Positions 1 through 59,400 of a stretch of DNA of 59,400 bases are shown piece after piece (positions within the stretch are counted from its first letter, which is position 1; every line of letters starts with the position of its first letter). The position numbers and the translations under genes were made by a program. Under the pieces are notes generated by a model. The model was not told the DNA's origin, did not search any database, and was given only the letters and a program-made list of their open reading frames with translations. Origin of the DNA: Rhodoglobus sp. (lineage in GTDB: Bacteria; Actinomycetota; Actinomycetes; Actinomycetales; Microbacteriaceae); the NCBI GenBank assembly GCA_025464445.1, contig JAODLY010000018.1:1-59400 (forward strand). The letters run 5' to 3'.

Positions 1-587
1 CGCCCGAGGACGAGAGGACGGATCCCGAAGGGGTCCCGGAACGCCAGCAACCCGTGGCCCGCGATCAGCGCGATCGCGGCGTAGGAGCCTTCGACTCGCT
101 CGTGCAGCCGGGAGATCGCCGTGAAGATCTGGTCGGGGTCGAGCTCGGATCCGCTGACCTGCGCCTGCAGCTCGTTGGCGAGAACGTTGACAAGCAACTC
201 GGTATCGCTCGAGGTGTTGAGGTGGCGGCGATCCACGTGGAACAGTTCCTGTGTCAGCTCGCGCGTGTTCGTCAGGTTTCCGTTGTGGACGAGGATGATG
301 CCGTACGGCGCGTTCACGTAGAACGGCTGGGCCTCCTCCTCGTTGGCGGCGTTGCCTCGAGTCGCGTAGCGCACGTGACCGAGACCCATGGTCCCGGTAA
401 GCGAGCGCATGTCGCGCGTTCGATACGCCTCACGCACCTGGCCCTTGGCCTTGAAGATGTGGAAGGTGTCGGTATCGGCTGTCGCCATACCGGTCGAATC
501 CTGTCCACGGTGCTGAAGAAGCAACAGGCTGTCGTAAACCTGCTGATTGACGGGTTGTGCTGAGACGATGCCCACAATGCCGCACAT
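1..587 (-). CDS. purF: Amidophosphoribosyltransferase, N-terminal part (window edge)
   Basis: PurF makes 5-phosphoribosylamine from PRPP and glutamine, the first committed step of purine synthesis, in the cytosol. Only the first 195 codons are in the window; the rest lies to the left. The reading begins MCGIVGIVSA, so the nucleophile Cys directly follows Met as in all Ntn-type glutaminase domains. LLLQHRGQDSTG, GLGHVRYAT, HNGNLTN and LNTSSDTE are typical of this domain. The ATG at 585-587 is the only possible start, because a TAG lies eight codons upstream without another start codon between. It is divergent from purM with a 91-bp gap, so the two purine genes can share regulation. Confidence 0.96.
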   Translation of the reverse strand, partial: MCGIVGIVSAQPVNQQVYDSLLLLQHRGQDSTGMATADTDTFHIFKAKGQVREAYRTRDMRSLTGTMGLGHVRYATRGNAANEEEAQPFYVNAPYGIILVHNGNLTNTRELTQELFHVDRRHLNTSSDTELLVNVLANELQAQVSGSELDPDQIFTAISRLHERVEGSYAAIALIAGHGLLAFRDPFGIRPLVLG

Positions 588-678
588 GCTGCCGGGGTGT
601 TCCTGACGCTAGCGAAATAAGTCACCTCTAGTCTAAGGGTCGCTCGGCGGGTGTTGCTGAGTGGGGCAGACTTGGTGC

Positions 679-1779
679 ATGACCACGAGCTATCGCGAGG
701 CGGGTGTTGACACGGCGGCCGGCGACCTCGCCGTCGAACTCATGAAGTCGGCCGTACAGAAGACCCACGGCCCCGAGGTGCGTGGCGGCGTGGGCGGTTG
801 TGCCGGGCTGTTCGACGTGTCGTTCCTCAAGGCCTACGAGAAACCGCTACTCGCGACATCCACCGATGGGGTCGGCACGAAGGTCGCGATCGCCCAGGCA
901 CTCGACAAACACGACACGATCGGGCAGGACCTAGTCGGCATGGTCGTCGACGACATCGTCGTGGTGGGCGCCAGGCCGCTGTTCATGACGGACTACATCG
1001 CCTGCGGCAAGGTGGTGCCCGAGCGGATCGCGGACATCGTCGCCGGCATCGCGCGCGCCTGCGCGGAGACCCGCACCGCCCTCGTCGGCGGCGAGACCGC
1101 AGAGCACCCCGGGCTTCTGGGCCCGGACGACTACGACGTGGCCGGAGCCGCCGTCGGTGCCGTTGAAGCGGACGCCCAGCTCGGCCCGCACCTCGTGAAA
1201 GACGGCGATGTCGTCATCGCGATGGGGTCGTCGGGACTGCATAGCAACGGCTTCTCGCTGGTGCGGCACATCCTGGCCTCGAAGAAGATCGGCTATACGG
1301 ACCGGTCAGATGACTTCGGCGGCGTCGTGGGTGAGGTGCTGCTCGAGCCGACCCGCCTGTACACCGCGCCGCTGCTGCGCCTGCTGTCGGATGCCGTAGT
1401 CGGCAAGGCCGTGCACGCGTTCAGCCACGTGACGGGCGGCGGCATCGCCGCCAACCTCGCCCGCGTGCTGCCGCGGAGCTCGTGGACGGAGCTGGAGCGG
1501 TCCACGTGGTCGCCGCCACCGGTGTTCCGGGTGCTGTCCGACCTGGGCGGATCGACGCTGGAGAGCGCTGAGGGAACCTGGAACCTCGGCATCGGCATGA
1601 TCGCGGTCGTAGCCGACCACGCGGCCGCCGGGGTCATCGAGCGGCTGGCGACCGACGGCATCCCGGCGTGGGAGATCGGGCGGATCTCAACCGGCGAGCG
1701 CGACCTGGCGGGCTTCGAGCGCAACGCCAAGGGTGTCAACGGCGGTGCGGTGCGCCTGACCGGCAAATACCGGTCGTAG
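679..1779 (+). CDS. purM: Phosphoribosylformylglycinamidine cyclo-ligase (AIR synthetase)
   Basis: PurM closes the imidazole ring by converting FGAM to AIR with ATP in de novo purine synthesis. The 366-aa protein shows the family's YREAGVDTAAGD start, the STDGVGTK motif near residue 65, and the glycine-rich HVTGGGI segment near residue 252. I place the start at ATG 679 because conserved sequence begins there; a GTG at 661 would add only six residues. A CAGACT box ends 6 nt before this ATG, a weak match to the leaderless promoter pattern seen elsewhere in the window. Length is normal for the family. Confidence 0.96.
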   Translation: MTTSYREAGVDTAAGDLAVELMKSAVQKTHGPEVRGGVGGCAGLFDVSFLKAYEKPLLATSTDGVGTKVAIAQALDKHDTIGQDLVGMVVDDIVVVGARPLFMTDYIACGKVVPERIADIVAGIARACAETRTALVGGETAEHPGLLGPDDYDVAGAAVGAVEADAQLGPHLVKDGDVVIAMGSSGLHSNGFSLVRHILASKKIGYTDRSDDFGGVVGEVLLEPTRLYTAPLLRLLSDAVVGKAVHAFSHVTGGGIAANLARVLPRSSWTELERSTWSPPPVFRVLSDLGGSTLESAEGTWNLGIGMIAVVADHAAAGVIERLATDGIPAWEIGRISTGERDLAGFERNAKGVNGGAVRLTGKYRS

Positions 1780-1793
1780 CTGCAGTACGCGGG

Positions 1794-2036
1794 TCAGGCG
1801 GACTTGCTCTCGTCTGCGTCGTCAGACGCGAACTCGTCTTCGGCGTACGAGTCGGTGTAGCCCTCGGTTGCTCCCGCGAACTCCGGCCATTTCTCGAGGT
1901 CTTCGGCGAGGCGCGGGTCACCCGGCGTCGTGGTGCCGAGCTCCTTGGCGAGGGAGTCGTAGTTGGTGTCCGGGCTGAAGTACTTGAGGTCTCGAGCGAC
2001 CTTCGTGTGCTTCGCCTTTTGACGGCCACGTCCCAT
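1794..2036 (-). CDS. DUF3073 family protein
   Basis: This 80-aa protein has the highly conserved actinobacterial DUF3073 start, MGRGRQKAKHTKVARDLKYF, followed by an acidic tail ending in DADESKSA. The family is widespread in actinobacteria and its function is unknown. The basic head could bind nucleic acid, but that is inference. The ATG at 2034-2036 is preceded by a strong GAGGGGG ribosome-binding site, and an in-frame extension upstream is not conserved. It converges on purM with a 14-bp gap. Confidence 0.92.
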   Translation of the reverse strand: MGRGRQKAKHTKVARDLKYFSPDTNYDSLAKELGTTTPGDPRLAEDLEKWPEFAGATEGYTDSYAEDEFASDDADESKSA

Positions 2037-2193
2037 GGGAGACCCCCTCAGGTATCTGTCCCGCGGCACCGAATGTCATGGCAGGAACGGGCGAACAGGG
2101 ATGGATGAAAACTAGCGAGCAGTTTAGCACGCGGCATCGGGCGGTCTCTGGCCGTTATCCACGACGCCGCGCCCCGACGGGTAACGTTGTCGG

Positions 2194-3297
2194 GTGACCT
2201 CCGCCAGCACTGACACCTCGGTCGTCGTGATCGGCGCTGGCCAGGCGGGACTCTCGGTTTCGTTCTATCTCAAGCGTCTCGGTCTCGACCCGGGCAACGA
2301 CTTCGTCGTCGTCGATCGCGGGCCGACGACGGGCGGCGCCTGGCAGTTTCGCTGGGACGCCCTGCGCATCGGCTCCGCCCACCGCATCAACGACCTGCCA
2401 GGCATGGATGCCCTCGGCCTCAGTTTCGAGACGGCGGATCGTCACGCCCCCGCCAAGGACGTCGTGGCCGACTACTACGGCAGGTACGAGGATTTCTACG
2501 GCTTCCAGGTCGTGCGCCCCGCCGACGTCATCGCCGTGCAGAACATCGGCGGTGAGCTGGTCGTCAGGTTCCGGTACGACGACGAGGAGCGCGACGTCTC
2601 GACGGTCACCGTCGTCAACGCCACGGGCACCTGGGGGGCGCCGTTCATCCCGTGGTATCCGGGGCTCAAGTCGTTCGAGGGCGACCACGTGCACACCAAC
2701 GACTACACGTCGGCCGAGGACTATCGGGACAAGAGTGTCGTCGTCGTCGGCGGGGGAACCTCGGCGATCGGGTTCCTGCTCGAGCTCGAGGGCATCGCGA
2801 GCCATCTCACCTGGGTGAGCCGGCGACCCATCGATTTTCTCGAGGACGGCGGCCTCAATCTCGAAGCGCGCGTCGAGGCGGTGCAGAAGCAGGATGAGGC
2901 CGCGCGCGCCGGCCGCGCCCTGCCGAGCATCGTGAGTGGCACGGGTGTGCCCCGCACCCGCCGCATCCAGGCCGGGATCGAGCGGGGTGTGCTCACGCCA
3001 CGTCCGATGTTCGAGTCGATCGAACCCGGTGGCGTGCGCTGGAAGGATGGCGCGTTCCAGAAGGCCGACGCGATCATCTGGTCGACGGGCTTTCGCCCGG
3101 AGCTCCGGCATCTCGCCCCCCTCAAACTCCGCGAGCAGGACGGCGGCGTCGCCGTCGGCTCCGGCACGTCGTTCAAAGACCCCCGCGTGTTCTTCGCCGG
3201 CTATGGGCCACAGGCGTCCACGATCGGCGCGAATCGCGCCGGCCGCATGATCGCGCGCCAGGTCATCGCCACACTGTCGCGCCTGCAGGCCGGTTAG
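2194..3297 (+). CDS. FAD/NAD(P)-binding oxidoreductase (flavin monooxygenase-like)
   Basis: The 367-aa protein is a two-dinucleotide-domain flavoprotein. VVVIGAGQAGLS near residue 10 is a GxGxxG FAD site, and VVVVGGGTSAIGF near residue 184 is a second Rossmann site for NAD(P)H. IIWSTGFRPEL near residue 292 is the ATG-like motif of this class. It resembles putative flavin-containing monooxygenases and thioredoxin-reductase-like enzymes; the substrate cannot be told. The start is GTG 2194, placed 6 nt after TAACGT (2182-2187), so the mRNA is probably leaderless. It converges with the debranching-enzyme gene and overlaps its end by 4 bp. Confidence 0.9.
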   Translation: MTSASTDTSVVVIGAGQAGLSVSFYLKRLGLDPGNDFVVVDRGPTTGGAWQFRWDALRIGSAHRINDLPGMDALGLSFETADRHAPAKDVVADYYGRYEDFYGFQVVRPADVIAVQNIGGELVVRFRYDDEERDVSTVTVVNATGTWGAPFIPWYPGLKSFEGDHVHTNDYTSAEDYRDKSVVVVGGGTSAIGFLLELEGIASHLTWVSRRPIDFLEDGGLNLEARVEAVQKQDEAARAGRALPSIVSGTGVPRTRRIQAGIERGVLTPRPMFESIEPGGVRWKDGAFQKADAIIWSTGFRPELRHLAPLKLREQDGGVAVGSGTSFKDPRVFFAGYGPQASTIGANRAGRMIARQVIATLSRLQAG

Positions 3298-5318
3298 CCC
3301 ACGACAAGCGGCAGGGTGCTCGCGGTCACTTCGCCCTCGGCGTTGACGGACACGGCACCCGTGACCCCGGCGAAGCTGATGCCGTCGACCGCGATGGCAC
3401 CGAGGGCCGCCGACGGGGTGATCCCGAGCTCGCCACGCTGGGCGTTGGGCGCGAGCCCGAGCGCGCTGCCGAGCACCGAGATCGCGGCAGCGGCCGACCA
3501 GGCCTGCGGTCGGCATGCTGCCGGGTATGGCACCGGGGAGGAGTACTGGCTCGCCGCATCGCCGGAGTGCAGCTCGGGCATCCTGTAGTCGAATCCGGAT
3601 GCCGCGGCGAGCAGCCCCCGCGTCAGCTCGTCAGCCTCGTCCCTGAAGCCGTCGCGCGCGAGTCCCGCGATCGCGATCGCCGTGTCGTGCGTCCAGACGC
3701 TGCCCCCGTGGTAGCTCAGCGGCCAGTAGCCGGCCGAGTCGGTGGACATGGTCCGCAACCCGAACCCGGAGTTCAGCTGCGGCGCCACGAGACGCCTCGC
3801 GACGAGACCGGCCTGGTGCTCATCGAGGATGCCGGTGCCGAGCACATGGCCTAGGTTGCTCGTGACGGTGTCGACGGGGTTCTTCTGCGCGTCGAGGGCG
3901 ATCGCGAGGTATGCGCCCTCGGCGTCTTCGATCCAGAATGACTCGTTGAACCGGGCCTGCAACCGGCCCGCCCACTCGCGCCACGGGGCGCCGGAGCCGC
4001 CGAAGTGCTCGAGCAGGTCCGCGCCATGCATGGCGGCCTCGTAGGCATATGCCTGCACCTCGACGAGCGCTATCGGGCCGGTGGCGAGCGTTCCGTCCCG
4101 CCACTGCACGGAGTCGCCCGAGTCTTTCCAGCCCTGGTTCGACAGCCCGCGACCTGTCTTGTCCACGTATTCGAGCAGGCCGTCGCCGTCGGAGTCACCG
4201 AAGTCGCGCATCCAGTCGAGGGCGCGTTCGAGGTGGGGCAGCAGCGCCTGCACCTCATCGTCGGGAAGCCCCCAGCGCCACGCGTCGTGCAGCACGCAGA
4301 TCCAGAGAGCAGTCGCGTCGACGGTGCCGAAATACAGCGGCGGAAGGTGGATGCCCTCGCCGGGGATCTGAAGCGGGGCGCGCCGCAACTCGTGCATGAT
4401 CTTGCCGGGCTCTTCCGCAGTCTCCGGCACCTCGGCGGTGCCCTGCAACCCGGCGAGCACGCGGAGGGTATCGCCCGCGACGCGGGTGCCGAGCGGCAGC
4501 AGGAACCTGGCAGTCCACAGCGAGTCCCTGCCGAACAGGGTGAAAAACCAGGGGGCGCCGGCGGCGAGAAACTGCAACCCGGGGGCCGCCACGGTGGCCA
4601 GTCGCAGGGCATCGAGGTCGGTGAGCGCCCTGGCCGTCCAGCGCGCGATGCGGTCGTCTCCCGCTGTCACGGCGGGCACCGACCATGGCACGGGGGCGTC
4701 GACGCCGGTGACGACGGCGCGGGCATCCCGAATGGTTATCGACCACGACACCGCGACGCTTCCGCGCTCAGGGATCGTCACCGACCAGTCCAGCCGGTCA
4801 GCGGTCACGGATGCGCCCGCCGCGGCCAGCGCGATGGTGACGTCATTGCCGGCCCAGGTCGCCCCGCTCCCGTCGACCGCGACCACGGGAGGGGCTCCCG
4901 CGCCGACGCCGGCCTTGACGGAATCCATTTCCGTGGTGTCTGCCGTGTACTCGACACTCACGTCGGTTGTGAGTTGGTGCCTGAGCCGCGATGACAGCAC
5001 GAGCCGGTCTTCGACGCCCGAGATTGTGGCTGTGCGGGTGAGTTCGGCGCGAACTCCCGGGTCGGCTGTCGGGTCGTCGAGCTGTCGCACCAGATAGACG
5101 AAGGTCACGGTGTCGGCGGAGTGGGCAACCGTCGCGACGTGTTCTAGGGGCTCGCCGCGGACGCTTACCGATTGGCCGGAGAGCACGCGCACGTCTGAGA
5201 AGTACACGCCATGGATCGGGCGTGAGCCGAGCGAGCCGTCACTGCCGGACCAGACCTGCGTAGGGGCCTTCAGTACGACTGTCTCGTCGTGCAGGAGGGG
5301 CTGGCGCGGGGACTCCAT
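3294..5318 (-). CDS. Glycogen-debranching-type amylo-alpha-1,6-glucosidase
   Basis: The 674-aa protein has an N-terminal beta-domain of the GDE_N type (VLKAPTQVWSGSDG, IHGVYFSDVR) and a C-terminal (alpha/alpha)6 toroid. The toroid carries FTLFGRDSLWTARFLLP near residue 250 and NQGWKDSGDSV near residue 395, matching glycogen-debranching-like glucosidases. It probably hydrolyses an alpha-glucoside in the cytosol; the real substrate is not known. I chose ATG 5318 because homology starts at MESPRQPLLHDETVV and a GGAGGG site lies 12 nt upstream. It is divergent from the lacI-ABC operon, so it likely processes the sugar that importer brings in, under the same repressor. Confidence 0.88.
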   Translation of the reverse strand: MESPRQPLLHDETVVLKAPTQVWSGSDGSLGSRPIHGVYFSDVRVLSGQSVSVRGEPLEHVATVAHSADTVTFVYLVRQLDDPTADPGVRAELTRTATISGVEDRLVLSSRLRHQLTTDVSVEYTADTTEMDSVKAGVGAGAPPVVAVDGSGATWAGNDVTIALAAAGASVTADRLDWSVTIPERGSVAVSWSITIRDARAVVTGVDAPVPWSVPAVTAGDDRIARWTARALTDLDALRLATVAAPGLQFLAAGAPWFFTLFGRDSLWTARFLLPLGTRVAGDTLRVLAGLQGTAEVPETAEEPGKIMHELRRAPLQIPGEGIHLPPLYFGTVDATALWICVLHDAWRWGLPDDEVQALLPHLERALDWMRDFGDSDGDGLLEYVDKTGRGLSNQGWKDSGDSVQWRDGTLATGPIALVEVQAYAYEAAMHGADLLEHFGGSGAPWREWAGRLQARFNESFWIEDAEGAYLAIALDAQKNPVDTVTSNLGHVLGTGILDEHQAGLVARRLVAPQLNSGFGLRTMSTDSAGYWPLSYHGGSVWTHDTAIAIAGLARDGFRDEADELTRGLLAAASGFDYRMPELHSGDAASQYSSPVPYPAACRPQAWSAAAAISVLGSALGLAPNAQRGELGITPSAALGAIAVDGISFAGVTGAVSVNAEGEVTASTLPLVVG

Positions 5319-5363
5319 TGCGTCCACGACCCTCCTTTGGATGTTGCGACCGGTTCGATCCGG

Positions 5364-5391
5364 TTGACAAACCGGCCTATCGAGGTAACGT
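5364..5391 (+). promoter_or_regulatory. Promoter of the lacI-ABC operon
   Basis: TTGACA at 5364-5369 and TAACGT at 5386-5391 are separated by 16 bp. Transcription should begin near 5398, right in front of operator O1. A CCGGTT/AACCGG inverted repeat (5360-5375) overlaps the -35 box. The opposite promoter for the debranching gene reads TTGATC (inside O1), 17 bp, TACGTT, so the two -10 regions overlap. Confidence 0.6.
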
Positions 5392-5400
5392 AACACCTAG

Positions 5401-5418
5401 AGTTTGAACGATCAAACT
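5401..5418. promoter_or_regulatory. LacI-family operator O1
   Basis: AGTTTGAACGATCAAACT is an 18-bp dyad with perfect 7-bp arms and a central CG, as expected for a LacI/PurR-type operator. It overlaps the start of the lacI-operon transcript and the -35 box of the divergent debranching gene, so one bound repressor could block both. Confidence 0.72.
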
Positions 5419-5455
5419 TTTGCCGTCACCCAGTCCCCCCGATTTGGCGCGCCGC

Positions 5456-5472
5456 TCTTTGATCGTTCAAGT
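5456..5472. promoter_or_regulatory. LacI-family operator O2
   Basis: TCTTTGATCGTTCAAGT repeats the core TTGATCGTTCAA of O1. Its centre lies 55 bp from the O1 centre, about five helical turns. It sits in the lacI leader, 26 bp before the start codon, and could allow a repression loop or a transcription roadblock. Confidence 0.68.
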
Positions 5473-5497
5473 GGATGATTCGGCCAAAGGAGGCCCC

Positions 5498-6610
5498 GTG
5501 GCACAGCTACCGACGGTCGAGGATGTGGCACGCGTGGCGAACGTCTCCCGGCAGACGGTCTCCAACGTGCTCAACTCCCCCGAGATCGTCAAGCCGGAGA
5601 CCAGGGGAAGGGTCGAGAGCGCGATCGCAGAACTCGGGTATCGGCCGCACGCCTCCGCCCAGCGCCTGCGCACCCGGCACTCGTCGACGATCGGCATTCG
5701 GCTCGACCCGCTGTCCAACGGTGTCTCCGGGTCGATACTCGACCGCTACCTGCACGCCCTCACCGAGCAGGCCGCGCTGCGCGGCATGCGCATGATGCTG
5801 TTCACCGCGCGGGACACCGAGGACGAGATCGAGCAGTTCCGCCGGCTTCGGGATGGCGCCGACGTCGACGCCTTCGTGCTCACCGGCACCTTCTACGGCG
5901 ACCCCCGCATCGATTGGCTCATCTCGCAGCGGGTGCCGTTCGTCACGTTCGGCCGCCCGTGGGGCGAAGACATGGCCAGCCCCGACCACCTCTGGGTCGA
6001 CGTCGACGGATTCTCCGGCGTCTACGACGCGACAACGCACCTCCTCGGTCGCGGATTGACGAGGATCGGCTACCTCGGCTGGCCAGCGGGCTCCGGTACC
6101 GGCGACGACCGGCGCAGCGGCTGGCTGACAGCGATGCGAGAGCGCTCCGGCCTGCCGGCCGCAGATCTCGAGGCGCTGATGTTCGTCAACGACGAGAGCG
6201 TACCGACGGCCAGGCGCGCAATGGAGGAGCTGCTCAAAGCCGACTTCACCCTCCAGGGCCTCGTCTGCGCCAGCGATTCCCTAGCCCTCGGCGCGATGAT
6301 GGCGGTCAATGAAGCCGGCCGTCGCTCCTTCCCGATAATCGGGTTCGACAACACGCCGGTTGCCCAGGCCGTCGGGCTTTCCAGCGTGGAGCAGCGCCTC
6401 GACCAGGTCGCCGCAGGCACCCTCGAGTTGTTGATGGGCGCAACCGGGCGCCGCGTCATCCCACATGGCGAATCGGCGGGCGGCTCTGGCGAGCCCGTCC
6501 ACCGTCTCGTCACCCCCAAGCTTGTCGTTCGCAGGTCGAGTCACCTGGCGCCCGTCGAGGAAGCCGGAAGCACCACAGCCGGCAATCACAATCGAAAGGA
6601 AAACCAATGA
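5498..6610 (+). CDS. LacI-family transcriptional regulator of the sugar locus
   Basis: This 370-aa regulator has an N-terminal helix-turn-helix (TVEDVARVANVSRQTVSNVLN, residues 5-25) and a hinge (HASAQRLRT), followed by a periplasmic-binding-like effector domain. I chose GTG 5498, because AAAGGAGG lies 5 nt upstream and the DNA-binding domain begins directly after it; an upstream TTG at 5420 would run through both operators. The stop overlaps the ATG of the binding-protein gene by 4 bp, so regulator and importer are one transcript. It most likely represses its own operon and the divergent glucosidase through O1 and O2; the inducer is not known. Confidence 0.93.
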   Translation: MAQLPTVEDVARVANVSRQTVSNVLNSPEIVKPETRGRVESAIAELGYRPHASAQRLRTRHSSTIGIRLDPLSNGVSGSILDRYLHALTEQAALRGMRMMLFTARDTEDEIEQFRRLRDGADVDAFVLTGTFYGDPRIDWLISQRVPFVTFGRPWGEDMASPDHLWVDVDGFSGVYDATTHLLGRGLTRIGYLGWPAGSGTGDDRRSGWLTAMRERSGLPAADLEALMFVNDESVPTARRAMEELLKADFTLQGLVCASDSLALGAMMAVNEAGRRSFPIIGFDNTPVAQAVGLSSVEQRLDQVAAGTLELLMGATGRRVIPHGESAGGSGEPVHRLVTPKLVVRRSSHLAPVEEAGSTTAGNHNRKENQ

Positions 6611-7824
6611 GCAAGATCAAATGGGGCGCTGCCCTGCTTGCAGTCGGCGTCGCTGTCGCACTCGGCGGCTGCGCCCAGACCAGCGGTGGTGGCTCCCAGA
6701 CCGGCCAGAAGCTGACGATCCTTATCGGATCGAGCGGCGATGCCGAAACGAAAGCCGTGCAGGCCGCGGCCGACACCTGGGCGAAGACAAGCGGCAATAC
6801 CGTTAACGTCGTCGCGGCCAGTGACCTCAACCAGGAACTCAGCCAGGGCTTCGCCGGTGGGACTCCGCCAGACCTGTTCTACATGGGCTGGGACCAGTTC
6901 GCGACCTACGCCAGCAACGGCTACCTGGACGCCTACGCGGCAAAGCTGCCGAACGCTGGTGACTTCTACCAGAACCTCAAAGACACCTTCACCTACAAGA
7001 GCACGTTCACGTGCGCGCCGAAGGACTTCTCGACGCTGGGCCTCATCATCAACACCGACCTGTGGGCGGCGGCGGGGCTGACGGATGCCGACATCCCGAC
7101 CGATTGGAACAGCCTCGAAGCAGCGGCGAAGAAGCTCACCACCGCGACGACGGTCGGGCTCTCGTTCGGTCTTGAGTACGCGCGCGCCGGGGTCTTCATG
7201 AACCAGGCGGGTGGAACGCTCGTCGACGGCACCACGGTGAAGGCGGACACCCCAGAGAACCTCGCGGGATTGCAGTTCATCCAGAAGCTGCATGACGAGG
7301 GCGTCTACAAGATGCCGTCCGAGGTCAGTGCGGGCTGGTCGGGTGAAGCACTCGGCGCTGGCAAGGCCGCAATGGTGATCGAGGGTCCGTGGATCAAGGG
7401 AATCGCCACCGACTTCCCGAACACGAAGTACCAGGCTTACGAGCTGCCGGCCGGCCCTTCGGGCAAGTCGACATTCACCTTCAGCAACTGCTGGGGCATC
7501 CCGCAAGGCTCGAAGACTGTGGATGCCGCGACCAACCTCGTGCAGTTCCTCACTTCGGACGACCAGCAGATGGCATTCGCTGACGCGTTCGGCGTGATCC
7601 CCTCCACGACGTCGGCCGCAGCGAAGTACGCGAGCAAGTACCCGGAGAACGCCTCGTTCGTCGCGGGTAGTGATTACGCGGTCAGCCCGGTGAACTTCGC
7701 GGGCTCCGCGACCGTCATCAGCGACTTCAACGCGCAGCTTGCGAGCCTGTTCGGCGGTGACGCGAAATCAATGCTCGCGTCGTTGCAGACGAACCTGCAG
7801 GCAGCGCTGGACGCCGCCAAGTAA
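6607..7824 (+). CDS. ABC sugar transporter, substrate-binding lipoprotein
   Basis: The 405-aa protein starts with a lipoprotein signal peptide whose lipobox LGGC puts the lipidated Cys at about residue 21. The mature part is a family-1 extracellular solute-binding protein (MalE-like). It captures a sugar or oligosaccharide outside the membrane and hands it to the two permeases encoded next. The start overlaps the lacI stop codon (ATGA). A strong hairpin follows the stop codon, so this gene is probably expressed at a higher level than the permeases. Confidence 0.93.
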   Translation: MSKIKWGAALLAVGVAVALGGCAQTSGGGSQTGQKLTILIGSSGDAETKAVQAAADTWAKTSGNTVNVVAASDLNQELSQGFAGGTPPDLFYMGWDQFATYASNGYLDAYAAKLPNAGDFYQNLKDTFTYKSTFTCAPKDFSTLGLIINTDLWAAAGLTDADIPTDWNSLEAAAKKLTTATTVGLSFGLEYARAGVFMNQAGGTLVDGTTVKADTPENLAGLQFIQKLHDEGVYKMPSEVSAGWSGEALGAGKAAMVIEGPWIKGIATDFPNTKYQAYELPAGPSGKSTFTFSNCWGIPQGSKTVDAATNLVQFLTSDDQQMAFADAFGVIPSTTSAAAKYASKYPENASFVAGSDYAVSPVNFAGSATVISDFNAQLASLFGGDAKSMLASLQTNLQAALDAAK

Positions 7825-7834
7825 CCACCTAACA

Positions 7835-7868
7835 CGGTGACCGGGTCCAGCGATGGGCCCGGTCACCG
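7835..7868 (+). terminator. Intercistronic hairpin after the binding-protein gene
   Basis: CGGTGACCGGG (7835-7845) pairs perfectly with CCCGGTCACCG (7858-7868) around a 12-nt loop. There is no U tract, and the permease start follows 21 nt later. It is better read as an mRNA-stabilising or partial-termination structure, common between binding-protein and permease genes, than as a full terminator. Confidence 0.65.
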
Positions 7869-7889
7869 CTCTCCAGGGGAGAACGCACG

Positions 7890-9002
7890 ATGGCAAAGGG
7901 CATCCGCGGCGCAGAAGGCCGCTACGGCTGGGCCTTCACGGCACCCGCGATCATCATCATCGGCGTCTTCCTGGTGCTGCCGATCCTGCTCGCGCTCTAC
8001 GTGAGCTTCAGCAACTGGCACGGGCTCGGCTCGCCGATCGGCAACTCGTCGTTCATCGGGACCACGAACTACGAGAAGGTGCTCGTCGACCCAGGGCTTG
8101 CCCAGAAGGATTTCGGCACGAGCATCAGGAACAACTTCTACTACGTCATCATCGTCGTGCCGTTGCAGACCGCGCTGTCGCTGTTCCTCGCCGTACAGGT
8201 GAACCGCAGGATCCTGCGCGGGCGGGGCTTCTTCCGCACGGCGTTCTACTTTCCCTCTGTCACGAGTTCCGTCGCGATCACCACGATCTTCATCTTCCTG
8301 TTCACGGCGTCCGGCGCTGTCAACGCGCTGTTGGGCTGGCTGGGCATCAACGGGCCGAACTGGTTCGCCGACCCGAGCGGCGTCATCCACAACCTGCTCG
8401 CGGGGGTCGGCGTCTCCAAGGCGCCCGCGCCGCTGACGGCACCGGGGCCGCTCGGGCTGCAGTGGTGGGACTGGATCAGCGGGCCATCAGTTGCGATGTG
8501 CGTGCTCATCGTCCTGGCGATTTTCACGACATCGGGCACGTTCATGCTGCTCTTCCTCGCGGCGCTGCAGAACATCGGCTCCGAGATCGACGAGGCCGCC
8601 GAAATGGACGGAGCCGGCGCGCTGCGCAAGTTCTTCTCCGTGACGCTCCCGATGCTCAAGCCGACGCTGTTCACCGTGTTGACCCTCGGGCTCATCGGCA
8701 CCTGGCAGGTCTTCGACCAGATCTACCTCACGGGCAAGGGCGAGCCGGGCAAGACGCTGCTCACCCCGGCATTCCTCGCGTATGACACCTCGTTCACCAA
8801 CCTCAACTGGGGCCAGGGTGCGGCCATCTCGTTCATCCTCTTCCTGATCATCGTGGCGCTCACCCTGCTGCAGCGCCTCATCCTGCGGGATCGGGACGTG
8901 GGCAGGCGTGCCGAACGCAACGCGAAGCGCGCGGATGCCCGGCTCCATGCAGAGGCAGCGATGGCAGCCAGGACCTCAACGGGAACGGGAGCCGGCTCAT
9001 GA
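7890..9002 (+). CDS. ABC sugar transporter permease, MalF-type
   Basis: The 370-aa membrane protein has six or more predicted helices and the EAA loop (EIDEAAEMDGAGALRKFFSVT, about residues 232-252) that docks to the ATPase. It forms the translocation channel with the next gene product. The start is ATG 7890 behind AGGGGAGAA. A Pro/Gly-rich insertion (VGVSKAPAPLTAPGP near residue 175) lies between two helices. The C-terminal basic tail is rich in Ala and Arg. The end overlaps the next gene by 4 bp. Confidence 0.93.
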   Translation: MAKGIRGAEGRYGWAFTAPAIIIIGVFLVLPILLALYVSFSNWHGLGSPIGNSSFIGTTNYEKVLVDPGLAQKDFGTSIRNNFYYVIIVVPLQTALSLFLAVQVNRRILRGRGFFRTAFYFPSVTSSVAITTIFIFLFTASGAVNALLGWLGINGPNWFADPSGVIHNLLAGVGVSKAPAPLTAPGPLGLQWWDWISGPSVAMCVLIVLAIFTTSGTFMLLFLAALQNIGSEIDEAAEMDGAGALRKFFSVTLPMLKPTLFTVLTLGLIGTWQVFDQIYLTGKGEPGKTLLTPAFLAYDTSFTNLNWGQGAAISFILFLIIVALTLLQRLILRDRDVGRRAERNAKRADARLHAEAAMAARTSTGTGAGS

Positions 9003-9910
9003 CGACGGTGATCGAGGCCACGGGAATTCCAACGGAGCCGGGCACGGGCATCCACGTTCCGCACCGCAGGAAGCACCTCTCGGCGAGGCTGCGCACCACG
9101 GCCCTGCTCAGCTACATCCTGCTCGCCGTGCTCGCGCTCATCTACATCTATCCGTTCCTGATCTCGATAGCAGGGAGCTTCAAGACGGATGCGGATGCGA
9201 CCCAGCACCCGCTGTCGCTGATCCCGGAGATCTGGAGTTACGCCGCCTACCAGCGGCTGTTCACCACGGTGCCCCTGCTGATGTGGACCGCCAACTCGAC
9301 GATCGTCACGGTGATCGTCACGCTTGGGCGCGTGTTCTTCGACTCGCTCGCCGGCTACGCGCTCTCACGCCTGCGCTTCGCCGGGCGCAACATCGTCTTC
9401 GCCGGGATCATCGCCGTCATGGCGGTGCCCAACGTGGTGCTGCTCATCCCGCGCTTCCTGATCCTGAAAGAGCTCGGCCTCTACAACAGCTACGCCGGCA
9501 TGATCATCCCGCTCGTGGTCGACGCAGCTGGGATCTTCATCATGAAGCAGTTCTTCGAGTCGATCCCGGTGAGCGTGGAGGAGGCGGCGCGCATCGATGG
9601 CGCCGGCGTCTTCCGCACGTTCTGGACAGTCGTGCTGCCCATGGCGCGGCCGGCCCTCATCACGCTGTTCATCCTGAGCTTCCAGGGTTCGTGGAACGAG
9701 TTCGCCCACTTCGTGGTTTCGCGCAACGACCCCAACCTCAACACGCTCACGACGGGCGTGGCCTCGCTCACCTCCGGTCAGCTCGGCAGCGGCAACCAGT
9801 ATCCGCTGCAGCTGGGGGCTGCGGTGCTCATGTCGATCCCTGTGGCGGTGATCTTCTTCATCTTCCAGCGCCGCATCATGAACACCTCAGATGGCGGCGA
9901 CAAGGGCTAG
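8999..9910 (+). CDS. ABC sugar transporter permease, MalG-type
   Basis: The 303-aa protein is the second permease. It has six predicted membrane segments and the EAA loop VEEAARIDGAGVFRTFWTVV near residue 195. The start ATG at 8999 overlaps the stop of the first permease (ATGA), showing translational coupling. No ATP-binding subunit follows; the next genes are convergent. The importer must therefore borrow an ATPase encoded elsewhere, as is known for MsmK-type shared ATPases in Gram-positive bacteria. Confidence 0.93.
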   Translation: MTTVIEATGIPTEPGTGIHVPHRRKHLSARLRTTALLSYILLAVLALIYIYPFLISIAGSFKTDADATQHPLSLIPEIWSYAAYQRLFTTVPLLMWTANSTIVTVIVTLGRVFFDSLAGYALSRLRFAGRNIVFAGIIAVMAVPNVVLLIPRFLILKELGLYNSYAGMIIPLVVDAAGIFIMKQFFESIPVSVEEAARIDGAGVFRTFWTVVLPMARPALITLFILSFQGSWNEFAHFVVSRNDPNLNTLTTGVASLTSGQLGSGNQYPLQLGAAVLMSIPVAVIFFIFQRRIMNTSDGGDKG

Positions 9911-9912
9911 GG

Positions 9913-10260
9913 CTATCGCGCCACGAGGTAGGCGAGCCCCGCAGCCGCTATGCCGAGCGCGAGGTTCGCGCCGACACTCAGCGCCGCCACCCGCCATTTG
10001 CCGTCGACGACGAGCTGGATGCTCTCGACACTCCAGGTGCTGAACGTCGTGAGCCCGCCGCACAACCCGCCCAGGATCACGAGCCGGATGTCGCCGCTCA
10101 CCGCACCGCGCTGTGCGAGCCCGAGTACAGCGCCGCCGATGCCGCTGCCGACAACGTTCACCAGGAGCACGGCCCACGGCGCGCGGATCATGTGGGACAG
10201 CGCCCACCGCGTTGCCGCACCGAGGGCGCCGATGATCATCGCGGCGAGCACGGCGATCAT
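9913..10260 (-). CDS. fluC: Fluoride channel subunit FluC/CrcB
   Basis: The 115-aa protein has four predicted helices and the Fluc signature GGLTTFSTWS near residue 70, which carries the pore Phe and polar track. Fluc proteins expel fluoride passively as antiparallel dimers. The ATG at 10258-10260 overlaps the stop of the upstream fluC by 4 bp. In actinobacteria and bacilli two such neighbouring genes often give a heterodimer, and that is my inference here. A longer upstream extension of this frame has no membrane-protein character. Confidence 0.93.
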   Translation of the reverse strand: MIAVLAAMIIGALGAATRWALSHMIRAPWAVLLVNVVGSGIGGAVLGLAQRGAVSGDIRLVILGGLCGGLTTFSTWSVESIQLVVDGKWRVAALSVGANLALGIAAAGLAYLVAR

Positions 10261-10628
10261 TCGTCGTACTCCGGCACGCTCGTGGTCGGCTTGCCGAGGG
10301 CGAGCCCGAGCCCCGCGGCACCGAACCCGAGAACGAGTGTCAGTGCGAGGTAGGCGAGTGCGGGCATCCATTGGCCTGCGGCAGAGAGCGACACGAACGC
10401 CACCGCGAATGCCGAGAATGTCGTGAACGAGCCGAGCAGACCCGGGCCGAGGGCTGCCTTCAGCCAGGCCGGCGCCGTCGACCAGAGGCGGGAGACGAGG
10501 GCTCCGAGCACGAATGCGCCCACCACGTTGATGATCAGCGTCGACAGGGGAAATGTGTCGTCCGCGTGGGGGATCGCGAAATCGATGCAGAGCCTCAGCG
10601 CGGTGCCGAGCATGCCACCGGCGAGCAC
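10257..10628 (-). CDS. fluC: Fluoride channel subunit FluC/CrcB (second paralogue)
   Basis: This 123-aa protein is the partner of the following fluC. It has four helices and LLGSFTTFSAF near residue 72 as the Fluc signature, with the Asn of LIINVVGAF in helix 2. The start is GTG 10628; the frame stays homologous-looking a few codons further upstream (RDVAA), but no start codon is present there. The gene follows the KimA-like permease by 20 bp on the same strand, so the three may share a transcript. Confidence 0.92.
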   Translation of the reverse strand: MLAGGMLGTALRLCIDFAIPHADDTFPLSTLIINVVGAFVLGALVSRLWSTAPAWLKAALGPGLLGSFTTFSAFAVAFVSLSAAGQWMPALAYLALTLVLGFGAAGLGLALGKPTTSVPEYDE

Positions 10629-10648
10629 CGCGGCAACGTCGCGCGCGG

Positions 10649-12781
10649 TTACTTGCGGGGCGATGCCGGTTCCCTGGGCTTGGCCGGCTGCTTGGCGGTG
10701 TCGGTCTTGATCTGGGTCACCTGCGTACCGTTCGACTTCGCCGCGGCGGTTTTAGTCGTCGACGAGGCCTTAGCGGACGGCATGGGCTTGCGGGCCACGG
10801 GGCGGCGCGGCTCACCACGTCGCGCCTGGCCTGGAAGCGGCCGTGACCGGCGACCGTAGATGAGGGTGGACGAGTCGAGCAGCCAGGGCACGAGTGCTAT
10901 CACGACACCGTGCACGAGTGCGAGCTTGTGGCGGATGCGCCTGGCCTTGTGGTTGTGCAGGAAGTTCTCCCACCAGTGCCCGACGATGTACTGCGGGGTG
11001 TAGACGGTCACGACCTCTGAGCCGTGCGTTTCGCGGCGGTGCTTGATGTACTTCGCGAGCGGTGCGCTGATGTCGCGATACGGCGACTCGAGCACGTTGA
11101 GCGGCACCTTGATGTTCTGGTCGACCCAGTCTTTTTCGAGCTTGTCTGTCGCGTCATCGTCGATCGAGACGTGCACGGCCTCGATGGAGTCGTGACGTGC
11201 GGCTATCGCATAGTCGAGCGCCTTCAGCACTGGCTTCTGCATGCGTCCGACAAGCACTATCGCGTGGTCGCCCTTCGCGCCGAACCGGGTCGTGGGGTCG
11301 GCCTCGATCTCCTTGTCGACATCCCGGTAGTAGCGGTTCACTCCGAGCATGAGGGTGTAGAGGATCGGCATGATGATGAACACGATGTACGCGCCGTGCG
11401 TGAACTTCGTGATCGTCACGATGATGAGCACCGTGAAGGTCATGAGGGCGCCGAAGGTGTTTATTGCCCGGTAGAGCTTGATGACTCCGCGTTTCTCGGT
11501 GCCAGTGCCCTCGCGCAGCTGCCGGTTCCAGTGCCGGATCATGCCGGTCTGGCCGAGCGTGAACGAGACGAAGACGCCGATGATGTACAGCTGGATGAGC
11601 GCAGACACGTTCGCACGGAAGACCACCAGGATAACCGCGGCCGCGACCGCGAGCGCGATGACGCCGTTGGAGAAGATGAGGCGGTCGCCGCGGGTGGACA
11701 GCGACTTCGGCGCGTACTTGTCGGTCGCGAGCACCGAGCCGAGCAGCGGGAAGCCGTTGAACGCCGTGTTAGCCGCGAGCAGCAGGACCGCCGCCGTTGC
11801 CGCCTGGATGATGAAGAACGGGACGGAGTTGTTGCCGAACACGCTCGACGCGATCTGGGCAACGAGACTTCGCTGCACCGCGCCGGCCTGAAAGCCGATG
11901 AGTTGTCTGGCTGGGTCTTCGGCGTACTGCACATGGCTGATCACCGCGACAGCGACCAGGCCGGCGAACAGCACGATCGCGATAGTTCCCATTGCGACGA
12001 GAGTCTTCTGCGCGTTCTGGATCTTCGGGCGGCGGAACGCCTGCACGCCGTTCGAGATCGCCTCGACGCCGGTCAGCGCCGAACAGCCACTCGCGAACGC
12101 GCGCAACAGCAGCAGCACGATGCCGGCCTGCCCCAGCGCGTCCTGCTGGTGAATGCCGAACGCGGCGCTCTCGGCGACCGGCGGGTCGCCGAGGGCGGTG
12201 CGTACGAGCGCCGCCACGATCATCACGCCGATGCTGCCGACAAAGAGATACGTGGGGATCGCGAACGCCTTGCTCGACTCGCTCACGCCCCTGAGGTTCA
12301 CGGCAGCGAGGATGACGATGAATCCGACCGCGATCTCGACCCGGAACTCGGCGAGAAACGGCAGCGCGGAGATGATGTTGTCGACGCCCGACGCGACCGA
12401 AACCGCGACCGTCATGACGTAATCGACGAGCAGTGCAGAGGCGACGACCAGGCCGGCCTTCTCGCCGAGGTTCTTACTGGCGACCTCGTAGTCGCCGCCG
12501 CCGCTCGGGTAGGCCTTGATGATCAGCCGATATGACACGACGACGGTGATGAGCAGCACGATGACGGCCGCGGCGATGTACGGCGCGAGCTGGGTGAGAG
12601 CGAACCCGCCGATCACGAGAATGAGCAGCAGTTCCTGCGGCGCGTATGCCACCGAGGAGAGCGCGTCGCTGGAGAAGATGGGTAGCGCGAGGTGCTTCGG
12701 GAGCAGCTGGCCCTCGAGTTTCTCTGAAGCGAGGGGCTCCCCGATCAGCCACCTCTTGGGCGACCGAGGTTCGTTAGTCAC
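10649..12781 (-). CDS. APC-family permease, KimA-like potassium/amino-acid transporter
   Basis: The 710-aa protein has an APC-superfamily core of about 12 helices with IFSSDALSSVAYAPQE near residue 38 and SGCSALTGVEAISNGV near residue 265. Both are characteristic of the KimA (YdaO) group, whose Bacillus member is a high-affinity K+/H+ symporter controlled by c-di-AMP. A soluble C-terminal part of about 200 residues (FGAKGDHAIVLVGRMQKPVL onward) resembles the cytosolic domain of that group. The extreme C-terminus is Lys/Thr/Pro rich. The start is GTG 12781, where conserved sequence TNEPRSPKRWLIGEP begins; TAGGCT lies 8 nt upstream. Potassium as substrate is inference. Confidence 0.82.
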   Translation of the reverse strand: MTNEPRSPKRWLIGEPLASEKLEGQLLPKHLALPIFSSDALSSVAYAPQELLLILVIGGFALTQLAPYIAAAVIVLLITVVVSYRLIIKAYPSGGGDYEVASKNLGEKAGLVVASALLVDYVMTVAVSVASGVDNIISALPFLAEFRVEIAVGFIVILAAVNLRGVSESSKAFAIPTYLFVGSIGVMIVAALVRTALGDPPVAESAAFGIHQQDALGQAGIVLLLLRAFASGCSALTGVEAISNGVQAFRRPKIQNAQKTLVAMGTIAIVLFAGLVAVAVISHVQYAEDPARQLIGFQAGAVQRSLVAQIASSVFGNNSVPFFIIQAATAAVLLLAANTAFNGFPLLGSVLATDKYAPKSLSTRGDRLIFSNGVIALAVAAAVILVVFRANVSALIQLYIIGVFVSFTLGQTGMIRHWNRQLREGTGTEKRGVIKLYRAINTFGALMTFTVLIIVTITKFTHGAYIVFIIMPILYTLMLGVNRYYRDVDKEIEADPTTRFGAKGDHAIVLVGRMQKPVLKALDYAIAARHDSIEAVHVSIDDDATDKLEKDWVDQNIKVPLNVLESPYRDISAPLAKYIKHRRETHGSEVVTVYTPQYIVGHWWENFLHNHKARRIRHKLALVHGVVIALVPWLLDSSTLIYGRRSRPLPGQARRGEPRRPVARKPMPSAKASSTTKTAAAKSNGTQVTQIKTDTAKQPAKPREPASPRK

Positions 12782-12844
12782 GAGGGGCGAGCCTACTCCT
12801 CGTGCAAGCGCTGTCAACCCGGCGGGGCCGCCTAGAATTCCCGA

Positions 12845-13257
12845 ATGGCGAAAACCCGTTCCCGTCGGCGGCGCTGGCCGTGGATCGTGGCCGGGGCGCT
12901 CGTGATCGTCCTCATTCCGGTGGCCATTCTCGGCATCCCGATCCTGGTTCACCAGAACCAGGGGCTGTCGCACCAGGAGCAGTCGAGCCAGGCGTGGCCG
13001 CGGAGGCGACGGCCACCGGGGACGACGGGCGCACGCGCACGCCGTCCGCTGCGGGAGAGGCGGGGGCGACAGTCGACACCTCGGCGCTCAGCGTGGGACA
13101 GCACCTCGTGGTGACCGGGAGCGGGTACGACGCATCACGCGGTATCTACGTCGCGATCTGCGTCATCCCGGCCGATGGAGTCGTCACCCGCAACGACCAC
13201 ACGGCACTCGCCGACCGCGTGCAGGACCTGTACATACCCGTGAAGTTCACCGCGTAG
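12845..13257 (+). pseudogene. Frameshifted membrane-anchored surface protein
   Basis: The first frame from ATG 12845 encodes a basic head and one membrane helix (WPWIVAGALVIVLIPVAILG), then turns into Arg/Pro-rich nonsense ending at 13114. A second frame takes over at about 12985-13000 and encodes VDTSALSVGQHLVVTGSGYD then RGIYVAICVIP, resembling the start of an extracellular beta-sandwich domain of the neocarzinostatin/HtaA-associated type, and stops at 13257. TAGAAT (12833-12838) lies 6 nt before the ATG, a good leaderless promoter. One base gained or lost would join the frames. Real mutation, programmed shift and sequencing error cannot be told apart. The domain also looks short at its C-terminus. 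Confidence 0.62.
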
Positions 13258-13265
13258 CACGGCAC

Positions 13266-13892
13266 CTACTGTTTGAGAGCCGCCGTGATCGAGCGGCGCA
13301 ACTCGTCGAGACCGGCGCGCAGCTGGTCGACGACCTCCCGCTTGAGTTCCCCGCGGGAGAGCTGCATGCGCAGCTCAGAGCGGATAGCGGCACGGAAGTC
13401 CGTAAGCACGGCCTCCGCCTGCTGCAATTGCGCGCGGCTCTGCCCGTGCGCATCGCCGTCAGCGCGGGTGCTCTGCCCGGACGCCCTCGCCTCGGTGCGC
13501 GCCTCGCGCGCGGCCGCCGCAAGGTCGGCGCGCAACGTGCGCATGGCGTCATTGACGGACGACCGCACCTCGTCCGCGAGACGCCGCACCGAATCGGTCA
13601 CGTCGTTCTCGATCCCGTTGAGCTCGGACTCCCGCGCCGCGAGTTCGGAGCGCCCCGCCGCGGTGATGGCGTAAACGGTCTTGCGACCGTCCGCGGCCTT
13701 GGTGACGAGTCCCTCATCCTCCAGCTTGGCGAGCCTCGGGTAGATGGTGCCGGCGCTCGGCAGGTAGGTGCCCCCGAAGCGTTCACCCAGTGCCTGGATG
13801 AGCTCATAGCCGTGCATCCCGGATTCTGACTCCGCGAGCAGGCTCAGCAGGTACAGCCGCAAGTGGCCGTGGGCGAAAACCGGTGGGGTCAT
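13266..13892 (-). CDS. PadR-family transcriptional regulator
   Basis: The 208-aa protein has a PadR winged-helix domain in residues 10-95 (YLLSLLAESESGMHGYELI, GTIYPRLAKLEDEGLV, GRKTVYAIT). A long helical, charged C-terminal part, about residues 95-208, is probably a dimerising coiled coil. Its start overlaps the stop of the DUF4097 gene by 4 bp, so both are one unit. Three TATATCGCG repeats upstream of the pair are likely its own operators. Confidence 0.93.
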   Translation of the reverse strand: MTPPVFAHGHLRLYLLSLLAESESGMHGYELIQALGERFGGTYLPSAGTIYPRLAKLEDEGLVTKAADGRKTVYAITAAGRSELAARESELNGIENDVTDSVRRLADEVRSSVNDAMRTLRADLAAAAREARTEARASGQSTRADGDAHGQSRAQLQQAEAVLTDFRAAIRSELRMQLSRGELKREVVDQLRAGLDELRRSITAALKQ

Positions 13893-14689
13893 GCCGGCAC
13901 CGAGTGCAGCACGGAGATGTTGCCAGAGACGGTGTTCGCCTTGAACTCGAGCCAGTGCTTGTCGAGCGTGCCGTACTTGCCCGTGAAGCCGCCGCGCACC
14001 CCAGTGATCTCGGACTGGTCGAGCTGCAGGCGGCCGCTCACCGTGTTGATCTTGTACTGGGCGGGAACGTCAGCGGCGAGCCGTGTCGTCACGCTTCCGC
14101 TGACGGTATTGACCCGCACCTCTTCGGGGATGCCCGTGATGTCCGCGAACACGTCGCCGGAGACCGTGTCTGCGGTGAACTTCATGATCTCGCCGGAGAC
14201 GGTGACGTCGCCGCTGATCGTGTGGGCATGGATGTTGCCGTAATGGTTGCGCACAGCGATCTCCCCGCTCACGCCGTTCAGCTGCAGGTCGCCGTAGATG
14301 TTGTCGATCACGACGTCGCCGCTGACCGTTGAGATCGAGGCATCCTCGGTCAGGCCGCTGATCAGGGCGCTCGCGGATACGACTCCGAACTTGAGCGCGA
14401 CATCCCGCGGCACGGTGATGCTCAGGTCGGCCCTAGCGGAGCCGCTGAACGACCTGAACACGTCGATGAAGTTGTCCCAGCGCAACTGGGGGTGGTCGAT
14501 CTCGAGGGTGTCCCCGTCGATCGTGATCTTGAGCTCGCGGCCGTGCACGGAGTGCACCTCGACGCGGGCTCCCGGCTCGTCGTGGCCGATGATGTTGACC
14601 TGGCCGGCGATGAGGCCGACCTTGAGCTTGCGAATCATGTCGATGTCGATGACCTTCTCGCCGTAGACGAGCCACTTCTCCTGGGCCAC
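13889..14689 (-). CDS. DUF4097 beta-solenoid family protein
   Basis: The 266-aa protein is built from repeats containing the triplet VSG (ASISTVSGDVVI, LQLNGVSGEIAV, HTISGDVTVSG, VNTVSGSVTT), the hallmark of the DUF4097/DUF4098 putative adhesin solenoid. It lacks a signal peptide and membrane segment, so it is probably cytosolic. The start is GTG 14689 with GGAGG 7 nt upstream. Such proteins are often paired with PadR regulators in actinobacteria; the molecular role is unknown. Expression should be autoregulated by the downstream PadR. Confidence 0.88.
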   Translation of the reverse strand: MAQEKWLVYGEKVIDIDMIRKLKVGLIAGQVNIIGHDEPGARVEVHSVHGRELKITIDGDTLEIDHPQLRWDNFIDVFRSFSGSARADLSITVPRDVALKFGVVSASALISGLTEDASISTVSGDVVIDNIYGDLQLNGVSGEIAVRNHYGNIHAHTISGDVTVSGEIMKFTADTVSGDVFADITGIPEEVRVNTVSGSVTTRLAADVPAQYKINTVSGRLQLDQSEITGVRGGFTGKYGTLDKHWLEFKANTVSGNISVLHSVPA

Positions 14690-14708
14690 GGTGGCCTCCT
14701 CTCTTCGC

Positions 14709-14772
14709 GCTATATCGCGTCTTATGCGATCAAGCTATATCGCGTCTTCGGTGAAAGTCAAGCTATATCGCG
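14709..14772 (-). promoter_or_regulatory. Promoter with three PadR-type boxes
   Basis: GCTATATCGCG occurs three times in the same orientation at 14709-14719, 14734-14744 and 14762-14772. Read on the minus strand, TTGACT (in 14757-14762) is followed after 16 bp by TATAGC, which lies inside the middle box. The repressor would therefore cover the -10 element. Box spacing is 25 and 28 bp. Confidence 0.65.
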
Positions 14773-14925
14773 ATCGGGCGTTTTGCGCCGCGCCCCGCCG
14801 CGGCATCCCCGCCCTCCTCTCGTTGCCGTTGCCGCCGCCCGGCGTCCGTTGCCCGCCGCCCGCCGCCTCCGGTCCCCGCCTTCGCCCCCGCCCCACGCCT
14901 CCACCGCCCCGCCTCGGCAAAGGGC
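14773..14925. other. Cytosine-rich noncoding stretch
   Basis: This part of the 505-bp gap between the padR unit and the MerR gene is strongly biased to C on the plus strand, with runs of CCGCC and few purines. No convincing gene, promoter or RNA is visible in it. An open frame here would give only Pro/Arg-rich protein. Confidence 0.5.
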
Positions 14926-14983
14926 TCGAGAAGCCAGTTTTTGCGCGAAGTTCCGACCTTCCGCGCAACAACTGGCTTCTCGA
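14926..14983. repeat. Long intergenic inverted repeat (element A)
   Basis: TCGAGAAGCCAGTT (14926-14939) pairs perfectly with AACTGGCTTCTCGA (14970-14983). Inside it, TTGCGCG (14941-14947) pairs with CGCGCAA (14962-14968), leaving a 14-nt loop. There is no T tract and neither neighbour ends here, so it is not an ordinary terminator. Confidence 0.75.
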
Positions 14984-15137
14984 CGACCCTGGTGCCGCCA
15001 AAGTCGGTGCCAACGGACCGAGGTCGACACCGGCGCCGGGGAATTCGACAACCGGCCGCCGGAGGCTGCGCCGCCCGACCCAAGGCCCCACCCGGACCTG
15101 GTCGGCGCCGCGATCAGCGGCCCCCAAAAGACACCGC

Positions 15138-15168
15138 TTGACATTGACGCAACGTAAACCTTTACCGT
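15138..15168 (+). promoter_or_regulatory. MerR-type promoter with 19-bp spacer and dyad
   Basis: TTGACA (15138-15143) and TACCGT (15163-15168) are 19 bp apart, the long spacing typical of MerR-activated promoters. GTAAACCTTTAC (15154-15165) is a dyad lying in the spacer and overlapping the -10. The gene product probably activates this promoter. Confidence 0.6.
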
Positions 15169-15194
15169 GGAAGTCAACCGAGAGGAGCACGGCA

Positions 15195-15953
15195 ATGGAC
15201 TGGTCGATCCAGCACATCGCGCGGCTGGCGGGCACGACATCCCGCACGCTGCGGCACTACGGCGACGTCGGGCTGCTCCAGCCGAGCAGGATCGGCGGCA
15301 ACGGGTACCGCTACTACGACGAGCACGCGCTCGCGCGGTTGCAGCGCATCCTGATGCTGCGGGACCTGGGGCTCGGCATCCCTGCGATCGCCGGGGTGCT
15401 CGACGGCCAGCGCGACAATGCCGAGGCGCTGCTCGGCCACCTGCATTGGTTGCGGGAGGAGAAGAACAGGCTCGACAGGCAGATCGCCTCGGTCGAGACG
15501 ACGATCCTGAAAATGGAGGGAGGTGAACAACTCATGGCAGAAGAAATGCTCGATGGCTTCGACAACACGCAATACAAGGACGAGGTCGAGGAGCGCTGGG
15601 GCAAGCAGGCCTACGCCGACGGCAACCGTTGGTGGGCGGCGATGACCGCGGGCGAGAAGGACGAGTGGATGCTACGGCAGAAGCAACTCGCATCCGACTG
15701 GATCGCGGCCGCCGCCGCGGGCGAGGACCCCACGGGGCAGGTGGCGCAGGCGCTCGCGAAGCGCCACGCGAACTGGCTCGGCTCGATCCCGGGAACCCCC
15801 GGCGGTGGTACGGGAACGCCCGCGAAGGCGTACTTCGTCGGTCTCGGCGAGATGTACGTGGCCGACGATCGTTTCGCCGCGAACTATGGCGGCACCGATG
15901 GTGCGGCGTTCGTGCGGGACGCGATGAAGGCCTACGCCGAGAAGTACCTGTAG
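15195..15953 (+). CDS. MerR-family regulator with TipAS drug-recognition domain
   Basis: The 252-aa protein starts with a MerR winged helix (WSIQHIARLAGTTSRTLRHYGDVGLL, residues 3-28) and a dimerising coiled coil near residues 80-110. A TipAS-type domain follows (residues 120-250, YKDEVEERWGKQAYA, ending DAMKAYAEKYL). TipA-like regulators bind thiopeptides or other drugs and activate their own promoter. The start is ATG 15195 behind AGGAG; the open frame further upstream is noncoding in character and would run through the promoter dyad. It stands alone, with no efflux pump directly beside it. Confidence 0.9.
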   Translation: MDWSIQHIARLAGTTSRTLRHYGDVGLLQPSRIGGNGYRYYDEHALARLQRILMLRDLGLGIPAIAGVLDGQRDNAEALLGHLHWLREEKNRLDRQIASVETTILKMEGGEQLMAEEMLDGFDNTQYKDEVEERWGKQAYADGNRWWAAMTAGEKDEWMLRQKQLASDWIAAAAAGEDPTGQVAQALAKRHANWLGSIPGTPGGGTGTPAKAYFVGLGEMYVADDRFAANYGGTDGAAFVRDAMKAYAEKYL

Positions 15954-15994
15954 CGCGGGACCGACCGGAGTAGCAGTCGCGTGGCCCGCCGGCG

Positions 15995-16049
15995 AGTTGC
16001 GGACTTCCGCCCGTGTCCGCGTGACGGAACGGGGCGAAAGTCCGCAACT
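15995..16049. repeat. Long intergenic inverted repeat (element B)
   Basis: The arms are 15995-16012 and 16032-16049. They pair over 12 bp (AGTTGCGGACTT), one mismatch and 5 bp (CGCCC), with a 19-nt loop. It lies between the convergent MerR gene and the 34-aa ORF, so a bidirectional terminator is possible, but T tracts are missing on both sides. Confidence 0.7.
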
Positions 16050-16055
16050 GACGGG

Positions 16056-16160
16056 TTAGCGGCGGGTGGGGACGCGCCGGTGGCCGTCGCGGCGGATGTC
16101 GCGGATGCCGGCCGCGATGCCGACGAGCGACAGTGCGGCCAGGACGATGAGCGCGATCAG
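16056..16160 (-). CDS. Small membrane protein of 34 aa with possible CTG start
   Basis: Directly after yczE, and overlapping its TGA, the sequence CTG-ATC opens a 34-residue frame: one hydrophobic helix (IALIVLAALSLVGIAAGI) followed by a basic tail ending RRVPTRR. A helix plus a tail ending in VPTRR looks like tiny proteins common in Microbacteriaceae, from general knowledge. No ATG, GTG or TTG lies close upstream in this frame, and GGAGAAGG lies at a suitable distance before the CTG. Coupling to yczE would explain the poor start codon. Function is unknown. Confidence 0.5.
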   Translation of the reverse strand: MIALIVLAALSLVGIAAGIRDIRRDGHRRVPTRR

Positions 16161-16786
16161 GTCGTCACCTTCTCCGGTTCGGGAGCGGGCTCGGCGGACG
16201 GCACGCGCAGCAGCGGAAGCGTGATGTTGACCATCGGCCCGATGAGCAGGGCGAAAGCAAGGGTGCCGATCCCGACGTTTCCGCCGAGCAGCCAGCCGAT
16301 CGCGAGCACCGTGACCTCGATCGCGGTGCGCACCGCCCAGATCGGCCAGCCGAACTTCTTGTGGATGCCCGTCATGAGCCCATCGCGCGGCCCCGGCCCG
16401 AAGCGGGCGCCGATGTACAGTCCTGTCGCAATGGCGAGCAGCACGAGCCCGCCGGCCAGCAGCAGGATGCGCGAGACAAGATCTTCGGGTGAAGGCAGCA
16501 TCCAGAGCCCGACCTCGATGCTCGGGCCGATCGTGAGCACGTTGACGACTGTGCCGATCCCCGGCTTCTGGCGGATCGGGATCCAGAGCAGCAGCACGAG
16601 TGCCCCGACGACGTTGGTGACTATCGCGAAGTTCAGGCCGGTGTGGAAGACGATGCCCTGGCTCAGCACGTCCCAGGGCGAGATGCCGAGCGCGGCGCGG
16701 ATCATCATGGCTATCGCGAAGCCGTAGAGGAAGAGGCCAACCCCGAGCTGGGTCACCCGACGGGCCATGGTCAGCGCAGGAGTCAT
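16157..16786 (-). CDS. yczE: YczE/YyaS/YitT-type integral membrane protein
   Basis: The 209-aa protein has about five to six predicted helices (VGLFLYGFAIAMMIRAALG, FAIVTNVVGALVLLLWIPI) and GARFGPGPRDGLMTGI, the family's conserved loop. YczE-like proteins are frequently divergent from MocR-type regulators of the YczR subgroup, exactly as seen here; their substrate is unknown. I chose ATG 16786, with TTGGAT 6 nt upstream; a TTG at 16798 is an alternative. The stop overlaps a 34-aa frame. Confidence 0.85.
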   Translation of the reverse strand: MTPALTMARRVTQLGVGLFLYGFAIAMMIRAALGISPWDVLSQGIVFHTGLNFAIVTNVVGALVLLLWIPIRQKPGIGTVVNVLTIGPSIEVGLWMLPSPEDLVSRILLLAGGLVLLAIATGLYIGARFGPGPRDGLMTGIHKKFGWPIWAVRTAIEVTVLAIGWLLGGNVGIGTLAFALLIGPMVNITLPLLRVPSAEPAPEPEKVTT

Positions 16787-16794
16787 GGAGCCAT

Positions 16795-16841
16795 CCAATT
16801 ACTGAATTGGCCCTTGAACAAGATGCCAATTGCGCTAAAGT
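16795..16841. promoter_or_regulatory. Divergent yczE/yczR promoter with CCAATT half-sites
   Basis: CCAATT-ACTG-AATTGG (16795-16810) is a perfect dyad, and a third CCAATT stands at 16826-16831. TTGAAC (16814-16819), 16 bp, TAAAGT (16836-16841) form the regulator's promoter. The half-sites flank and fill the spacer, as expected for a MocR/GntR binding region. Confidence 0.65.
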
Positions 16842-16847
16842 GGCCCC

Positions 16848-18266
16848 ATGAGTACCGTGTCCGCGCGCGTTTTGGCCACCATGCTGGAGGGGTGGCGTGA
16901 TGCCGGCACCGCCTACGCGGCGCTGGCCGACCGCATCCGGCTGCTCATCCTCGACGGGAGGGTTGCTCCGGGAACCCGCCTTGCCGCGGAGCGTGAACTC
17001 GCCGCGCAACTCGGGGTCAGCCGAACGACAGTCACCGCTGCCTATGCCGAGCTTCGCGATGCCGGCTACCTGCTGAGCGTCCGCGGCTCCGGCAGTGTCG
17101 CCCAGTTGCCCTTCCGACCTGTGCTCGTGCCCGCCCAGCAGCACTCCGAGTACCTCGACTTCAGCAAGGCGACGATGCCGGCGATCCCCGGTGTGGTTGC
17201 CGCCGCACAGCTCGCCGCCGAGCAGTTGCCCGCATACATCGGCGAGTCCGGTTTCGACCCCGTGGGGTTGCCGGCCCTGAGGGAGGCGCTCGCCGAGCGC
17301 TACACCCGGCGTGGGCTGGGGACCACCGCCGACCAGGTCATGGTGACTATCGGCGCGCAGCATGCGATCGCGCTCATCGCCCGCACTCTCCTGGCGCGTG
17401 GCGATCGTGCCCTCATCGAGAACCCGACATACCCGCACGCCCTCGACGCGCTCAAGGCGGCCGGCGCGCGCATCGCCACGGTCAACGTGTCGACTGACGA
17501 CGGCTGGGATGAGGCGGCGCTCGAGCAAGCCATCCAGCGCACGAGCCCGTCGCTCGGCTACCTCATGCCCGACTACCACAACCCGACGGGGCGTTCGATG
17601 GATGTCGGGCTGCGCGAGCGCGTGCACGCCCTGGCCGCCCGGCACGGCACGACCCTCGTCGCGGACGAGACCATGGCAGAACTGGGGCTGGACGGCCGCA
17701 CGAACACACTCCCGTTCGCCGTGCACGGCAGCGCGATCCTCGTCGGCTCGGTCGGCAAGACCGTGTGGGGCGGGGTGCGGCTCGGGTGGATCCGTGCCGA
17801 CCGCAGTGTCATCCAGCGGCTGGTGCGCGCCCGCGCGTCGGGAGACCTCGGCACGCCGCTGCTCGAGCAGTTGCTCGTGCTCAACCTGCTCGGCGACATG
17901 GACGCGATCCTCGAGTCCCGGCGCGCGTACCTGCACGCGGGGCGGGATCGCCTCGAACGGCTTCTTGCCGCACGACTGCCGGACTGGCACGTGCCGCACG
18001 CCCAGGGTGGGCTCACCGCCTGGGTCAATCTCGGGCATCCGGTGAGCTCGCAGCTGGCCATCGCCGCCCGCAACGAAGGACTCATCATCGCGGCCGGCCC
18101 GCGCTTCGGCGTCGACGGAGCATTCGAGCGTTTCCTCAGGATGCCGTTCTCGTATGGAGAGGCCGACACGGTGCGGGCGGTGGATGCACTCGCCGCCGCA
18201 TGGGTGTCGGTGGGCCGTCATCCCATGCCGGAGTCCGTTGCCGACTTCACGGCCTCGGTCGTGTAA
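16848..18266 (+). CDS. MocR-type PLP-dependent transcription factor (YczR group)
   Basis: The 472-aa protein joins a GntR winged helix (residues 20-85, GTRLAAERELAAQLGVSRTT) to an aminotransferase class I domain. The PLP site is visible in DYHNPTGRSMD near residue 243 and in VGSVGKTVWGGVRLGWIRAD near residue 302, where the Lys would form the Schiff base. MocR regulators sense PLP or an amino-acid adduct. ATG 16848 follows TAAAGT by 6 nt, so the mRNA is leaderless. It is divergent from yczE, its likely target. Confidence 0.92.
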   Translation: MSTVSARVLATMLEGWRDAGTAYAALADRIRLLILDGRVAPGTRLAAERELAAQLGVSRTTVTAAYAELRDAGYLLSVRGSGSVAQLPFRPVLVPAQQHSEYLDFSKATMPAIPGVVAAAQLAAEQLPAYIGESGFDPVGLPALREALAERYTRRGLGTTADQVMVTIGAQHAIALIARTLLARGDRALIENPTYPHALDALKAAGARIATVNVSTDDGWDEAALEQAIQRTSPSLGYLMPDYHNPTGRSMDVGLRERVHALAARHGTTLVADETMAELGLDGRTNTLPFAVHGSAILVGSVGKTVWGGVRLGWIRADRSVIQRLVRARASGDLGTPLLEQLLVLNLLGDMDAILESRRAYLHAGRDRLERLLAARLPDWHVPHAQGGLTAWVNLGHPVSSQLAIAARNEGLIIAAGPRFGVDGAFERFLRMPFSYGEADTVRAVDALAAAWVSVGRHPMPESVADFTASVV

Positions 18267-18379
18267 CTAATCCGACAGGAGTACACCCCCCGGAGGCAAC
18301 GCAGGGATAATTCTGGGAGGCACGCTGGCGTGCGCTGACTCGCTCAATGGTCCCGCCCAACGCAGCAGAGAGTAACCAA

Positions 18380-21300
18380 GTGCATCTTCTATCCGTCTTC
18401 AGCCTGCGCAACCGTGCCCTGATCGCGCTCGTGACGATTGTCGTCGGCATCTTCGGCGGGATTGCACTCACCTCGCTCAAGCAGGAGCTCATTCCCTCCC
18501 TCTCGCTGCCGCAGATTTTCATCGTCTCCAGCTACCCCGGAGCCTCGCCCGCCGTCGTCGACAAGGATGTCTCGACTCCCATCGAGGCCGCGATCCAGGG
18601 CGTCGCGGGGCTCGACTCGACCACCGCAACCTCAAACGCGAACGTCTCCAGCATCACCGCCTCCTTCGCCTACGGCACGAACATCGCCACTGCCGAGCAG
18701 AAGGTGCAGCTCGCGATCAACCGAATCAAGTCGACGATCCCGAGTTCTGTCGACACCCAGGTGCTCACCTTCAACTTCTCCGACCTGCCGGTGATCCAGA
18801 TCGCCGTGACGAGCGACCTGAGCCCACAGGACCTGGCGGCCAAGCTCAACAACTCGACTGTCGTCGCCCTCAAGAAGCTCGCCGACGTCAGCGATGCGAG
18901 CCTGCTCGGCACGTCCACGCAGCGAATCGTCATCACACCCGACCCCGAGAAGCTCTTCGCCGACGGACTCTCGAACCAGTCGATCCGCGACGCCCTCGAC
19001 AACAACGGCGTGCTACTGCCGGCCGGGCAGATCACCGAGAACGACACGACCCTGACTGTGCAGGCTGGCCAGCGCATCGATTCCTCTGATGCCGTAGCCG
19101 CGCTCCCGCTGCTCGGCGGCCGCACCGGAGGGCTCGTCACGATCGCGGATGTCGCGACGGTCGCAGTCGTCGACGACCCCGTCACCGGCATCTCCCGGGT
19201 CAACGGCCAGCCCTCGGTGACGATCGCGATCACCAAGACGCCGGCAGGCAACACCGTCGCGGTCTCCCAGGAGGTCCGCAAGGCATTACCCGGCCTGGAG
19301 GCCGCACTCGGGAGCAACACCAGGTTCACCGTGGTGTTCGACCAGGCGCCATTCATCCAGGAGTCGATAAACAGCCTCGCGACCGAGGGCCTGCTCGGTC
19401 TCGCGTTCGCCGTGGTGATCATCCTGCTGTTTCTGCTGTCGGTGCGCTCGACCCTCGTGACGGCGATCTCCATCCCGGTGTCCGTGCTCATCACCTTCAT
19501 CGGCATGCAGACTGCTGGCTACACCCTCAACATCATCACGCTGGGCGCTCTCACCATCGCCGTCGGCCGGGTGGTGGACGACTCGATAGTCGTGATCGAG
19601 AACATCAAGCGGCATATCGGTCTCGGCGAGGAAAAGCTGCACGCGATCCTGGCAGCGGTGCGCGAGGTCGCGGGAGCCGTGACGGCATCGACGGTCACGA
19701 CGATCGCCGTCTTCCTGCCCATCGCGCTGGTCGGTGACATCACCGGCGAACTGTTCCGCCCCTTCGCACTGACCGTGACCATTGCGCTCACGTCATCCCT
19801 GTTCGTCGCCCTGACAATCGTGCCGGTGCTCGCCTACTGGTTCCTCGGCAACCAGAAGGCGCACAAACACGTCCCAGGCCCGGATGCGGCTGTCGTCGAC
19901 GAGCTCGACAACCCCACGCGCCTGCAGCGCGGCTACCTCCCCGTGATCAAGTGGACGCTCAAGCGCCCGATCGCCACCATCCTCGCGGCGATCCTGCTGC
20001 TCGGCGGCACTGTCGCGCTCGTGCCGTTCATGAAGACGAACTTCATCGGCGACAGCGGCCAGAACACCCTCACGGTGAGGCAGACCCTGCCGCTGGGCTC
20101 GAGCCTGGACGCCAGGGATGCCGCGGCCAAGAAGGTGGAGACCGCGCTCGAGGGCATCGACGGCGTCAAGACCGTCCAGCTGTCCATCGGCTCCAGCGGA
20201 AGCTCACTGCGCCAGGCATTCTCCGGGTCTGGGGCATCCACCTTCTCGCTCACGACCGACCCGAAAGCCGACCAGGTCAAGCTCCAGGCGACAGTCCGCA
20301 AGGCGGTTGCCAAGATCAAGGATGCCGGCGACATCACTCTCGCCGGGGCATCCTCAGGTTTCGCGTCGTCGAACATCGCGATCAACGTCACCGCCACGAG
20401 CGACGCCGAGCTGCGCACCGCCACCGACGACCTCGTCGCGGCGGTGAAGAAGCTCTCCGTGGTCGCGCAAGCCACGAGCAACCTCTCCAATGACCAGCCG
20501 TTCATCGGGGTAACCGTCGATCGCGACAAAGCGGCGGCCGTCGGACTGAGCGAGATCGCGGTCGGCGGGATCGTCACCGCCGCCATGAACCCCAGTGCCG
20601 TCGGTTCGGTGGTCATCGCCGAGAAGACCCTGTCGATCTACATCCTCAACAGCAGCGCCCCGACCACGATCCAACAGCTCAAGGATTTCCAGATCCCGAC
20701 GAGCACCGGCCTGGTCCCGCTCTCCGACCTGGCGACTGTCGAGCAGACCAACGGTCCTTCGAGCATCACGACGATCAGGGGCGAGCGCTCCGCGACCATC
20801 ACCGTCACGCCCAACAGCAATGACACCGGCACCGCTTCCGCAGTCGTCTCCGCGGCTGTCGCGAAGGCGAACCTGCCCGCGGGTGCCGCCGCTACCCTCG
20901 GCGGGGTAACCGCCCAGCAGTCGGACGCGTTCAGTCAGCTCGGCCTCGCGCTGCTCGCGGCGATCCTCATCGTCTACGTGGTCATGGTGGCGACGTTCAA
21001 GAGCCTGCGCCAGCCGCTCCTGCTGTTGGTCTCCGTGCCGTTCGCCGCGACGGGCGCCATCGCGCTGCAGGTGATCTCGGGCATCCCGCTCGGTGTCGCC
21101 TCGCTCATCGGTGTGCTCATGCTCATCGGCATCGTCGTGACGAATGCCATCGTGCTCGTCGACCTCATCAACCAGTATCGAGTGCGTGGGATGTCGGCGC
21201 GCGATGCGATCGTGCACGGTGCCGCGCGACGCCTCCGTCCAATCCTCATGACCGCGTTCGCCACGATCTTCGCCCTCATCCCGCTCGGGGTCGGGCTTAC

Positions 21301-21472
21301 CGGCAACGGCGGCGGCTTCATCTCGCAGCCGCTCGCGATCATCGTGATCGGCGGGCTCGTGTCATCCACTCTCCTGACTCTCGTGGTGCTGCCGACGCTG
21401 TACTACCTCGTCGAGGGTGCAAGGGAGCGGCGGAATGAGAAGCGCGCGGCGAAGGCGGTCGCCGCGGCTTAG
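18380..21472 (+). CDS. RND efflux transporter, HAE1-like permease
   Basis: The 1030-aa protein has the AcrB-type layout: helix 1 (RNRALIALVTIVVGIFGG), two large extracytoplasmic loops with porter-like repeats, and two six-helix bundles. GRVVDDSIVVIENI near residue 396 holds the Asp pair of the proton relay in helix 4. I prefer GTG 18380, where family homology (HLLSVFSLRNRAL) begins and AGAG precedes; ATG 18347 would add 11 residues. No periplasmic adaptor or outer-membrane factor is nearby, fitting a one-membrane actinobacterium. The substrate is unknown. Confidence 0.9.
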   Translation: MHLLSVFSLRNRALIALVTIVVGIFGGIALTSLKQELIPSLSLPQIFIVSSYPGASPAVVDKDVSTPIEAAIQGVAGLDSTTATSNANVSSITASFAYGTNIATAEQKVQLAINRIKSTIPSSVDTQVLTFNFSDLPVIQIAVTSDLSPQDLAAKLNNSTVVALKKLADVSDASLLGTSTQRIVITPDPEKLFADGLSNQSIRDALDNNGVLLPAGQITENDTTLTVQAGQRIDSSDAVAALPLLGGRTGGLVTIADVATVAVVDDPVTGISRVNGQPSVTIAITKTPAGNTVAVSQEVRKALPGLEAALGSNTRFTVVFDQAPFIQESINSLATEGLLGLAFAVVIILLFLLSVRSTLVTAISIPVSVLITFIGMQTAGYTLNIITLGALTIAVGRVVDDSIVVIENIKRHIGLGEEKLHAILAAVREVAGAVTASTVTTIAVFLPIALVGDITGELFRPFALTVTIALTSSLFVALTIVPVLAYWFLGNQKAHKHVPGPDAAVVDELDNPTRLQRGYLPVIKWTLKRPIATILAAILLLGGTVALVPFMKTNFIGDSGQNTLTVRQTLPLGSSLDARDAAAKKVETALEGIDGVKTVQLSIGSSGSSLRQAFSGSGASTFSLTTDPKADQVKLQATVRKAVAKIKDAGDITLAGASSGFASSNIAINVTATSDAELRTATDDLVAAVKKLSVVAQATSNLSNDQPFIGVTVDRDKAAAVGLSEIAVGGIVTAAMNPSAVGSVVIAEKTLSIYILNSSAPTTIQQLKDFQIPTSTGLVPLSDLATVEQTNGPSSITTIRGERSATITVTPNSNDTGTASAVVSAAVAKANLPAGAAATLGGVTAQQSDAFSQLGLALLAAILIVYVVMVATFKSLRQPLLLLVSVPFAATGAIALQVISGIPLGVASLIGVLMLIGIVVTNAIVLVDLINQYRVRGMSARDAIVHGAARRLRPILMTAFATIFALIPLGVGLTGNGGGFISQPLAIIVIGGLVSSTLLTLVVLPTLYYLVEGARERRNEKRAAKAVAAA

Positions 21473-21939
21473 AGCGCCTTTTCCATGCAGACGCTCGAGG
21501 CCGACCCGATGTATTCGCCGAATGGCGGAATGTGCGTGTATCCGCGCTTCTCGTAGAGGGCGATCGCGGCATGCGACCGCGTGCCGGTTTCGAGGCGGAT
21601 GACGCCCACCCCCGCCGCGCGCGCGTGCCCTTCCACGCGCTCGAGCAGGCCCGCCGCAAGTCCCCGGCCGCGGGCGCGGTCTTCGACGAACAGCCGTTTC
21701 AGCTCGGCGGACCCGTCTTCCTTCGCGACAAGCGCAGCCATCCCCACAGCTTCGCCATCGACCCTCCCGACGAAGACGGTGACGCCGGGCTTCTCGAGGT
21801 CGGACAGCGGAAGCATGAAGCATTCTTCGGCGGGGTAGAGGGACAGCGCGAAGTCCTCGCCGAGTCGCAGCAGTCGTTCGACGGAATCCTGCCCGGCAGG
21901 CTCGATGGCGATGGTCATGGGCAATTGCTCTTGCGTCAT
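21469..21939 (-). CDS. GNAT-family N-acetyltransferase
   Basis: The 156-aa protein has the GNAT acetyl-CoA fold: LKRLFVEDRARGRGLAAGLLERV near residue 85 contains the R/QxxGxG/A pyrophosphate loop, and AIALYEKRGYTHIPPFGEY near residue 130 is the final strand-helix. The acceptor substrate is not known. ATG 21939 lies 7 nt after TAGGTT, suggesting a leaderless mRNA. A second ATG seven codons later (21918) has an AAGAG site and is an alternative. The stop overlaps the convergent RND gene by 4 bp. Confidence 0.88.
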   Translation of the reverse strand: MTQEQLPMTIAIEPAGQDSVERLLRLGEDFALSLYPAEECFMLPLSDLEKPGVTVFVGRVDGEAVGMAALVAKEDGSAELKRLFVEDRARGRGLAAGLLERVEGHARAAGVGVIRLETGTRSHAAIALYEKRGYTHIPPFGEYIGSASSVCMEKAL

Positions 21940-21956
21940 CCAGCCAAACCTAGTGC

Positions 21957-21968
21957 TTAGGCTCCTAA
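21957..21968. promoter_or_regulatory. Small dyad between GNAT and helicase genes
   Basis: TTAGG-CT-CCTAA is a perfect dyad 18 bp before the GNAT start and 6 bp before TAACGT (21974-21979), a candidate -10 of the helicase leader. It may be an operator shared by the divergent genes. Confidence 0.35.
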
Positions 21969-21999
21969 TGGAGTAACGTAGCCAAGTCGGCTCAAGACA

Positions 22000-22171
22000 G
22001 CACGGTTGTCCGTGCATGGGTTTGTAAGTCTTGCGGGCCGGGTTTGCCAGCGTGATGTCTGTGTAGAAAAGCACAGGCAGCTGGCGACAATCACACGAAT
22101 GTATGTGACGGCCTCGGTCAAAGACTGCCCGGGTTCAGTAGTGCTTGCCCACGGCTTGGTTTCAAGCGTGG
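22000..22171 (+). promoter_or_regulatory. Structured 5' leader of the DEAD-box helicase gene
   Basis: About 240 nt between the probable promoter and the helicase start lack a gene but hold hairpins. GCACGG/CCGTGC (22000-22015) and CCACG-g-CTTG/CAAGCGTGG (22149-22171) are clear. Long structured leaders are known for cold-induced and self-regulated RNA helicase mRNAs, so an autoregulatory leader is a reasonable inference. Confidence 0.4.
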
Positions 22172-22217
22172 TGCACGCCCTCTCTTCATGCAGAACAAAG
22201 AGAACCCAGAAAGAATC

Positions 22218-24299
22218 ATGCCCAACTTCAGCAAGCCCTCCACCGGAGGCAAGAAGCCGTACAAGTCCGAGGCGCCCAAGGGTGCCCAGCGCGAAGGCCA
22301 CCGCGGTTACCGTGCCGACGCGGCATCCGCAGCGCCTAAGAAGCGTTGGACACAGGATGACCGTGCCGCCCGCACCGGCGACCGCCCGGCTCGCCCCGCG
22401 GCTGCTGGTCGGTCCGACGACCGTCGCCCCGACTGGAGCCCCGCACCGAAGCGTGCCGCGACGGAGCGCCCGACCTACGGCGATCGCCCGGCGTATGGCG
22501 ACCGCAAGCCCGCGCGTCCCAGCTACGGAGGCCGTCCTGCGGTCGAGCGTCCCTCTTACGGCGACCGTCCGGCTCGTCCCTCCTACGACCGCACCGAGCG
22601 TCCCGCTCGTCCGGCGTACGGTGCCCGCACCGAGCGCCCGGCGTACGACCGCACGGAGCGTCCCGCTCGCCCGGCCTACAACCAGGACCGCCCTGCCCGC
22701 GACGACCGTGCACCTCGCACCGAGCGTCCGGCATACAACGCGGACCGCCCTGCCCGTCCGGCATACAACCGCGACGACCGTGCACCCCGCACGGAGCGTC
22801 CGGCATACAACCAGGACCGCCCGGCTCGTCCGTCGTACGACCGTGGCGAGCGTCCGGCCTACAACAACGACCGTCCGGCCCGCCCGAGCTACGACCGTGC
22901 CGAGCGCCCGAGCTACAACCAGGACCGCCCCGCCCGTCCGTCCTATGACCGTGCAGACCGACCGGCACGTGCCGAGCGCCCCGCGTACGACCGCGCGCCC
23001 CGTCGCGACTTCGACGACCGCGCGCCCCGCCGCGAGAGCGACTTCTACAAGGCGCATGCCAGCAACGGCGGACCCGTCGAAGACGTCGTGCTCGAGCGCC
23101 TCGAAGCAGCTGTCGTGACAGCGAGTGATGTCGAAGGCGTGACCTTCGGTGATCTCGGCCTGGGCAGCAACATCGTGCGCCAGCTCGCGAGCATGGGTGC
23201 TGAAGCTCCCTTCGCGATCCAGGCGGCGACCATCCCGGATGTGCTCGCCGGCAAGGACGTGCTCGGTCGCGGCAAGACCGGCTCCGGCAAGACCATCGCC
23301 TTCGGCGCGCCGCTCGTCGAGCGCCTCATGGAGAACAACGGTGGCAAGGATCGCCAGATGGGCCGCAAGCCGCGCGCCCTGATCCTCGCCCCCACCCGTG
23401 AGCTCGCCATGCAGATCGACCGCACGGTGCAGCCCATCGCGCGCTCGGTCGGCCTGTTCACCACGACGATCGTCGGTGGCGTGCCCCAGTTCAAGCAGGT
23501 CTCAGCGTTGCAGCGGGGCGTCGACATCGTCATCGCGACCCCCGGTCGCGTCGAGGACCTCATCGAGCAGGGCCGGCTCGACCTGTCCAACGTCTTCGTT
23601 ACGGTGCTGGACGAGGCCGACCACATGTGCGACCTGGGCTTCCTCGAGCCGGTGCAGCGCATCCTGCAGGAGACGAAGGATGGCGGCCAGAAGCTGCTCT
23701 TCTCCGCCACCCTCGACAAGGGCGTCGCTACCCTCGTCAACCAGTTCCTGGTCGAGCCGGCAGTGCACGAGGTCGCGGGTGAGGACCAGGCGTCCTCCAC
23801 CATCGACCACAAAGTGCTGCTCATCGAGCAGCGCGACAAGCGCGAGATCATCCAGCAGCTCGCCTCCGGCAGCGGCAAGACGCTCATCTTCACGCGCACC
23901 CGCGCGTTTGCCGAAGAGATGAGCGACTACCTGGAAGACGCCGGGATTCCCGCGACGAGCCTGCACGGAGACCTCAATCAGTCGCGCCGCACGCGTAACC
24001 TCCAGTTGCTCACGAGCGGCCGCGTTAACGTGCTCGTTGCCACGGATGTCGCGGCACGCGGCATCCACGTCGATGACATCTCACTCGTGATCCAGGCGGA
24101 CGCCCCGGAGGAGTACAAGACGTACCTGCACCGCAGCGGCCGCACCGGCCGGGCGGGAAAGGCCGGCACCGTCGTCACGCTCATCAACCGCAACCGCCGT
24201 CGCAAGATGGACGAGCTGCTCGGTCGCGCCGAGATCGAGGCCACCTCGGTCTACGCGGCTCCGGGCGACGCGGTGCTCGACGAGCTCGCCGCCCTGTAG
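22218..24299 (+). CDS. DEAD-box RNA helicase with long Tyr/Arg/Pro-repeat N-terminal tail
   Basis: The 693-aa protein starts MPNFSKPSTGGKKPYKSEAP. Residues 30-275 are a low-complexity region of RPAYDR, RPARPSYDR and RPAYNQDRP repeats, positively charged and surely disordered. The helicase core follows: Q-motif region, GRGKTGSGKT (Walker A, about residue 352), PTRELAMQI, TPGRVEDLI, DEAD (about 465), SAT, and ARGIHVDDISLVIQ with HRSGRTGR (motifs V and VI). It probably unwinds rRNA or mRNA, with the tail giving RNA binding or condensate formation. I chose ATG 22218 with AGAAAG 5 nt upstream; ATG 22188 is an alternative adding ten residues. Confidence 0.93.
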   Translation: MPNFSKPSTGGKKPYKSEAPKGAQREGHRGYRADAASAAPKKRWTQDDRAARTGDRPARPAAAGRSDDRRPDWSPAPKRAATERPTYGDRPAYGDRKPARPSYGGRPAVERPSYGDRPARPSYDRTERPARPAYGARTERPAYDRTERPARPAYNQDRPARDDRAPRTERPAYNADRPARPAYNRDDRAPRTERPAYNQDRPARPSYDRGERPAYNNDRPARPSYDRAERPSYNQDRPARPSYDRADRPARAERPAYDRAPRRDFDDRAPRRESDFYKAHASNGGPVEDVVLERLEAAVVTASDVEGVTFGDLGLGSNIVRQLASMGAEAPFAIQAATIPDVLAGKDVLGRGKTGSGKTIAFGAPLVERLMENNGGKDRQMGRKPRALILAPTRELAMQIDRTVQPIARSVGLFTTTIVGGVPQFKQVSALQRGVDIVIATPGRVEDLIEQGRLDLSNVFVTVLDEADHMCDLGFLEPVQRILQETKDGGQKLLFSATLDKGVATLVNQFLVEPAVHEVAGEDQASSTIDHKVLLIEQRDKREIIQQLASGSGKTLIFTRTRAFAEEMSDYLEDAGIPATSLHGDLNQSRRTRNLQLLTSGRVNVLVATDVAARGIHVDDISLVIQADAPEEYKTYLHRSGRTGRAGKAGTVVTLINRNRRRKMDELLGRAEIEATSVYAAPGDAVLDELAAL

Positions 24300-24307
24300 C
24301 TGATATC

Positions 24308-24341
24308 GAAGGCGCCCGTCCCTCGCGGGGTGGGCGCCTTC
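24308..24341 (+). terminator. Terminator hairpin after the helicase gene
   Basis: GAAGGCGCCC (24308-24317) pairs perfectly with GGGCGCCTTC (24332-24341), starting 9 nt after the stop codon. The run CGTCGTT follows rather than a clean T tract, as is usual in high-GC actinobacteria. Confidence 0.75.
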
Positions 24342-24413
24342 GTCGTTCCGGATCGCCGAACGGGCGGCGCCTTTTCGCTCTCGTTCGCTGTCGGCAGGTG
24401 GTGTGCTTCCGGC

Positions 24414-24438
24414 AACGTATGGCACAGTGCCATACGTT
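24414..24438. promoter_or_regulatory. 25-bp perfect palindrome overlapping a leaderless promoter
   Basis: AACGTATGGCAC is followed by a single A and then by its exact reverse complement. The right arm contains TACGTT (24433-24438), which lies 6 nt before the ATG of the acetyltransferase gene and fits as its -10. A dimeric repressor bound here would block transcription fully. Such long perfect dyads are typical of TetR-type operators; no tetR gene is adjacent. Confidence 0.65.
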
Positions 24439-24444
24439 GGTGAA

Positions 24445-24864
24445 ATGGCAATCCGCTCCTTCGCCGAAGCCGACACCGATGCCGTCGTGCAGCTCTGGGA
24501 GGACTGCGGCCTCACGCGCCCATGGAACGACCCGCGCAAGGACATCGCGCGCAAGCTCGAGGTGCAGCGCGACCTGTTTCTGGTGCTCGAAGAGGATGCC
24601 CGCATCGCGGGCTCGGCGATGGTCGGCTTCGACGGCCACCGCGGCTGGGTCTACTACCTCGCCGTGGACCCGGGATTCCGCGGCCGCGGGTTCGGGCGCG
24701 CGCTCATGCAGCGCGCAGAGCAGCTGCTCATCGAGCTGGGCTGCCCGAAGTTCAACCTGCAGGTACGGGTGGGCAACGAGGCCGTGCTCGCCTTCTATCG
24801 CAGCCTCGGTTACGTGGAGGATCCCGTTGCCAGCATGAGCAAGCGGCTCATTCCCGACGACTGA
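24445..24864 (+). CDS. GNAT-family acetyltransferase, YpeA-like
   Basis: The 139-aa protein resembles YpeA/RimI-like GNATs. Residues 1-30 (MAIRSFAEADTDAVVQLWEDCGLTRPWNDP) match the YpeA start, VYYLAVDPGFRGRGFGRALM near residue 70 is the acetyl-CoA loop, and VLAFYRSLGYVEDP near residue 115 is the last conserved motif. The acceptor is unknown. ATG 24445 is 6 nt after TACGTT, so translation is probably leaderless; an in-frame upstream ATG at 24403 would read through the palindrome and is unlikely. Confidence 0.9.
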   Translation: MAIRSFAEADTDAVVQLWEDCGLTRPWNDPRKDIARKLEVQRDLFLVLEEDARIAGSAMVGFDGHRGWVYYLAVDPGFRGRGFGRALMQRAEQLLIELGCPKFNLQVRVGNEAVLAFYRSLGYVEDPVASMSKRLIPDD

Positions 24865-24882
24865 AACGCCGTCATCCCCCGA

Positions 24883-25317
24883 TCAGCGCTCGGGGGGCCA
24901 GGGCTCGGCGGCCATCGCCTCGAGGGCAGGCAGCGCCGCGGCGAGCGCCGCGGCATCCGCTCGGTCAAGCTGTCCGAACAGGTCGGCCACCAGCTCTGCC
25001 CGCGCGGAACGAGCCTGAATGATCGTCTCGATTCCGGCCTCGGTCGCCTCGATGAGGAAAGCGCGTCCGTCGGCGGGATCGACCGCCCGGCTGACAAGGC
25101 CCCTGGCCTCCAGTTCGGTGACGAGTCGCGTGGCGCTCGGCGCAGAGACCAGCTCGCGCTGGGCGAGGTCGGCGAGGCGGATCGGCCCTTGCTTACCGAT
25201 GGTGGCGAGGGCCGAGAGAAGCCCGTGGCTGAGCCCACCTCCGGCCGCGCGGAGCCGGCGCGAGAGCCTCCCGATCGACAGCGCGAGCCGACCCGGTACA
25301 TCGTTCCCCGCGCTCAT
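24883..25317 (-). CDS. MarR-family transcriptional regulator
   Basis: The 144-aa protein has the MarR winged helix ([47 protein letters not shown], residues 46-92) between helical dimerisation ends. It is the second gene of an operon: its ATG overlaps the stop of the MFS exporter by 4 bp. It likely represses this operon through the TTAGTT/AACTAA dyad upstream of the exporter and is released by a drug or aromatic ligand. Confidence 0.93.
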
Positions 25318-27035
25318 GCGTGCACGGCGGCGCTCGCAGCCACCGGCTCCTCGTCCTTGTGCACGTACTTCTTGCCCCGAGCCAGTGAGACGCCCGCGCC
25401 GACGAAGGACATGAGGGCCGCCGCGATGAACACGATGACCAGGCCGTCGTGGAAGGGCCCGGAGATCAACTGCGGGAAGAACTCCTTGCCCGTGAGCGCC
25501 GCCGAGTCGGACGCGCTGATCGTGTTCAGTGCGCCGGTGGGCGCGAGGAGCGCCTGGATGGGGTTATAGCCGAGGAACGCCGCGAACAGGCTGCCGACGG
25601 GGGGCGTGCCGGCGACCGTCGTTGCGACCGATGTCGAGACACCGTGGGCGACGAGCCCGTTTTTCAACACCGCAGGCAGCGAGGCCGAGAGGCCGGCGAC
25701 CATGAGCGAGAAGAAGACCCCGATGGACAGGGAGCTGCCCGCGTTGAGCAGTGTTCCGGCGAGTCCGGATGCCGATCCGCGTTGGCTGGCAGGCACGCTG
25801 TTCATGATTGCCGTGCGGTTGGGAGCGGCGAACAGGCCGGAGCCGACGCCGTTGAGCCCGGTCAGCAGCGCGAATGCCCAGTACGGGAAGTCGACAGGCA
25901 GGAACAGCAGCCCGATGAATGTCAGGCCGCAGATGACGAGCCCGAAGGTGGAGAACACCCTGGCGCCGAACCTGTCAGATAGCGCCCCAGAGATCGGCCC
26001 GGCCACGAGGAATCCGATCGTCAGCGGCAGGAGGTAGATCCCCGCCCAGAGCGGAGTGCTCTCGTAGCTGTACCCGTGCAGCGGCAGCCAGATGCCCTGC
26101 AGCCAGATGATGAGCATGAACTGCAGGCCGCCCCGGCTGATCGCCGCGAGCAGCCCGGCAAAGTTGCCGGTGGCGAAGGCGCGGATGCGGAACAGCGAGA
26201 CCGCGAACATCGGCTCCGTGGTGCGCATCTCGATAACGACGAACGCGGCGAGCAGCAGGATGCCGCCCCCGATGCCGCCGAGAACCCAGGGGTTGGTCCA
26301 GCCCGTCGAGCTGTCACCGTAGGGCTGGATGCCATACGTGATGCCGGCCAGCAGTGCGGTCAGGCCCACCGCGAAGGTGATGTTGCCCGGCCAGTCCATC
26401 CTTGCTTTGCGCCTGGTACCGGTTTCGTGCAGTGAGGTGTAACCCCAGATGGTTCCGATGATGCCGATCGGCGCGCTCACGATGAAGACGGCGCGCCAGT
26501 CGATTCCGGCGAGCAGCCCTCCCGCGATGAGTCCGATGAAACTGCCCGCAATGGCGGCGACCTGGTTGATGCCGAGCGCCATACCGCGCTTGTCGGCGGG
26601 GAACGAGTCCGTGAGGATGGCGGTCGAGGTTGCCATGAGCATGGAGCCACCGACGCCCTGGACGAGCCGCCAACCGATGATCCAGAGCGCGGCATCGCTG
26701 CCATCGAATGGCACGATTGCCAACGCGATGGCCGCTACCGTGAAAATGGCGAACCCGAGGTTGTAGATCCGCACTCGGCCGAACATGTCGCCGAGTCGTC
26801 CGAAGCTCACGACGAGCACGGCGGTGATGAGGGTGTACCCCATGATGATCCATAGCAGGTAGCTGACATTGCCTGGCTCGAGCGGATTGAGGTGGATGCC
26901 GCTGAAGATAGCCGGCAGCGAGATCAGCACTATCGAGGAGTTGATAGTCGCGATCAGCATGCCGATGGTGGTGTTGCTGAGGGCGACCCAGCGGTAGTTG
27001 GGGTGATCGCTGTGGAACGCGCCGGAACGGGCCAT
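25314..27035 (-). CDS. MFS drug exporter, DHA2 (14-helix) type
   Basis: The 573-aa membrane protein has about 14 predicted helices. It shows [19 protein letters not shown], the motif A loop between helices 2 and 3, and [23 protein letters not shown], the motif C antiporter segment of exporters. It probably expels an antimicrobial or other hydrophobic compound with protons. I chose ATG 27035, with GAAGG 11 nt upstream; TTG 27053 would sit in the operator. marR follows with a 4-bp overlap. Confidence 0.93.
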
Positions 27036-27053
27036 CGGTAGTAACGCCTTCAA

Positions 27054-27075
27054 TTAGTTGTATGTAAGTAACTAA
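27054..27075. promoter_or_regulatory. MarR-type operator of the MFS-marR operon
   Basis: TTAGTT (27054-27059) and AACTAA (27070-27075) form a dyad with 10 bp between the arms; the minus strand shows TTACTTACATACAA inside. It ends 18 bp from the exporter start and should overlap the promoter, so the co-transcribed MarR protein can repress its own operon. Confidence 0.65.
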
Positions 27076-27129
27076 TCATAGGGCAGCGCTCGCCCCGTCG
27101 GGACCGCGCGGTGGCACGCTGGCCGACAG

Positions 27130-30111
27130 CTAGTCAGTCGTCGGCCGGCGCCTGCGAGCGGCCATCAGCAGCAGGCCGATAACGAAGAGTCCACCCCCGA
27201 GCGCGATGTTTCCGCTGGGATCAGTGCCGGTGGAGGCGAGGCCAGGGGCGCTATAGGAGACCTGCAGCAGGGTGCCATTTGCTCCGATCCTAAAGACGAC
27301 CTTGATATACGGGCTGCCGTTGTTGGCTGTTGTCGTCAGCGTGATGCTGTGCCAGCCGACCTCGAGTCCGGAGGGGATGGTGACTGTCGTAAGTATCGAC
27401 CCGGTCACCGTCGCATGCCCCGAGGCGAGGAGGATGGGGCTCGAGTGCAGGATGATCGTGTAGTCGGCGCCCGGCTGCATTCCCTCGCCCGTGGCCGTCG
27501 CGGTGCCACCTGCCACATCGTCGCCGACGTCGAATCCGAACCGGAAATCGGCGTTCGGCTCGCTGGGCCCGGGCGCGAGTGGGGCGAGCACGGTGCCGGT
27601 GAGCTGGGCAAGCAGACCGTTGTTATCCGTCTCCACGTTGGCGTCCCAGACCGCGATCCACACGTTATACGCGCCGGCTGTCGTTGGGGTGCCGAAGATG
27701 TGCAGAGCGGGAGCGAGGTTCGCACTATATGCGTCCACGATCTCGTACTGCAGGCCAGCGGGCAGATTGTGGGTGGTCTCCATCCCACCGCCGGAGGTCC
27801 AGTCCCAGAAATCGCCGGTGGGGCTGATGGTCGCGTCGAAGGGCACGCCAACTCGCAGTTCGCCGAGTGTGGGAGACCACGACCTCACCGGGCCGTCGAG
27901 CACCGTGAAGCCAAGAGAGGTGTTGACGTGACCGCCGAAGGCGTCGTAGCCCTCCATCGCCACGCTCGTGTCACCAGGGCTGGTCGGGGTGCCAAAGATT
28001 CGGATCGAAGGCGGATACCCGCGGTTCCAGCTGTTCAGGATCTGGAAGCCGAGCCCATCCGGAAGGTAGTCAAGCACGCTGATGTCACCACCGAGGCTCC
28101 AGTCCCACGGCCCGCCCGCAGGCATCTGGAACGTTTCGTCGTAGGCGATGCCCACGGTCAGGTCGCCGAGGTCGGGTGTCCAGTCCCAGGTCGGGCAGGC
28201 CTCGGTCAACGGATCAAGATCTGAACCGAAGTAGGAGTCGACCGACTGGGCGATGGTCTCCGCAGCCGTGACATTGGCGGCATCCAGGCAGCTGTAGTCG
28301 AGCATGCCGACCGTGTAAGTCAAGGTTCCTCCCGTGCTCACGAGCACCGTCGTCTGGTCCTGGCTATCCGTGGTTTGCCACTCGTAGTCGCCCGCGGCCG
28401 AAACGGAGTGCGTGAGAATCGGATCCCAGCCGGCGGTGTCATGCGAGACTCGCCATTCGCCTGAGCCGCTCCAGACTGACTGCTGGTCGGAACCGACGTT
28501 CCCGAAGAAGTCGAACGGCACGTCCACGAGCGCGTGGGTCGTGTGGTCGCGCACCTCGATCACCCAGCGCACGAACGAGCCGGCGAAGGTGCGAATCACT
28601 GTCACGTCGACAGTGCGGCTGTAGACCGGCAGGTAGATGTCATTGTCGGTGAGGGTGAGCACCGTGCGGCCGGCTACGTCGGACCTGCTCTCGGTGTCGG
28701 CCGTCACGTAGTAGTCGCTGTGGCCTCCGCCCTGGATGAGCCAGAGCCGGCCGAACCCGTCGAAGGCGTCGGTTCGGCGACCGGTGCCCGCGTCATTCAG
28801 AGACGGATCCGTTGCGCAGATGTTTGTCCAATAACTGGACTGGGTCTCGATCCGATCGATGTTCGTGCCGGTGCCGCCGGAGGTGCACAACTGGCTGGCG
28901 TTCGTCGTGCTCGCCGGGTCAGCCAGACTGGCGTCGTAATTCTGCTGGGGCCAGCTGGCCGGCCCACCTGCGGTGGCGTCATCCCAGTTGGAGGGGGACG
29001 GGGCGAATTGCGCGAGGTCAGCGGAGTACCAGACGACCGAGCCATTCGGAAAGGTAAAGCGCAATTTGTAGGTGCGCAGCGCGTCACCCGCACCGCCGCT
29101 GGGCGCGGTCAGGTCGTACACGCCGTTCTCGTCGGTGGTGGCCTCTGCGTAGGGCTCGCTGTCCTGGCCGTCGACCGTCGAGATCAGGTCGACAACGGTG
29201 CCGGGCGCGTAGCTCGAGCTGCCTCCGATCCACTGGAGCGCGTGGCCATGAACGGCGTACTGGTAGCTGGGTACCACCGGTGCAGCCAGGTAGATGCTGT
29301 AGACCGTGTTGCCCCAGGTGGACGGCCCACCGACAGTGGCATCACCCCAGTTGCTGGTGGATGTCGTCCAGGGGGCACCGTTCGAGTCGTAGTAGAGAAC
29401 CTCCCCTGTCGGGTAGGTAAAGCGCACCTTGTAGCTGCGGGCGAGATCCGCCGGGTTGTTCATCGGGGCGTAGAGCACGTAGCCGGCGTCGGGCGCTTGC
29501 GTGGTCACGCTCGTCACCGGTTCACCGCCGACGCCGCCATCAACGTCCATCAGGTCGGCGACTACCCCGGCGGTGCGCGTGGTGTCTGACCATTGCGTGG
29601 CTCCGGCCGTTCCGGTGAGCGCGTAGCCGTAGACGTAGCCCTGGTAATACGGTGTGGTGACTGTGGACGAAGCCGCAACGGCGGAAGTCTCGGTGTCCGG
29701 TTGCACACATCCGCCCGAAGCCATTACTACGAACTCGTAGCCGGCACCGTTACCAAGCACCGCAGTCGTGTAGGTATAGCTGAGCACGCCGTCGCCCACC
29801 GAGGCGGTGAGAGCACCTGTGCCGCCGGCATTGTCAGACCAGGTCACGGCGGGCTGGTTGGTTGCACAGTCAGTCTCACCCAGCTGTTGCAACTCCACAG
29901 TGAAGGTGACCGCGTCGAAGATTCCTGGTGTCTCGTTGTCGGGCGAGACGGAAATGTTTGCATACCCGTTGTTGGAAGGCAGTCCGCTGGCGAACGCTGC
30001 GGTCGAGGAAGCGACGCTGAGCCCCGCCGTGGCCAGTGCAAGCGAAGAAATTGCAGCAAGGCCGCTGGCGATCCGCTGGCGTGTGCTCCTGGCGAGCTGT
30101 GACTCTGGCAT
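27130..30111 (-). CDS. Large cell-wall-anchored surface protein with LASTG sorting signal
   Basis: The 993-aa protein has a signal peptide of about 42 residues (cut near AAFA-SG) and ends with LASTG (958-962), a helix (IALGGGLFVIGLLLMA) and RRRR, a class-E sortase type signal. Two repeats of about 115 aa lie near residues 158-275 and 285-395 (YKVRFTYPTGEVLYYDS and YKLRFTFPNGSVVWYS, each followed by SNWxDATxGGPxxW). Two putative Ig repeats follow (WTPDLGDLTVGIAYDETF, WSPTLGELRVGVPFDATI), each with IFGTPT. It probably acts in adhesion or as a surface layer. The start ATG 30111 has GGGAAG 8 nt upstream. No sortase is nearby. Confidence 0.85.
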   Translation of the reverse strand: MPESQLARSTRQRIASGLAAISSLALATAGLSVASSTAAFASGLPSNNGYANISVSPDNETPGIFDAVTFTVELQQLGETDCATNQPAVTWSDNAGGTGALTASVGDGVLSYTYTTAVLGNGAGYEFVVMASGGCVQPDTETSAVAASSTVTTPYYQGYVYGYALTGTAGATQWSDTTRTAGVVADLMDVDGGVGGEPVTSVTTQAPDAGYVLYAPMNNPADLARSYKVRFTYPTGEVLYYDSNGAPWTTSTSNWGDATVGGPSTWGNTVYSIYLAAPVVPSYQYAVHGHALQWIGGSSSYAPGTVVDLISTVDGQDSEPYAEATTDENGVYDLTAPSGGAGDALRTYKLRFTFPNGSVVWYSADLAQFAPSPSNWDDATAGGPASWPQQNYDASLADPASTTNASQLCTSGGTGTNIDRIETQSSYWTNICATDPSLNDAGTGRRTDAFDGFGRLWLIQGGGHSDYYVTADTESRSDVAGRTVLTLTDNDIYLPVYSRTVDVTVIRTFAGSFVRWVIEVRDHTTHALVDVPFDFFGNVGSDQQSVWSGSGEWRVSHDTAGWDPILTHSVSAAGDYEWQTTDSQDQTTVLVSTGGTLTYTVGMLDYSCLDAANVTAAETIAQSVDSYFGSDLDPLTEACPTWDWTPDLGDLTVGIAYDETFQMPAGGPWDWSLGGDISVLDYLPDGLGFQILNSWNRGYPPSIRIFGTPTSPGDTSVAMEGYDAFGGHVNTSLGFTVLDGPVRSWSPTLGELRVGVPFDATISPTGDFWDWTSGGGMETTHNLPAGLQYEIVDAYSANLAPALHIFGTPTTAGAYNVWIAVWDANVETDNNGLLAQLTGTVLAPLAPGPSEPNADFRFGFDVGDDVAGGTATATGEGMQPGADYTIILHSSPILLASGHATVTGSILTTVTIPSGLEVGWHSITLTTTANNGSPYIKVVFRIGANGTLLQVSYSAPGLASTGTDPSGNIALGGGLFVIGLLLMAARRRRPTTD

Positions 30112-30338
30112 CTGTAGAACTTCCCGTTCTCGAAGTTGAGTGCAGGTGCCAGAGGTGAAATCGGATGCCGGCAGCAGGGACCGCCCAGCCATTCCCCTGG
30201 CTGTCGAGTCGAATCCCCACAGCGAGATCAGCACGTGATCTCCCCTGCCGTCGAGGCTATATCGGGGTGCACAGCACGTCACCACCCAGTGGAGGTGCCA
30301 CCCGGAGGGGGCGTGATCTCGCGCTGACCTCGCGGCCC

Positions 30339-31202
30339 TCAGGCGAGAGCCAGGAGCGCGGCGGCCAGGAGGGCTACGACAAGGCCGATCCATTGCACGA
30401 TCGCAACGCGCTCCTTGAGCACGACCGCTGCCAGCACGATCGTTCCGGCGGGTGAGAGGGCGTTCAGCACCGAGACGACGGAGAGGTCACCGAGGCGCAG
30501 CGCGAGCAGGAAGAGGATGCACGCCGCCGAGTCGGTGAGCCCGGAGTAGACGCCGAGAGCTATGCCGGACGTCCACCGGCTGCCCGCCGCCTGCCAGCGC
30601 GACGGCCCGGTGGCGATCCGGCGGACCAGTACGGCCGTCCAGGTGATCAGGCCCGCGACGGCGAAGACGACGACGAGTGGAGCGATTCCGCTGTCTGTCG
30701 GTGAGAGGTCGATGAAGAACAGGTACAGGCCGACAGCGATCCCTGCGCCCACGGCCATGACGATGCCGCGGGGGGTGGCCCGTACCGCGCCCGCACCGGG
30801 CACGAAGCAGATCAACAGCACAGCGACGAGCCCGACGGCCATCCCGAGGTAGCCGAGCCCGCTGAGCCGTTCGCCCCGCGCGAAGGCGATGCTTATCGGC
30901 ACGACAGCTGAGACGAGGGCCATGATGGGCGCGAGAATCGACATCGGCCCGATGGCCAGGCAACCGTAGAGCAGCGCGAGGGCGACGGCACCCGCGGCGC
31001 CGGCCGCCGCTCCCCAGGCGAGTGCGCCTGCGCTGTATGTGGCCCCGAAGAACGGGGAGGCGATGAGCAGCAACGCCACCCCGGCGATGGAGTTGATCGC
31101 CGTGACCGTCTCCGCGCGCAGGCGAGTGGCGGCCCGCCCGCCGAAGAAATCGCTCGCGCCGTAGATGAACGAGCCGAGAAGTCCCAGCAGCGCGCTCAGC
31201 AT
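30339..31202 (-). CDS. EamA/DMT-family transporter
   Basis: The 287-aa protein has ten predicted helices in two EamA repeats: GSFIYGASDFFGGRAA at the N-terminus, and VVVFAVAGLITWTAVLV onward for the second. The drug/metabolite transporter superfamily exports metabolites or amino acids; the substrate is unknown. I chose ATG 31202, which starts the homologous sequence and has GGGGG close upstream. The longer open frame reaching further right is the mirror of recQ and is not coding. It is divergent from recQ with a 57-bp gap. Confidence 0.9.
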   Translation of the reverse strand: MLSALLGLLGSFIYGASDFFGGRAATRLRAETVTAINSIAGVALLLIASPFFGATYSAGALAWGAAAGAAGAVALALLYGCLAIGPMSILAPIMALVSAVVPISIAFARGERLSGLGYLGMAVGLVAVLLICFVPGAGAVRATPRGIVMAVGAGIAVGLYLFFIDLSPTDSGIAPLVVVFAVAGLITWTAVLVRRIATGPSRWQAAGSRWTSGIALGVYSGLTDSAACILFLLALRLGDLSVVSVLNALSPAGTIVLAAVVLKERVAIVQWIGLVVALLAAALLALA

Positions 31203-31259
31203 TCCCCCACTCTGGCAGAGGCCAGCGGTGTCGTCGGGGCCTCCGCTTAGAATCGGCGC

Positions 31260-33077
31260 ATGAGCCCAGCCCTTTCGATCCTGGAGAAGACCTTCGGGTA
31301 CTCGAGCTTCAGGGGCCAGCAGGCCGAGATCATCCAGACGATGATCGACGGCGGAGACGCCCTGGTGCTCATGCCCACGGGCGGTGGCAAGTCGCTGTGC
31401 TACCAGATTCCCGCGCTCGTGCGCGAGGGCACCGGCGTCGTGATCTCCCCGCTCATCGCGCTCATGCAGGACCAGGTGGATGCCCTCTCCGCCGTAGGGG
31501 CGCGTGCGGCGTTCCTCAACTCGACGCAGGGGGCCGAGGAGCGGCAGCGCGTGGAGGCGGCCTTCGTCGCCGGGGAGCTCGACCTGCTCTACCTCGCGCC
31601 GGAGCGGTTGCGCGTGGCATCCACTGCCGACCTGCTCGACCGCGGCACCATTGCGCTGTTCGCGATCGACGAGGCGCACTGTGTCTCGCAGTGGGGCCAC
31701 GACTTCAGGCCCGACTACCTGCAGCTGTCGGTGCTGCACGAACGCTGGCCCACGGTGCCGCGCATCGCGCTCACCGCGACAGCGACAGCGGCGACCCGCA
31801 GGGAGATCGCGCAGCGACTGCAGTTGACGGATGCGAAGCAGTTCGTGTCGAGCTTCGACCGTCCGAACATCCAGTACCGCATCGAGGCGAAACAGCAGCC
31901 GCTGCAACAGCTGCTCACCCTGATCCGCACCGAGCACCCCGGAGATGCCGGCATCGTGTACTGCCTGTCGCGGGCATCCGTGGAAAAGGCGGCGGAGTTC
32001 CTCGTGGAGAACGGCATCCCGGCCCTGCCCTACCACGCGGGTCTCGACTCGCGGGTGCGGGCCGCAAACCAGAACCGGTTCCTGCGCGAAGACGGCATGG
32101 TGATGGTCGCGACAATCGCGTTCGGCATGGGCATCGACAAGCCCGACGTGCGCTTCGTGGCCCACCTCGACTTGCCCAAAAGCGTCGAGGGCTACTACCA
32201 GGAGACCGGACGGGCGGGCCGCGACGGGCTGCCCGCTACAGCTTGGCTCGCCTATGGACTTCAGGATGTCGTGCAGCAGCGCCGCATGATCGACCAGTCG
32301 GAGGGGGACCTGGCCCACCGCCGCAACCTCACCGCCCACCTGGACGCGATGCTCGCGCTGTGCGAGACGATCGAATGCCGCAGGATGCAGTTGCTCGCCT
32401 ACTTCGGCCAGGTCTCGGAGCCCTGTGGCAACTGCGACACCTGCCTGTTCCCACCGGAGACCTGGGACGGCACGGTGCCGGCCCAGAAGCTGCTCTCGAC
32501 GATCGTGCGCCTGCAGCGCGAGCGCGGCCAGCGGTTCGGCGCCGGGCATCTCATCGACATCCTGCTCGGTAAAGCAACCCCCAGGGTCACCCAGCACGGG
32601 CATGACGCGATCTCGACCTGGGGCATCGGGCAGGACCTCTCCGACCAGGAGTGGCGGGGGGTGGTGCGCCAGCTGCTGGCGCAGGGGTTGCTCGCCGTCG
32701 AGGGAGAGTACGGCATCCTCGTGATCACCGACTCGACCGCGAGCGTCCTCTCAGGCCAACGCAAGGTGATGCTCAGGCGCGAGGCGCCCAAGCGCTCGAA
32801 GGCCGCGAAGAAGGCGACATCCGCGGGGTTGCTGCCCGAGCACGCGCTGCCGCTCTTCGAGGCACTGCGGGCGTGGCGGGCCGAAGTCTCCCGCGACCAG
32901 GGTGTGCCCGCCTACATCGTGTTCGGGGACGCCACCCTGCGCGGCATCGCTGTGACTCGGCCGGCTTCGACCGCCGAGCTCGGCACGATCAGCGGGGTCG
33001 GGGAGAAGAAACTCGAACAGTACGGCGACGCGCTGCTCGCCTTAGTCGCCGGTTCAGCCATGGTTTCCGGCGGGTAG
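31260..33077 (+). CDS. recQ: ATP-dependent DNA helicase RecQ
   Basis: The 605-aa protein is a complete RecQ, a 3'-5' helicase in recombination repair. It has GYSSFRGQQAEII (motif 0), PTGGGKS (residues 39-45, Walker A), IDEAHCVSQWGHDFRPDY near residue 139 (DEAH box plus aromatic-rich loop) and ETGRAGRDG (motif VI). The zinc ligands are CRRMQLLAYFGQ and CGNCDTC (near residues 371-396). An RQC winged helix and a C-terminal HRDC domain (about 525-600) follow. TAGAAT (31248-31253) ends 6 nt before the ATG, so the mRNA is leaderless. Confidence 0.97.
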   Translation: MSPALSILEKTFGYSSFRGQQAEIIQTMIDGGDALVLMPTGGGKSLCYQIPALVREGTGVVISPLIALMQDQVDALSAVGARAAFLNSTQGAEERQRVEAAFVAGELDLLYLAPERLRVASTADLLDRGTIALFAIDEAHCVSQWGHDFRPDYLQLSVLHERWPTVPRIALTATATAATRREIAQRLQLTDAKQFVSSFDRPNIQYRIEAKQQPLQQLLTLIRTEHPGDAGIVYCLSRASVEKAAEFLVENGIPALPYHAGLDSRVRAANQNRFLREDGMVMVATIAFGMGIDKPDVRFVAHLDLPKSVEGYYQETGRAGRDGLPATAWLAYGLQDVVQQRRMIDQSEGDLAHRRNLTAHLDAMLALCETIECRRMQLLAYFGQVSEPCGNCDTCLFPPETWDGTVPAQKLLSTIVRLQRERGQRFGAGHLIDILLGKATPRVTQHGHDAISTWGIGQDLSDQEWRGVVRQLLAQGLLAVEGEYGILVITDSTASVLSGQRKVMLRREAPKRSKAAKKATSAGLLPEHALPLFEALRAWRAEVSRDQGVPAYIVFGDATLRGIAVTRPASTAELGTISGVGEKKLEQYGDALLALVAGSAMVSGG

Positions 33078-33191
33078 CGGCCGCCGTGCGTTGTCGGGTC
33101 CCGCCAAGTGGCGAGGCCCCGCGCCCGGCCGCTTTCGTGAGACATCTACCGTGAACTGGGCGATTCTTTGTCGCAGACGTACCGTGGAGGC

Positions 33192-35267
33192 ATGAGCCAG
33201 CTCACCGACCGCACAACTCCTGCCAGCCGCGCTGGCACCCCCGCCACGCAGGTCACGGCGCCCGTGGTGGATGTCGCGGCACTCGGCGAAGTACTGATGG
33301 GCAGGTGGGCGGACATCCGCCGCAAATCGCGAGCACTCGCGGCGCGGCCGGAGCTCAGGCGCATCCCGGGCCTCTCCATGGAGGACCACCGCGCGCGCGT
33401 GATGGAGCAGCTGCACCTGCTCGTCGCGGAGAATGCCGTGCACCGGGCGTTTCCGAAGTCGGTCGGCGGCGGTGAGGATGCGGGCGGCAACATCGCCGGC
33501 TTCGAAGAGCTCGTGCTCGCCGATCCTTCGCTGCAGATCAAGTCGGGGGTGCAGTGGGGTCTTTTCGGCGCCGCAGTCATGCACCTGGGCACCGAGTACC
33601 ACCACAAGACATTTCTTCCCGGCATCATGAATCTCGAGGTGCCCGGCGCCTTCGCGATGACCGAGACCGGGCACGGCTCGGATGTCGCGGCGATCGGCAC
33701 CACGGCCAGCTACGACCCGGGCTCCAAAGAGTTCGTGCTCGACACCCCGTTCCGCGCGGCCTGGAAGGACTACCTCGGCAATGCCGCTGTGGACGGTCGC
33801 GCCGCCGTGGTCTTCGCGCAACTCATCACGCAGGGCGTCAACCACGGGGTGCATGCGTTCTACGTCCCGATCCGGGATGACGCGGGGTTCCTGCCCGGCA
33901 TCGGTGGCGAGGATGACGGCCTGAAGGGCGGCCTCAACGGCATCGACAACGGCCGGCTGCATTTCACCGGCGTGCGGGTGCCGCGGCTCAACCTGCTCAA
34001 CCGCTACGGGGATGTTGCTGAGGATGGCACATACAGCTCGCCGATCGCGAGCTCCGGCCGCCGTTTCTTCACCATGCTGGGCACTCTCGTGCAGGGCCGC
34101 GTCTCCCTCGATGGGGCCGCGGTGGTCGTGAGCAAGCTCGCCCTCACGATTGCCATCTCCTACGGGTCGCAACGCCGGCAGTTCACTGCGGCGAGCGACA
34201 CCGAAGAAGAGGTGGTGCTCGACTACCAGCGCCACCAGCGCCGGCTGCTGCCTCGACTGGCGACCACGTATGCCATGTCGTTCGCGCACGACGTCTTCCT
34301 CGCCAAGTTCGACGATGTCTTCAGCGGCGCCCATGACACCGATGCCGACCGCCAGGATCTCGAAACCCTCGCGGCGGCCCTCAAGCCGCTGAGCACCTGG
34401 GCGGCACTGGACATCCTGCAGGAAGCCCGCGAAGCCAGCGGCGGCGCCGGATTCCTCGCCGAGAATCGCCTGACGGCGCTGCGCGCAGACCTCGACGTGT
34501 ACGCGACGTTCGAGGGCGACAACAACGTGTTGCTGCAGTTGGTCGCGAAGCGCCTGCTCACCGACTACTCCAAGAAGTTCGCGAGCGCGGATGCCGGCGC
34601 GCTCGCCCAGTACGTCGCGGCCCACGCGGGGGACGCCGCGTTCAACCGCACCGGACTGCGGCGGCTCGCGCAGTCCGTCGTGGACTTCGGTTCGACCGCG
34701 CGCTCCGTCGGCTACGTCAGGGACACCGACTCGCAGCGCCAGTTGCTCACCGACCGCGTGCAGTCGATGGTCGCCGAGATCGCGGGGCGACTGCGCAATG
34801 CGAGCAAACTCCCGAAGATGGAGGCCGCGCAGCTCTTCAACAGCAACCAGAACGCGCTCATCGAGGCCGCCCGCGCCCATGGCGAACTGCTGCAGTGGGA
34901 GGCGTTCACCGAAGGACTCAGGCGCATCGACGACCCGGGCACCCGCGTGGTGCTGACCTGGCTGCGCGACCTGTTCGGCCTCGGCCTCATCGAGAAGAAC
35001 GCGGCCTGGTACCTCATCCACGGACGCATCTCCGCCCAGCGCGCCCTCGCGATCACGAGCTACATCGACGACAGGCTCCTGCCGCGGCTGCGCGAGCACG
35101 CACTCCCACTCGTCGCGGCATTCGAGTTCACACCGGAACTGATCGGCGCCCCGATCGCGCTCGGGGCCGAGAAGGAGCGGCAGGACGAGGCGATGGCCTA
35201 CTACCGCACCCAGCGCGAGTCGGGCACTGCGCCGTTGCCCGAGAAGGCCGCCGTCACGAAGAAATAG
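33192..35267 (+). CDS. Acyl-CoA oxidase/dehydrogenase family protein
   Basis: The 691-aa protein has the acyl-CoA oxidase layout. It shows an N-terminal helical domain, PGAFAMTETGHGSDVAAI near residue 155 (flavin/substrate loop), a beta domain with FRAAWKDYLGNAA, and two C-terminal helical domains with GGAGFLAENRLTALRADLDVYATFEGDNNVL near residue 416, which carries the catalytic-Glu region. It is about 300 residues longer than normal acyl-CoA dehydrogenases, matching peroxisomal-type ACOX. It should catalyse the first step of fatty-acid beta-oxidation, using oxygen or another acceptor. TACCGT lies exactly 6 nt before ATG 33192, so the GGAGG directly in front is probably not used. Confidence 0.88.
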   Translation: MSQLTDRTTPASRAGTPATQVTAPVVDVAALGEVLMGRWADIRRKSRALAARPELRRIPGLSMEDHRARVMEQLHLLVAENAVHRAFPKSVGGGEDAGGNIAGFEELVLADPSLQIKSGVQWGLFGAAVMHLGTEYHHKTFLPGIMNLEVPGAFAMTETGHGSDVAAIGTTASYDPGSKEFVLDTPFRAAWKDYLGNAAVDGRAAVVFAQLITQGVNHGVHAFYVPIRDDAGFLPGIGGEDDGLKGGLNGIDNGRLHFTGVRVPRLNLLNRYGDVAEDGTYSSPIASSGRRFFTMLGTLVQGRVSLDGAAVVVSKLALTIAISYGSQRRQFTAASDTEEEVVLDYQRHQRRLLPRLATTYAMSFAHDVFLAKFDDVFSGAHDTDADRQDLETLAAALKPLSTWAALDILQEAREASGGAGFLAENRLTALRADLDVYATFEGDNNVLLQLVAKRLLTDYSKKFASADAGALAQYVAAHAGDAAFNRTGLRRLAQSVVDFGSTARSVGYVRDTDSQRQLLTDRVQSMVAEIAGRLRNASKLPKMEAAQLFNSNQNALIEAARAHGELLQWEAFTEGLRRIDDPGTRVVLTWLRDLFGLGLIEKNAAWYLIHGRISAQRALAITSYIDDRLLPRLREHALPLVAAFEFTPELIGAPIALGAEKERQDEAMAYYRTQRESGTAPLPEKAAVTKK

Positions 35268-35315
35268 GCGCCCGGCCTAGGCTGGGTTTTGCCTCCCCGG
35301 TCGAAACGGACACCT

Positions 35316-35747
35316 ATGCAGCCGCACGATATCGCCACCCTGCCCACCCTGGTTTTCGGGGAGCCCGGCGACTTCCGCGAGTGGATCGTGAACGAGATAC
35401 TCTCCGGCCGCAAGACCGCGACGACAAATCTCGAGGTCGCCTTCCACTTGAACCGGGCGGCGATTCCCCTGGTCGGGGAAGAGCGAGCCCTTATCGACTC
35501 GACAGACCGCAGGGTCGCTGTGCTGCGCTACGTCGAGGTGGCGCGCACGAGCATTGCGATGATCGACCAGCGGCTCGCCCTGCACGAGGCGACGTCCATC
35601 GAGCACTGGCGCGACATCCACCGCGACTACTGGCTCTCACTCGTGCCCGCGATCAGGGACCATCTCGGTGACCCCGACTGGCAACTCGATGAGACCGAGC
35701 CCGCGATCTGCACGGTATTCGAGATCGTCGAGATAGTCGCACCATGA
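35316..35747 (+). CDS. ASCH-domain protein
   Basis: The 143-aa protein has an ASCH domain: the conserved segment LSGRKTATTNLE near residue 30 and the late beta-strand AICTVFEIVEI. ASCH proteins are PUA-like and are thought to bind RNA or modified nucleosides; some act as amidohydrolases on N4-acetylcytidine. The start is uncertain: ATG 35316 has no ribosome-binding site, while TTG 35289 lies 5 nt after a TAGGCT box and could start a leaderless mRNA. The stop codon overlaps the ATG of a 38-aa ORF. Confidence 0.8.
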   Translation: MQPHDIATLPTLVFGEPGDFREWIVNEILSGRKTATTNLEVAFHLNRAAIPLVGEERALIDSTDRRVAVLRYVEVARTSIAMIDQRLALHEATSIEHWRDIHRDYWLSLVPAIRDHLGDPDWQLDETEPAICTVFEIVEIVAP

Positions 35748-35860
35748 TGGCCGTGGCGACCGTGGATTCGGTGCTGCCCCAACTTCTCGAGGCGAGCGAC
35801 TACCTCGACCAGGAGACTCTCGATCTCATCGCGAAGGGCGAGACTTTGCGCCTCGGCTGA
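35744..35860 (+). CDS. 38-aa ORF coupled to the ASCH gene
   Basis: ATG-ATG at 35744 overlaps the ASCH stop (ATGA) and opens a 38-codon frame ending at TGA 35858-35860. The product is acidic and helical (SVLPQLLEASDYLDQETLDLIAKGETLRLG), without a membrane segment. The 4-nt overlap matches that of the verified operons in this window. It ends just before the promoter of the metallopeptidase gene. I do not recognise a family; a partner of the ASCH protein is the simplest guess. Confidence 0.55.
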   Translation: MMAVATVDSVLPQLLEASDYLDQETLDLIAKGETLRLG

Positions 35861-35887
35861 ACGCGCCCGCCGGAGTAGCGTCGAGGT

Positions 35888-36757
35888 ATGACGTTCAACG
35901 ACAACGCCAACATCGATCCGAGCAAGGTCAGCCGTCGCGGCCGGAACACGGGGATAGCGGTCGGCGGCGGTGGCGGCCTGCTCGTGGTTGGCCTGTTCAT
36001 CCTGTCGCAGGTGCTCGGGGTCGACCTGACCGGGCTCGCGACAGGTACGGGCGCTGGCCAGGGTACCGACGCGCCGATAACGCCATGCCAGACAGGGCAA
36101 GACGCGAACGCGAGCATCGACTGCCTCGTGGCCGGTGCCGCAAACTCGCTCGACACGTACTGGTCGAGCGAGCTGCCGACACTCGGTGTCGACTACACCT
36201 CGACACATGTCGTGCTCTTCACCGATCAGACGAACACGGGATGCGGCGGTGCGACGAGCGCAGTCGGCCCCTTCTATTGCCCACCCGACCAGGTCATCTA
36301 CCTCGACACCGCCTTCTACGACGACCTGCGCACCCGCTTCGGCTCGACCGGAGGGCCGCTCGCCGAGATGTATGTCGTCGCGCACGAGTGGGGACACCAC
36401 ATCCAGAACATCAGCGGCATCATGGATGGCCTCAGCCTGCAGGACACGGGCCCGGCCTCGGATTCGGTGCGTCTCGAGCTGCAGGCCGACTGCTTCGCGG
36501 GCGCCTGGGTGGGTGCGGCACCCACCATTACCGACGCGGATGGTGTCGCGTTTCTCGGCCCCGTGACGGACCAGCAGATCCAGGATGCCCTGAGTGCCGC
36601 CGCCGCGGTCGGAGACGACCGCATCCAGGCGCAGTCCGGCCAGGTGTCGCCAGAGACCTGGACCCACGGCTCGAGCGAGAACCGCCAGAAGTGGTTCATG
36701 ACCGGTTACCAGGGCGGCCCGGATGCGTGCAACACCTTCCAGGTCGCGACGCCGTAG
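35888..36757 (+). CDS. Neutral zinc metallopeptidase, YpfJ family
   Basis: The 289-aa protein has a short cytosolic head, one membrane helix (residues 20-42, after the basic SRRGRN), and an extracytoplasmic domain. VVAHEWGHHIQN near residue 163 is the HExxH zinc motif, and RLELQADCFAGAW near residue 196 supplies the third ligand Glu. YpfJ-type enzymes are membrane-anchored peptidases of unknown substrate. Six Cys occur, probably as disulfides outside the cell. TAGCGT (35876-35881) lies 6 nt before ATG 35888, suggesting a leaderless mRNA. Confidence 0.92.
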   Translation: MTFNDNANIDPSKVSRRGRNTGIAVGGGGGLLVVGLFILSQVLGVDLTGLATGTGAGQGTDAPITPCQTGQDANASIDCLVAGAANSLDTYWSSELPTLGVDYTSTHVVLFTDQTNTGCGGATSAVGPFYCPPDQVIYLDTAFYDDLRTRFGSTGGPLAEMYVVAHEWGHHIQNISGIMDGLSLQDTGPASDSVRLELQADCFAGAWVGAAPTITDADGVAFLGPVTDQQIQDALSAAAAVGDDRIQAQSGQVSPETWTHGSSENRQKWFMTGYQGGPDACNTFQVATP

Positions 36758-36835
36758 CGCCACCGCTGCGTCGAATCAGCGTGCCGCGGCGTACTGCGCC
36801 CTGCTAGATTGCGGGCACAGCAAACGGAGGTCATC

Positions 36836-37450
36836 GTGGGCAATCGCCGGATCGTCCTGTCCATCGCCGCAGCCGCGAGCCTGCTGGCGCTGCTCGCCGC
36901 CTGCAGTCCTGCTGCTCCGGCTCCCAGCGAGTCGCCCTCGGTAGTCGCGGGACCCAGCGCGCCCGCCACCCCGACCTCGACACCTGCCCGTGAGCCGGCA
37001 CTGTTCGTCGCGCCCGCGAACTGCGAGCAGATGCTCGGCGCCGCGCTCATCGCCGAGATCACCTCGGACGGCCACGTGCTGTTCAGCTCCTCGGACGGCA
37101 CGGGCATCTACTACCCCAACGAGTCACAGCAGCAGGGCGGCTTCCAGTGCCAGTACGGCAAGGACATGGTCGACCTGAGCACGTTCGAGCTCGACGCCCA
37201 GGCGCTGACCCAGCAGGCGCATGAGGGCGTGATCTCGATCCTCGACGCTGGCGGGTATACGAAGACTGTCGAAGGGGATGTCGTGACCTACGCCCAGGTC
37301 GGCGACGAGATGGGCACCCAGACCTACCTGCACGTCGTGCGCCCAGACAGCTGGATCACGGGGTGGAGTTCGTTCGGCGGCGACACGCAGTTCGCGAAGA
37401 TCAGCTCATACGTTGCGACTGTCGGGCAGCAGCTGTACCCGACTCAGTAG
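36836..37450 (+). CDS. Hypothetical lipoprotein
   Basis: The 204-aa protein begins with a lipoprotein signal peptide (lipobox LLAAC, Cys near residue 23), then a Pro/Ser/Thr-rich spacer and a globular part (residues 55-204) with Cys pairs in ANCEQMLGA and GFQCQYG. I do not recognise the domain. The start is GTG 36836 because GGAGG lies 6 nt upstream and TAGATT (a -10) lies about 25 nt before it; the open frame further upstream has no signal. Confidence 0.85.
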   Translation: MGNRRIVLSIAAAASLLALLAACSPAAPAPSESPSVVAGPSAPATPTSTPAREPALFVAPANCEQMLGAALIAEITSDGHVLFSSSDGTGIYYPNESQQQGGFQCQYGKDMVDLSTFELDAQALTQQAHEGVISILDAGGYTKTVEGDVVTYAQVGDEMGTQTYLHVVRPDSWITGWSSFGGDTQFAKISSYVATVGQQLYPTQ

Positions 37451-37453
37451 GAG

Positions 37454-37588
37454 TCAGTGCACGAGGCCGGCGAGCAGCGGCGGATACGCGATGCCGGCAA
37501 GGATCGTGAGCGCAGCGAGGATCACGATGGCCGCCATGGCGACGAGTGCCAACTGTCCCAGGATCGCGACGACGCCGAAGAATCTCAT
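37454..37588 (-). CDS. Small membrane protein of 44 aa
   Basis: The frame encodes MRFFGVVAILGQLALVAMAA followed by a second hydrophobic stretch and ends LLAGLVH. Two short helices or one long hairpin fit. It uses GC-rich third positions throughout. TAGGTT (minus strand) stands 7 nt before the ATG, the same arrangement as for the GNAT gene at 21939, so it is probably transcribed as a leaderless mRNA. It ends 3 bp from the convergent lipoprotein gene. I know no function. Confidence 0.6.
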   Translation of the reverse strand: MRFFGVVAILGQLALVAMAAIVILAALTILAGIAYPPLLAGLVH

Positions 37589-37612
37589 GGGTCCAAACCT
37601 ATTGCAGCGTGG

Positions 37613-37685
37613 TGGCTCCGACCGGCGTCGATCCGGTGACCTTTCGATTTTCAGTCGAACGCTCTACCAACTGAGCTACAGAGCC
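37613..37685 (-). tRNA. tRNA-Phe (GAA)
   Basis: The minus strand folds as a cloverleaf: acceptor GGCTCTG/CGGAGCC, D-arm AGCTCAGTTGGTAGAGC, anticodon loop with GAA (GACTGAAAATC) and T-arm GGATCGACGCC. The discriminator is A, and CCA is encoded (to 37610). It is the last gene of the Glu-Asp-Phe cluster. Confidence 0.97.
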
Positions 37686-37722
37686 GTGCAGCACGACCGC
37701 TCGTGAGAGAAGCCATACTTTG

Positions 37723-37796
37723 CGACCCTGACCGGACTTGAACCGGCGACCTCCGCCGTGACAGGGCGGCGCGCTAACCAACTGCGCTACAGGGCC
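37723..37796 (-). tRNA. tRNA-Asp (GTC)
   Basis: The cloverleaf has acceptor GGCCCTG/CAGGGTC, D-arm AGCGCAGTTGGTTAGCGC, anticodon loop CTGTCAC with GTC, and T-arm with GGTTCAAGTCC. The discriminator is G, as required for Asp. CCA is not encoded and must be added by the CCA enzyme. Confidence 0.97.
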
Positions 37797-37838
37797 TAGC
37801 TATTTTGATCTGCTCAGGCATTGCTGCCTGTTGTTTGG

Positions 37839-37911
37839 TGACCCCAACGGGATTCGAACCCGTGCTGCCGCCGTGAAAGGGCGGTGTCCTAGGCCACTAA
37901 ACGATGGGGCC
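37839..37911 (-). tRNA. tRNA-Glu (TTC)
   Basis: The cloverleaf has acceptor GGCCCCA/TGGGGTC, anticodon loop CTTTCAC with TTC, and T-arm with GGTTCGAATCC. The discriminator is A and CCA is encoded. It is the first gene of the cluster. Confidence 0.97.
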
Positions 37912-37946
37912 GCGAAGTCACAGAACTTCTTAGCTACCGAGGGTCA

Positions 37947-37975
37947 AGCATAAGGGGGCGCCCGTGAATTGCCAA
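37947..37975 (-). promoter_or_regulatory. Promoter of the tRNA Glu-Asp-Phe cluster
   Basis: On the minus strand TTGGCA (37970-37975) and TATGCT (37947-37952) are separated by 17 bp. Transcription would begin near 37940, about 30 nt before tRNA-Glu. Confidence 0.65.
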
Positions 37976-38113
37976 ACGGGTGCCAGATCGGCCAAAGCCG
38001 CCGAATGTCCGCGGCATCTCCCGGCCCTCGTTGTAGCTTCAACTCGTTGTTGAACCTTTTGCAAAAGGGGTGAAACACGTCACTACTGGGCAATCCGGCG
38101 GTCTGTTGCTACT

Positions 38114-38135
38114 GTTAGCGATGTTAACAGTGTTA
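38114..38135 (+). promoter_or_regulatory. Triple GTTA direct repeat, candidate MtrA site
   Basis: GTTA occurs at 38114, 38123 and 38132, giving GTTA-N5-GTTA-N5-GTTA with a 9-bp period. It lies 43 bp before the M23 peptidase start. MtrA, the actinobacterial response regulator of cell-wall hydrolase genes, binds tandem half-sites of similar spacing, so control by MtrA is a reasonable inference. Confidence 0.45.
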
Positions 38136-38177
38136 CCAACGTGACTCGTCGCGACGGAGAACACGATTCGGGGAGCA

Positions 38178-39422
38178 ATGGCAAGCACGCACATCGGCCG
38201 GGGGGCATCGGCCACCAGCGGTCTGCGATTCGGCAGGCGTCGCCTTGTGGCGATCGCAGCCGTGCTCGCGATGCTCGCGACCGGCGCTGTCGTCGAAGCC
38301 GACGCGGCGTGGGCCAAGGACTATCCGACTTGGGCAGATGTCGCAGCCGCCCGCAACAACGAATCGGCGACCAAGGCTGCCGTCGACCAGATCCAGGCGC
38401 TGCTTGTGGCCCTCCAGGCGGAGGCCACCCGCACCGCCGCGGACGCGAAGGCCAAGGGCGAGCTGTGGGCGGCTGCCGACCGCAAGTTCCAGGAAGCGGC
38501 ATCCAAGGCCCAGAACCTGCAAGACCAGGCGGATGCCGCGAACACTGTGGCAACCGCATCCGAGCAGCGCGCCGGCCAGATGGCCGCCCAGCTCATGCGC
38601 GGCGGCGGCGGCGGGGACATCACGGCCACGCTCTTCGCCAACACCGGCAACGCGGACAACCTGCTCTACGGGCTCGGGATGTCGAGCAAGATCTCCGAGC
38701 AGGCGAATGCGATCTACGAACGCGCGCTGCAGGACAAGAACACCGCGCAATCGCTGACGGACGCCGCAGACATCGCCAAGAACCAGCTCGAAGTGCTCAA
38801 GGTCGCGGCGGAGAAGGCATTCGCGGATGCCCAGGCCGCCTCCCAGGCCGCGGCAGACGCCCTCACCGCCCAACAGGACCACGCTGCACAGTTGCAGGCG
38901 CAGCTCGTCGTGCTCAAGGAGAACCGTGCGGCCACCGAAGCCGACTACCTCGCCGGGGTGCGCGAGCGTATCGGTTCGGGTGCATCGCTGGATGCCGGGG
39001 AGATCAGCCTGAGCGGCTGGGTGCGTCCGGCATCCGGGCCCATCACCGACGGATTCGGCTGGCGCATCTCGCCCACAGCGGGCGCGTCGACCTACCACCA
39101 GGGCACCGACATCGGCGCATACTGTGGCGCGAACATCTACGCGGCGACGAGCGGCACCGTCGAGTACGCCGGCTGGAACGGCGGTTACGGCAACTTCCTG
39201 CTGCTCGACCACGGCAACGGCGTCGAGACCGCGTACGGCCACATCGTCAACGGCGGCATCCTCGTCTCATACGGCCAGCACGTGGACGTCGGGCAGAACA
39301 TCGCGAAGGTGGGCACGACCGGCACCTCGACGGGTTGCCACCTGCACTTCGAGGTGCGGATCAACGGACAGGCAATCAACGCTGTGCCCTACATGGCCGG
39401 CCAGGGAATCACTATTGGCTGA
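38178..39422 (+). CDS. M23-family cell-wall endopeptidase with coiled-coil N-terminus
   Basis: The 414-aa secreted protein has a signal peptide (hydrophobic residues 24-40, cut near AWA), then a coiled coil from DYPTWADVAAARNN (about 48) to residue 270. A LytM/M23 domain follows (residues 280-414) with HQGTDIGAYCG and HLHFEVRING holding the zinc ligands (first His and Asp, later HxH). It should cleave peptidoglycan cross-bridges, or activate amidases if the site is impaired; all ligands are present here. ATG 38178 has GGGGAG 2 nt before CAATG. The next gene encodes a protein with the same N-terminal region. Confidence 0.93.
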   Translation: MASTHIGRGASATSGLRFGRRRLVAIAAVLAMLATGAVVEADAAWAKDYPTWADVAAARNNESATKAAVDQIQALLVALQAEATRTAADAKAKGELWAAADRKFQEAASKAQNLQDQADAANTVATASEQRAGQMAAQLMRGGGGGDITATLFANTGNADNLLYGLGMSSKISEQANAIYERALQDKNTAQSLTDAADIAKNQLEVLKVAAEKAFADAQAASQAAADALTAQQDHAAQLQAQLVVLKENRAATEADYLAGVRERIGSGASLDAGEISLSGWVRPASGPITDGFGWRISPTAGASTYHQGTDIGAYCGANIYAATSGTVEYAGWNGGYGNFLLLDHGNGVETAYGHIVNGGILVSYGQHVDVGQNIAKVGTTGTSTGCHLHFEVRINGQAINAVPYMAGQGITIG

Positions 39423-39452
39423 TCCACGACGCTGCGAGACGCCGGAGCGGTA

Positions 39453-40655
39453 GTGTCCACGCACTTCCGCCCCTTGGGGGCGCTCACAACCGTCGTCGTC
39501 GGCAGCCTGCTGCTGGCGTTCGGAGTGACACTGCCCGCGGCTGCGGACGACTACCCGTCGTGGGCGGACGTCGAGAACGCGCGGCAGAACCAGGCGGCGA
39601 CCGAGGCCGAGATCAGCACGATCGAGGGGCTGCTGGTCACGCTCGAGTCCGATGCCGACGCGCTCGGCAAGGTGGCGCAGCAGAAGGGCGAGGCCTACAA
39701 CGCCGCGAAAGACGCTCTCGACGCGGCATCCGCGAAGTCCGTCAAGCTGCAGGACCAGGTGCGGGCCGCAGAGGCACGCGCCGAGGTCTCCAGCCGCAGG
39801 GCGGGGCAGCTTATCGCCCAGCTTGCGCGCACCGGCGGCGGCAGCCTCACCCTCGGCCTGGCGTTCAGCCCGAACGCCGGCGACCTGCTCAACTCCCTGG
39901 GCACGATGAGCAAGCTCACCGAACAGTCCACCCTCATCTACCGCCAGGCGATCACCGACAGGAATCTCGCCCAGTCGCTCACCGACCAGGCGAAGCTCGC
40001 GGAGAAGAAGCGCAAGGCGCTCGCCACATCCGCCCAGCAGGCGCTCGATGCGGCGAAGTCGTCAGCGGATGCCGCGCTGGCCAAGGTCGCGGAGCAGAAG
40101 ACCGCAGCCGACCAGATGTACGCCCAGCTCGCGACCCTCAAGGGCACGACTACCGACGTCGAGGCCGGCTACGCCGCCGGACTGACCGCCGCCCAGGAGC
40201 AGGCCGCGCAACCCCCGCCCCCGCCGCCGTCGGACAATCCGCCGAACGCCCCCCCGCCGCCGCCGAACGAATCGGCCGTCGCGACCGCCCTGAACTTCGC
40301 GTACGCCCAACTCGGGGACAGGTACGAGTTCGCGGGCTCGGGCCCGGACGCCTGGGACTGCTCGGGGCTCACCAAGGCCGCCTATGCCGCAGCCGGCGTG
40401 TATATCGGCGCGCACCTGGTCTCGAGCCAGTACTACACGATGGCCAACCAGGACCGGCTCGTGCCGCTCTCGGACATGGTGCCCGGTGACCTCATCTACT
40501 ACGCGAGCGGTGGGTACCCTGGCGATTTCTACCACGTCGCGATGTACGTGGGCAACGGGCAGATGATCGAGGCTCCGCGCGAAGGGGTTCCCGTGCGCAT
40601 CGCCGCGGTGCGCTATTACGACGTGCTGCCGTATGCGGGACGGCCGACTCCCTAG
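39453..40655 (+). CDS. NlpC/P60 cell-wall hydrolase with coiled-coil N-terminus
   Basis: The 400-aa secreted protein has a signal peptide (to about residue 31, PAAA-DD) and a coiled coil beginning DYPSWADVENARQNQAATEAEI, clearly related to the neighbouring M23 protein. A Pro-rich linker (PPPPPPSDNPPNAPPPPP, near residue 255) leads to an NlpC/P60 domain (275-400) with WDCSGLTKAAY (catalytic Cys) and FYHVAMYVG (His). It resembles RipA-type endopeptidases needed for daughter-cell separation. The start is GTG 39453 with GGAG 6 nt upstream. It follows the M23 gene by 30 bp. Confidence 0.94.
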   Translation: MSTHFRPLGALTTVVVGSLLLAFGVTLPAAADDYPSWADVENARQNQAATEAEISTIEGLLVTLESDADALGKVAQQKGEAYNAAKDALDAASAKSVKLQDQVRAAEARAEVSSRRAGQLIAQLARTGGGSLTLGLAFSPNAGDLLNSLGTMSKLTEQSTLIYRQAITDRNLAQSLTDQAKLAEKKRKALATSAQQALDAAKSSADAALAKVAEQKTAADQMYAQLATLKGTTTDVEAGYAAGLTAAQEQAAQPPPPPPSDNPPNAPPPPPNESAVATALNFAYAQLGDRYEFAGSGPDAWDCSGLTKAAYAAAGVYIGAHLVSSQYYTMANQDRLVPLSDMVPGDLIYYASGGYPGDFYHVAMYVGNGQMIEAPREGVPVRIAAVRYYDVLPYAGRPTP

Positions 40656-41150
40656 CTAGTGGGCGCCCTCCGCCTTGAGCTTCTCGATGCCGGCCTGCAC
40701 GATCGCCTCGGCGTCTGCCGCGTTGCCCCAGCCCTCGACCTTCACCCACTTGCCGGGCTCGAGGTCCTTGTAGTGCTCGAAGAAGTGCTGGATCTCCGCC
40801 CGCGTGAACTCGGGGATGTCGTCGATGTCCTGGATGTGGGCCCAACGCGGGTCCTTTGCCTGCACGCAGATGACCTTCGAGTCGATGCCGGCGTCATCCG
40901 TCATGTTGAAGACGGCCACCGGGCGCACCTTGATGCCCACACCCGGGAAGGTGGGCGCGTCGAGCAGCACGAGAGCGTCGACCGGGTCGCCATCGAGGCC
41001 GAGGGTGTTCTCGAAGAAGCCGTAATCCGTGGGGTAGCCGAACGCCGTGAACAGGTAGCGGTCGAGGAACACGCGACCGGTCTCGTGCGAGACCTCGTAC
41101 TTGTTGCGGCTCCCCTTGGGGATCTCGACGATGATGTCGTATGCGGCCAT
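40656..41150 (-). CDS. ppa: Inorganic pyrophosphatase, family I
   Basis: The 164-aa enzyme hydrolyses PPi to drive biosynthesis. [11 protein letters not shown] near residue 10 and [23 protein letters not shown] near residue 42 show the conserved Lys, Arg, Tyr and the DxDPxD signature that binds metal and PPi. ATG 41150 has AGGAG upstream. The gene is convergent with the NlpC/P60 gene without any gap, and divergent from tilS across a shared AT-rich promoter. Confidence 0.97.
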
Positions 41151-41196
41151 GTGCTGCTCCTTGAAAGTCTGCCCGCCGTATCCGGTGGATGCTGCA

Positions 41197-41206
41197 ATAA
41201 CGTTAT
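41197..41206. promoter_or_regulatory. Symmetric -10 shared by ppa and tilS
   Basis: ATAACGTTAT is a perfect palindrome, so TAACGT can be read as a -10 on both strands. On the plus strand TAACGT (41198-41203) is 6 nt before the tilS ATG, giving a leaderless tilS mRNA. On the minus strand it would start ppa with a leader of about 43 nt containing AGGAG. Confidence 0.55.
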
Positions 41207-41209
41207 CGG

Positions 41210-42307
41210 ATGCCGCCAACCCGCCCGAGACTGACCCCCGCGATCGCGGATGTGCGTCGCGCTGTGCGGGCATCCCTGGTCGCCCCGGGCCCACCTTCCT
41301 CCTTCCGAAATGACGGAGATCCGGCCGGTTTCGAAAAGCCGACCAGCAAAAACGGCAACCGCGTACCCGGATCTCCGTCATTTCGGAAGGTGTCGCCGGG
41401 GGCGGCGCTCGTGCTCGTGGCGCTCTCGGGGGGCCCCGACTCGCTCGCGCTCGCCGCGGCCGCCGCGTTCGAGGCGCCGCGCGCTGGCCTGCGGGCCGGC
41501 GCGGTCGTCGTCGACCACGGACTGCAGGCCGGCTCCGCGGATGCCGCGGCTCACGCTGCTGCGCAAGCGACGGCGCTCGGCCTCGCCCCCGTGATCGTGC
41601 GCACGGTCTCGGTGGGTGCGGATGGCGGCCCTGAGGCCGCCGCCCGCGCCGCCCGCTACGGGGCCCTCACGGAGGTCGCGGCGGAACAGGGTGCCGTCGC
41701 GGTGCTGCTCGGGCACACCCTCGACGACCAGGCCGAGACCGTGCTGCTCGGGCTTGCGCGCGGCAGTGGGGCCGCCAGCTTGCACGGGATGGCCGCTGTG
41801 GCCGGGCTATACCGAAGACCGCTGTTGGGCATCCGCCGGGCAACGACGGTGCGGGCCTGTGCCGACGCGGGGCTCGAGGCCTGGATCGACCCGCAGAACG
41901 ACGACCCGGCTTTCACGCGGGTGCGGGTGCGGCAGACCGTGCTGCCGGTGCTCGAAGTCGAGCTCGGCCCCGGCATCCCCGAGGCGCTGGCACGCACGGC
42001 TGAGCAGTTGCGCGAAGATTCCGATGCGCTCGACCACTTCGCGGAGGAGATCGCGGAGGACCTCGCCGCGCACTCTGAGGCGGGAATCTCGCTGCCGGTG
42101 CACGCGCTCGCGACGAATCCGGCCGCCCTGCGCCAGCGCCTGATCAGGCTGGCGGTCGCGAGCGAGTTCCACGTGTCGCTCAGCCGCACCCAGACCCTGG
42201 AGGTGGCCAGGCTCGTGACCGACTGGCACGGGCAGGGACCCATCGATCTGCCGGGGCTTAGGGTGGAACGAAAGAACGGGCTTCTGCTCTTCAGCGCTAA
42301 CGAATAG
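41210..42307 (+). CDS. tilS: tRNA(Ile)-lysidine synthetase TilS with in-frame palindrome insertion
   Basis: TilS makes lysidine at C34 of tRNA-Ile(CAU) and is essential. Residues 61-75 ([15 protein letters not shown]) form the ATP PP-loop; [20 protein letters not shown] near residue 167 and the C-terminal domain are normal. The expected N-terminal helix ([19 protein letters not shown], residues 5-23) is separated from the PP-loop by about 35 odd residues. These are encoded by a palindrome with perfect 24-bp arms (41301-41390), which keeps the frame. ATG 41210 lies 6 nt after TAACGT, so the mRNA is leaderless. hpt follows after 6 bp. Confidence 0.92.
41301..41390. repeat. Perfect-arm inverted repeat inside tilS (element C)
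   Basis: The arms 41301-41324 and 41367-41390 are exact reverse complements over 24 bp; the left arm starts CCTTCCGAAATGACGG. The loop is 42 bp and contains a second weak pairing (GCCGGTTT with AAACGGC). The whole 90-bp unit is a multiple of three with no stop in the tilS frame. Its make-up matches the long intergenic hairpins A, B, D and E of this window. Confidence 0.85.
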
Positions 42308-42313
42308 GACCCC

Positions 42314-42865
42314 ATGGAACTCGCCGACGTTGCCGACGACATCACCGAGGTGCTTTTCACCGAGAGCCAGATCCACGACAAGGTCGCCGAGTTGGCGCGC
42401 AGGGTCGAGCGCGACTATGTCGGCGAACGTCCGCTGCTTGTCGGTGTGCTCAAGGGTGCCGTGATGATCATGGCGGATGTCGCGCGAGAGCTGAAGATGC
42501 ACGTCGACATCGACTTCATGGCGGTGTCGTCCTACGGCGTGAGCACGGAGTCGAGCGGCGTGGTCCGCATCCTGAAGGACCTCGACGCCGACCTGTCCGG
42601 CCGCCACGTGATCATCGTCGAAGACATCATCGACTCGGGGCTCACCCTCGCCTGGCTGCGGGCGAACCTCGAGACGCGGAGTCCGGCTTCCCTCGAGATC
42701 CTCGCGCTGCTGCGCAAGCCGGATGCCGCGAAGGTCGAGGTCGACGTGAAGTACCTGGGTTTCGACATCCCGAACGCCTTCGTTGTGGGGTATGGGCTGG
42801 ACTACGCGGAGAGGTACCGCAACCTCAGCGGGGTCGCGGTACTCGCTCCGCACGTCTACAGCTAG
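42314..42865 (+). CDS. hpt: Hypoxanthine phosphoribosyltransferase
   Basis: The 183-aa enzyme salvages hypoxanthine and guanine to IMP and GMP. VLKGAVMIMADVARE near residue 45 and IIVEDIIDSGLTLAWLR near residue 97 (the PRPP loop with acidic pair) are characteristic, and KYLGFDIPNAFVVGYGLDYAERYRNL is the C-terminal base-binding part. The start ATG 42314 has AGGA 4 nt upstream. The tilS-hpt-ftsH order is standard in Gram-positive bacteria. Confidence 0.97.
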   Translation: MELADVADDITEVLFTESQIHDKVAELARRVERDYVGERPLLVGVLKGAVMIMADVARELKMHVDIDFMAVSSYGVSTESSGVVRILKDLDADLSGRHVIIVEDIIDSGLTLAWLRANLETRSPASLEILALLRKPDAAKVEVDVKYLGFDIPNAFVVGYGLDYAERYRNLSGVAVLAPHVYS

Positions 42866-42955
42866 GCGGCGAAAGCTACGCGCAAGGCGAACATCCAGTC
42901 GGCTCGCAGTGACGTACCGGTAGCCTTACAGGACGTTTCTCCAGCAGGAAGGTCT

Positions 42956-42970
42956 GGGCTCGATGAGCCC
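42956..42970 (+). promoter_or_regulatory. Hairpin between ribosome site and ftsH start
   Basis: GGGCTC-GAT-GAGCCC forms a small stable hairpin. AGGAAGG stands just before it (42946-42952) and the ftsH ATG 8 nt after it. Unfolded, the distance is too long (26 nt); folded, it becomes about 12 nt. This may regulate ftsH translation. Confidence 0.4.
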
Positions 42971-42978
42971 GCAACATC

Positions 42979-44982
<2,004 letters not shown>

Positions 44983-44989
44983 GCGCCAC

Positions 44990-45556
44990 GTGGCCATCGA
45001 CCCCGGGCGCATCGAGGCGGCCGTTGCCGAAATCCTCGCCGCGATCGGCGAGGATCCGGCGCGGCCGGGCCTGGCGTCCACCCCGCAGCGGGTTGCTGAG
45101 GCCTACGGCGAGTTCTTCTCCGGCATCGATCGCGACCCGCTTGCACCCCTCGCCGACAGCGTGGCAACCGACGGCATGGGGGAGCTCGTGCTGATGCGCG
45201 ACATCGAGTTCCGCTCGGTCTGCGAGCATCACCTGCTGCCCTTCCTCGGCGTCGCGCACGTCGCGTACCTGCCCGGCGAGCGCATCGTCGGCATCGGGCG
45301 GCTGCCCCTCGTCGTGGAGATTCTCGCCGCCCGACCCCAGCTACAGGAGCGCCTGGGCGAGCAGATCGCCGATTCGATAGGCACCGCGCTCGCGCCGCGT
45401 GGCGTACTCGTGGTGCTTGACGCCGTGCACGGCTGTGTCGTCGCCCGCGGGTCGCGACAAGCCCACAGCTCGACGGTGACCATGGCGAGCCGGGGAGCGT
45501 TGTCCGATCCGGTGCAGCGCGCGGGAGTGCTTGCGCTGATCGGGGAGCCGCGATGA
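44990..45556 (+). CDS. folE: GTP cyclohydrolase I
   Basis: The 188-aa enzyme makes dihydroneopterin triphosphate from GTP, the first step of folate synthesis. The zinc ligands are seen in SVCEHHLLPFLG near residue 76 and VHGCV near residue 146; GERIVGIGRLPLVVE and RPQLQERLGEQIADSI are typical. The start is GTG 44990, 7 nt after the ftsH stop. Its stop overlaps folP by 4 bp. Confidence 0.97.
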   Translation: MAIDPGRIEAAVAEILAAIGEDPARPGLASTPQRVAEAYGEFFSGIDRDPLAPLADSVATDGMGELVLMRDIEFRSVCEHHLLPFLGVAHVAYLPGERIVGIGRLPLVVEILAARPQLQERLGEQIADSIGTALAPRGVLVVLDAVHGCVVARGSRQAHSSTVTMASRGALSDPVQRAGVLALIGEPR

Positions 45557-46359
45557 CCGGCCCACTGGTGATGGGCATCCTCAACGTCACGCCGGACTCG
45601 TTCAGCGACGGTGGGCAATTCGCGGGGCTGGAGCAGGCCGTCGCGCGCGGGCTCGAGCTGCGGGCGCAGGGGGCGGACGTCGTCGACGTGGGCGGGGAGT
45701 CGACGCGCCCCGGTGCGGGGCGGGTGCCGGCCGAGGAGGAGCTCGACCGCGTCATCCCGGTGATCAGTGAACTCGTCGCTGCCGGTGTCACCGTGAGCGT
45801 GGACACCATGAACGCGGCAACCGCGCTCGCCGCTGCGGATGCGGGCGCCTCGATCATCAACGACGTCTCCGGCGGCCTTGCCGACCCGGCGATGTACACC
45901 GCCGTCGTGGACACGGGGCTCACCTACGTCGCCATGCATTGGCGTGGATTCAGCACGGACATGCAGCAGCTCGCGAGCTACGGTGATGTTGTGGCCGACG
46001 TGCGCAACGAACTCAAAACCCGGCTGGCCGAGATGACTGTCACGGGGATCGATCCACAGAAGGTCGTGCTCGACCCCGGGCTCGGTTTCGCGAAGACCGC
46101 CGAACACAACTGGAAGCTGCTCGCCCACCTCGACGAGCTCGCGAGTCTGGGGCATCCCCTGCTCATCGGGGCGTCGCGCAAGAGTTTTCTCGCACAATTC
46201 GCGGCGGATGGCGCACCGCCGCCCGCCCGCGATGAGGCCTCCGCGATCGTTGCGGCGCTCGCCGCGCATGCTGGGGCCTGGGGCGTCCGGGTGCACGATG
46301 TGCCGGCGACAGTGCTCGCCATGGACGTCGTTTCGGCCTGGCAGAACGGAAGGCAATGA
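45553..46359 (+). CDS. folP: Dihydropteroate synthase
   Basis: The 268-aa TIM-barrel enzyme joins pABA and hydroxymethyldihydropterin pyrophosphate. NVTPDSFSDGG (residues 9-19) and VGGESTRPGA (residues 45-54) are the two DHPS signatures; it is the sulfonamide target. It is coupled to folE and folB by 4-bp overlaps. Confidence 0.97.
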   Translation: MTGPLVMGILNVTPDSFSDGGQFAGLEQAVARGLELRAQGADVVDVGGESTRPGAGRVPAEEELDRVIPVISELVAAGVTVSVDTMNAATALAAADAGASIINDVSGGLADPAMYTAVVDTGLTYVAMHWRGFSTDMQQLASYGDVVADVRNELKTRLAEMTVTGIDPQKVVLDPGLGFAKTAEHNWKLLAHLDELASLGHPLLIGASRKSFLAQFAADGAPPPARDEASAIVAALAAHAGAWGVRVHDVPATVLAMDVVSAWQNGRQ

Positions 46360-46760
46360 TGGACCCGATGGATGAGATCACCCTGACGGGGCTGCGCGCG
46401 TCTGCATTTCACGGGGTGCTCGAGCACGAGCGCCGCACGGGGCAGGTCTTCATCATCGACGTCACCGTGCACCTCGACCTCGCGGCTGCGGCGCAGAGCG
46501 ATGACCTGGCACTCACGATCCACTATGGGGAGCTCGCCGAGGAGATCGTCGCGGCGGTGGAGAGCGACCCAGTCGACCTCATCGAGACGGTGGCTGAGCG
46601 CATCGCCGCAGTTGTGCTCGCCCACGCGCCGGCTCGCCTCGCGCGCGTCACCGTGCACAAGCCGAGCGCACCGATCGCCGTGCCATTCGAGGATGTCTCT
46701 GTCACCATCACCCGCGCGAAGGCCCAACCGCAGGCGCGCGCCGGCTTCGGGCCAAACTGA
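46356..46760 (+). CDS. folB: Dihydroneopterin aldolase
   Basis: The 134-aa enzyme cleaves dihydroneopterin to hydroxymethyldihydropterin. ITLTGLRASAFHGVLEHERRTGQ at the N-terminus carries the substrate-binding pattern, and VAERIAAVVL the active-site helix. ATG 46356 overlaps the folP stop; ATG 46368, four codons later, matches the usual family start. Confidence 0.95.
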   Translation: MMDPMDEITLTGLRASAFHGVLEHERRTGQVFIIDVTVHLDLAAAAQSDDLALTIHYGELAEEIVAAVESDPVDLIETVAERIAAVVLAHAPARLARVTVHKPSAPIAVPFEDVSVTITRAKAQPQARAGFGPN

Positions 46761-47290
46761 TGGCGCGGCAGCAGCGCATGCGCGTGGAACTGCCCGTCGT
46801 GCTCGCCCTCGGCAGCAACCTGGGGGATCGCGAAGCGACCATTCGCGAAGCGGTGCGGGCGATCGATGCGCTGCCCGGCGTGAAAGTGGTCAAAGCGTCT
46901 GGCCTCGTCGAGACGCCGGCGCTCAAGCCCGACGGCGTCGACGTGGATGCGCCCGCCTACCTCAACGCGGTGATCGCCGTCCGCTCTGCAATCGGGGCCG
47001 CCGAGTTGCTGCGCGAGCTGCAGGGCATCGAGCGCGCACTCGGTCGCGTGCGCGGCATCCGCTGGGGGGACCGCACCCTCGACATCGACATCATCGCCTT
47101 CGCCGGGCCTCCGATCGACGAACCCGAACTGACGATCCCGCACCCGCGGGCCAACGAGCGCGCATTCGTGCTCGCGCCGTGGCTCGAGATCGAGCCGGAT
47201 GCCCTGCTGCCCGGCCATGGCAGCGTGGCCGACCTGCTCGCCGCCACCGGTGAGCACCCCGATCCATATCCAGCGGAGCCTCTCACGTGA
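46760..47290 (+). CDS. folK: Hydroxymethyldihydropterin pyrophosphokinase
   Basis: The 176-aa HPPK activates the pterin for FolP. LALGSNLGDREATI near residue 15 and RWGDRTLDIDIIAF near residue 102 are the family motifs, and IPHPRANERAFVLAPW is the C-terminal one. It overlaps folB by one base and the next gene by 4 bp, completing the folEPBK operon. Confidence 0.96.
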   Translation: MARQQRMRVELPVVLALGSNLGDREATIREAVRAIDALPGVKVVKASGLVETPALKPDGVDVDAPAYLNAVIAVRSAIGAAELLRELQGIERALGRVRGIRWGDRTLDIDIIAFAGPPIDEPELTIPHPRANERAFVLAPWLEIEPDALLPGHGSVADLLAATGEHPDPYPAEPLT

Positions 47291-47769
47291 CCCGGACCAT
47301 GCCGCTGCACCTGCTGCTCGTCGCCGTGCTCGGGGCGGGGATCACCTGGCTGGTCGAGACGGCGCTCGCCGCGGGTGGGCGCGCGATCCTCATCCCGCCG
47401 TTCACTCTTGCCGTCGCCGTGGTGCTGATCGCCGCGATCATCGTCACGATGGCGCTTCCCGTGCGCCGGGTGTCGCGCGGCGTGGCCAGCGCACGCATCG
47501 ACCCGTTCTACGCCACGCGCGTGGTGATGCTCGCGAAGGCGTCGAGCCTGAGCGGCGCGCTCGTGGGTGGCGGGGGGCTCGGCATCGCCGCCTTCCTGCT
47601 CAGCCGCTCAGTGCTGCCGGCGGTAGGCTCGGTCACCATGGCGCTTGCCACCGGCATCGCGGGCATCCTCCTGGTGGTGGCCGGCCTCGTCGCCGAACAC
47701 TGGTGTTTCATTCCGCCGGAAGACGACGACAAGCCTGGCGGCAGGCCAAGCGCCAGGGAAGCACTATGA
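47287..47769 (+). CDS. DUF3180 membrane protein
   Basis: The 160-aa protein has four predicted helices (LHLLLVAVLGAGITWLVETAL, AVAVVLIAAIIVTMALPV) with the conserved ARIDPFYATRVVMLAKASS loop of DUF3180. It is regularly found behind folK in actinobacteria; function unknown. GTG 47287 overlaps folK, and its end overlaps the PH-domain gene. Confidence 0.92.
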   Translation: MTRTMPLHLLLVAVLGAGITWLVETALAAGGRAILIPPFTLAVAVVLIAAIIVTMALPVRRVSRGVASARIDPFYATRVVMLAKASSLSGALVGGGGLGIAAFLLSRSVLPAVGSVTMALATGIAGILLVVAGLVAEHWCFIPPEDDDKPGGRPSAREAL

Positions 47770-48251
47770 CTGAGAAGCTCGAGCCGGTGGTCACGGAGTG
47801 GCGCAGGGTCTCGCCGAAGTACGTCGTCGTCGATCTCGTGGGCACGCTCGTGTTCGGCGTAGTCGCCGTTGCCGCGACATCCCTGCCGGCCGTGTTCAGC
47901 CATAACGGTTACCTGTTCGCGATTCCCGCGGCGCTGGCCGTCGTGTTTCTCGTCGCCCTCATCCTTGTGCCACGCCGCGTGCGCTCGATCGGCTACCAGC
48001 TGCGCCAGGACGACCTGCTGTTCAGACGGGGCCTCATGTTCCAGCGGTTCGTGTCTGTGCCCTATGGCCGCATGCAGCTCGTCGACATCAATCGTGGGCC
48101 GCTCGATCGCGCTGTCGGGTTGAGCGAACTCAGGTTCGTGACGGCGGCCGCCGCCACTGGGGTCGCTATCCCAGGGCTCGTTGCGGCCGACGCCGAGGAG
48201 TTGAGAGACCAGCTCGTCGCGCTCGCCGAGAGCAGAAGGGCGGGGCTGTGA
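47766..48251 (+). CDS. PH-domain membrane protein, YdbS-like
   Basis: The 161-aa protein has two helices (VVVDLVGTLVFGVVAVAATS, LFAIPAALAVVFLVALILV) and one bPH2 domain (VRSIGYQLRQDDLLFRRGLMFQRFVSVPYGRMQLVDI). It pairs with the next gene as in the Bacillus YdbS-YdbT pair, which is linked to resistance against certain antimicrobials. ATG 47766 overlaps the DUF3180 stop (ATGA). Confidence 0.9.
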   Translation: MTEKLEPVVTEWRRVSPKYVVVDLVGTLVFGVVAVAATSLPAVFSHNGYLFAIPAALAVVFLVALILVPRRVRSIGYQLRQDDLLFRRGLMFQRFVSVPYGRMQLVDINRGPLDRAVGLSELRFVTAAAATGVAIPGLVAADAEELRDQLVALAESRRAGL

Positions 48252-49855
48252 GCTCGGGTGCACCGCGGGCGGCCGAGCCGATCAGCACCGGTTTCAGGCT
48301 TGCGGACGGGCAATGGCACCGGTTGCATCCCGCCACCCCGCTGCTGCGCGGCGGGATCGCATTCGTGGCAATCGTGGGCATCGTGCTCGTGAACCTGCGT
48401 GATGTACTAATCCAGCTGGTGCTCGGCGGCCCCGACTTCGGTGGCGACCCCGTGCAATGGATCGTCGACAACGGTTTCGCGGCGTCTGCACTGGGGGTCG
48501 TCGTGCTCGGCCTCCTGCTGTTCACCACCGGCTTCTACGTGTCCTGGCGGATGCACACCTTCCGCATCACCGACGAACTCGTCGAAGTGCGCAGCGGGGT
48601 GCTGTTCCGCACGAATCGGCGGGGACGGCTCGACCGCATCCAGGGCGTCAACATCACCAGGCCGCTGCTCGCTCGCGTTTTCGGCGCTGCCAAACTCGAG
48701 GTGAACGTGGCCGGCCACGACGCGAACGTTCAGCTGTCATACCTCGGCTCGGCCGCCGCAGACGAATTGCGGCGCGAGATCCTGCTGCTCGCCTCCGGCA
48801 CGCAGTCGGCAGCGGGCGCGGGTGCCGCTCCCGCGTTGGCCGGGCAGAGCGCGGGCGACAGGGCCCGCGTGATCATCGAGCAACGCACCCGCGAGTTTTT
48901 CGCGCCCGAACTGGATCCGGATGCCGCTCCGCCGGAGTCTGTAGTGCAGATGCACCTTGGGCGCCTCATCGGCTCCATCGTGCTGAGCGGATTCACCGTC
49001 GTCATCCTGATCGTGATCGCCGCGGTCATCGTGGCAGTCTCCATCACCCACGAGTTCTTCTTCCTGTTCACATTCGTGCCGGGCATCATCGGCATGGGCA
49101 GCTACTACGTCTCGAAGTTCACCCGGTCGGTGCGCTACAGCATCGCCGCGACGCCCGACGGCGTACGCGTCGGCTACGGACTGCTGTCGACAAGCAACGA
49201 GACGTTGCCGCCCGGACGGATCCACGCCGTGCAGGCCAGGCAGCCGCTGCTGTGGCGGCCTGCCGGCTGGTGGGAGGTCACCATCAACCGAGCAGCGACG
49301 TCGCGCTCGAGCGGGTCGGAGCGGCAGGCCCAGACGACGATCCTGCCGGTCGGCAATCTCGCTGACGCCCGCAAGGTGCTCGAACTGGTGCTACCGGGCA
49401 TCCATGCCGAAAGTGGCGAGTTGCTCGACCGCGGGCTGACCTCGAAGGGCGGCGACGACGGGTTCGTCAACTCCCCGCCGCGAGCGGTGCTCCTGCGCTG
49501 GTTCTCCTGGCGACGCAACGGCTTCGCGACCAGCGGCGACCTCGTGCTGTTGCGCAGGGGTTTCGTACGGCGTGAGCTCGTGATCGTGCCCCTGCCGCGG
49601 GTGCAGAGCCTGGAACTGCGACAAGGGCCGCTCCTGCGCCGGTTGCGGCTGGCATCCGTGCGGTTGCACACGGTTTCCGGCCCCGTCGACGCCTACCTGG
49701 GCGCGCTCGATACCGCCGACGCGACCCGCTTCTTCGGTGAGACCGGGGATGCCGCGGTGCGCGCGGCCGCGGCGGACACGAGTCACCGCTGGCGCACGTC
49801 GTCCGCTGCCGCCGCTGCCCAGCCGCCGGTGCCGGGCACCGCGGCGGCCCGATGA
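48248..49855 (+). CDS. PH-domain membrane protein, YdbT-like
   Basis: The 535-aa protein has several helices and three bPH2-type repeats: FRITDELVEVRSGVLFRTNRRGRLDRIQGVNI near residue 107, YSIAATPDGVRVGYGLLSTSNETLPPGRIHAVQ near 297, and GDLVLLRRGFVRRELVIVPLPRVQSLEL near 431. The tail is Ala-rich. It probably forms a membrane complex with the preceding protein; role inferred only. GTG 48248 overlaps the previous stop. Confidence 0.9.
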   Translation: MSSGAPRAAEPISTGFRLADGQWHRLHPATPLLRGGIAFVAIVGIVLVNLRDVLIQLVLGGPDFGGDPVQWIVDNGFAASALGVVVLGLLLFTTGFYVSWRMHTFRITDELVEVRSGVLFRTNRRGRLDRIQGVNITRPLLARVFGAAKLEVNVAGHDANVQLSYLGSAAADELRREILLLASGTQSAAGAGAAPALAGQSAGDRARVIIEQRTREFFAPELDPDAAPPESVVQMHLGRLIGSIVLSGFTVVILIVIAAVIVAVSITHEFFFLFTFVPGIIGMGSYYVSKFTRSVRYSIAATPDGVRVGYGLLSTSNETLPPGRIHAVQARQPLLWRPAGWWEVTINRAATSRSSGSERQAQTTILPVGNLADARKVLELVLPGIHAESGELLDRGLTSKGGDDGFVNSPPRAVLLRWFSWRRNGFATSGDLVLLRRGFVRRELVIVPLPRVQSLELRQGPLLRRLRLASVRLHTVSGPVDAYLGALDTADATRFFGETGDAAVRAAAADTSHRWRTSSAAAAAQPPVPGTAAAR

Positions 49856-50592
49856 CCACGCGCTCGGGCCGGCTCGGCGTCGGGATCATCGGTGCCGGCC
49901 GCGTCGGCCCCGTGCTCGGCGCGGCACTCGCGGGGGCCGGCCACGCCATCGTCGGCATCTCCGCGGTCTCGGAGTCGAGCCGCGACCGCGCCGGCGCGAT
50001 GCTGCCGAACGTGCCGATCCTCGACATCCCCGAGCTCATCGAGCGCAGCGAACTCGTGATCCTCGCCGTCCCCGGCGCAGAACTCGAGACCCTCGTGACC
50101 GGCCTGGCCGCGACCGGGGCATGGCAACCCGGACAACTCGTGATGCACACCGCCCCGCAGTACGGGTACTCGGTGCTCGCAGCGGCGACGGCCGCCGGCG
50201 CGATACCGCTTGCCGTGCATCCCGCGATGGTGTTCACCGGCACGAGCCTGGATCTCGTGCGATTGCGCGAAAGCTACTGCGCCGTGACGGCGCCGACCCC
50301 GGTGCTGCCGATCGGGCAGGCGCTCGTGGTCGAGATGGGCGCGGAGCCCGTTGTGATCGACGAAGCCGACCGTGCGACGTACGCGGAGGCGGTCGAGACG
50401 GCCACGAGCTTCTCCGCTGCGATCGTCGCGCAGGCACTCGGCCTGCTCGCGGGGCTCGGGATAGAGTCACCCGGCGCGGTGATCGCCCCGCTCGTGCGTT
50501 CGTCGGTCGAGACTGCTCTCGCCGCCGCGAGTCCGGCTACTATCGACCTGTCCTCCCTGTCCCATGGGGTCGACGAGGAGGACCTCTCGTGA
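49852..50592 (+). CDS. Rossmann-like DUF2520 protein
   Basis: The 246-aa protein has an NAD(P)-binding Rossmann start (GVGIIGAGRVGPVLGAAL, residues 8-25) and a C-terminal helical DUF2520 domain (VHPAMVFTGTSLDL). The family resembles ketopantoate reductase and 6-phosphogluconate dehydrogenase folds and is frequently next to panC. A role in pantothenate supply is inference. It overlaps both neighbours by 4 bp. Confidence 0.9.
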   Translation: MTTRSGRLGVGIIGAGRVGPVLGAALAGAGHAIVGISAVSESSRDRAGAMLPNVPILDIPELIERSELVILAVPGAELETLVTGLAATGAWQPGQLVMHTAPQYGYSVLAAATAAGAIPLAVHPAMVFTGTSLDLVRLRESYCAVTAPTPVLPIGQALVVEMGAEPVVIDEADRATYAEAVETATSFSAAIVAQALGLLAGLGIESPGAVIAPLVRSSVETALAAASPATIDLSSLSHGVDEEDLS

Positions 50593-51446
50593 CTGCGCGC
50601 CCCGTCGTGCTCGAAACCATCGCGGACGTGCGCACGGCAATTGCTGCACAGCGTGCCGCCGGGCGCTCAATCGCCCTCACCCCCACCCTCGGCGCCCTCC
50701 ACGACGGGCACCTCGCCCATGTCGCGCGGGCCGCGGAACTGGCGGATGTGCGGGTCGTGTCGATTTTCGTCAACCCGACCCAGTTCGGCCAGGGCGAGGA
50801 TCTCGAGAAGTACCCCCGCGACCTCGACGCCGATCTCGACCTGCTTGGCTCCCACGACGTCGCGTATGTCTTCGCGCCATCGGTGACCGAGATGTACCCG
50901 AGCGGCCCGACGGCGACCGTCGTCACTGCGGGCAGGATCGGCACCCTCTATGAGGGTGCAGCGCGCCCCGGCCACTTCGACGGGGTGCTCACCGTCGTGG
51001 CCAAACTGCTGGACATCGTCACTCCCGACATCGTCACCTTCGGCCAGAAGGATGCCCAGCAGCTGTTTCTCGTTCGCCGCATGATCGACGACCTCAACAT
51101 CCCGGTGCGGGTCGAGATCATCGACACCGTGCGGGAGAGCGATGGGCTCGCGCTGTCCAGCCGCAACCGCTACCTCGACGCGAAAGAGCGCAGGGCAGCG
51201 CGCACGCTGTCGATCGCGCTGGAAGCCGCCGCGTCATCCGCAGATCGCGGCCTCGACGCGACCCTGGCCGCTGCGCAGGCCGCGTTCATGGGCGAGCCGC
51301 TGGTCAAGCTCGACTACTTCAAGGTCGTGCAGCCCAAAACCTTCATCCCGGTCGACGACGACTACAGGGGAAAGGCCATCGCGATCGTTGCGGCGACCCT
51401 CGGCGGCACCCGCCTCATCGACAACGAGCAGCTCTACCTGAACTGA
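50589..51446 (+). CDS. panC: Pantothenate synthetase
   Basis: The 285-aa enzyme joins pantoate and beta-alanine with ATP. TLGALHDGHLAHV near residue 32 is the nucleotidyl-transfer HxGH motif, FGQKDAQQLFLVRRM near 155 and SDGLALSSRNRYL near 183 are further signatures. GTG 50589 overlaps the DUF2520 stop (GTGA). The panD and coaX genes that often follow in other actinobacteria are absent here. Confidence 0.96.
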   Translation: MTARPVVLETIADVRTAIAAQRAAGRSIALTPTLGALHDGHLAHVARAAELADVRVVSIFVNPTQFGQGEDLEKYPRDLDADLDLLGSHDVAYVFAPSVTEMYPSGPTATVVTAGRIGTLYEGAARPGHFDGVLTVVAKLLDIVTPDIVTFGQKDAQQLFLVRRMIDDLNIPVRVEIIDTVRESDGLALSSRNRYLDAKERRAARTLSIALEAAASSADRGLDATLAAAQAAFMGEPLVKLDYFKVVQPKTFIPVDDDYRGKAIAIVAATLGGTRLIDNEQLYLN

Positions 51447-51497
51447 CACCGCACCCGCCCCGGTCCCGCCGCGCACCCGCCCCAGCCCTCGCCCGCA

Positions 51498-51560
51498 AAC
51501 GATTCGGCGAAGACGGCCCTCCAGCTGCGGCGAAGGGGCCATCTCCGCCCACCCGATGCG
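51498..51560. repeat. Hairpin element D, first copy
   Basis: AACGATTCGGCGAAGA begins a 23-bp segment (51498-51520) repeated with one change at 52546. With the segment around 51537-51550 it forms an imperfect stem (GGCG, AGA and GGCCC pair). The right half also resembles the second copy. It lies between panC and the DUF559-like gene. Confidence 0.75.
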
Positions 51561-51609
51561 CTGTGGACCCTCGGGGATGCCGCTGCCGAAGTTTCACGAA
51601 GATGACGTG

Positions 51610-52503
51610 ATGCCGCCGCGCCGAGCCCTCCCTCCCGAACTTGCGGGTCGGCCGTTCTCCGTGGGCGAGGCAATGGCGGCGGGATTGGGCCGCAAGCGCC
51701 TGCGCGGCCACGACCTGACCGCGCCGTTTTACGGCGTCCGCTCCTCGCAAACCCCGAGATCAGCGCGCGCGTTGTGCGAGGCGTACCTGCCTCGAATGCA
51801 CGCTGACCAATACTTCAGCCATGTTTCGGCGGCGCTCCTCTACGGGATTCCCCTCCCGCGCATCTGCGAGCAACGCGCGTCTATTGACGTGTCCGTCTCG
51901 GCACCGGCACACCCACCCCGGGCGCGTGGGGTCATCGGCCATCGGCTCGCTTCGGACACGCCGGTGCGCCTGCTACGCGACTACCGGCTGGCCGCGCCCG
52001 TTGAGACATGGCTGCAGCTTGGGACGGTTCTGCAACTTGTCGACATGATCATCGCGGGTGATTTCCTCGTGCGGCGAAAACGGCCCCTCGCCACGATCGA
52101 CGAGCTGCGGGCGGCGACGCGCGCGGGTGGAAGGCCGGGCATCCAGGTGGCCAGGCGTGCGCTTAGAGATGTGCGGCAGGGCACCGACTCGCCCATGGAG
52201 ACCATTACCCGGTTGATTCTCGTGCGTGGCGGGTTGCCGGAGCCGATTGTGGGGTACGCCGTCCATGATGGGGCCGGGGATTTCGTTGCGACTCCCGACT
52301 TGTCGTACGTCGCGCAGAAGGTCGCGATCGAATACCAGGGCACGGTTCACTGGAGCAGCCCCGGGATCATCCGGGAGGACATCGCGCGGCGAGAAGCATT
52401 GGAGCGAGCGGGCTGGCAGGTGATCCTGGTAGTTGCCGAAGATCTCGGTGTGCGGTCGCCGCTCCTTGTGCGACGGGTTCGCGTCGCGTTGGCCCGCGGT
52501 TGA
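51610..52503 (+). CDS. DUF559/Vsr-like endonuclease-domain protein
   Basis: The 297-aa protein has an N-terminal region like AbiEi-type antitoxin winged helices (FSVGEAMAAGLGRKRLRGHDLTAPFYGVR) and a C-terminal PD-(D/E)xK-like domain. In it, ATPDLSYVAQKVAIEYQGTVHW near residue 221 supplies the Asp and Glu, and DIARREALERAGWQVILV follows as in DUF559. Many Microbacteriaceae carry several such solitary genes; the role may be defence or repair, but this is inference. I chose ATG 51610 by homology; ATG 51577 and 51556 are in frame. The gene interrupts the panC-lysS run and is bracketed by two D hairpins. Confidence 0.75.
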   Translation: MPPRRALPPELAGRPFSVGEAMAAGLGRKRLRGHDLTAPFYGVRSSQTPRSARALCEAYLPRMHADQYFSHVSAALLYGIPLPRICEQRASIDVSVSAPAHPPRARGVIGHRLASDTPVRLLRDYRLAAPVETWLQLGTVLQLVDMIIAGDFLVRRKRPLATIDELRAATRAGGRPGIQVARRALRDVRQGTDSPMETITRLILVRGGLPEPIVGYAVHDGAGDFVATPDLSYVAQKVAIEYQGTVHWSSPGIIREDIARREALERAGWQVILVVAEDLGVRSPLLVRRVRVALARG

Positions 52504-52545
52504 CGCTCGGGCCGTCTCTCGAGCCAACGCGGCGCCCTCGAGCCG

Positions 52546-52608
52546 AACGATTCGGCGAAGATGGCCCTGAGGTTGTCGCGCAGGGACCATCTTCGCCGCA
52601 TCGATGCC
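52546..52608. repeat. Hairpin element D, second copy
   Basis: AACGATTCGGCGAAGA (from 52546) matches the first copy over 23 bp with one C/T change. GGCGAAGATGG pairs with CCATCTTCGCC (52587-52597), and CCTG with CAGG inside, giving a much better stem than in copy one. It starts 42 bp after the DUF559-like gene. Confidence 0.8.
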
Positions 52609-52713
52609 GCGCGGGGCGTGACGGGGTGTCCGAGGGGGGGGGCGACCCGGAGGCGGGAGGCGATGGCGGGGCCGAGGGTGAGCCGCCGGCCACGCCGGTA
52701 GCATTGCAGAGCA

Positions 52714-54225
52714 ATGAGCGACGCGACCGAATCCACCGAGACCGCCCCCGAACCCTCCGAAGAGGACATCTTCGAGCAGAAGGCCGTGCGTCTCGCGAAG
52801 CGCGAAAAGCTCATCGCGTCGGGCCGTGAGGCGTATCCGGTGGCCGTGCCGATCGACACGACGATCCCGGAGCTGCGGGCAAAGTACTCCGAGCTCGTGG
52901 CGGATGACACGACCGGCGACATTGTCGGCATCGCCGGCCGCGTCGTGTTCGCGCGCAACACGGGCAAGCTCTGTTTCGCGACGCTGCAGTCCGGCGATGG
53001 CTCGCGCATCCAGGCGATGGTGAGCCTCGCCGAGGTGGGCGAGGAGTCTCTCGAGGAGTGGAAGGAGCTTGTGGACCTGGGCGACCACGTCTTCGTCTCC
53101 GGCGAAGTCATCTCAAGTCGTCGTGGCGAACTGTCGGTGCTCGTGAAGGGCTGGCAGCTCGCGACCAAGGCCATCCTGCCGCTGCCGAACATGTACTCGG
53201 AGCTCAGCGACGAGGCGAGGATGCGCAGCCGCTACCTCGACCTGATCGTGCGTGAGCAGGCGCGCACGACGGTTCGCGCCCGGGCGGCGGTCAACGCATC
53301 GCTGCGTGCGACGTTCACGGCCCACGAATACCTCGAGGTCGAGACCCCGATGCTGCAGACGATTCATGGCGGGGCATCCGCTCGCCCGTTCACCACCCAC
53401 AGCAATGCATTCGACACCGAGCTCTACCTGCGCATCGCCCCCGAGCTGTTTCTCAAGCGGGCGGTCGTCGGTGGTATCGACAGGGTCTTCGAGATCAACC
53501 GCAACTTCCGCAACGAGGGAGCGGACTCGACCCACTCACCCGAGTTCGCGATGCTCGAGGCGTACGAGGCTTACGGCGACTACAACCAGATGGCCGACCT
53601 GACCCAGGAGCTCGTGCAGAACGCCGCGATTGCCGTGTCCGGCTCTCTCGTGGTGACCTGGGCCGACGGCACCGAGTACGACCTCGGCGGGCAGTGGGAC
53701 CGCATCTCGATGTACGACTCGCTCGCCGCGGCATCCGGGCTGGAAATCACGCCGCAGAGCGAGGTGGCCTACCTGGCCGAGCACGCGAAAGCCATCGGCG
53801 TCGAGGTGCCGCTGCCGACCCACGGCAAGCTCATCGAGGAGCTGTGGGAGCACTACATCAAGCCCGACCTCACGCGCCCGACATTCGTGATGGACTTCCC
53901 GGTTGACACGAGCCCGCTCGTGCGCGACCACCGCGCGATCGCGGGGGTCGTCGAGAAGTGGGACCTGTACATCCGCGGTTTCGAGCTCGCGACGGGCTAT
54001 TCGGAGCTCGTCGACCCGGTCATCCAGCGCGAGCGGTTCGTCGAGCAGGCGCTGCTCGCGAGCAAGGGTGACCCGGAGGCCATGCGCCTGGACGAGGAGT
54101 TCTTGCGTGCCCTTGAGCATGGGATGCCGCCGAGCGGGGGCATGGGCATGGGCATCGACCGCCTGCTCATGGCGATCACCGGGCTCGGCATCCGCGAGAC
54201 GATCCTGTTCCCCTTGGTCAAATAG
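52714..54225 (+). CDS. lysS: Lysyl-tRNA synthetase, class II
   Basis: The 503-aa enzyme charges tRNA-Lys. It has an OB-fold anticodon-binding domain (residues 60-160), then the class II core: motif 2 in FEINRNFRNEGADSTHSPEF near residue 255, and motif 3 in GGMGMGIDRLLMAITG near residue 475. TAGCAT (52699-52704) lies 9 nt before ATG 52714, a possible nearly leaderless promoter. Length is normal. Confidence 0.97.
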   Translation: MSDATESTETAPEPSEEDIFEQKAVRLAKREKLIASGREAYPVAVPIDTTIPELRAKYSELVADDTTGDIVGIAGRVVFARNTGKLCFATLQSGDGSRIQAMVSLAEVGEESLEEWKELVDLGDHVFVSGEVISSRRGELSVLVKGWQLATKAILPLPNMYSELSDEARMRSRYLDLIVREQARTTVRARAAVNASLRATFTAHEYLEVETPMLQTIHGGASARPFTTHSNAFDTELYLRIAPELFLKRAVVGGIDRVFEINRNFRNEGADSTHSPEFAMLEAYEAYGDYNQMADLTQELVQNAAIAVSGSLVVTWADGTEYDLGGQWDRISMYDSLAAASGLEITPQSEVAYLAEHAKAIGVEVPLPTHGKLIEELWEHYIKPDLTRPTFVMDFPVDTSPLVRDHRAIAGVVEKWDLYIRGFELATGYSELVDPVIQRERFVEQALLASKGDPEAMRLDEEFLRALEHGMPPSGGMGMGIDRLLMAITGLGIRETILFPLVK

Positions 54226-54283
54226 CCGACCCGACGGTTTGGCCCCAGGCAGAGGGCGCGGAACACAGCCGTAAACTGGCGGC

Positions 54284-54427
54284 ATGAGCGAACCGACCCG
54301 CCCCGGCGACGACAAGAAGACGTCCAGCCCGCCGCTGAGCCGGATCGCGATCTGGGTGATCGTCGGCGGCATCGGTCTCTACCTCGTGATCACCGGCGTC
54401 GTCGGCATCCTGACAAAGGCGCAGTAG
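54284..54427 (+). CDS. Small membrane protein, 47 aa
   Basis: The frame starts MSEPTRPGDDKKTSSPPLSR and continues into one helix (IAIWVIVGGIGLYLVITGVV). TAAACT (54272-54277) lies 6 nt before the ATG, a leaderless promoter of the kind seen across the window. The stop overlaps the next GTG by one base. It is the first of three tandem tiny membrane proteins after lysS; function unknown. Confidence 0.72.
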   Translation: MSEPTRPGDDKKTSSPPLSRIAIWVIVGGIGLYLVITGVVGILTKAQ

Positions 54428-54525
54428 TGGATCGCAGGACATCGCGTCTCGTTATGGGCTTTGCCCTCGTCGGCCTGCTCGTGCTTGTCGCCGTGGCGTT
54501 CATCATCAAGAGTTATTCTGGGTAG
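54427..54525 (+). CDS. Small membrane protein, 32 aa
   Basis: GTG 54427 shares its first base with the stop of the previous ORF and encodes MDRRTSRLVMGFALVG followed by the rest of one helix and KSYSG. The next ATG follows the TAG directly. A basic start plus a single helix suggests an N-in orientation. No family is recognised. Confidence 0.62.
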   Translation: MDRRTSRLVMGFALVGLLVLVAVAFIIKSYSG

Positions 54526-54783
54526 ATGCCCCAGGACTTCTTGTCGAACGCGATCTATTCGGTGACCCCGACGATCCTGGTCGGCCTGATCTTCTGGTTC
54601 ATCATGCGGGCGATCATCCGTGCCGATCGCACCGAGCGCAAGGTACACGCCGACATCGAGGCGCAGGAGCGCACGAAAGCGGCGCGCTGGAGCTTGGAGA
54701 ATCGCGCCAGCGATTCGGCGACGCCAGCGCCGAGGGAGCCTGCGACCGACGTAAATACCCCAGGCGTCAGCCGCGGGGTGTGA
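54526..54783 (+). CDS. Small membrane protein, 85 aa
   Basis: The ATG follows the stop of the 32-aa ORF without a gap. The product has one helix (VTPTILVGLIFWFIMRAII, residues 13-31) and a basic, helical cytosolic tail (RADRTERKVHADIEAQERTKAARW). I do not recognise a function. Its end overlaps the convergent pirin gene by 17 bp. Confidence 0.78.
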   Translation: MPQDFLSNAIYSVTPTILVGLIFWFIMRAIIRADRTERKVHADIEAQERTKAARWSLENRASDSATPAPREPATDVNTPGVSRGV

Positions 54784-55744
54784 GCCGCACGTTCGGCAGC
54801 TCGGGAGCGGGCAGTGACGGGCCGTCGTAGCCACGCACGCGGCCGAACCGGCCTTCGTCGTTGCCGCCGGCGATCACCTCGGTCTGCCAGTCTTCGCGAA
54901 ACCGCACGATGTCTTCGTGGCTTCGCCCGATGAAGTTCCACCACATGACTATGCGTTCGCCCAGGGGCACTCCGCCGATGAGCAGCACGGTGGCGGCCGA
55001 CTCGCCCGCGGTCAGCACGAGTTGCGTTGCGCCGGGCGCGCGATAGGCAAGGTGGGTGACGGGCACGGCCGTGTCGTCGAGCGTGAGGTCGCCCGCGTCG
55101 ACGAGCACCCCGTGCTCGAAAGCCGGGTCAACGGGGATGACGACGGTCACCCCCGCCGGCACATCGAGTTGCGCTCCGACGAGACCGGTGAACACCCGCG
55201 CGGTCGACGTGGATCCCGCGAGCGACCCGATGAACACTCGCGCGGTGGCCGCCCCGATAGAGATCGGCCCCGGCACGTAGCGCTCGAAGAACGGATGCCC
55301 GTTACGTGCCGAGTCGGGCAGCGCGATCCAGAGCTGCGCACCGTGCAACACCGTCGTGGTCTCGCCGGACACTTCGGAGTGCGCGATTCCGCTTCCCGCG
55401 GTCATGAGGTTGAGCTCGCCGGGCCGCACGAGGGCGTGGCTTCCGACGCTGTCCCGGTGGTCGACCTCCCCGGCGAAGAGCCAGCTGACCGTCTGCAGTC
55501 CGGTGTGGGGATGCGGCGGCACGAGCATCCCGTTGCGAGCCGTCACGTCGTTCGGCCCGTAGTGGTCGACGAAACACCACGCGCCGATGAGGGATCGTGC
55601 GCGCTGGGGCAGCGTGCGCCGCACGGTCATGGCGCGCGGCCCGCCCAGGGGCACTTCTCGCGGTTCGAGAATCACCACCCTGTCGACAAGATGGGGCTCG
55701 GAGGTCTCGACAACCTCCTGCGGATCCACCTCGAGATTGCTCAC
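54767..55744 (-). CDS. Pirin-family protein
   Basis: The 325-aa bicupin has the pirin N-terminal domain with the metal ligands in PPHPHTGLQTVSWLFAGEVDHRDS near residue 76 and NLMTAGSGIAHSE near 111, and a C-terminal cupin. Bacterial pirins include quercetinase-like dioxygenases and stress regulators. The start is GTG 55744; on the minus strand TAGCAT lies 6 nt before it, so the mRNA is leaderless. Confidence 0.93.
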   Translation of the reverse strand: MSNLEVDPQEVVETSEPHLVDRVVILEPREVPLGGPRAMTVRRTLPQRARSLIGAWCFVDHYGPNDVTARNGMLVPPHPHTGLQTVSWLFAGEVDHRDSVGSHALVRPGELNLMTAGSGIAHSEVSGETTTVLHGAQLWIALPDSARNGHPFFERYVPGPISIGAATARVFIGSLAGSTSTARVFTGLVGAQLDVPAGVTVVIPVDPAFEHGVLVDAGDLTLDDTAVPVTHLAYRAPGATQLVLTAGESAATVLLIGGVPLGERIVMWWNFIGRSHEDIVRFREDWQTEVIAGGNDEGRFGRVRGYDGPSLPAPELPNVRLTPRG

Positions 55745-55763
55745 TGTCGAATGCTAACCCCGG

Positions 55764-56198
55764 CTAGGGCGTCGGCGCGGGGGTGGGGTCGGGTGGCGTG
55801 ACTGTCGGCTCCGGCGTGGCTGTCGGGGTCGGCTCGGGTGCCGGCGGTGGCGGTGGCGCTGGCACTACCGGTGCCGGGTCCCCGGAACCGGTGTTGGTTG
55901 GAGTGGCTGATGGCGTGACCACCGCGGTTGGCGCTGTCGGTGTGGGACTGGGCGGTGCGCCCTGGGCGATCAGCCGAGGCAGCAGCAACAGTGTGAGGGC
56001 GATGAGCACGAGCCCCAGCACCACGACGAACAACCATGGCACCCACGCAGGCCTCGGCGCCGCAACCGCTGCTGCACCGGGTGCGCCCTCGGCGGGCAGT
56101 TGCTCCGTCGGCGCGGTCAGCGCCCCTGACGCGGTTGTCGGCAGGGGCTTGGTGTTGCCGTCGTGCACATCCTCGGGTTGGGTCGGCGTGTCGGTCAT
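55764..56198 (-). CDS. Membrane protein with long Pro/Thr-rich external tail
   Basis: The 144-aa protein has a cytosolic acidic head, one helix (WVPWLFVVVLGLVLIALTLLLLP, residues 52-74) and a Pro/Thr/Ala-rich tail (PEPTPTATPEPTVTPPDPTP). ATG 56196-56198 has GAGGAGG 5 nt upstream; the frame upstream is only the mirror of the next gene. It resembles anti-sigma-like or wall-spanning linker proteins, but no domain is recognised. Confidence 0.8.
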   Translation of the reverse strand: MTDTPTQPEDVHDGNTKPLPTTASGALTAPTEQLPAEGAPGAAAVAAPRPAWVPWLFVVVLGLVLIALTLLLLPRLIAQGAPPSPTPTAPTAVVTPSATPTNTGSGDPAPVVPAPPPPPAPEPTPTATPEPTVTPPDPTPAPTP

Positions 56199-56270
56199 GG
56201 CTGCCTCCTCACTCGACATTATGCCGCGATGACTGCGTTGAGCGACCCCTTGCGCCCCTATTCTGATTGC

Positions 56271-57257
56271 ATGAAGCTGGCCCGTCGCGCCCTCACCGCT
56301 GTCGCAATCGCAGCCCTTTCCGCATCGGCCCTTGTCGGTTGCGTCGCCGCTGGCCCGGCGACCACTAAGACGAACACGATCCTCGGCGAGCTTCGCAACC
56401 TGCCAGGCGTCGTCGACGCGAAAACGACTGTCAACGAACAGTCGCAGCCGCACAGCATGATCGAACTGAAACTCGACCCAGCCGCGACCCCTGCCCACGT
56501 CGAGACGATCGTGACCACCTTCGCCCACGCCAACGTGACGACCGGGCTCGACCTGCTTTCCAGCGAACTGCACCTCGTTGTCAATGGCGGTCCAGACAAA
56601 CTCGAGCTTCAGTACCCCGGCATCTCAGACACCCAGGCGACCACCCTGGCGCAAACCTGGTTCGACCTGCGCGGCCGCTACGCCTCTACCGACATCGCCA
56701 TGGTCACCGGCAGCGGTACCGGGTACGTCGTCAACCTGTCGGTGGGGCTGGGGCAGTCCACGTTCGAGGGCGATGTCACCGCGCTGCACGATGCGCAGGG
56801 CGACTTTGCGAAACTCGGGGATGTGGGGCGCTACGAGCAGGTGGACGGCCGGTTCGCGGCATCCACCGGCCTGCCCAGCGACGACGACCTCAGGCTGCTT
56901 GCCGTGATCGACGCGGTGCTGGCGGCCGACGGCCAGGAGCCCGACCTGCGCGGAGAGTACAACGGGCTCGACACCTCGTTCTCGCTCGTCGCCACGGTCG
57001 CAGACTCGACGGATGGGGCCACCGGCCTCAACGCCGCCGCGGTGCGTGCGCTCGACGCCATCCCGGCGTCCGGACCCCTCGGGCTGCAGCTCCAGTTCGT
57101 CTCCGCGGCAGACAAGCATGTGATCGGCGCCTTCGACGACAGGTCCTGCGATAGCTACAGCGGCACTCCCGCCGACGACCCCGGGCGACTCCTGCTGGCC
57201 TACTGGGCTCGCGATGGCCGCGCCCTGCTCGACGGATCTGCCGCGGAATCCTGCTGA
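56271..57257 (+). CDS. Hypothetical lipoprotein
   Basis: The 328-aa protein starts MKLARRALTAVAIAALSA with lipobox ALVGC (Cys near residue 24). The mature part has two similar alpha/beta segments (ELRNLPGVVDAKTTVNEQ and later VTALHDAQGDFAKLGDVGRYEQ). A final Cys ends the protein, and one more lies in DRSCDSY. The domain is not recognised. TATTCT (56259-56264) lies 6 nt before ATG 56271, so the mRNA is leaderless; the upstream in-frame ATG at 56163 is unlikely. Confidence 0.83.
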   Translation: MKLARRALTAVAIAALSASALVGCVAAGPATTKTNTILGELRNLPGVVDAKTTVNEQSQPHSMIELKLDPAATPAHVETIVTTFAHANVTTGLDLLSSELHLVVNGGPDKLELQYPGISDTQATTLAQTWFDLRGRYASTDIAMVTGSGTGYVVNLSVGLGQSTFEGDVTALHDAQGDFAKLGDVGRYEQVDGRFAASTGLPSDDDLRLLAVIDAVLAADGQEPDLRGEYNGLDTSFSLVATVADSTDGATGLNAAAVRALDAIPASGPLGLQLQFVSAADKHVIGAFDDRSCDSYSGTPADDPGRLLLAYWARDGRALLDGSAAESC

Positions 57258-57262
57258 AACTC

Positions 57263-57313
57263 CGCCCGCGAAACACGTCACGCCTAGGGCGAACAGCGGA
57301 CTATTCGCGGGCG
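57263..57313. repeat. Long intergenic inverted repeat (element E)
   Basis: CGCCCGCGAA (57263-57272) pairs perfectly with TTCGCGGGCG (57304-57313) around a 31-nt loop. It starts 6 nt after the lipoprotein gene and ends about 60 bp before clpC. It could terminate the lipoprotein mRNA, but the loop is long and no T tract follows. Confidence 0.6.
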
Positions 57314-57374
57314 CTGCTGGTTAGTCTCTTTACATCGGCACCGAATTCTGCCCGGTGTCAAAGGAGTGAACGAG

Positions 57375-59400
<2,026 letters not shown>

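Follow-up and report, generated by a model that had tools for sequence, protein, structure and literature searches.

A palindrome inside the tilS gene of Rhodoglobus sp. is probably one copy of a dispersed two-arm repeat family matched to DUF559 nuclease genes

How does a long and perfect palindrome come to lie inside tilS with the reading frame running through it? The question is raised by a 59,400-nucleotide stretch of DNA from Rhodoglobus sp. (hereafter, the window), one of the 57 contigs that make up a 2.84-Mb assembly, all of which we searched. The palindrome has two inverted arms of 24 nt separated by a loop of 42 nt (Table 1), and it is the longest perfect inverted repeat listed for positions 40800-42800. 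The original prediction held that the arms are exact and that the 90-bp unit is in frame and free of stop codons; both points are borne out by the sequence and by the open reading frame of 365 amino acids, which, following that prediction, we take to be tilS. Its divergent neighbour, presumably an inorganic pyrophosphatase-like gene, lies outside the element. When folded as RNA, the segment 41290-41400 has a predicted energy of -58.8 kcal/mol, compared with -33.1 +/- 3.5 kcal/mol for shuffled sequences (z -7.4; 0 of 200 shuffles as good). A known RNA family was rejected, as the sole Rfam match, MIR7724, scored 18.2 bits where the threshold is 100. An AlphaFold model of TilS alone had a pLDDT of 39.9 and was left out of the analysis.

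Table 1 Positions of the tilS palindrome, its surroundings and the two DUF559 genes of the genome. Positions are those of the window unless a contig (C19, C20) is named.
Feature	Position	Strand	Remarks
Left arm	41301..41324	+	AC-type: CC + TTCCGAAATGACGGAGAT + CCGG; core common to 10 dispersed copies
Loop	41325..41366	+	CCGACCAGCA(AAAA) also in the loops of some other AC copies, at a similar offset
Right arm	41367..41390	+	Perfect reverse complement of the left arm
tilS (tRNA-Ile lysidine synthetase)	41210..42307	+	Reading frame runs through the palindrome
Divergent neighbour of tilS	40656..41150	-	ORF outside the element; start read directly from the sequence
DUF559 gene, AC type	C20:79190-79498		Between AC copies at 78526 and 79579
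DUF559 gene, CA type	C19:43607-43798		Between CA copies at 43469 and 44525

A search of the genome for further arms, proposed along with the original prediction, found many. The arm 15-mer TTCCGAAATGACGGA has 17 exact genomic matches and 24 with up to two mismatches, and its reversed control has none in the genome at up to two mismatches. Since the arm word is repeated across the genome and the reversed control is absent, the tilS palindrome is not a product of chance, which the shuffle z score also rules out. The 24 matches correspond to 10 dispersed paired copies with the AC-type arm TTCCGAAATGACGGAG, tilS included, an isolated degenerate site (C12), and three sites that belong to a tandem array next to one of the copies (C27). 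Every AC copy has the exact 15-mer in at least one arm; 7 of the 10 have it in both, and the remaining 3 have one or two mismatches in the partner arm. A looser pattern, AAATGNNGG...CCNNCATTT, revealed 8 further copies with a sister CA-type arm, AAATGCAGGAG, in which CA replaces AC at the variable spot. These counts would leave out any copies with both arms badly decayed, which the pattern would miss.

The unit common to the AC copies is 86 bp long (TTCCG...CGGAA), and the remainder of the 90 bp is only partly common, with a preceding C in 9 of 9 and a following G in 8 of 9 copies listed. Its length is 86 bp in 7 of the 9 copies listed, 87 bp in one and 98 bp in one. The loops of C11, C20a, C20b, C27a and C30a are related, that of tilS weakly so, and 4 of the 10 AC loops (C20c, C27b, C29, C30b) are unlike the rest. 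The tilS loop aligned to the C30a loop with a score of 13 (P 0.008, uncorrected) and to none of the remaining AC loops significantly in this comparison; CGACCAGCA occurs in the C20a loop at the same offset as in the tilS loop. Four related CA copies have arms agreeing at 22-24 of 24 positions, 14 of which are fixed by the pattern, and loops agreeing at 62-87%. The seven CA copies examined each lie 35-50 bp past the stop codon of unrelated genes. No consistent target-site duplication was visible by eye in the flanks of the copies. A plasmid or phage origin was ruled out, with no match to either at E 0.001.

The outer ends of some copies have peculiarities of their own. Tandem CATTTCGGAAGGGCAGCGCC-like units, corresponding to the arm's outer end, follow one copy every ~22 bp at C27:49047-49105 (L014), and TTCCGAAC-like stutters are found in the left flanks of C30a and C27a. 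The tandem outer-end units look as if replication had slipped at the hairpin foot. Four CA copies (C36, C37, C44 and C48; L255-L258) have an additional outer GTGTCTCC-like sequence, often with CTAG adjacent.

DUF559 is a Pfam family of unknown function, and a search with its profile (PF04480) found two such genes in this genome. The copies recur in pairs about 1 kb apart, and in this genome a DUF559 ORF lies in between (Table 1). Across the genus, the profile gave 51 matches in 16 of 27 genomes; 50 of the 51 loci were examined (G301:C10 was left out), of which 47 were complete enough. Hairpins before and after the gene have an arm core of 8 nt or longer in common at 29 of these 47 loci, compared with 62 of 2162 mismatched left/right pairings and 2 of 247 control ORFs. 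The other 18 loci fail this test, and the 29 matched loci are not independent, since many loci are orthologous. Inverted common words of at least 12 nt join the two flanks at 32 of the 47 loci, against 5.8% of mismatched pairings. The arms vary between groups of DUF559 genes. Matched hairpins surround DUF559 genes in the named records L166, L170, L200 and L213. At a locus of G282 (L266), each of the two hairpins that flank the DUF559 gene repeats the other in inverted orientation, loop included, which suggests recent copying.

In a sample of the phylum, DUF559 is present in 49 of 119 genomes. After 5 incomplete loci were left out of 29, 24 were tested, of which 18 had a long enough upstream region. 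Seven of these 18 share an inverted word of at least 12 nt, against 2.0% of mismatched pairings, and the phylum-wide hairpin search gave one clear pair in the 24 loci. The flanking-arm signal is thus weaker across the phylum than in the genus.

The looser pattern matches 15 of the 27 genus genomes, this one included. The variable spot is not complementary in the matches of G305, G242, G310 and G145 and in both matches of G307, which leaves ten genomes, each with more than two matches; one of the five matches in G311 is also false. For G316, G317 and G319, complementarity was judged among the matches listed, and most of their matches were only counted. A stricter pattern in a wider scan of contigs found at least 115 stretches, and the arm types encountered were AC, CA, AA and TC. 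Among the matches listed, the two variable bases are complementary between the arms in 104 of 106 copies from records not titled as other phyla (mostly Microbacteriaceae) and in 9 of 26 from records titled as other phyla, five being of TG type. A gene with the matching arm was found in 7 of the 10 genomes with at least three AAATG-type copies and in none among the loci read in the other 17 (Fisher P 0.0001, from hand-entered counts). G282, G311 and G317 have AAATG-type copies, yet no matching gene among the DUF559 loci read.

Two sets of records from the wider scan are of separate interest. Pseudomonas records L113, L132, L144, L175 and probably L205 contain TG-type AAATGTGGGAG palindromes of 72-78 bp with a complementary variable spot, possibly another repeat family. 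Scaffold 9 of Microbacterium mitrae (L141) has six TC-type copies in 4.6 kb.

Similarity of the DUF559 proteins is correlated with similarity of their arms (rho 0.47; 0 of 2000 permutations as high), which is partly expected, as flanks are inherited with the gene. The correlation is significant in class I (n=24; 0 of 2000) and not in class II (n=5; 197 of 2000); the motif that separated the classes was crude, and some class II proteins were counted in class I. More telling is the change of arms at one syntenic DUF559 locus of five species (G300, G282, G301, G311, G316), whose neighbours are conserved on both sides in all ten pairings. The five species have five arm sequences; left and right arms match over 15, 23, 20, 12 and 14 nt, and arms of different species over at most 13. 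In every one of the five, the two hairpins resemble each other more closely than they do the hairpins of the other species. At this locus, the left and right arms changed together.

The CA-type DUF559 gene of this genome sits between two genes that we take to be gltA- and dapD-like. In nine genomes these two genes are 2-120 bp apart, with no DUF559 gene; elsewhere the junction has at least 362 bp of other DNA, and in four genomes gltA lies beyond the stretch. The difference may be a gain here or a loss there. At the same junction, past the dapD-like gene, G319 has a solitary AC-type hairpin (L315).

The tilS site itself was compared across the genus. A TilS match was found in 25 of the 27 genomes, and 24 could be placed, G318 being left out by a motif filter. 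A palindrome lies between the first helix and VALSGG in 6 of the 24, this genome included, and is absent from the other 18. The distance from RPRLTP to VAL is 63-91 aa in the six palindrome genomes and 29-51 aa in the other 18, and these linker lengths rule out a conserved TilS linker. A comparison of TilS linkers had been suggested as a check on the prediction that a hairpin element entered a coding region; the unconserved linker and the further arm copies in the genome both uphold it. That the long linker is of ordinary origin and palindromic by accident has a negligible probability, since its arm core is common to nine other paired genomic copies, even if TilS linker length does vary in the genus.

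The frame is kept in all six palindromes, which are of AC type in this genome (G000), of CA type in G311, G282 and G300, and of AA type in G312; G299 has the unrelated arm CGCAACTCATGG. In four of the six, G299 with CGCAACTCATGG included, the arm matches that of a DUF559 gene of the same genome. On a tilS tree, the six carriers fall in one loosely resolved half and three changes of state are needed; a single origin may be compatible with this tree. The site was probably used at least twice, because the G299 arm type is unrelated and recurs at its own DUF559 gene and at further places. Directly 5' of the G299 palindrome (L068) there are ~24-bp tandem units (DRNPLPA-like), which resemble the arm's outer end.

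Three AC copies other than that in tilS are found within or across genes, presumably kinase-like (C30b), mshD-like (C29) and, at a boundary, leuC/leuD-like (C27b). For the kinase-like gene, a usable stretch was obtained from 10 of 15 loci. The C30b loop aligns without gaps to nine palindrome-free orthologues. Its right arm replaces codons and leaves the length unchanged relative to seven of these orthologues, the remaining two being shorter by one residue; its left arm adds four to nine residues. The C27b loop contains the leuC stop and the leuD start, and the start of LeuD aligns without gaps to PDB 3q3w through the arm; three closer PDB matches begin only at residue 7. As judged from these alignments, the loop is native host sequence in two of the four coding AC copies, the kinase-like and the leuC/leuD-like; a 90-bp block simply inserted would not account for these two. 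For the tilS copy, whose loop is weakly of the family type, block insertion would fit. The C29 copy, compared with Mycobacterium MshD (Rv0819), is mainly an insertion. Of the 125 distinct copies listed for other genomes, 7 lie inside ORFs that pass a rough coding filter, some of them probably false frames; we take the recognisable hosts to be MutM-, SMC- and again MshD-like. In a Cryobacterium MAG (L137), a CA copy lies in an MshD-like linker, apparently the one that holds the AC copy of this genome. This linker is apparently a second recurrent coding site.

Compared with Pfam, the DUF559 proteins match DUF559 above the cut-off and AbiEi_4, where present, below it. PADLOC matches the L170 protein to AbiEi models (E 2.6e-8). 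A model of this protein, built with 5 sequences (pLDDT 86.7, pTM 0.80), was compared with known structures using Foldseek. It matched the catalytic domain of the homing endonuclease I-Bth0305I (3r3p, E 4.5e-5) and the AbiEi antitoxin (6y8q, E 9.4e-5), and more weakly Vsr (1cw0, E 0.015); the nuclease fold also matches 3hrl. Nucleases of the 3r3p type are those to which we apply the label EDxHD. The model thus predicts a fusion of an AbiEi-like DNA-binding part and a Vsr/I-Bth0305I-like nuclease. In the accessible part of its description, AbiEi bends DNA and binds 23-bp inverted repeats as a pair, and AbiEi and Rv2827c repress by binding such repeats in their own promoters (PMC7319586). Because AbiEi binds 23-bp inverted repeats, this analogy suggests that the AbiEi-like part may read the arms. 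The protein resembles the AbiEi antitoxin of type IV AbiE in its N-terminal part and in the probable use of ~23-bp inverted repeats, but it is joined to a nuclease. Likewise, its predicted nuclease fold is that of EDxHD/Vsr-like homing endonucleases such as I-Bth0305I, although no intron or intein was seen. The literature searched, mostly without subscription papers, held no joint mention of DUF559 and AbiEi, and its co-mentions of DUF559 and palindromic were unrelated by title and abstract start.

Among known systems, the closest in behaviour is REPIN/RAYT. The accessible text describes dispersed, strongly conserved paired inverted arms with a spacer, one flavour for each single-copy gene (PMC3116915). 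The tilS-type family likewise has paired inverted arms with a spacer, dispersed in 18 copies, and, as far as that text allows the comparison, genes flanked by their own arm flavour (both DUF559 genes here, 29 of 47 in the genus). It differs in its enzyme, which would be an AbiEi/Vsr-like fusion and not a Y1 tyrosine transposase: a search for Y1 (HUH) transposases (PF01797) was negative in all 12 genomes examined and positive in 5 of 14 control genomes, and RAYT/IS200 was rejected as the mover on this result. The GTAG at the repeat foot is also absent here; the flanks of the 18 copies show TTCCG (AC) or GTGCG-like (CA) sequences. REPs inside genes are known, many of them in replication and repair genes, from the part of the source consulted (PMC3733652). 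The likeness to Rickettsia palindromic elements that the original prediction had drawn stands for behaviour and not for membership. Those elements and the CGTC REPs lie in frame within unrelated genes (PMC10969869, PMC3733652, accessible parts), as do the copies in tilS, the mshD-like and kinase-like genes and the leuC/leuD-like boundary; the unpaired CGTC tag is absent here, CA, AA and TC cores having no CGTC and AC having it only within the paired stem. Furthermore, CGTC repeats are described, in the same portion of PMC3733652, without a dedicated transposase, whereas the palindromes here go with a nuclease gene; the host phylum also differs. By the tests run, all on sequences, the family behaves like REPIN/RAYT and is similar to Rickettsia palindromic elements, and it belongs to neither.

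In our view, the tilS palindrome is likely to be a non-autonomous copy of this dispersed two-arm family, in which each arm family is matched to a DUF559 nuclease gene whose product would bind, cut and copy the palindromes. The family, its copies, their association with the gene, the gene-specific arms, the joint change of arms and the in-frame copies are observed in the data presented here. The action of the DUF559 protein on the palindromes, by binding, cutting and copying or moving them, we infer. Each member of the family would have a pair of inverted arms, ~20-24 nt long and separated by a nearly constant distance, with the DUF559 gene itself flanked by two hairpins of the same arm. The AbiEi-like part would bind both arms together in their inverted arrangement, in the way that AbiEi binds its 23-bp inverted repeats, and the nuclease part would nick or cut at the bound arms. 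Repair would then copy the whole unit, or the arms only, to new places. Copies would persist in intergenic DNA and, where the frame is kept, in coding DNA such as the tilS linker.

A further reading, which we put forward tentatively and regard as possible but doubtful, is that DUF559 nucleases write their own arms. By templated repair they would place whole hairpins, or separate arms around ~50 bp of native DNA, and turn weak sites into perfect ones. Writing of separate arms would explain the native kinase-like and leuC/leuD-like loops and the overwriting by an arm with no change in length. It would also explain the nearly fixed spacing and the joint change of arms as the enzyme's specificity drifts. 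If true, it would give a protein family of unknown function a role.

The hairpins might instead be operators of an autorepressing AbiEi-like part, the dispersed copies being its regulon or relics of operators. The left hairpins do lie just upstream of DUF559 genes, and AbiEi and Rv2827c, in the part of the source available, repress through 23-bp inverted repeats in their own promoters (PMC7319586). However, a hairpin with the same arm is also found past the DUF559 stop codon, the seven CA copies come after unrelated genes, past their stop codons, and AC copies are located within or across the frames of tilS and of mshD-like, kinase-like and leuC/leuD-like genes, and we regard operators as unlikely. 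Paired inverted ends, and several copies with related loops, would also be expected of MITE-like elements moved by an ordinary transposase, with the link to DUF559 as a by-product. This is very unlikely given the matched flanks at 29 of 47 DUF559 loci as against 2 of 247 other ORFs, the result of 0 of 12 genomes for Y1 transposases (the only transposase family searched) and the lack of a plasmid or phage match. Immobile hairpins kept by selection as host-useful RNA, as terminators or mRNA stabilisers, would account for the very stable predicted fold and for CA copies shortly past stop codons, but we find them highly improbable, since the arms vary by species and track the DUF559 genes, copies lie within coding regions and the sole Rfam match is far under threshold.

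The preferred reading, a non-autonomous copy of a family matched to DUF559 nuclease genes, goes beyond the original prediction, which had missed that there are nuclease genes to match, that the tilS site was probably used more than once and that arm sequences change from species to species. The tie to palindromes offers a concrete, testable role for a family of unknown function. It would place a second, apparently unrelated, line of enzymes beside the RAYTs for dispersed palindromes, and the loci form a putative natural collection of pairs of protein and recognition sequence. Moreover, the tilS, mshD-like and kinase-like copies show palindromic DNA entering conserved genes while keeping them readable.
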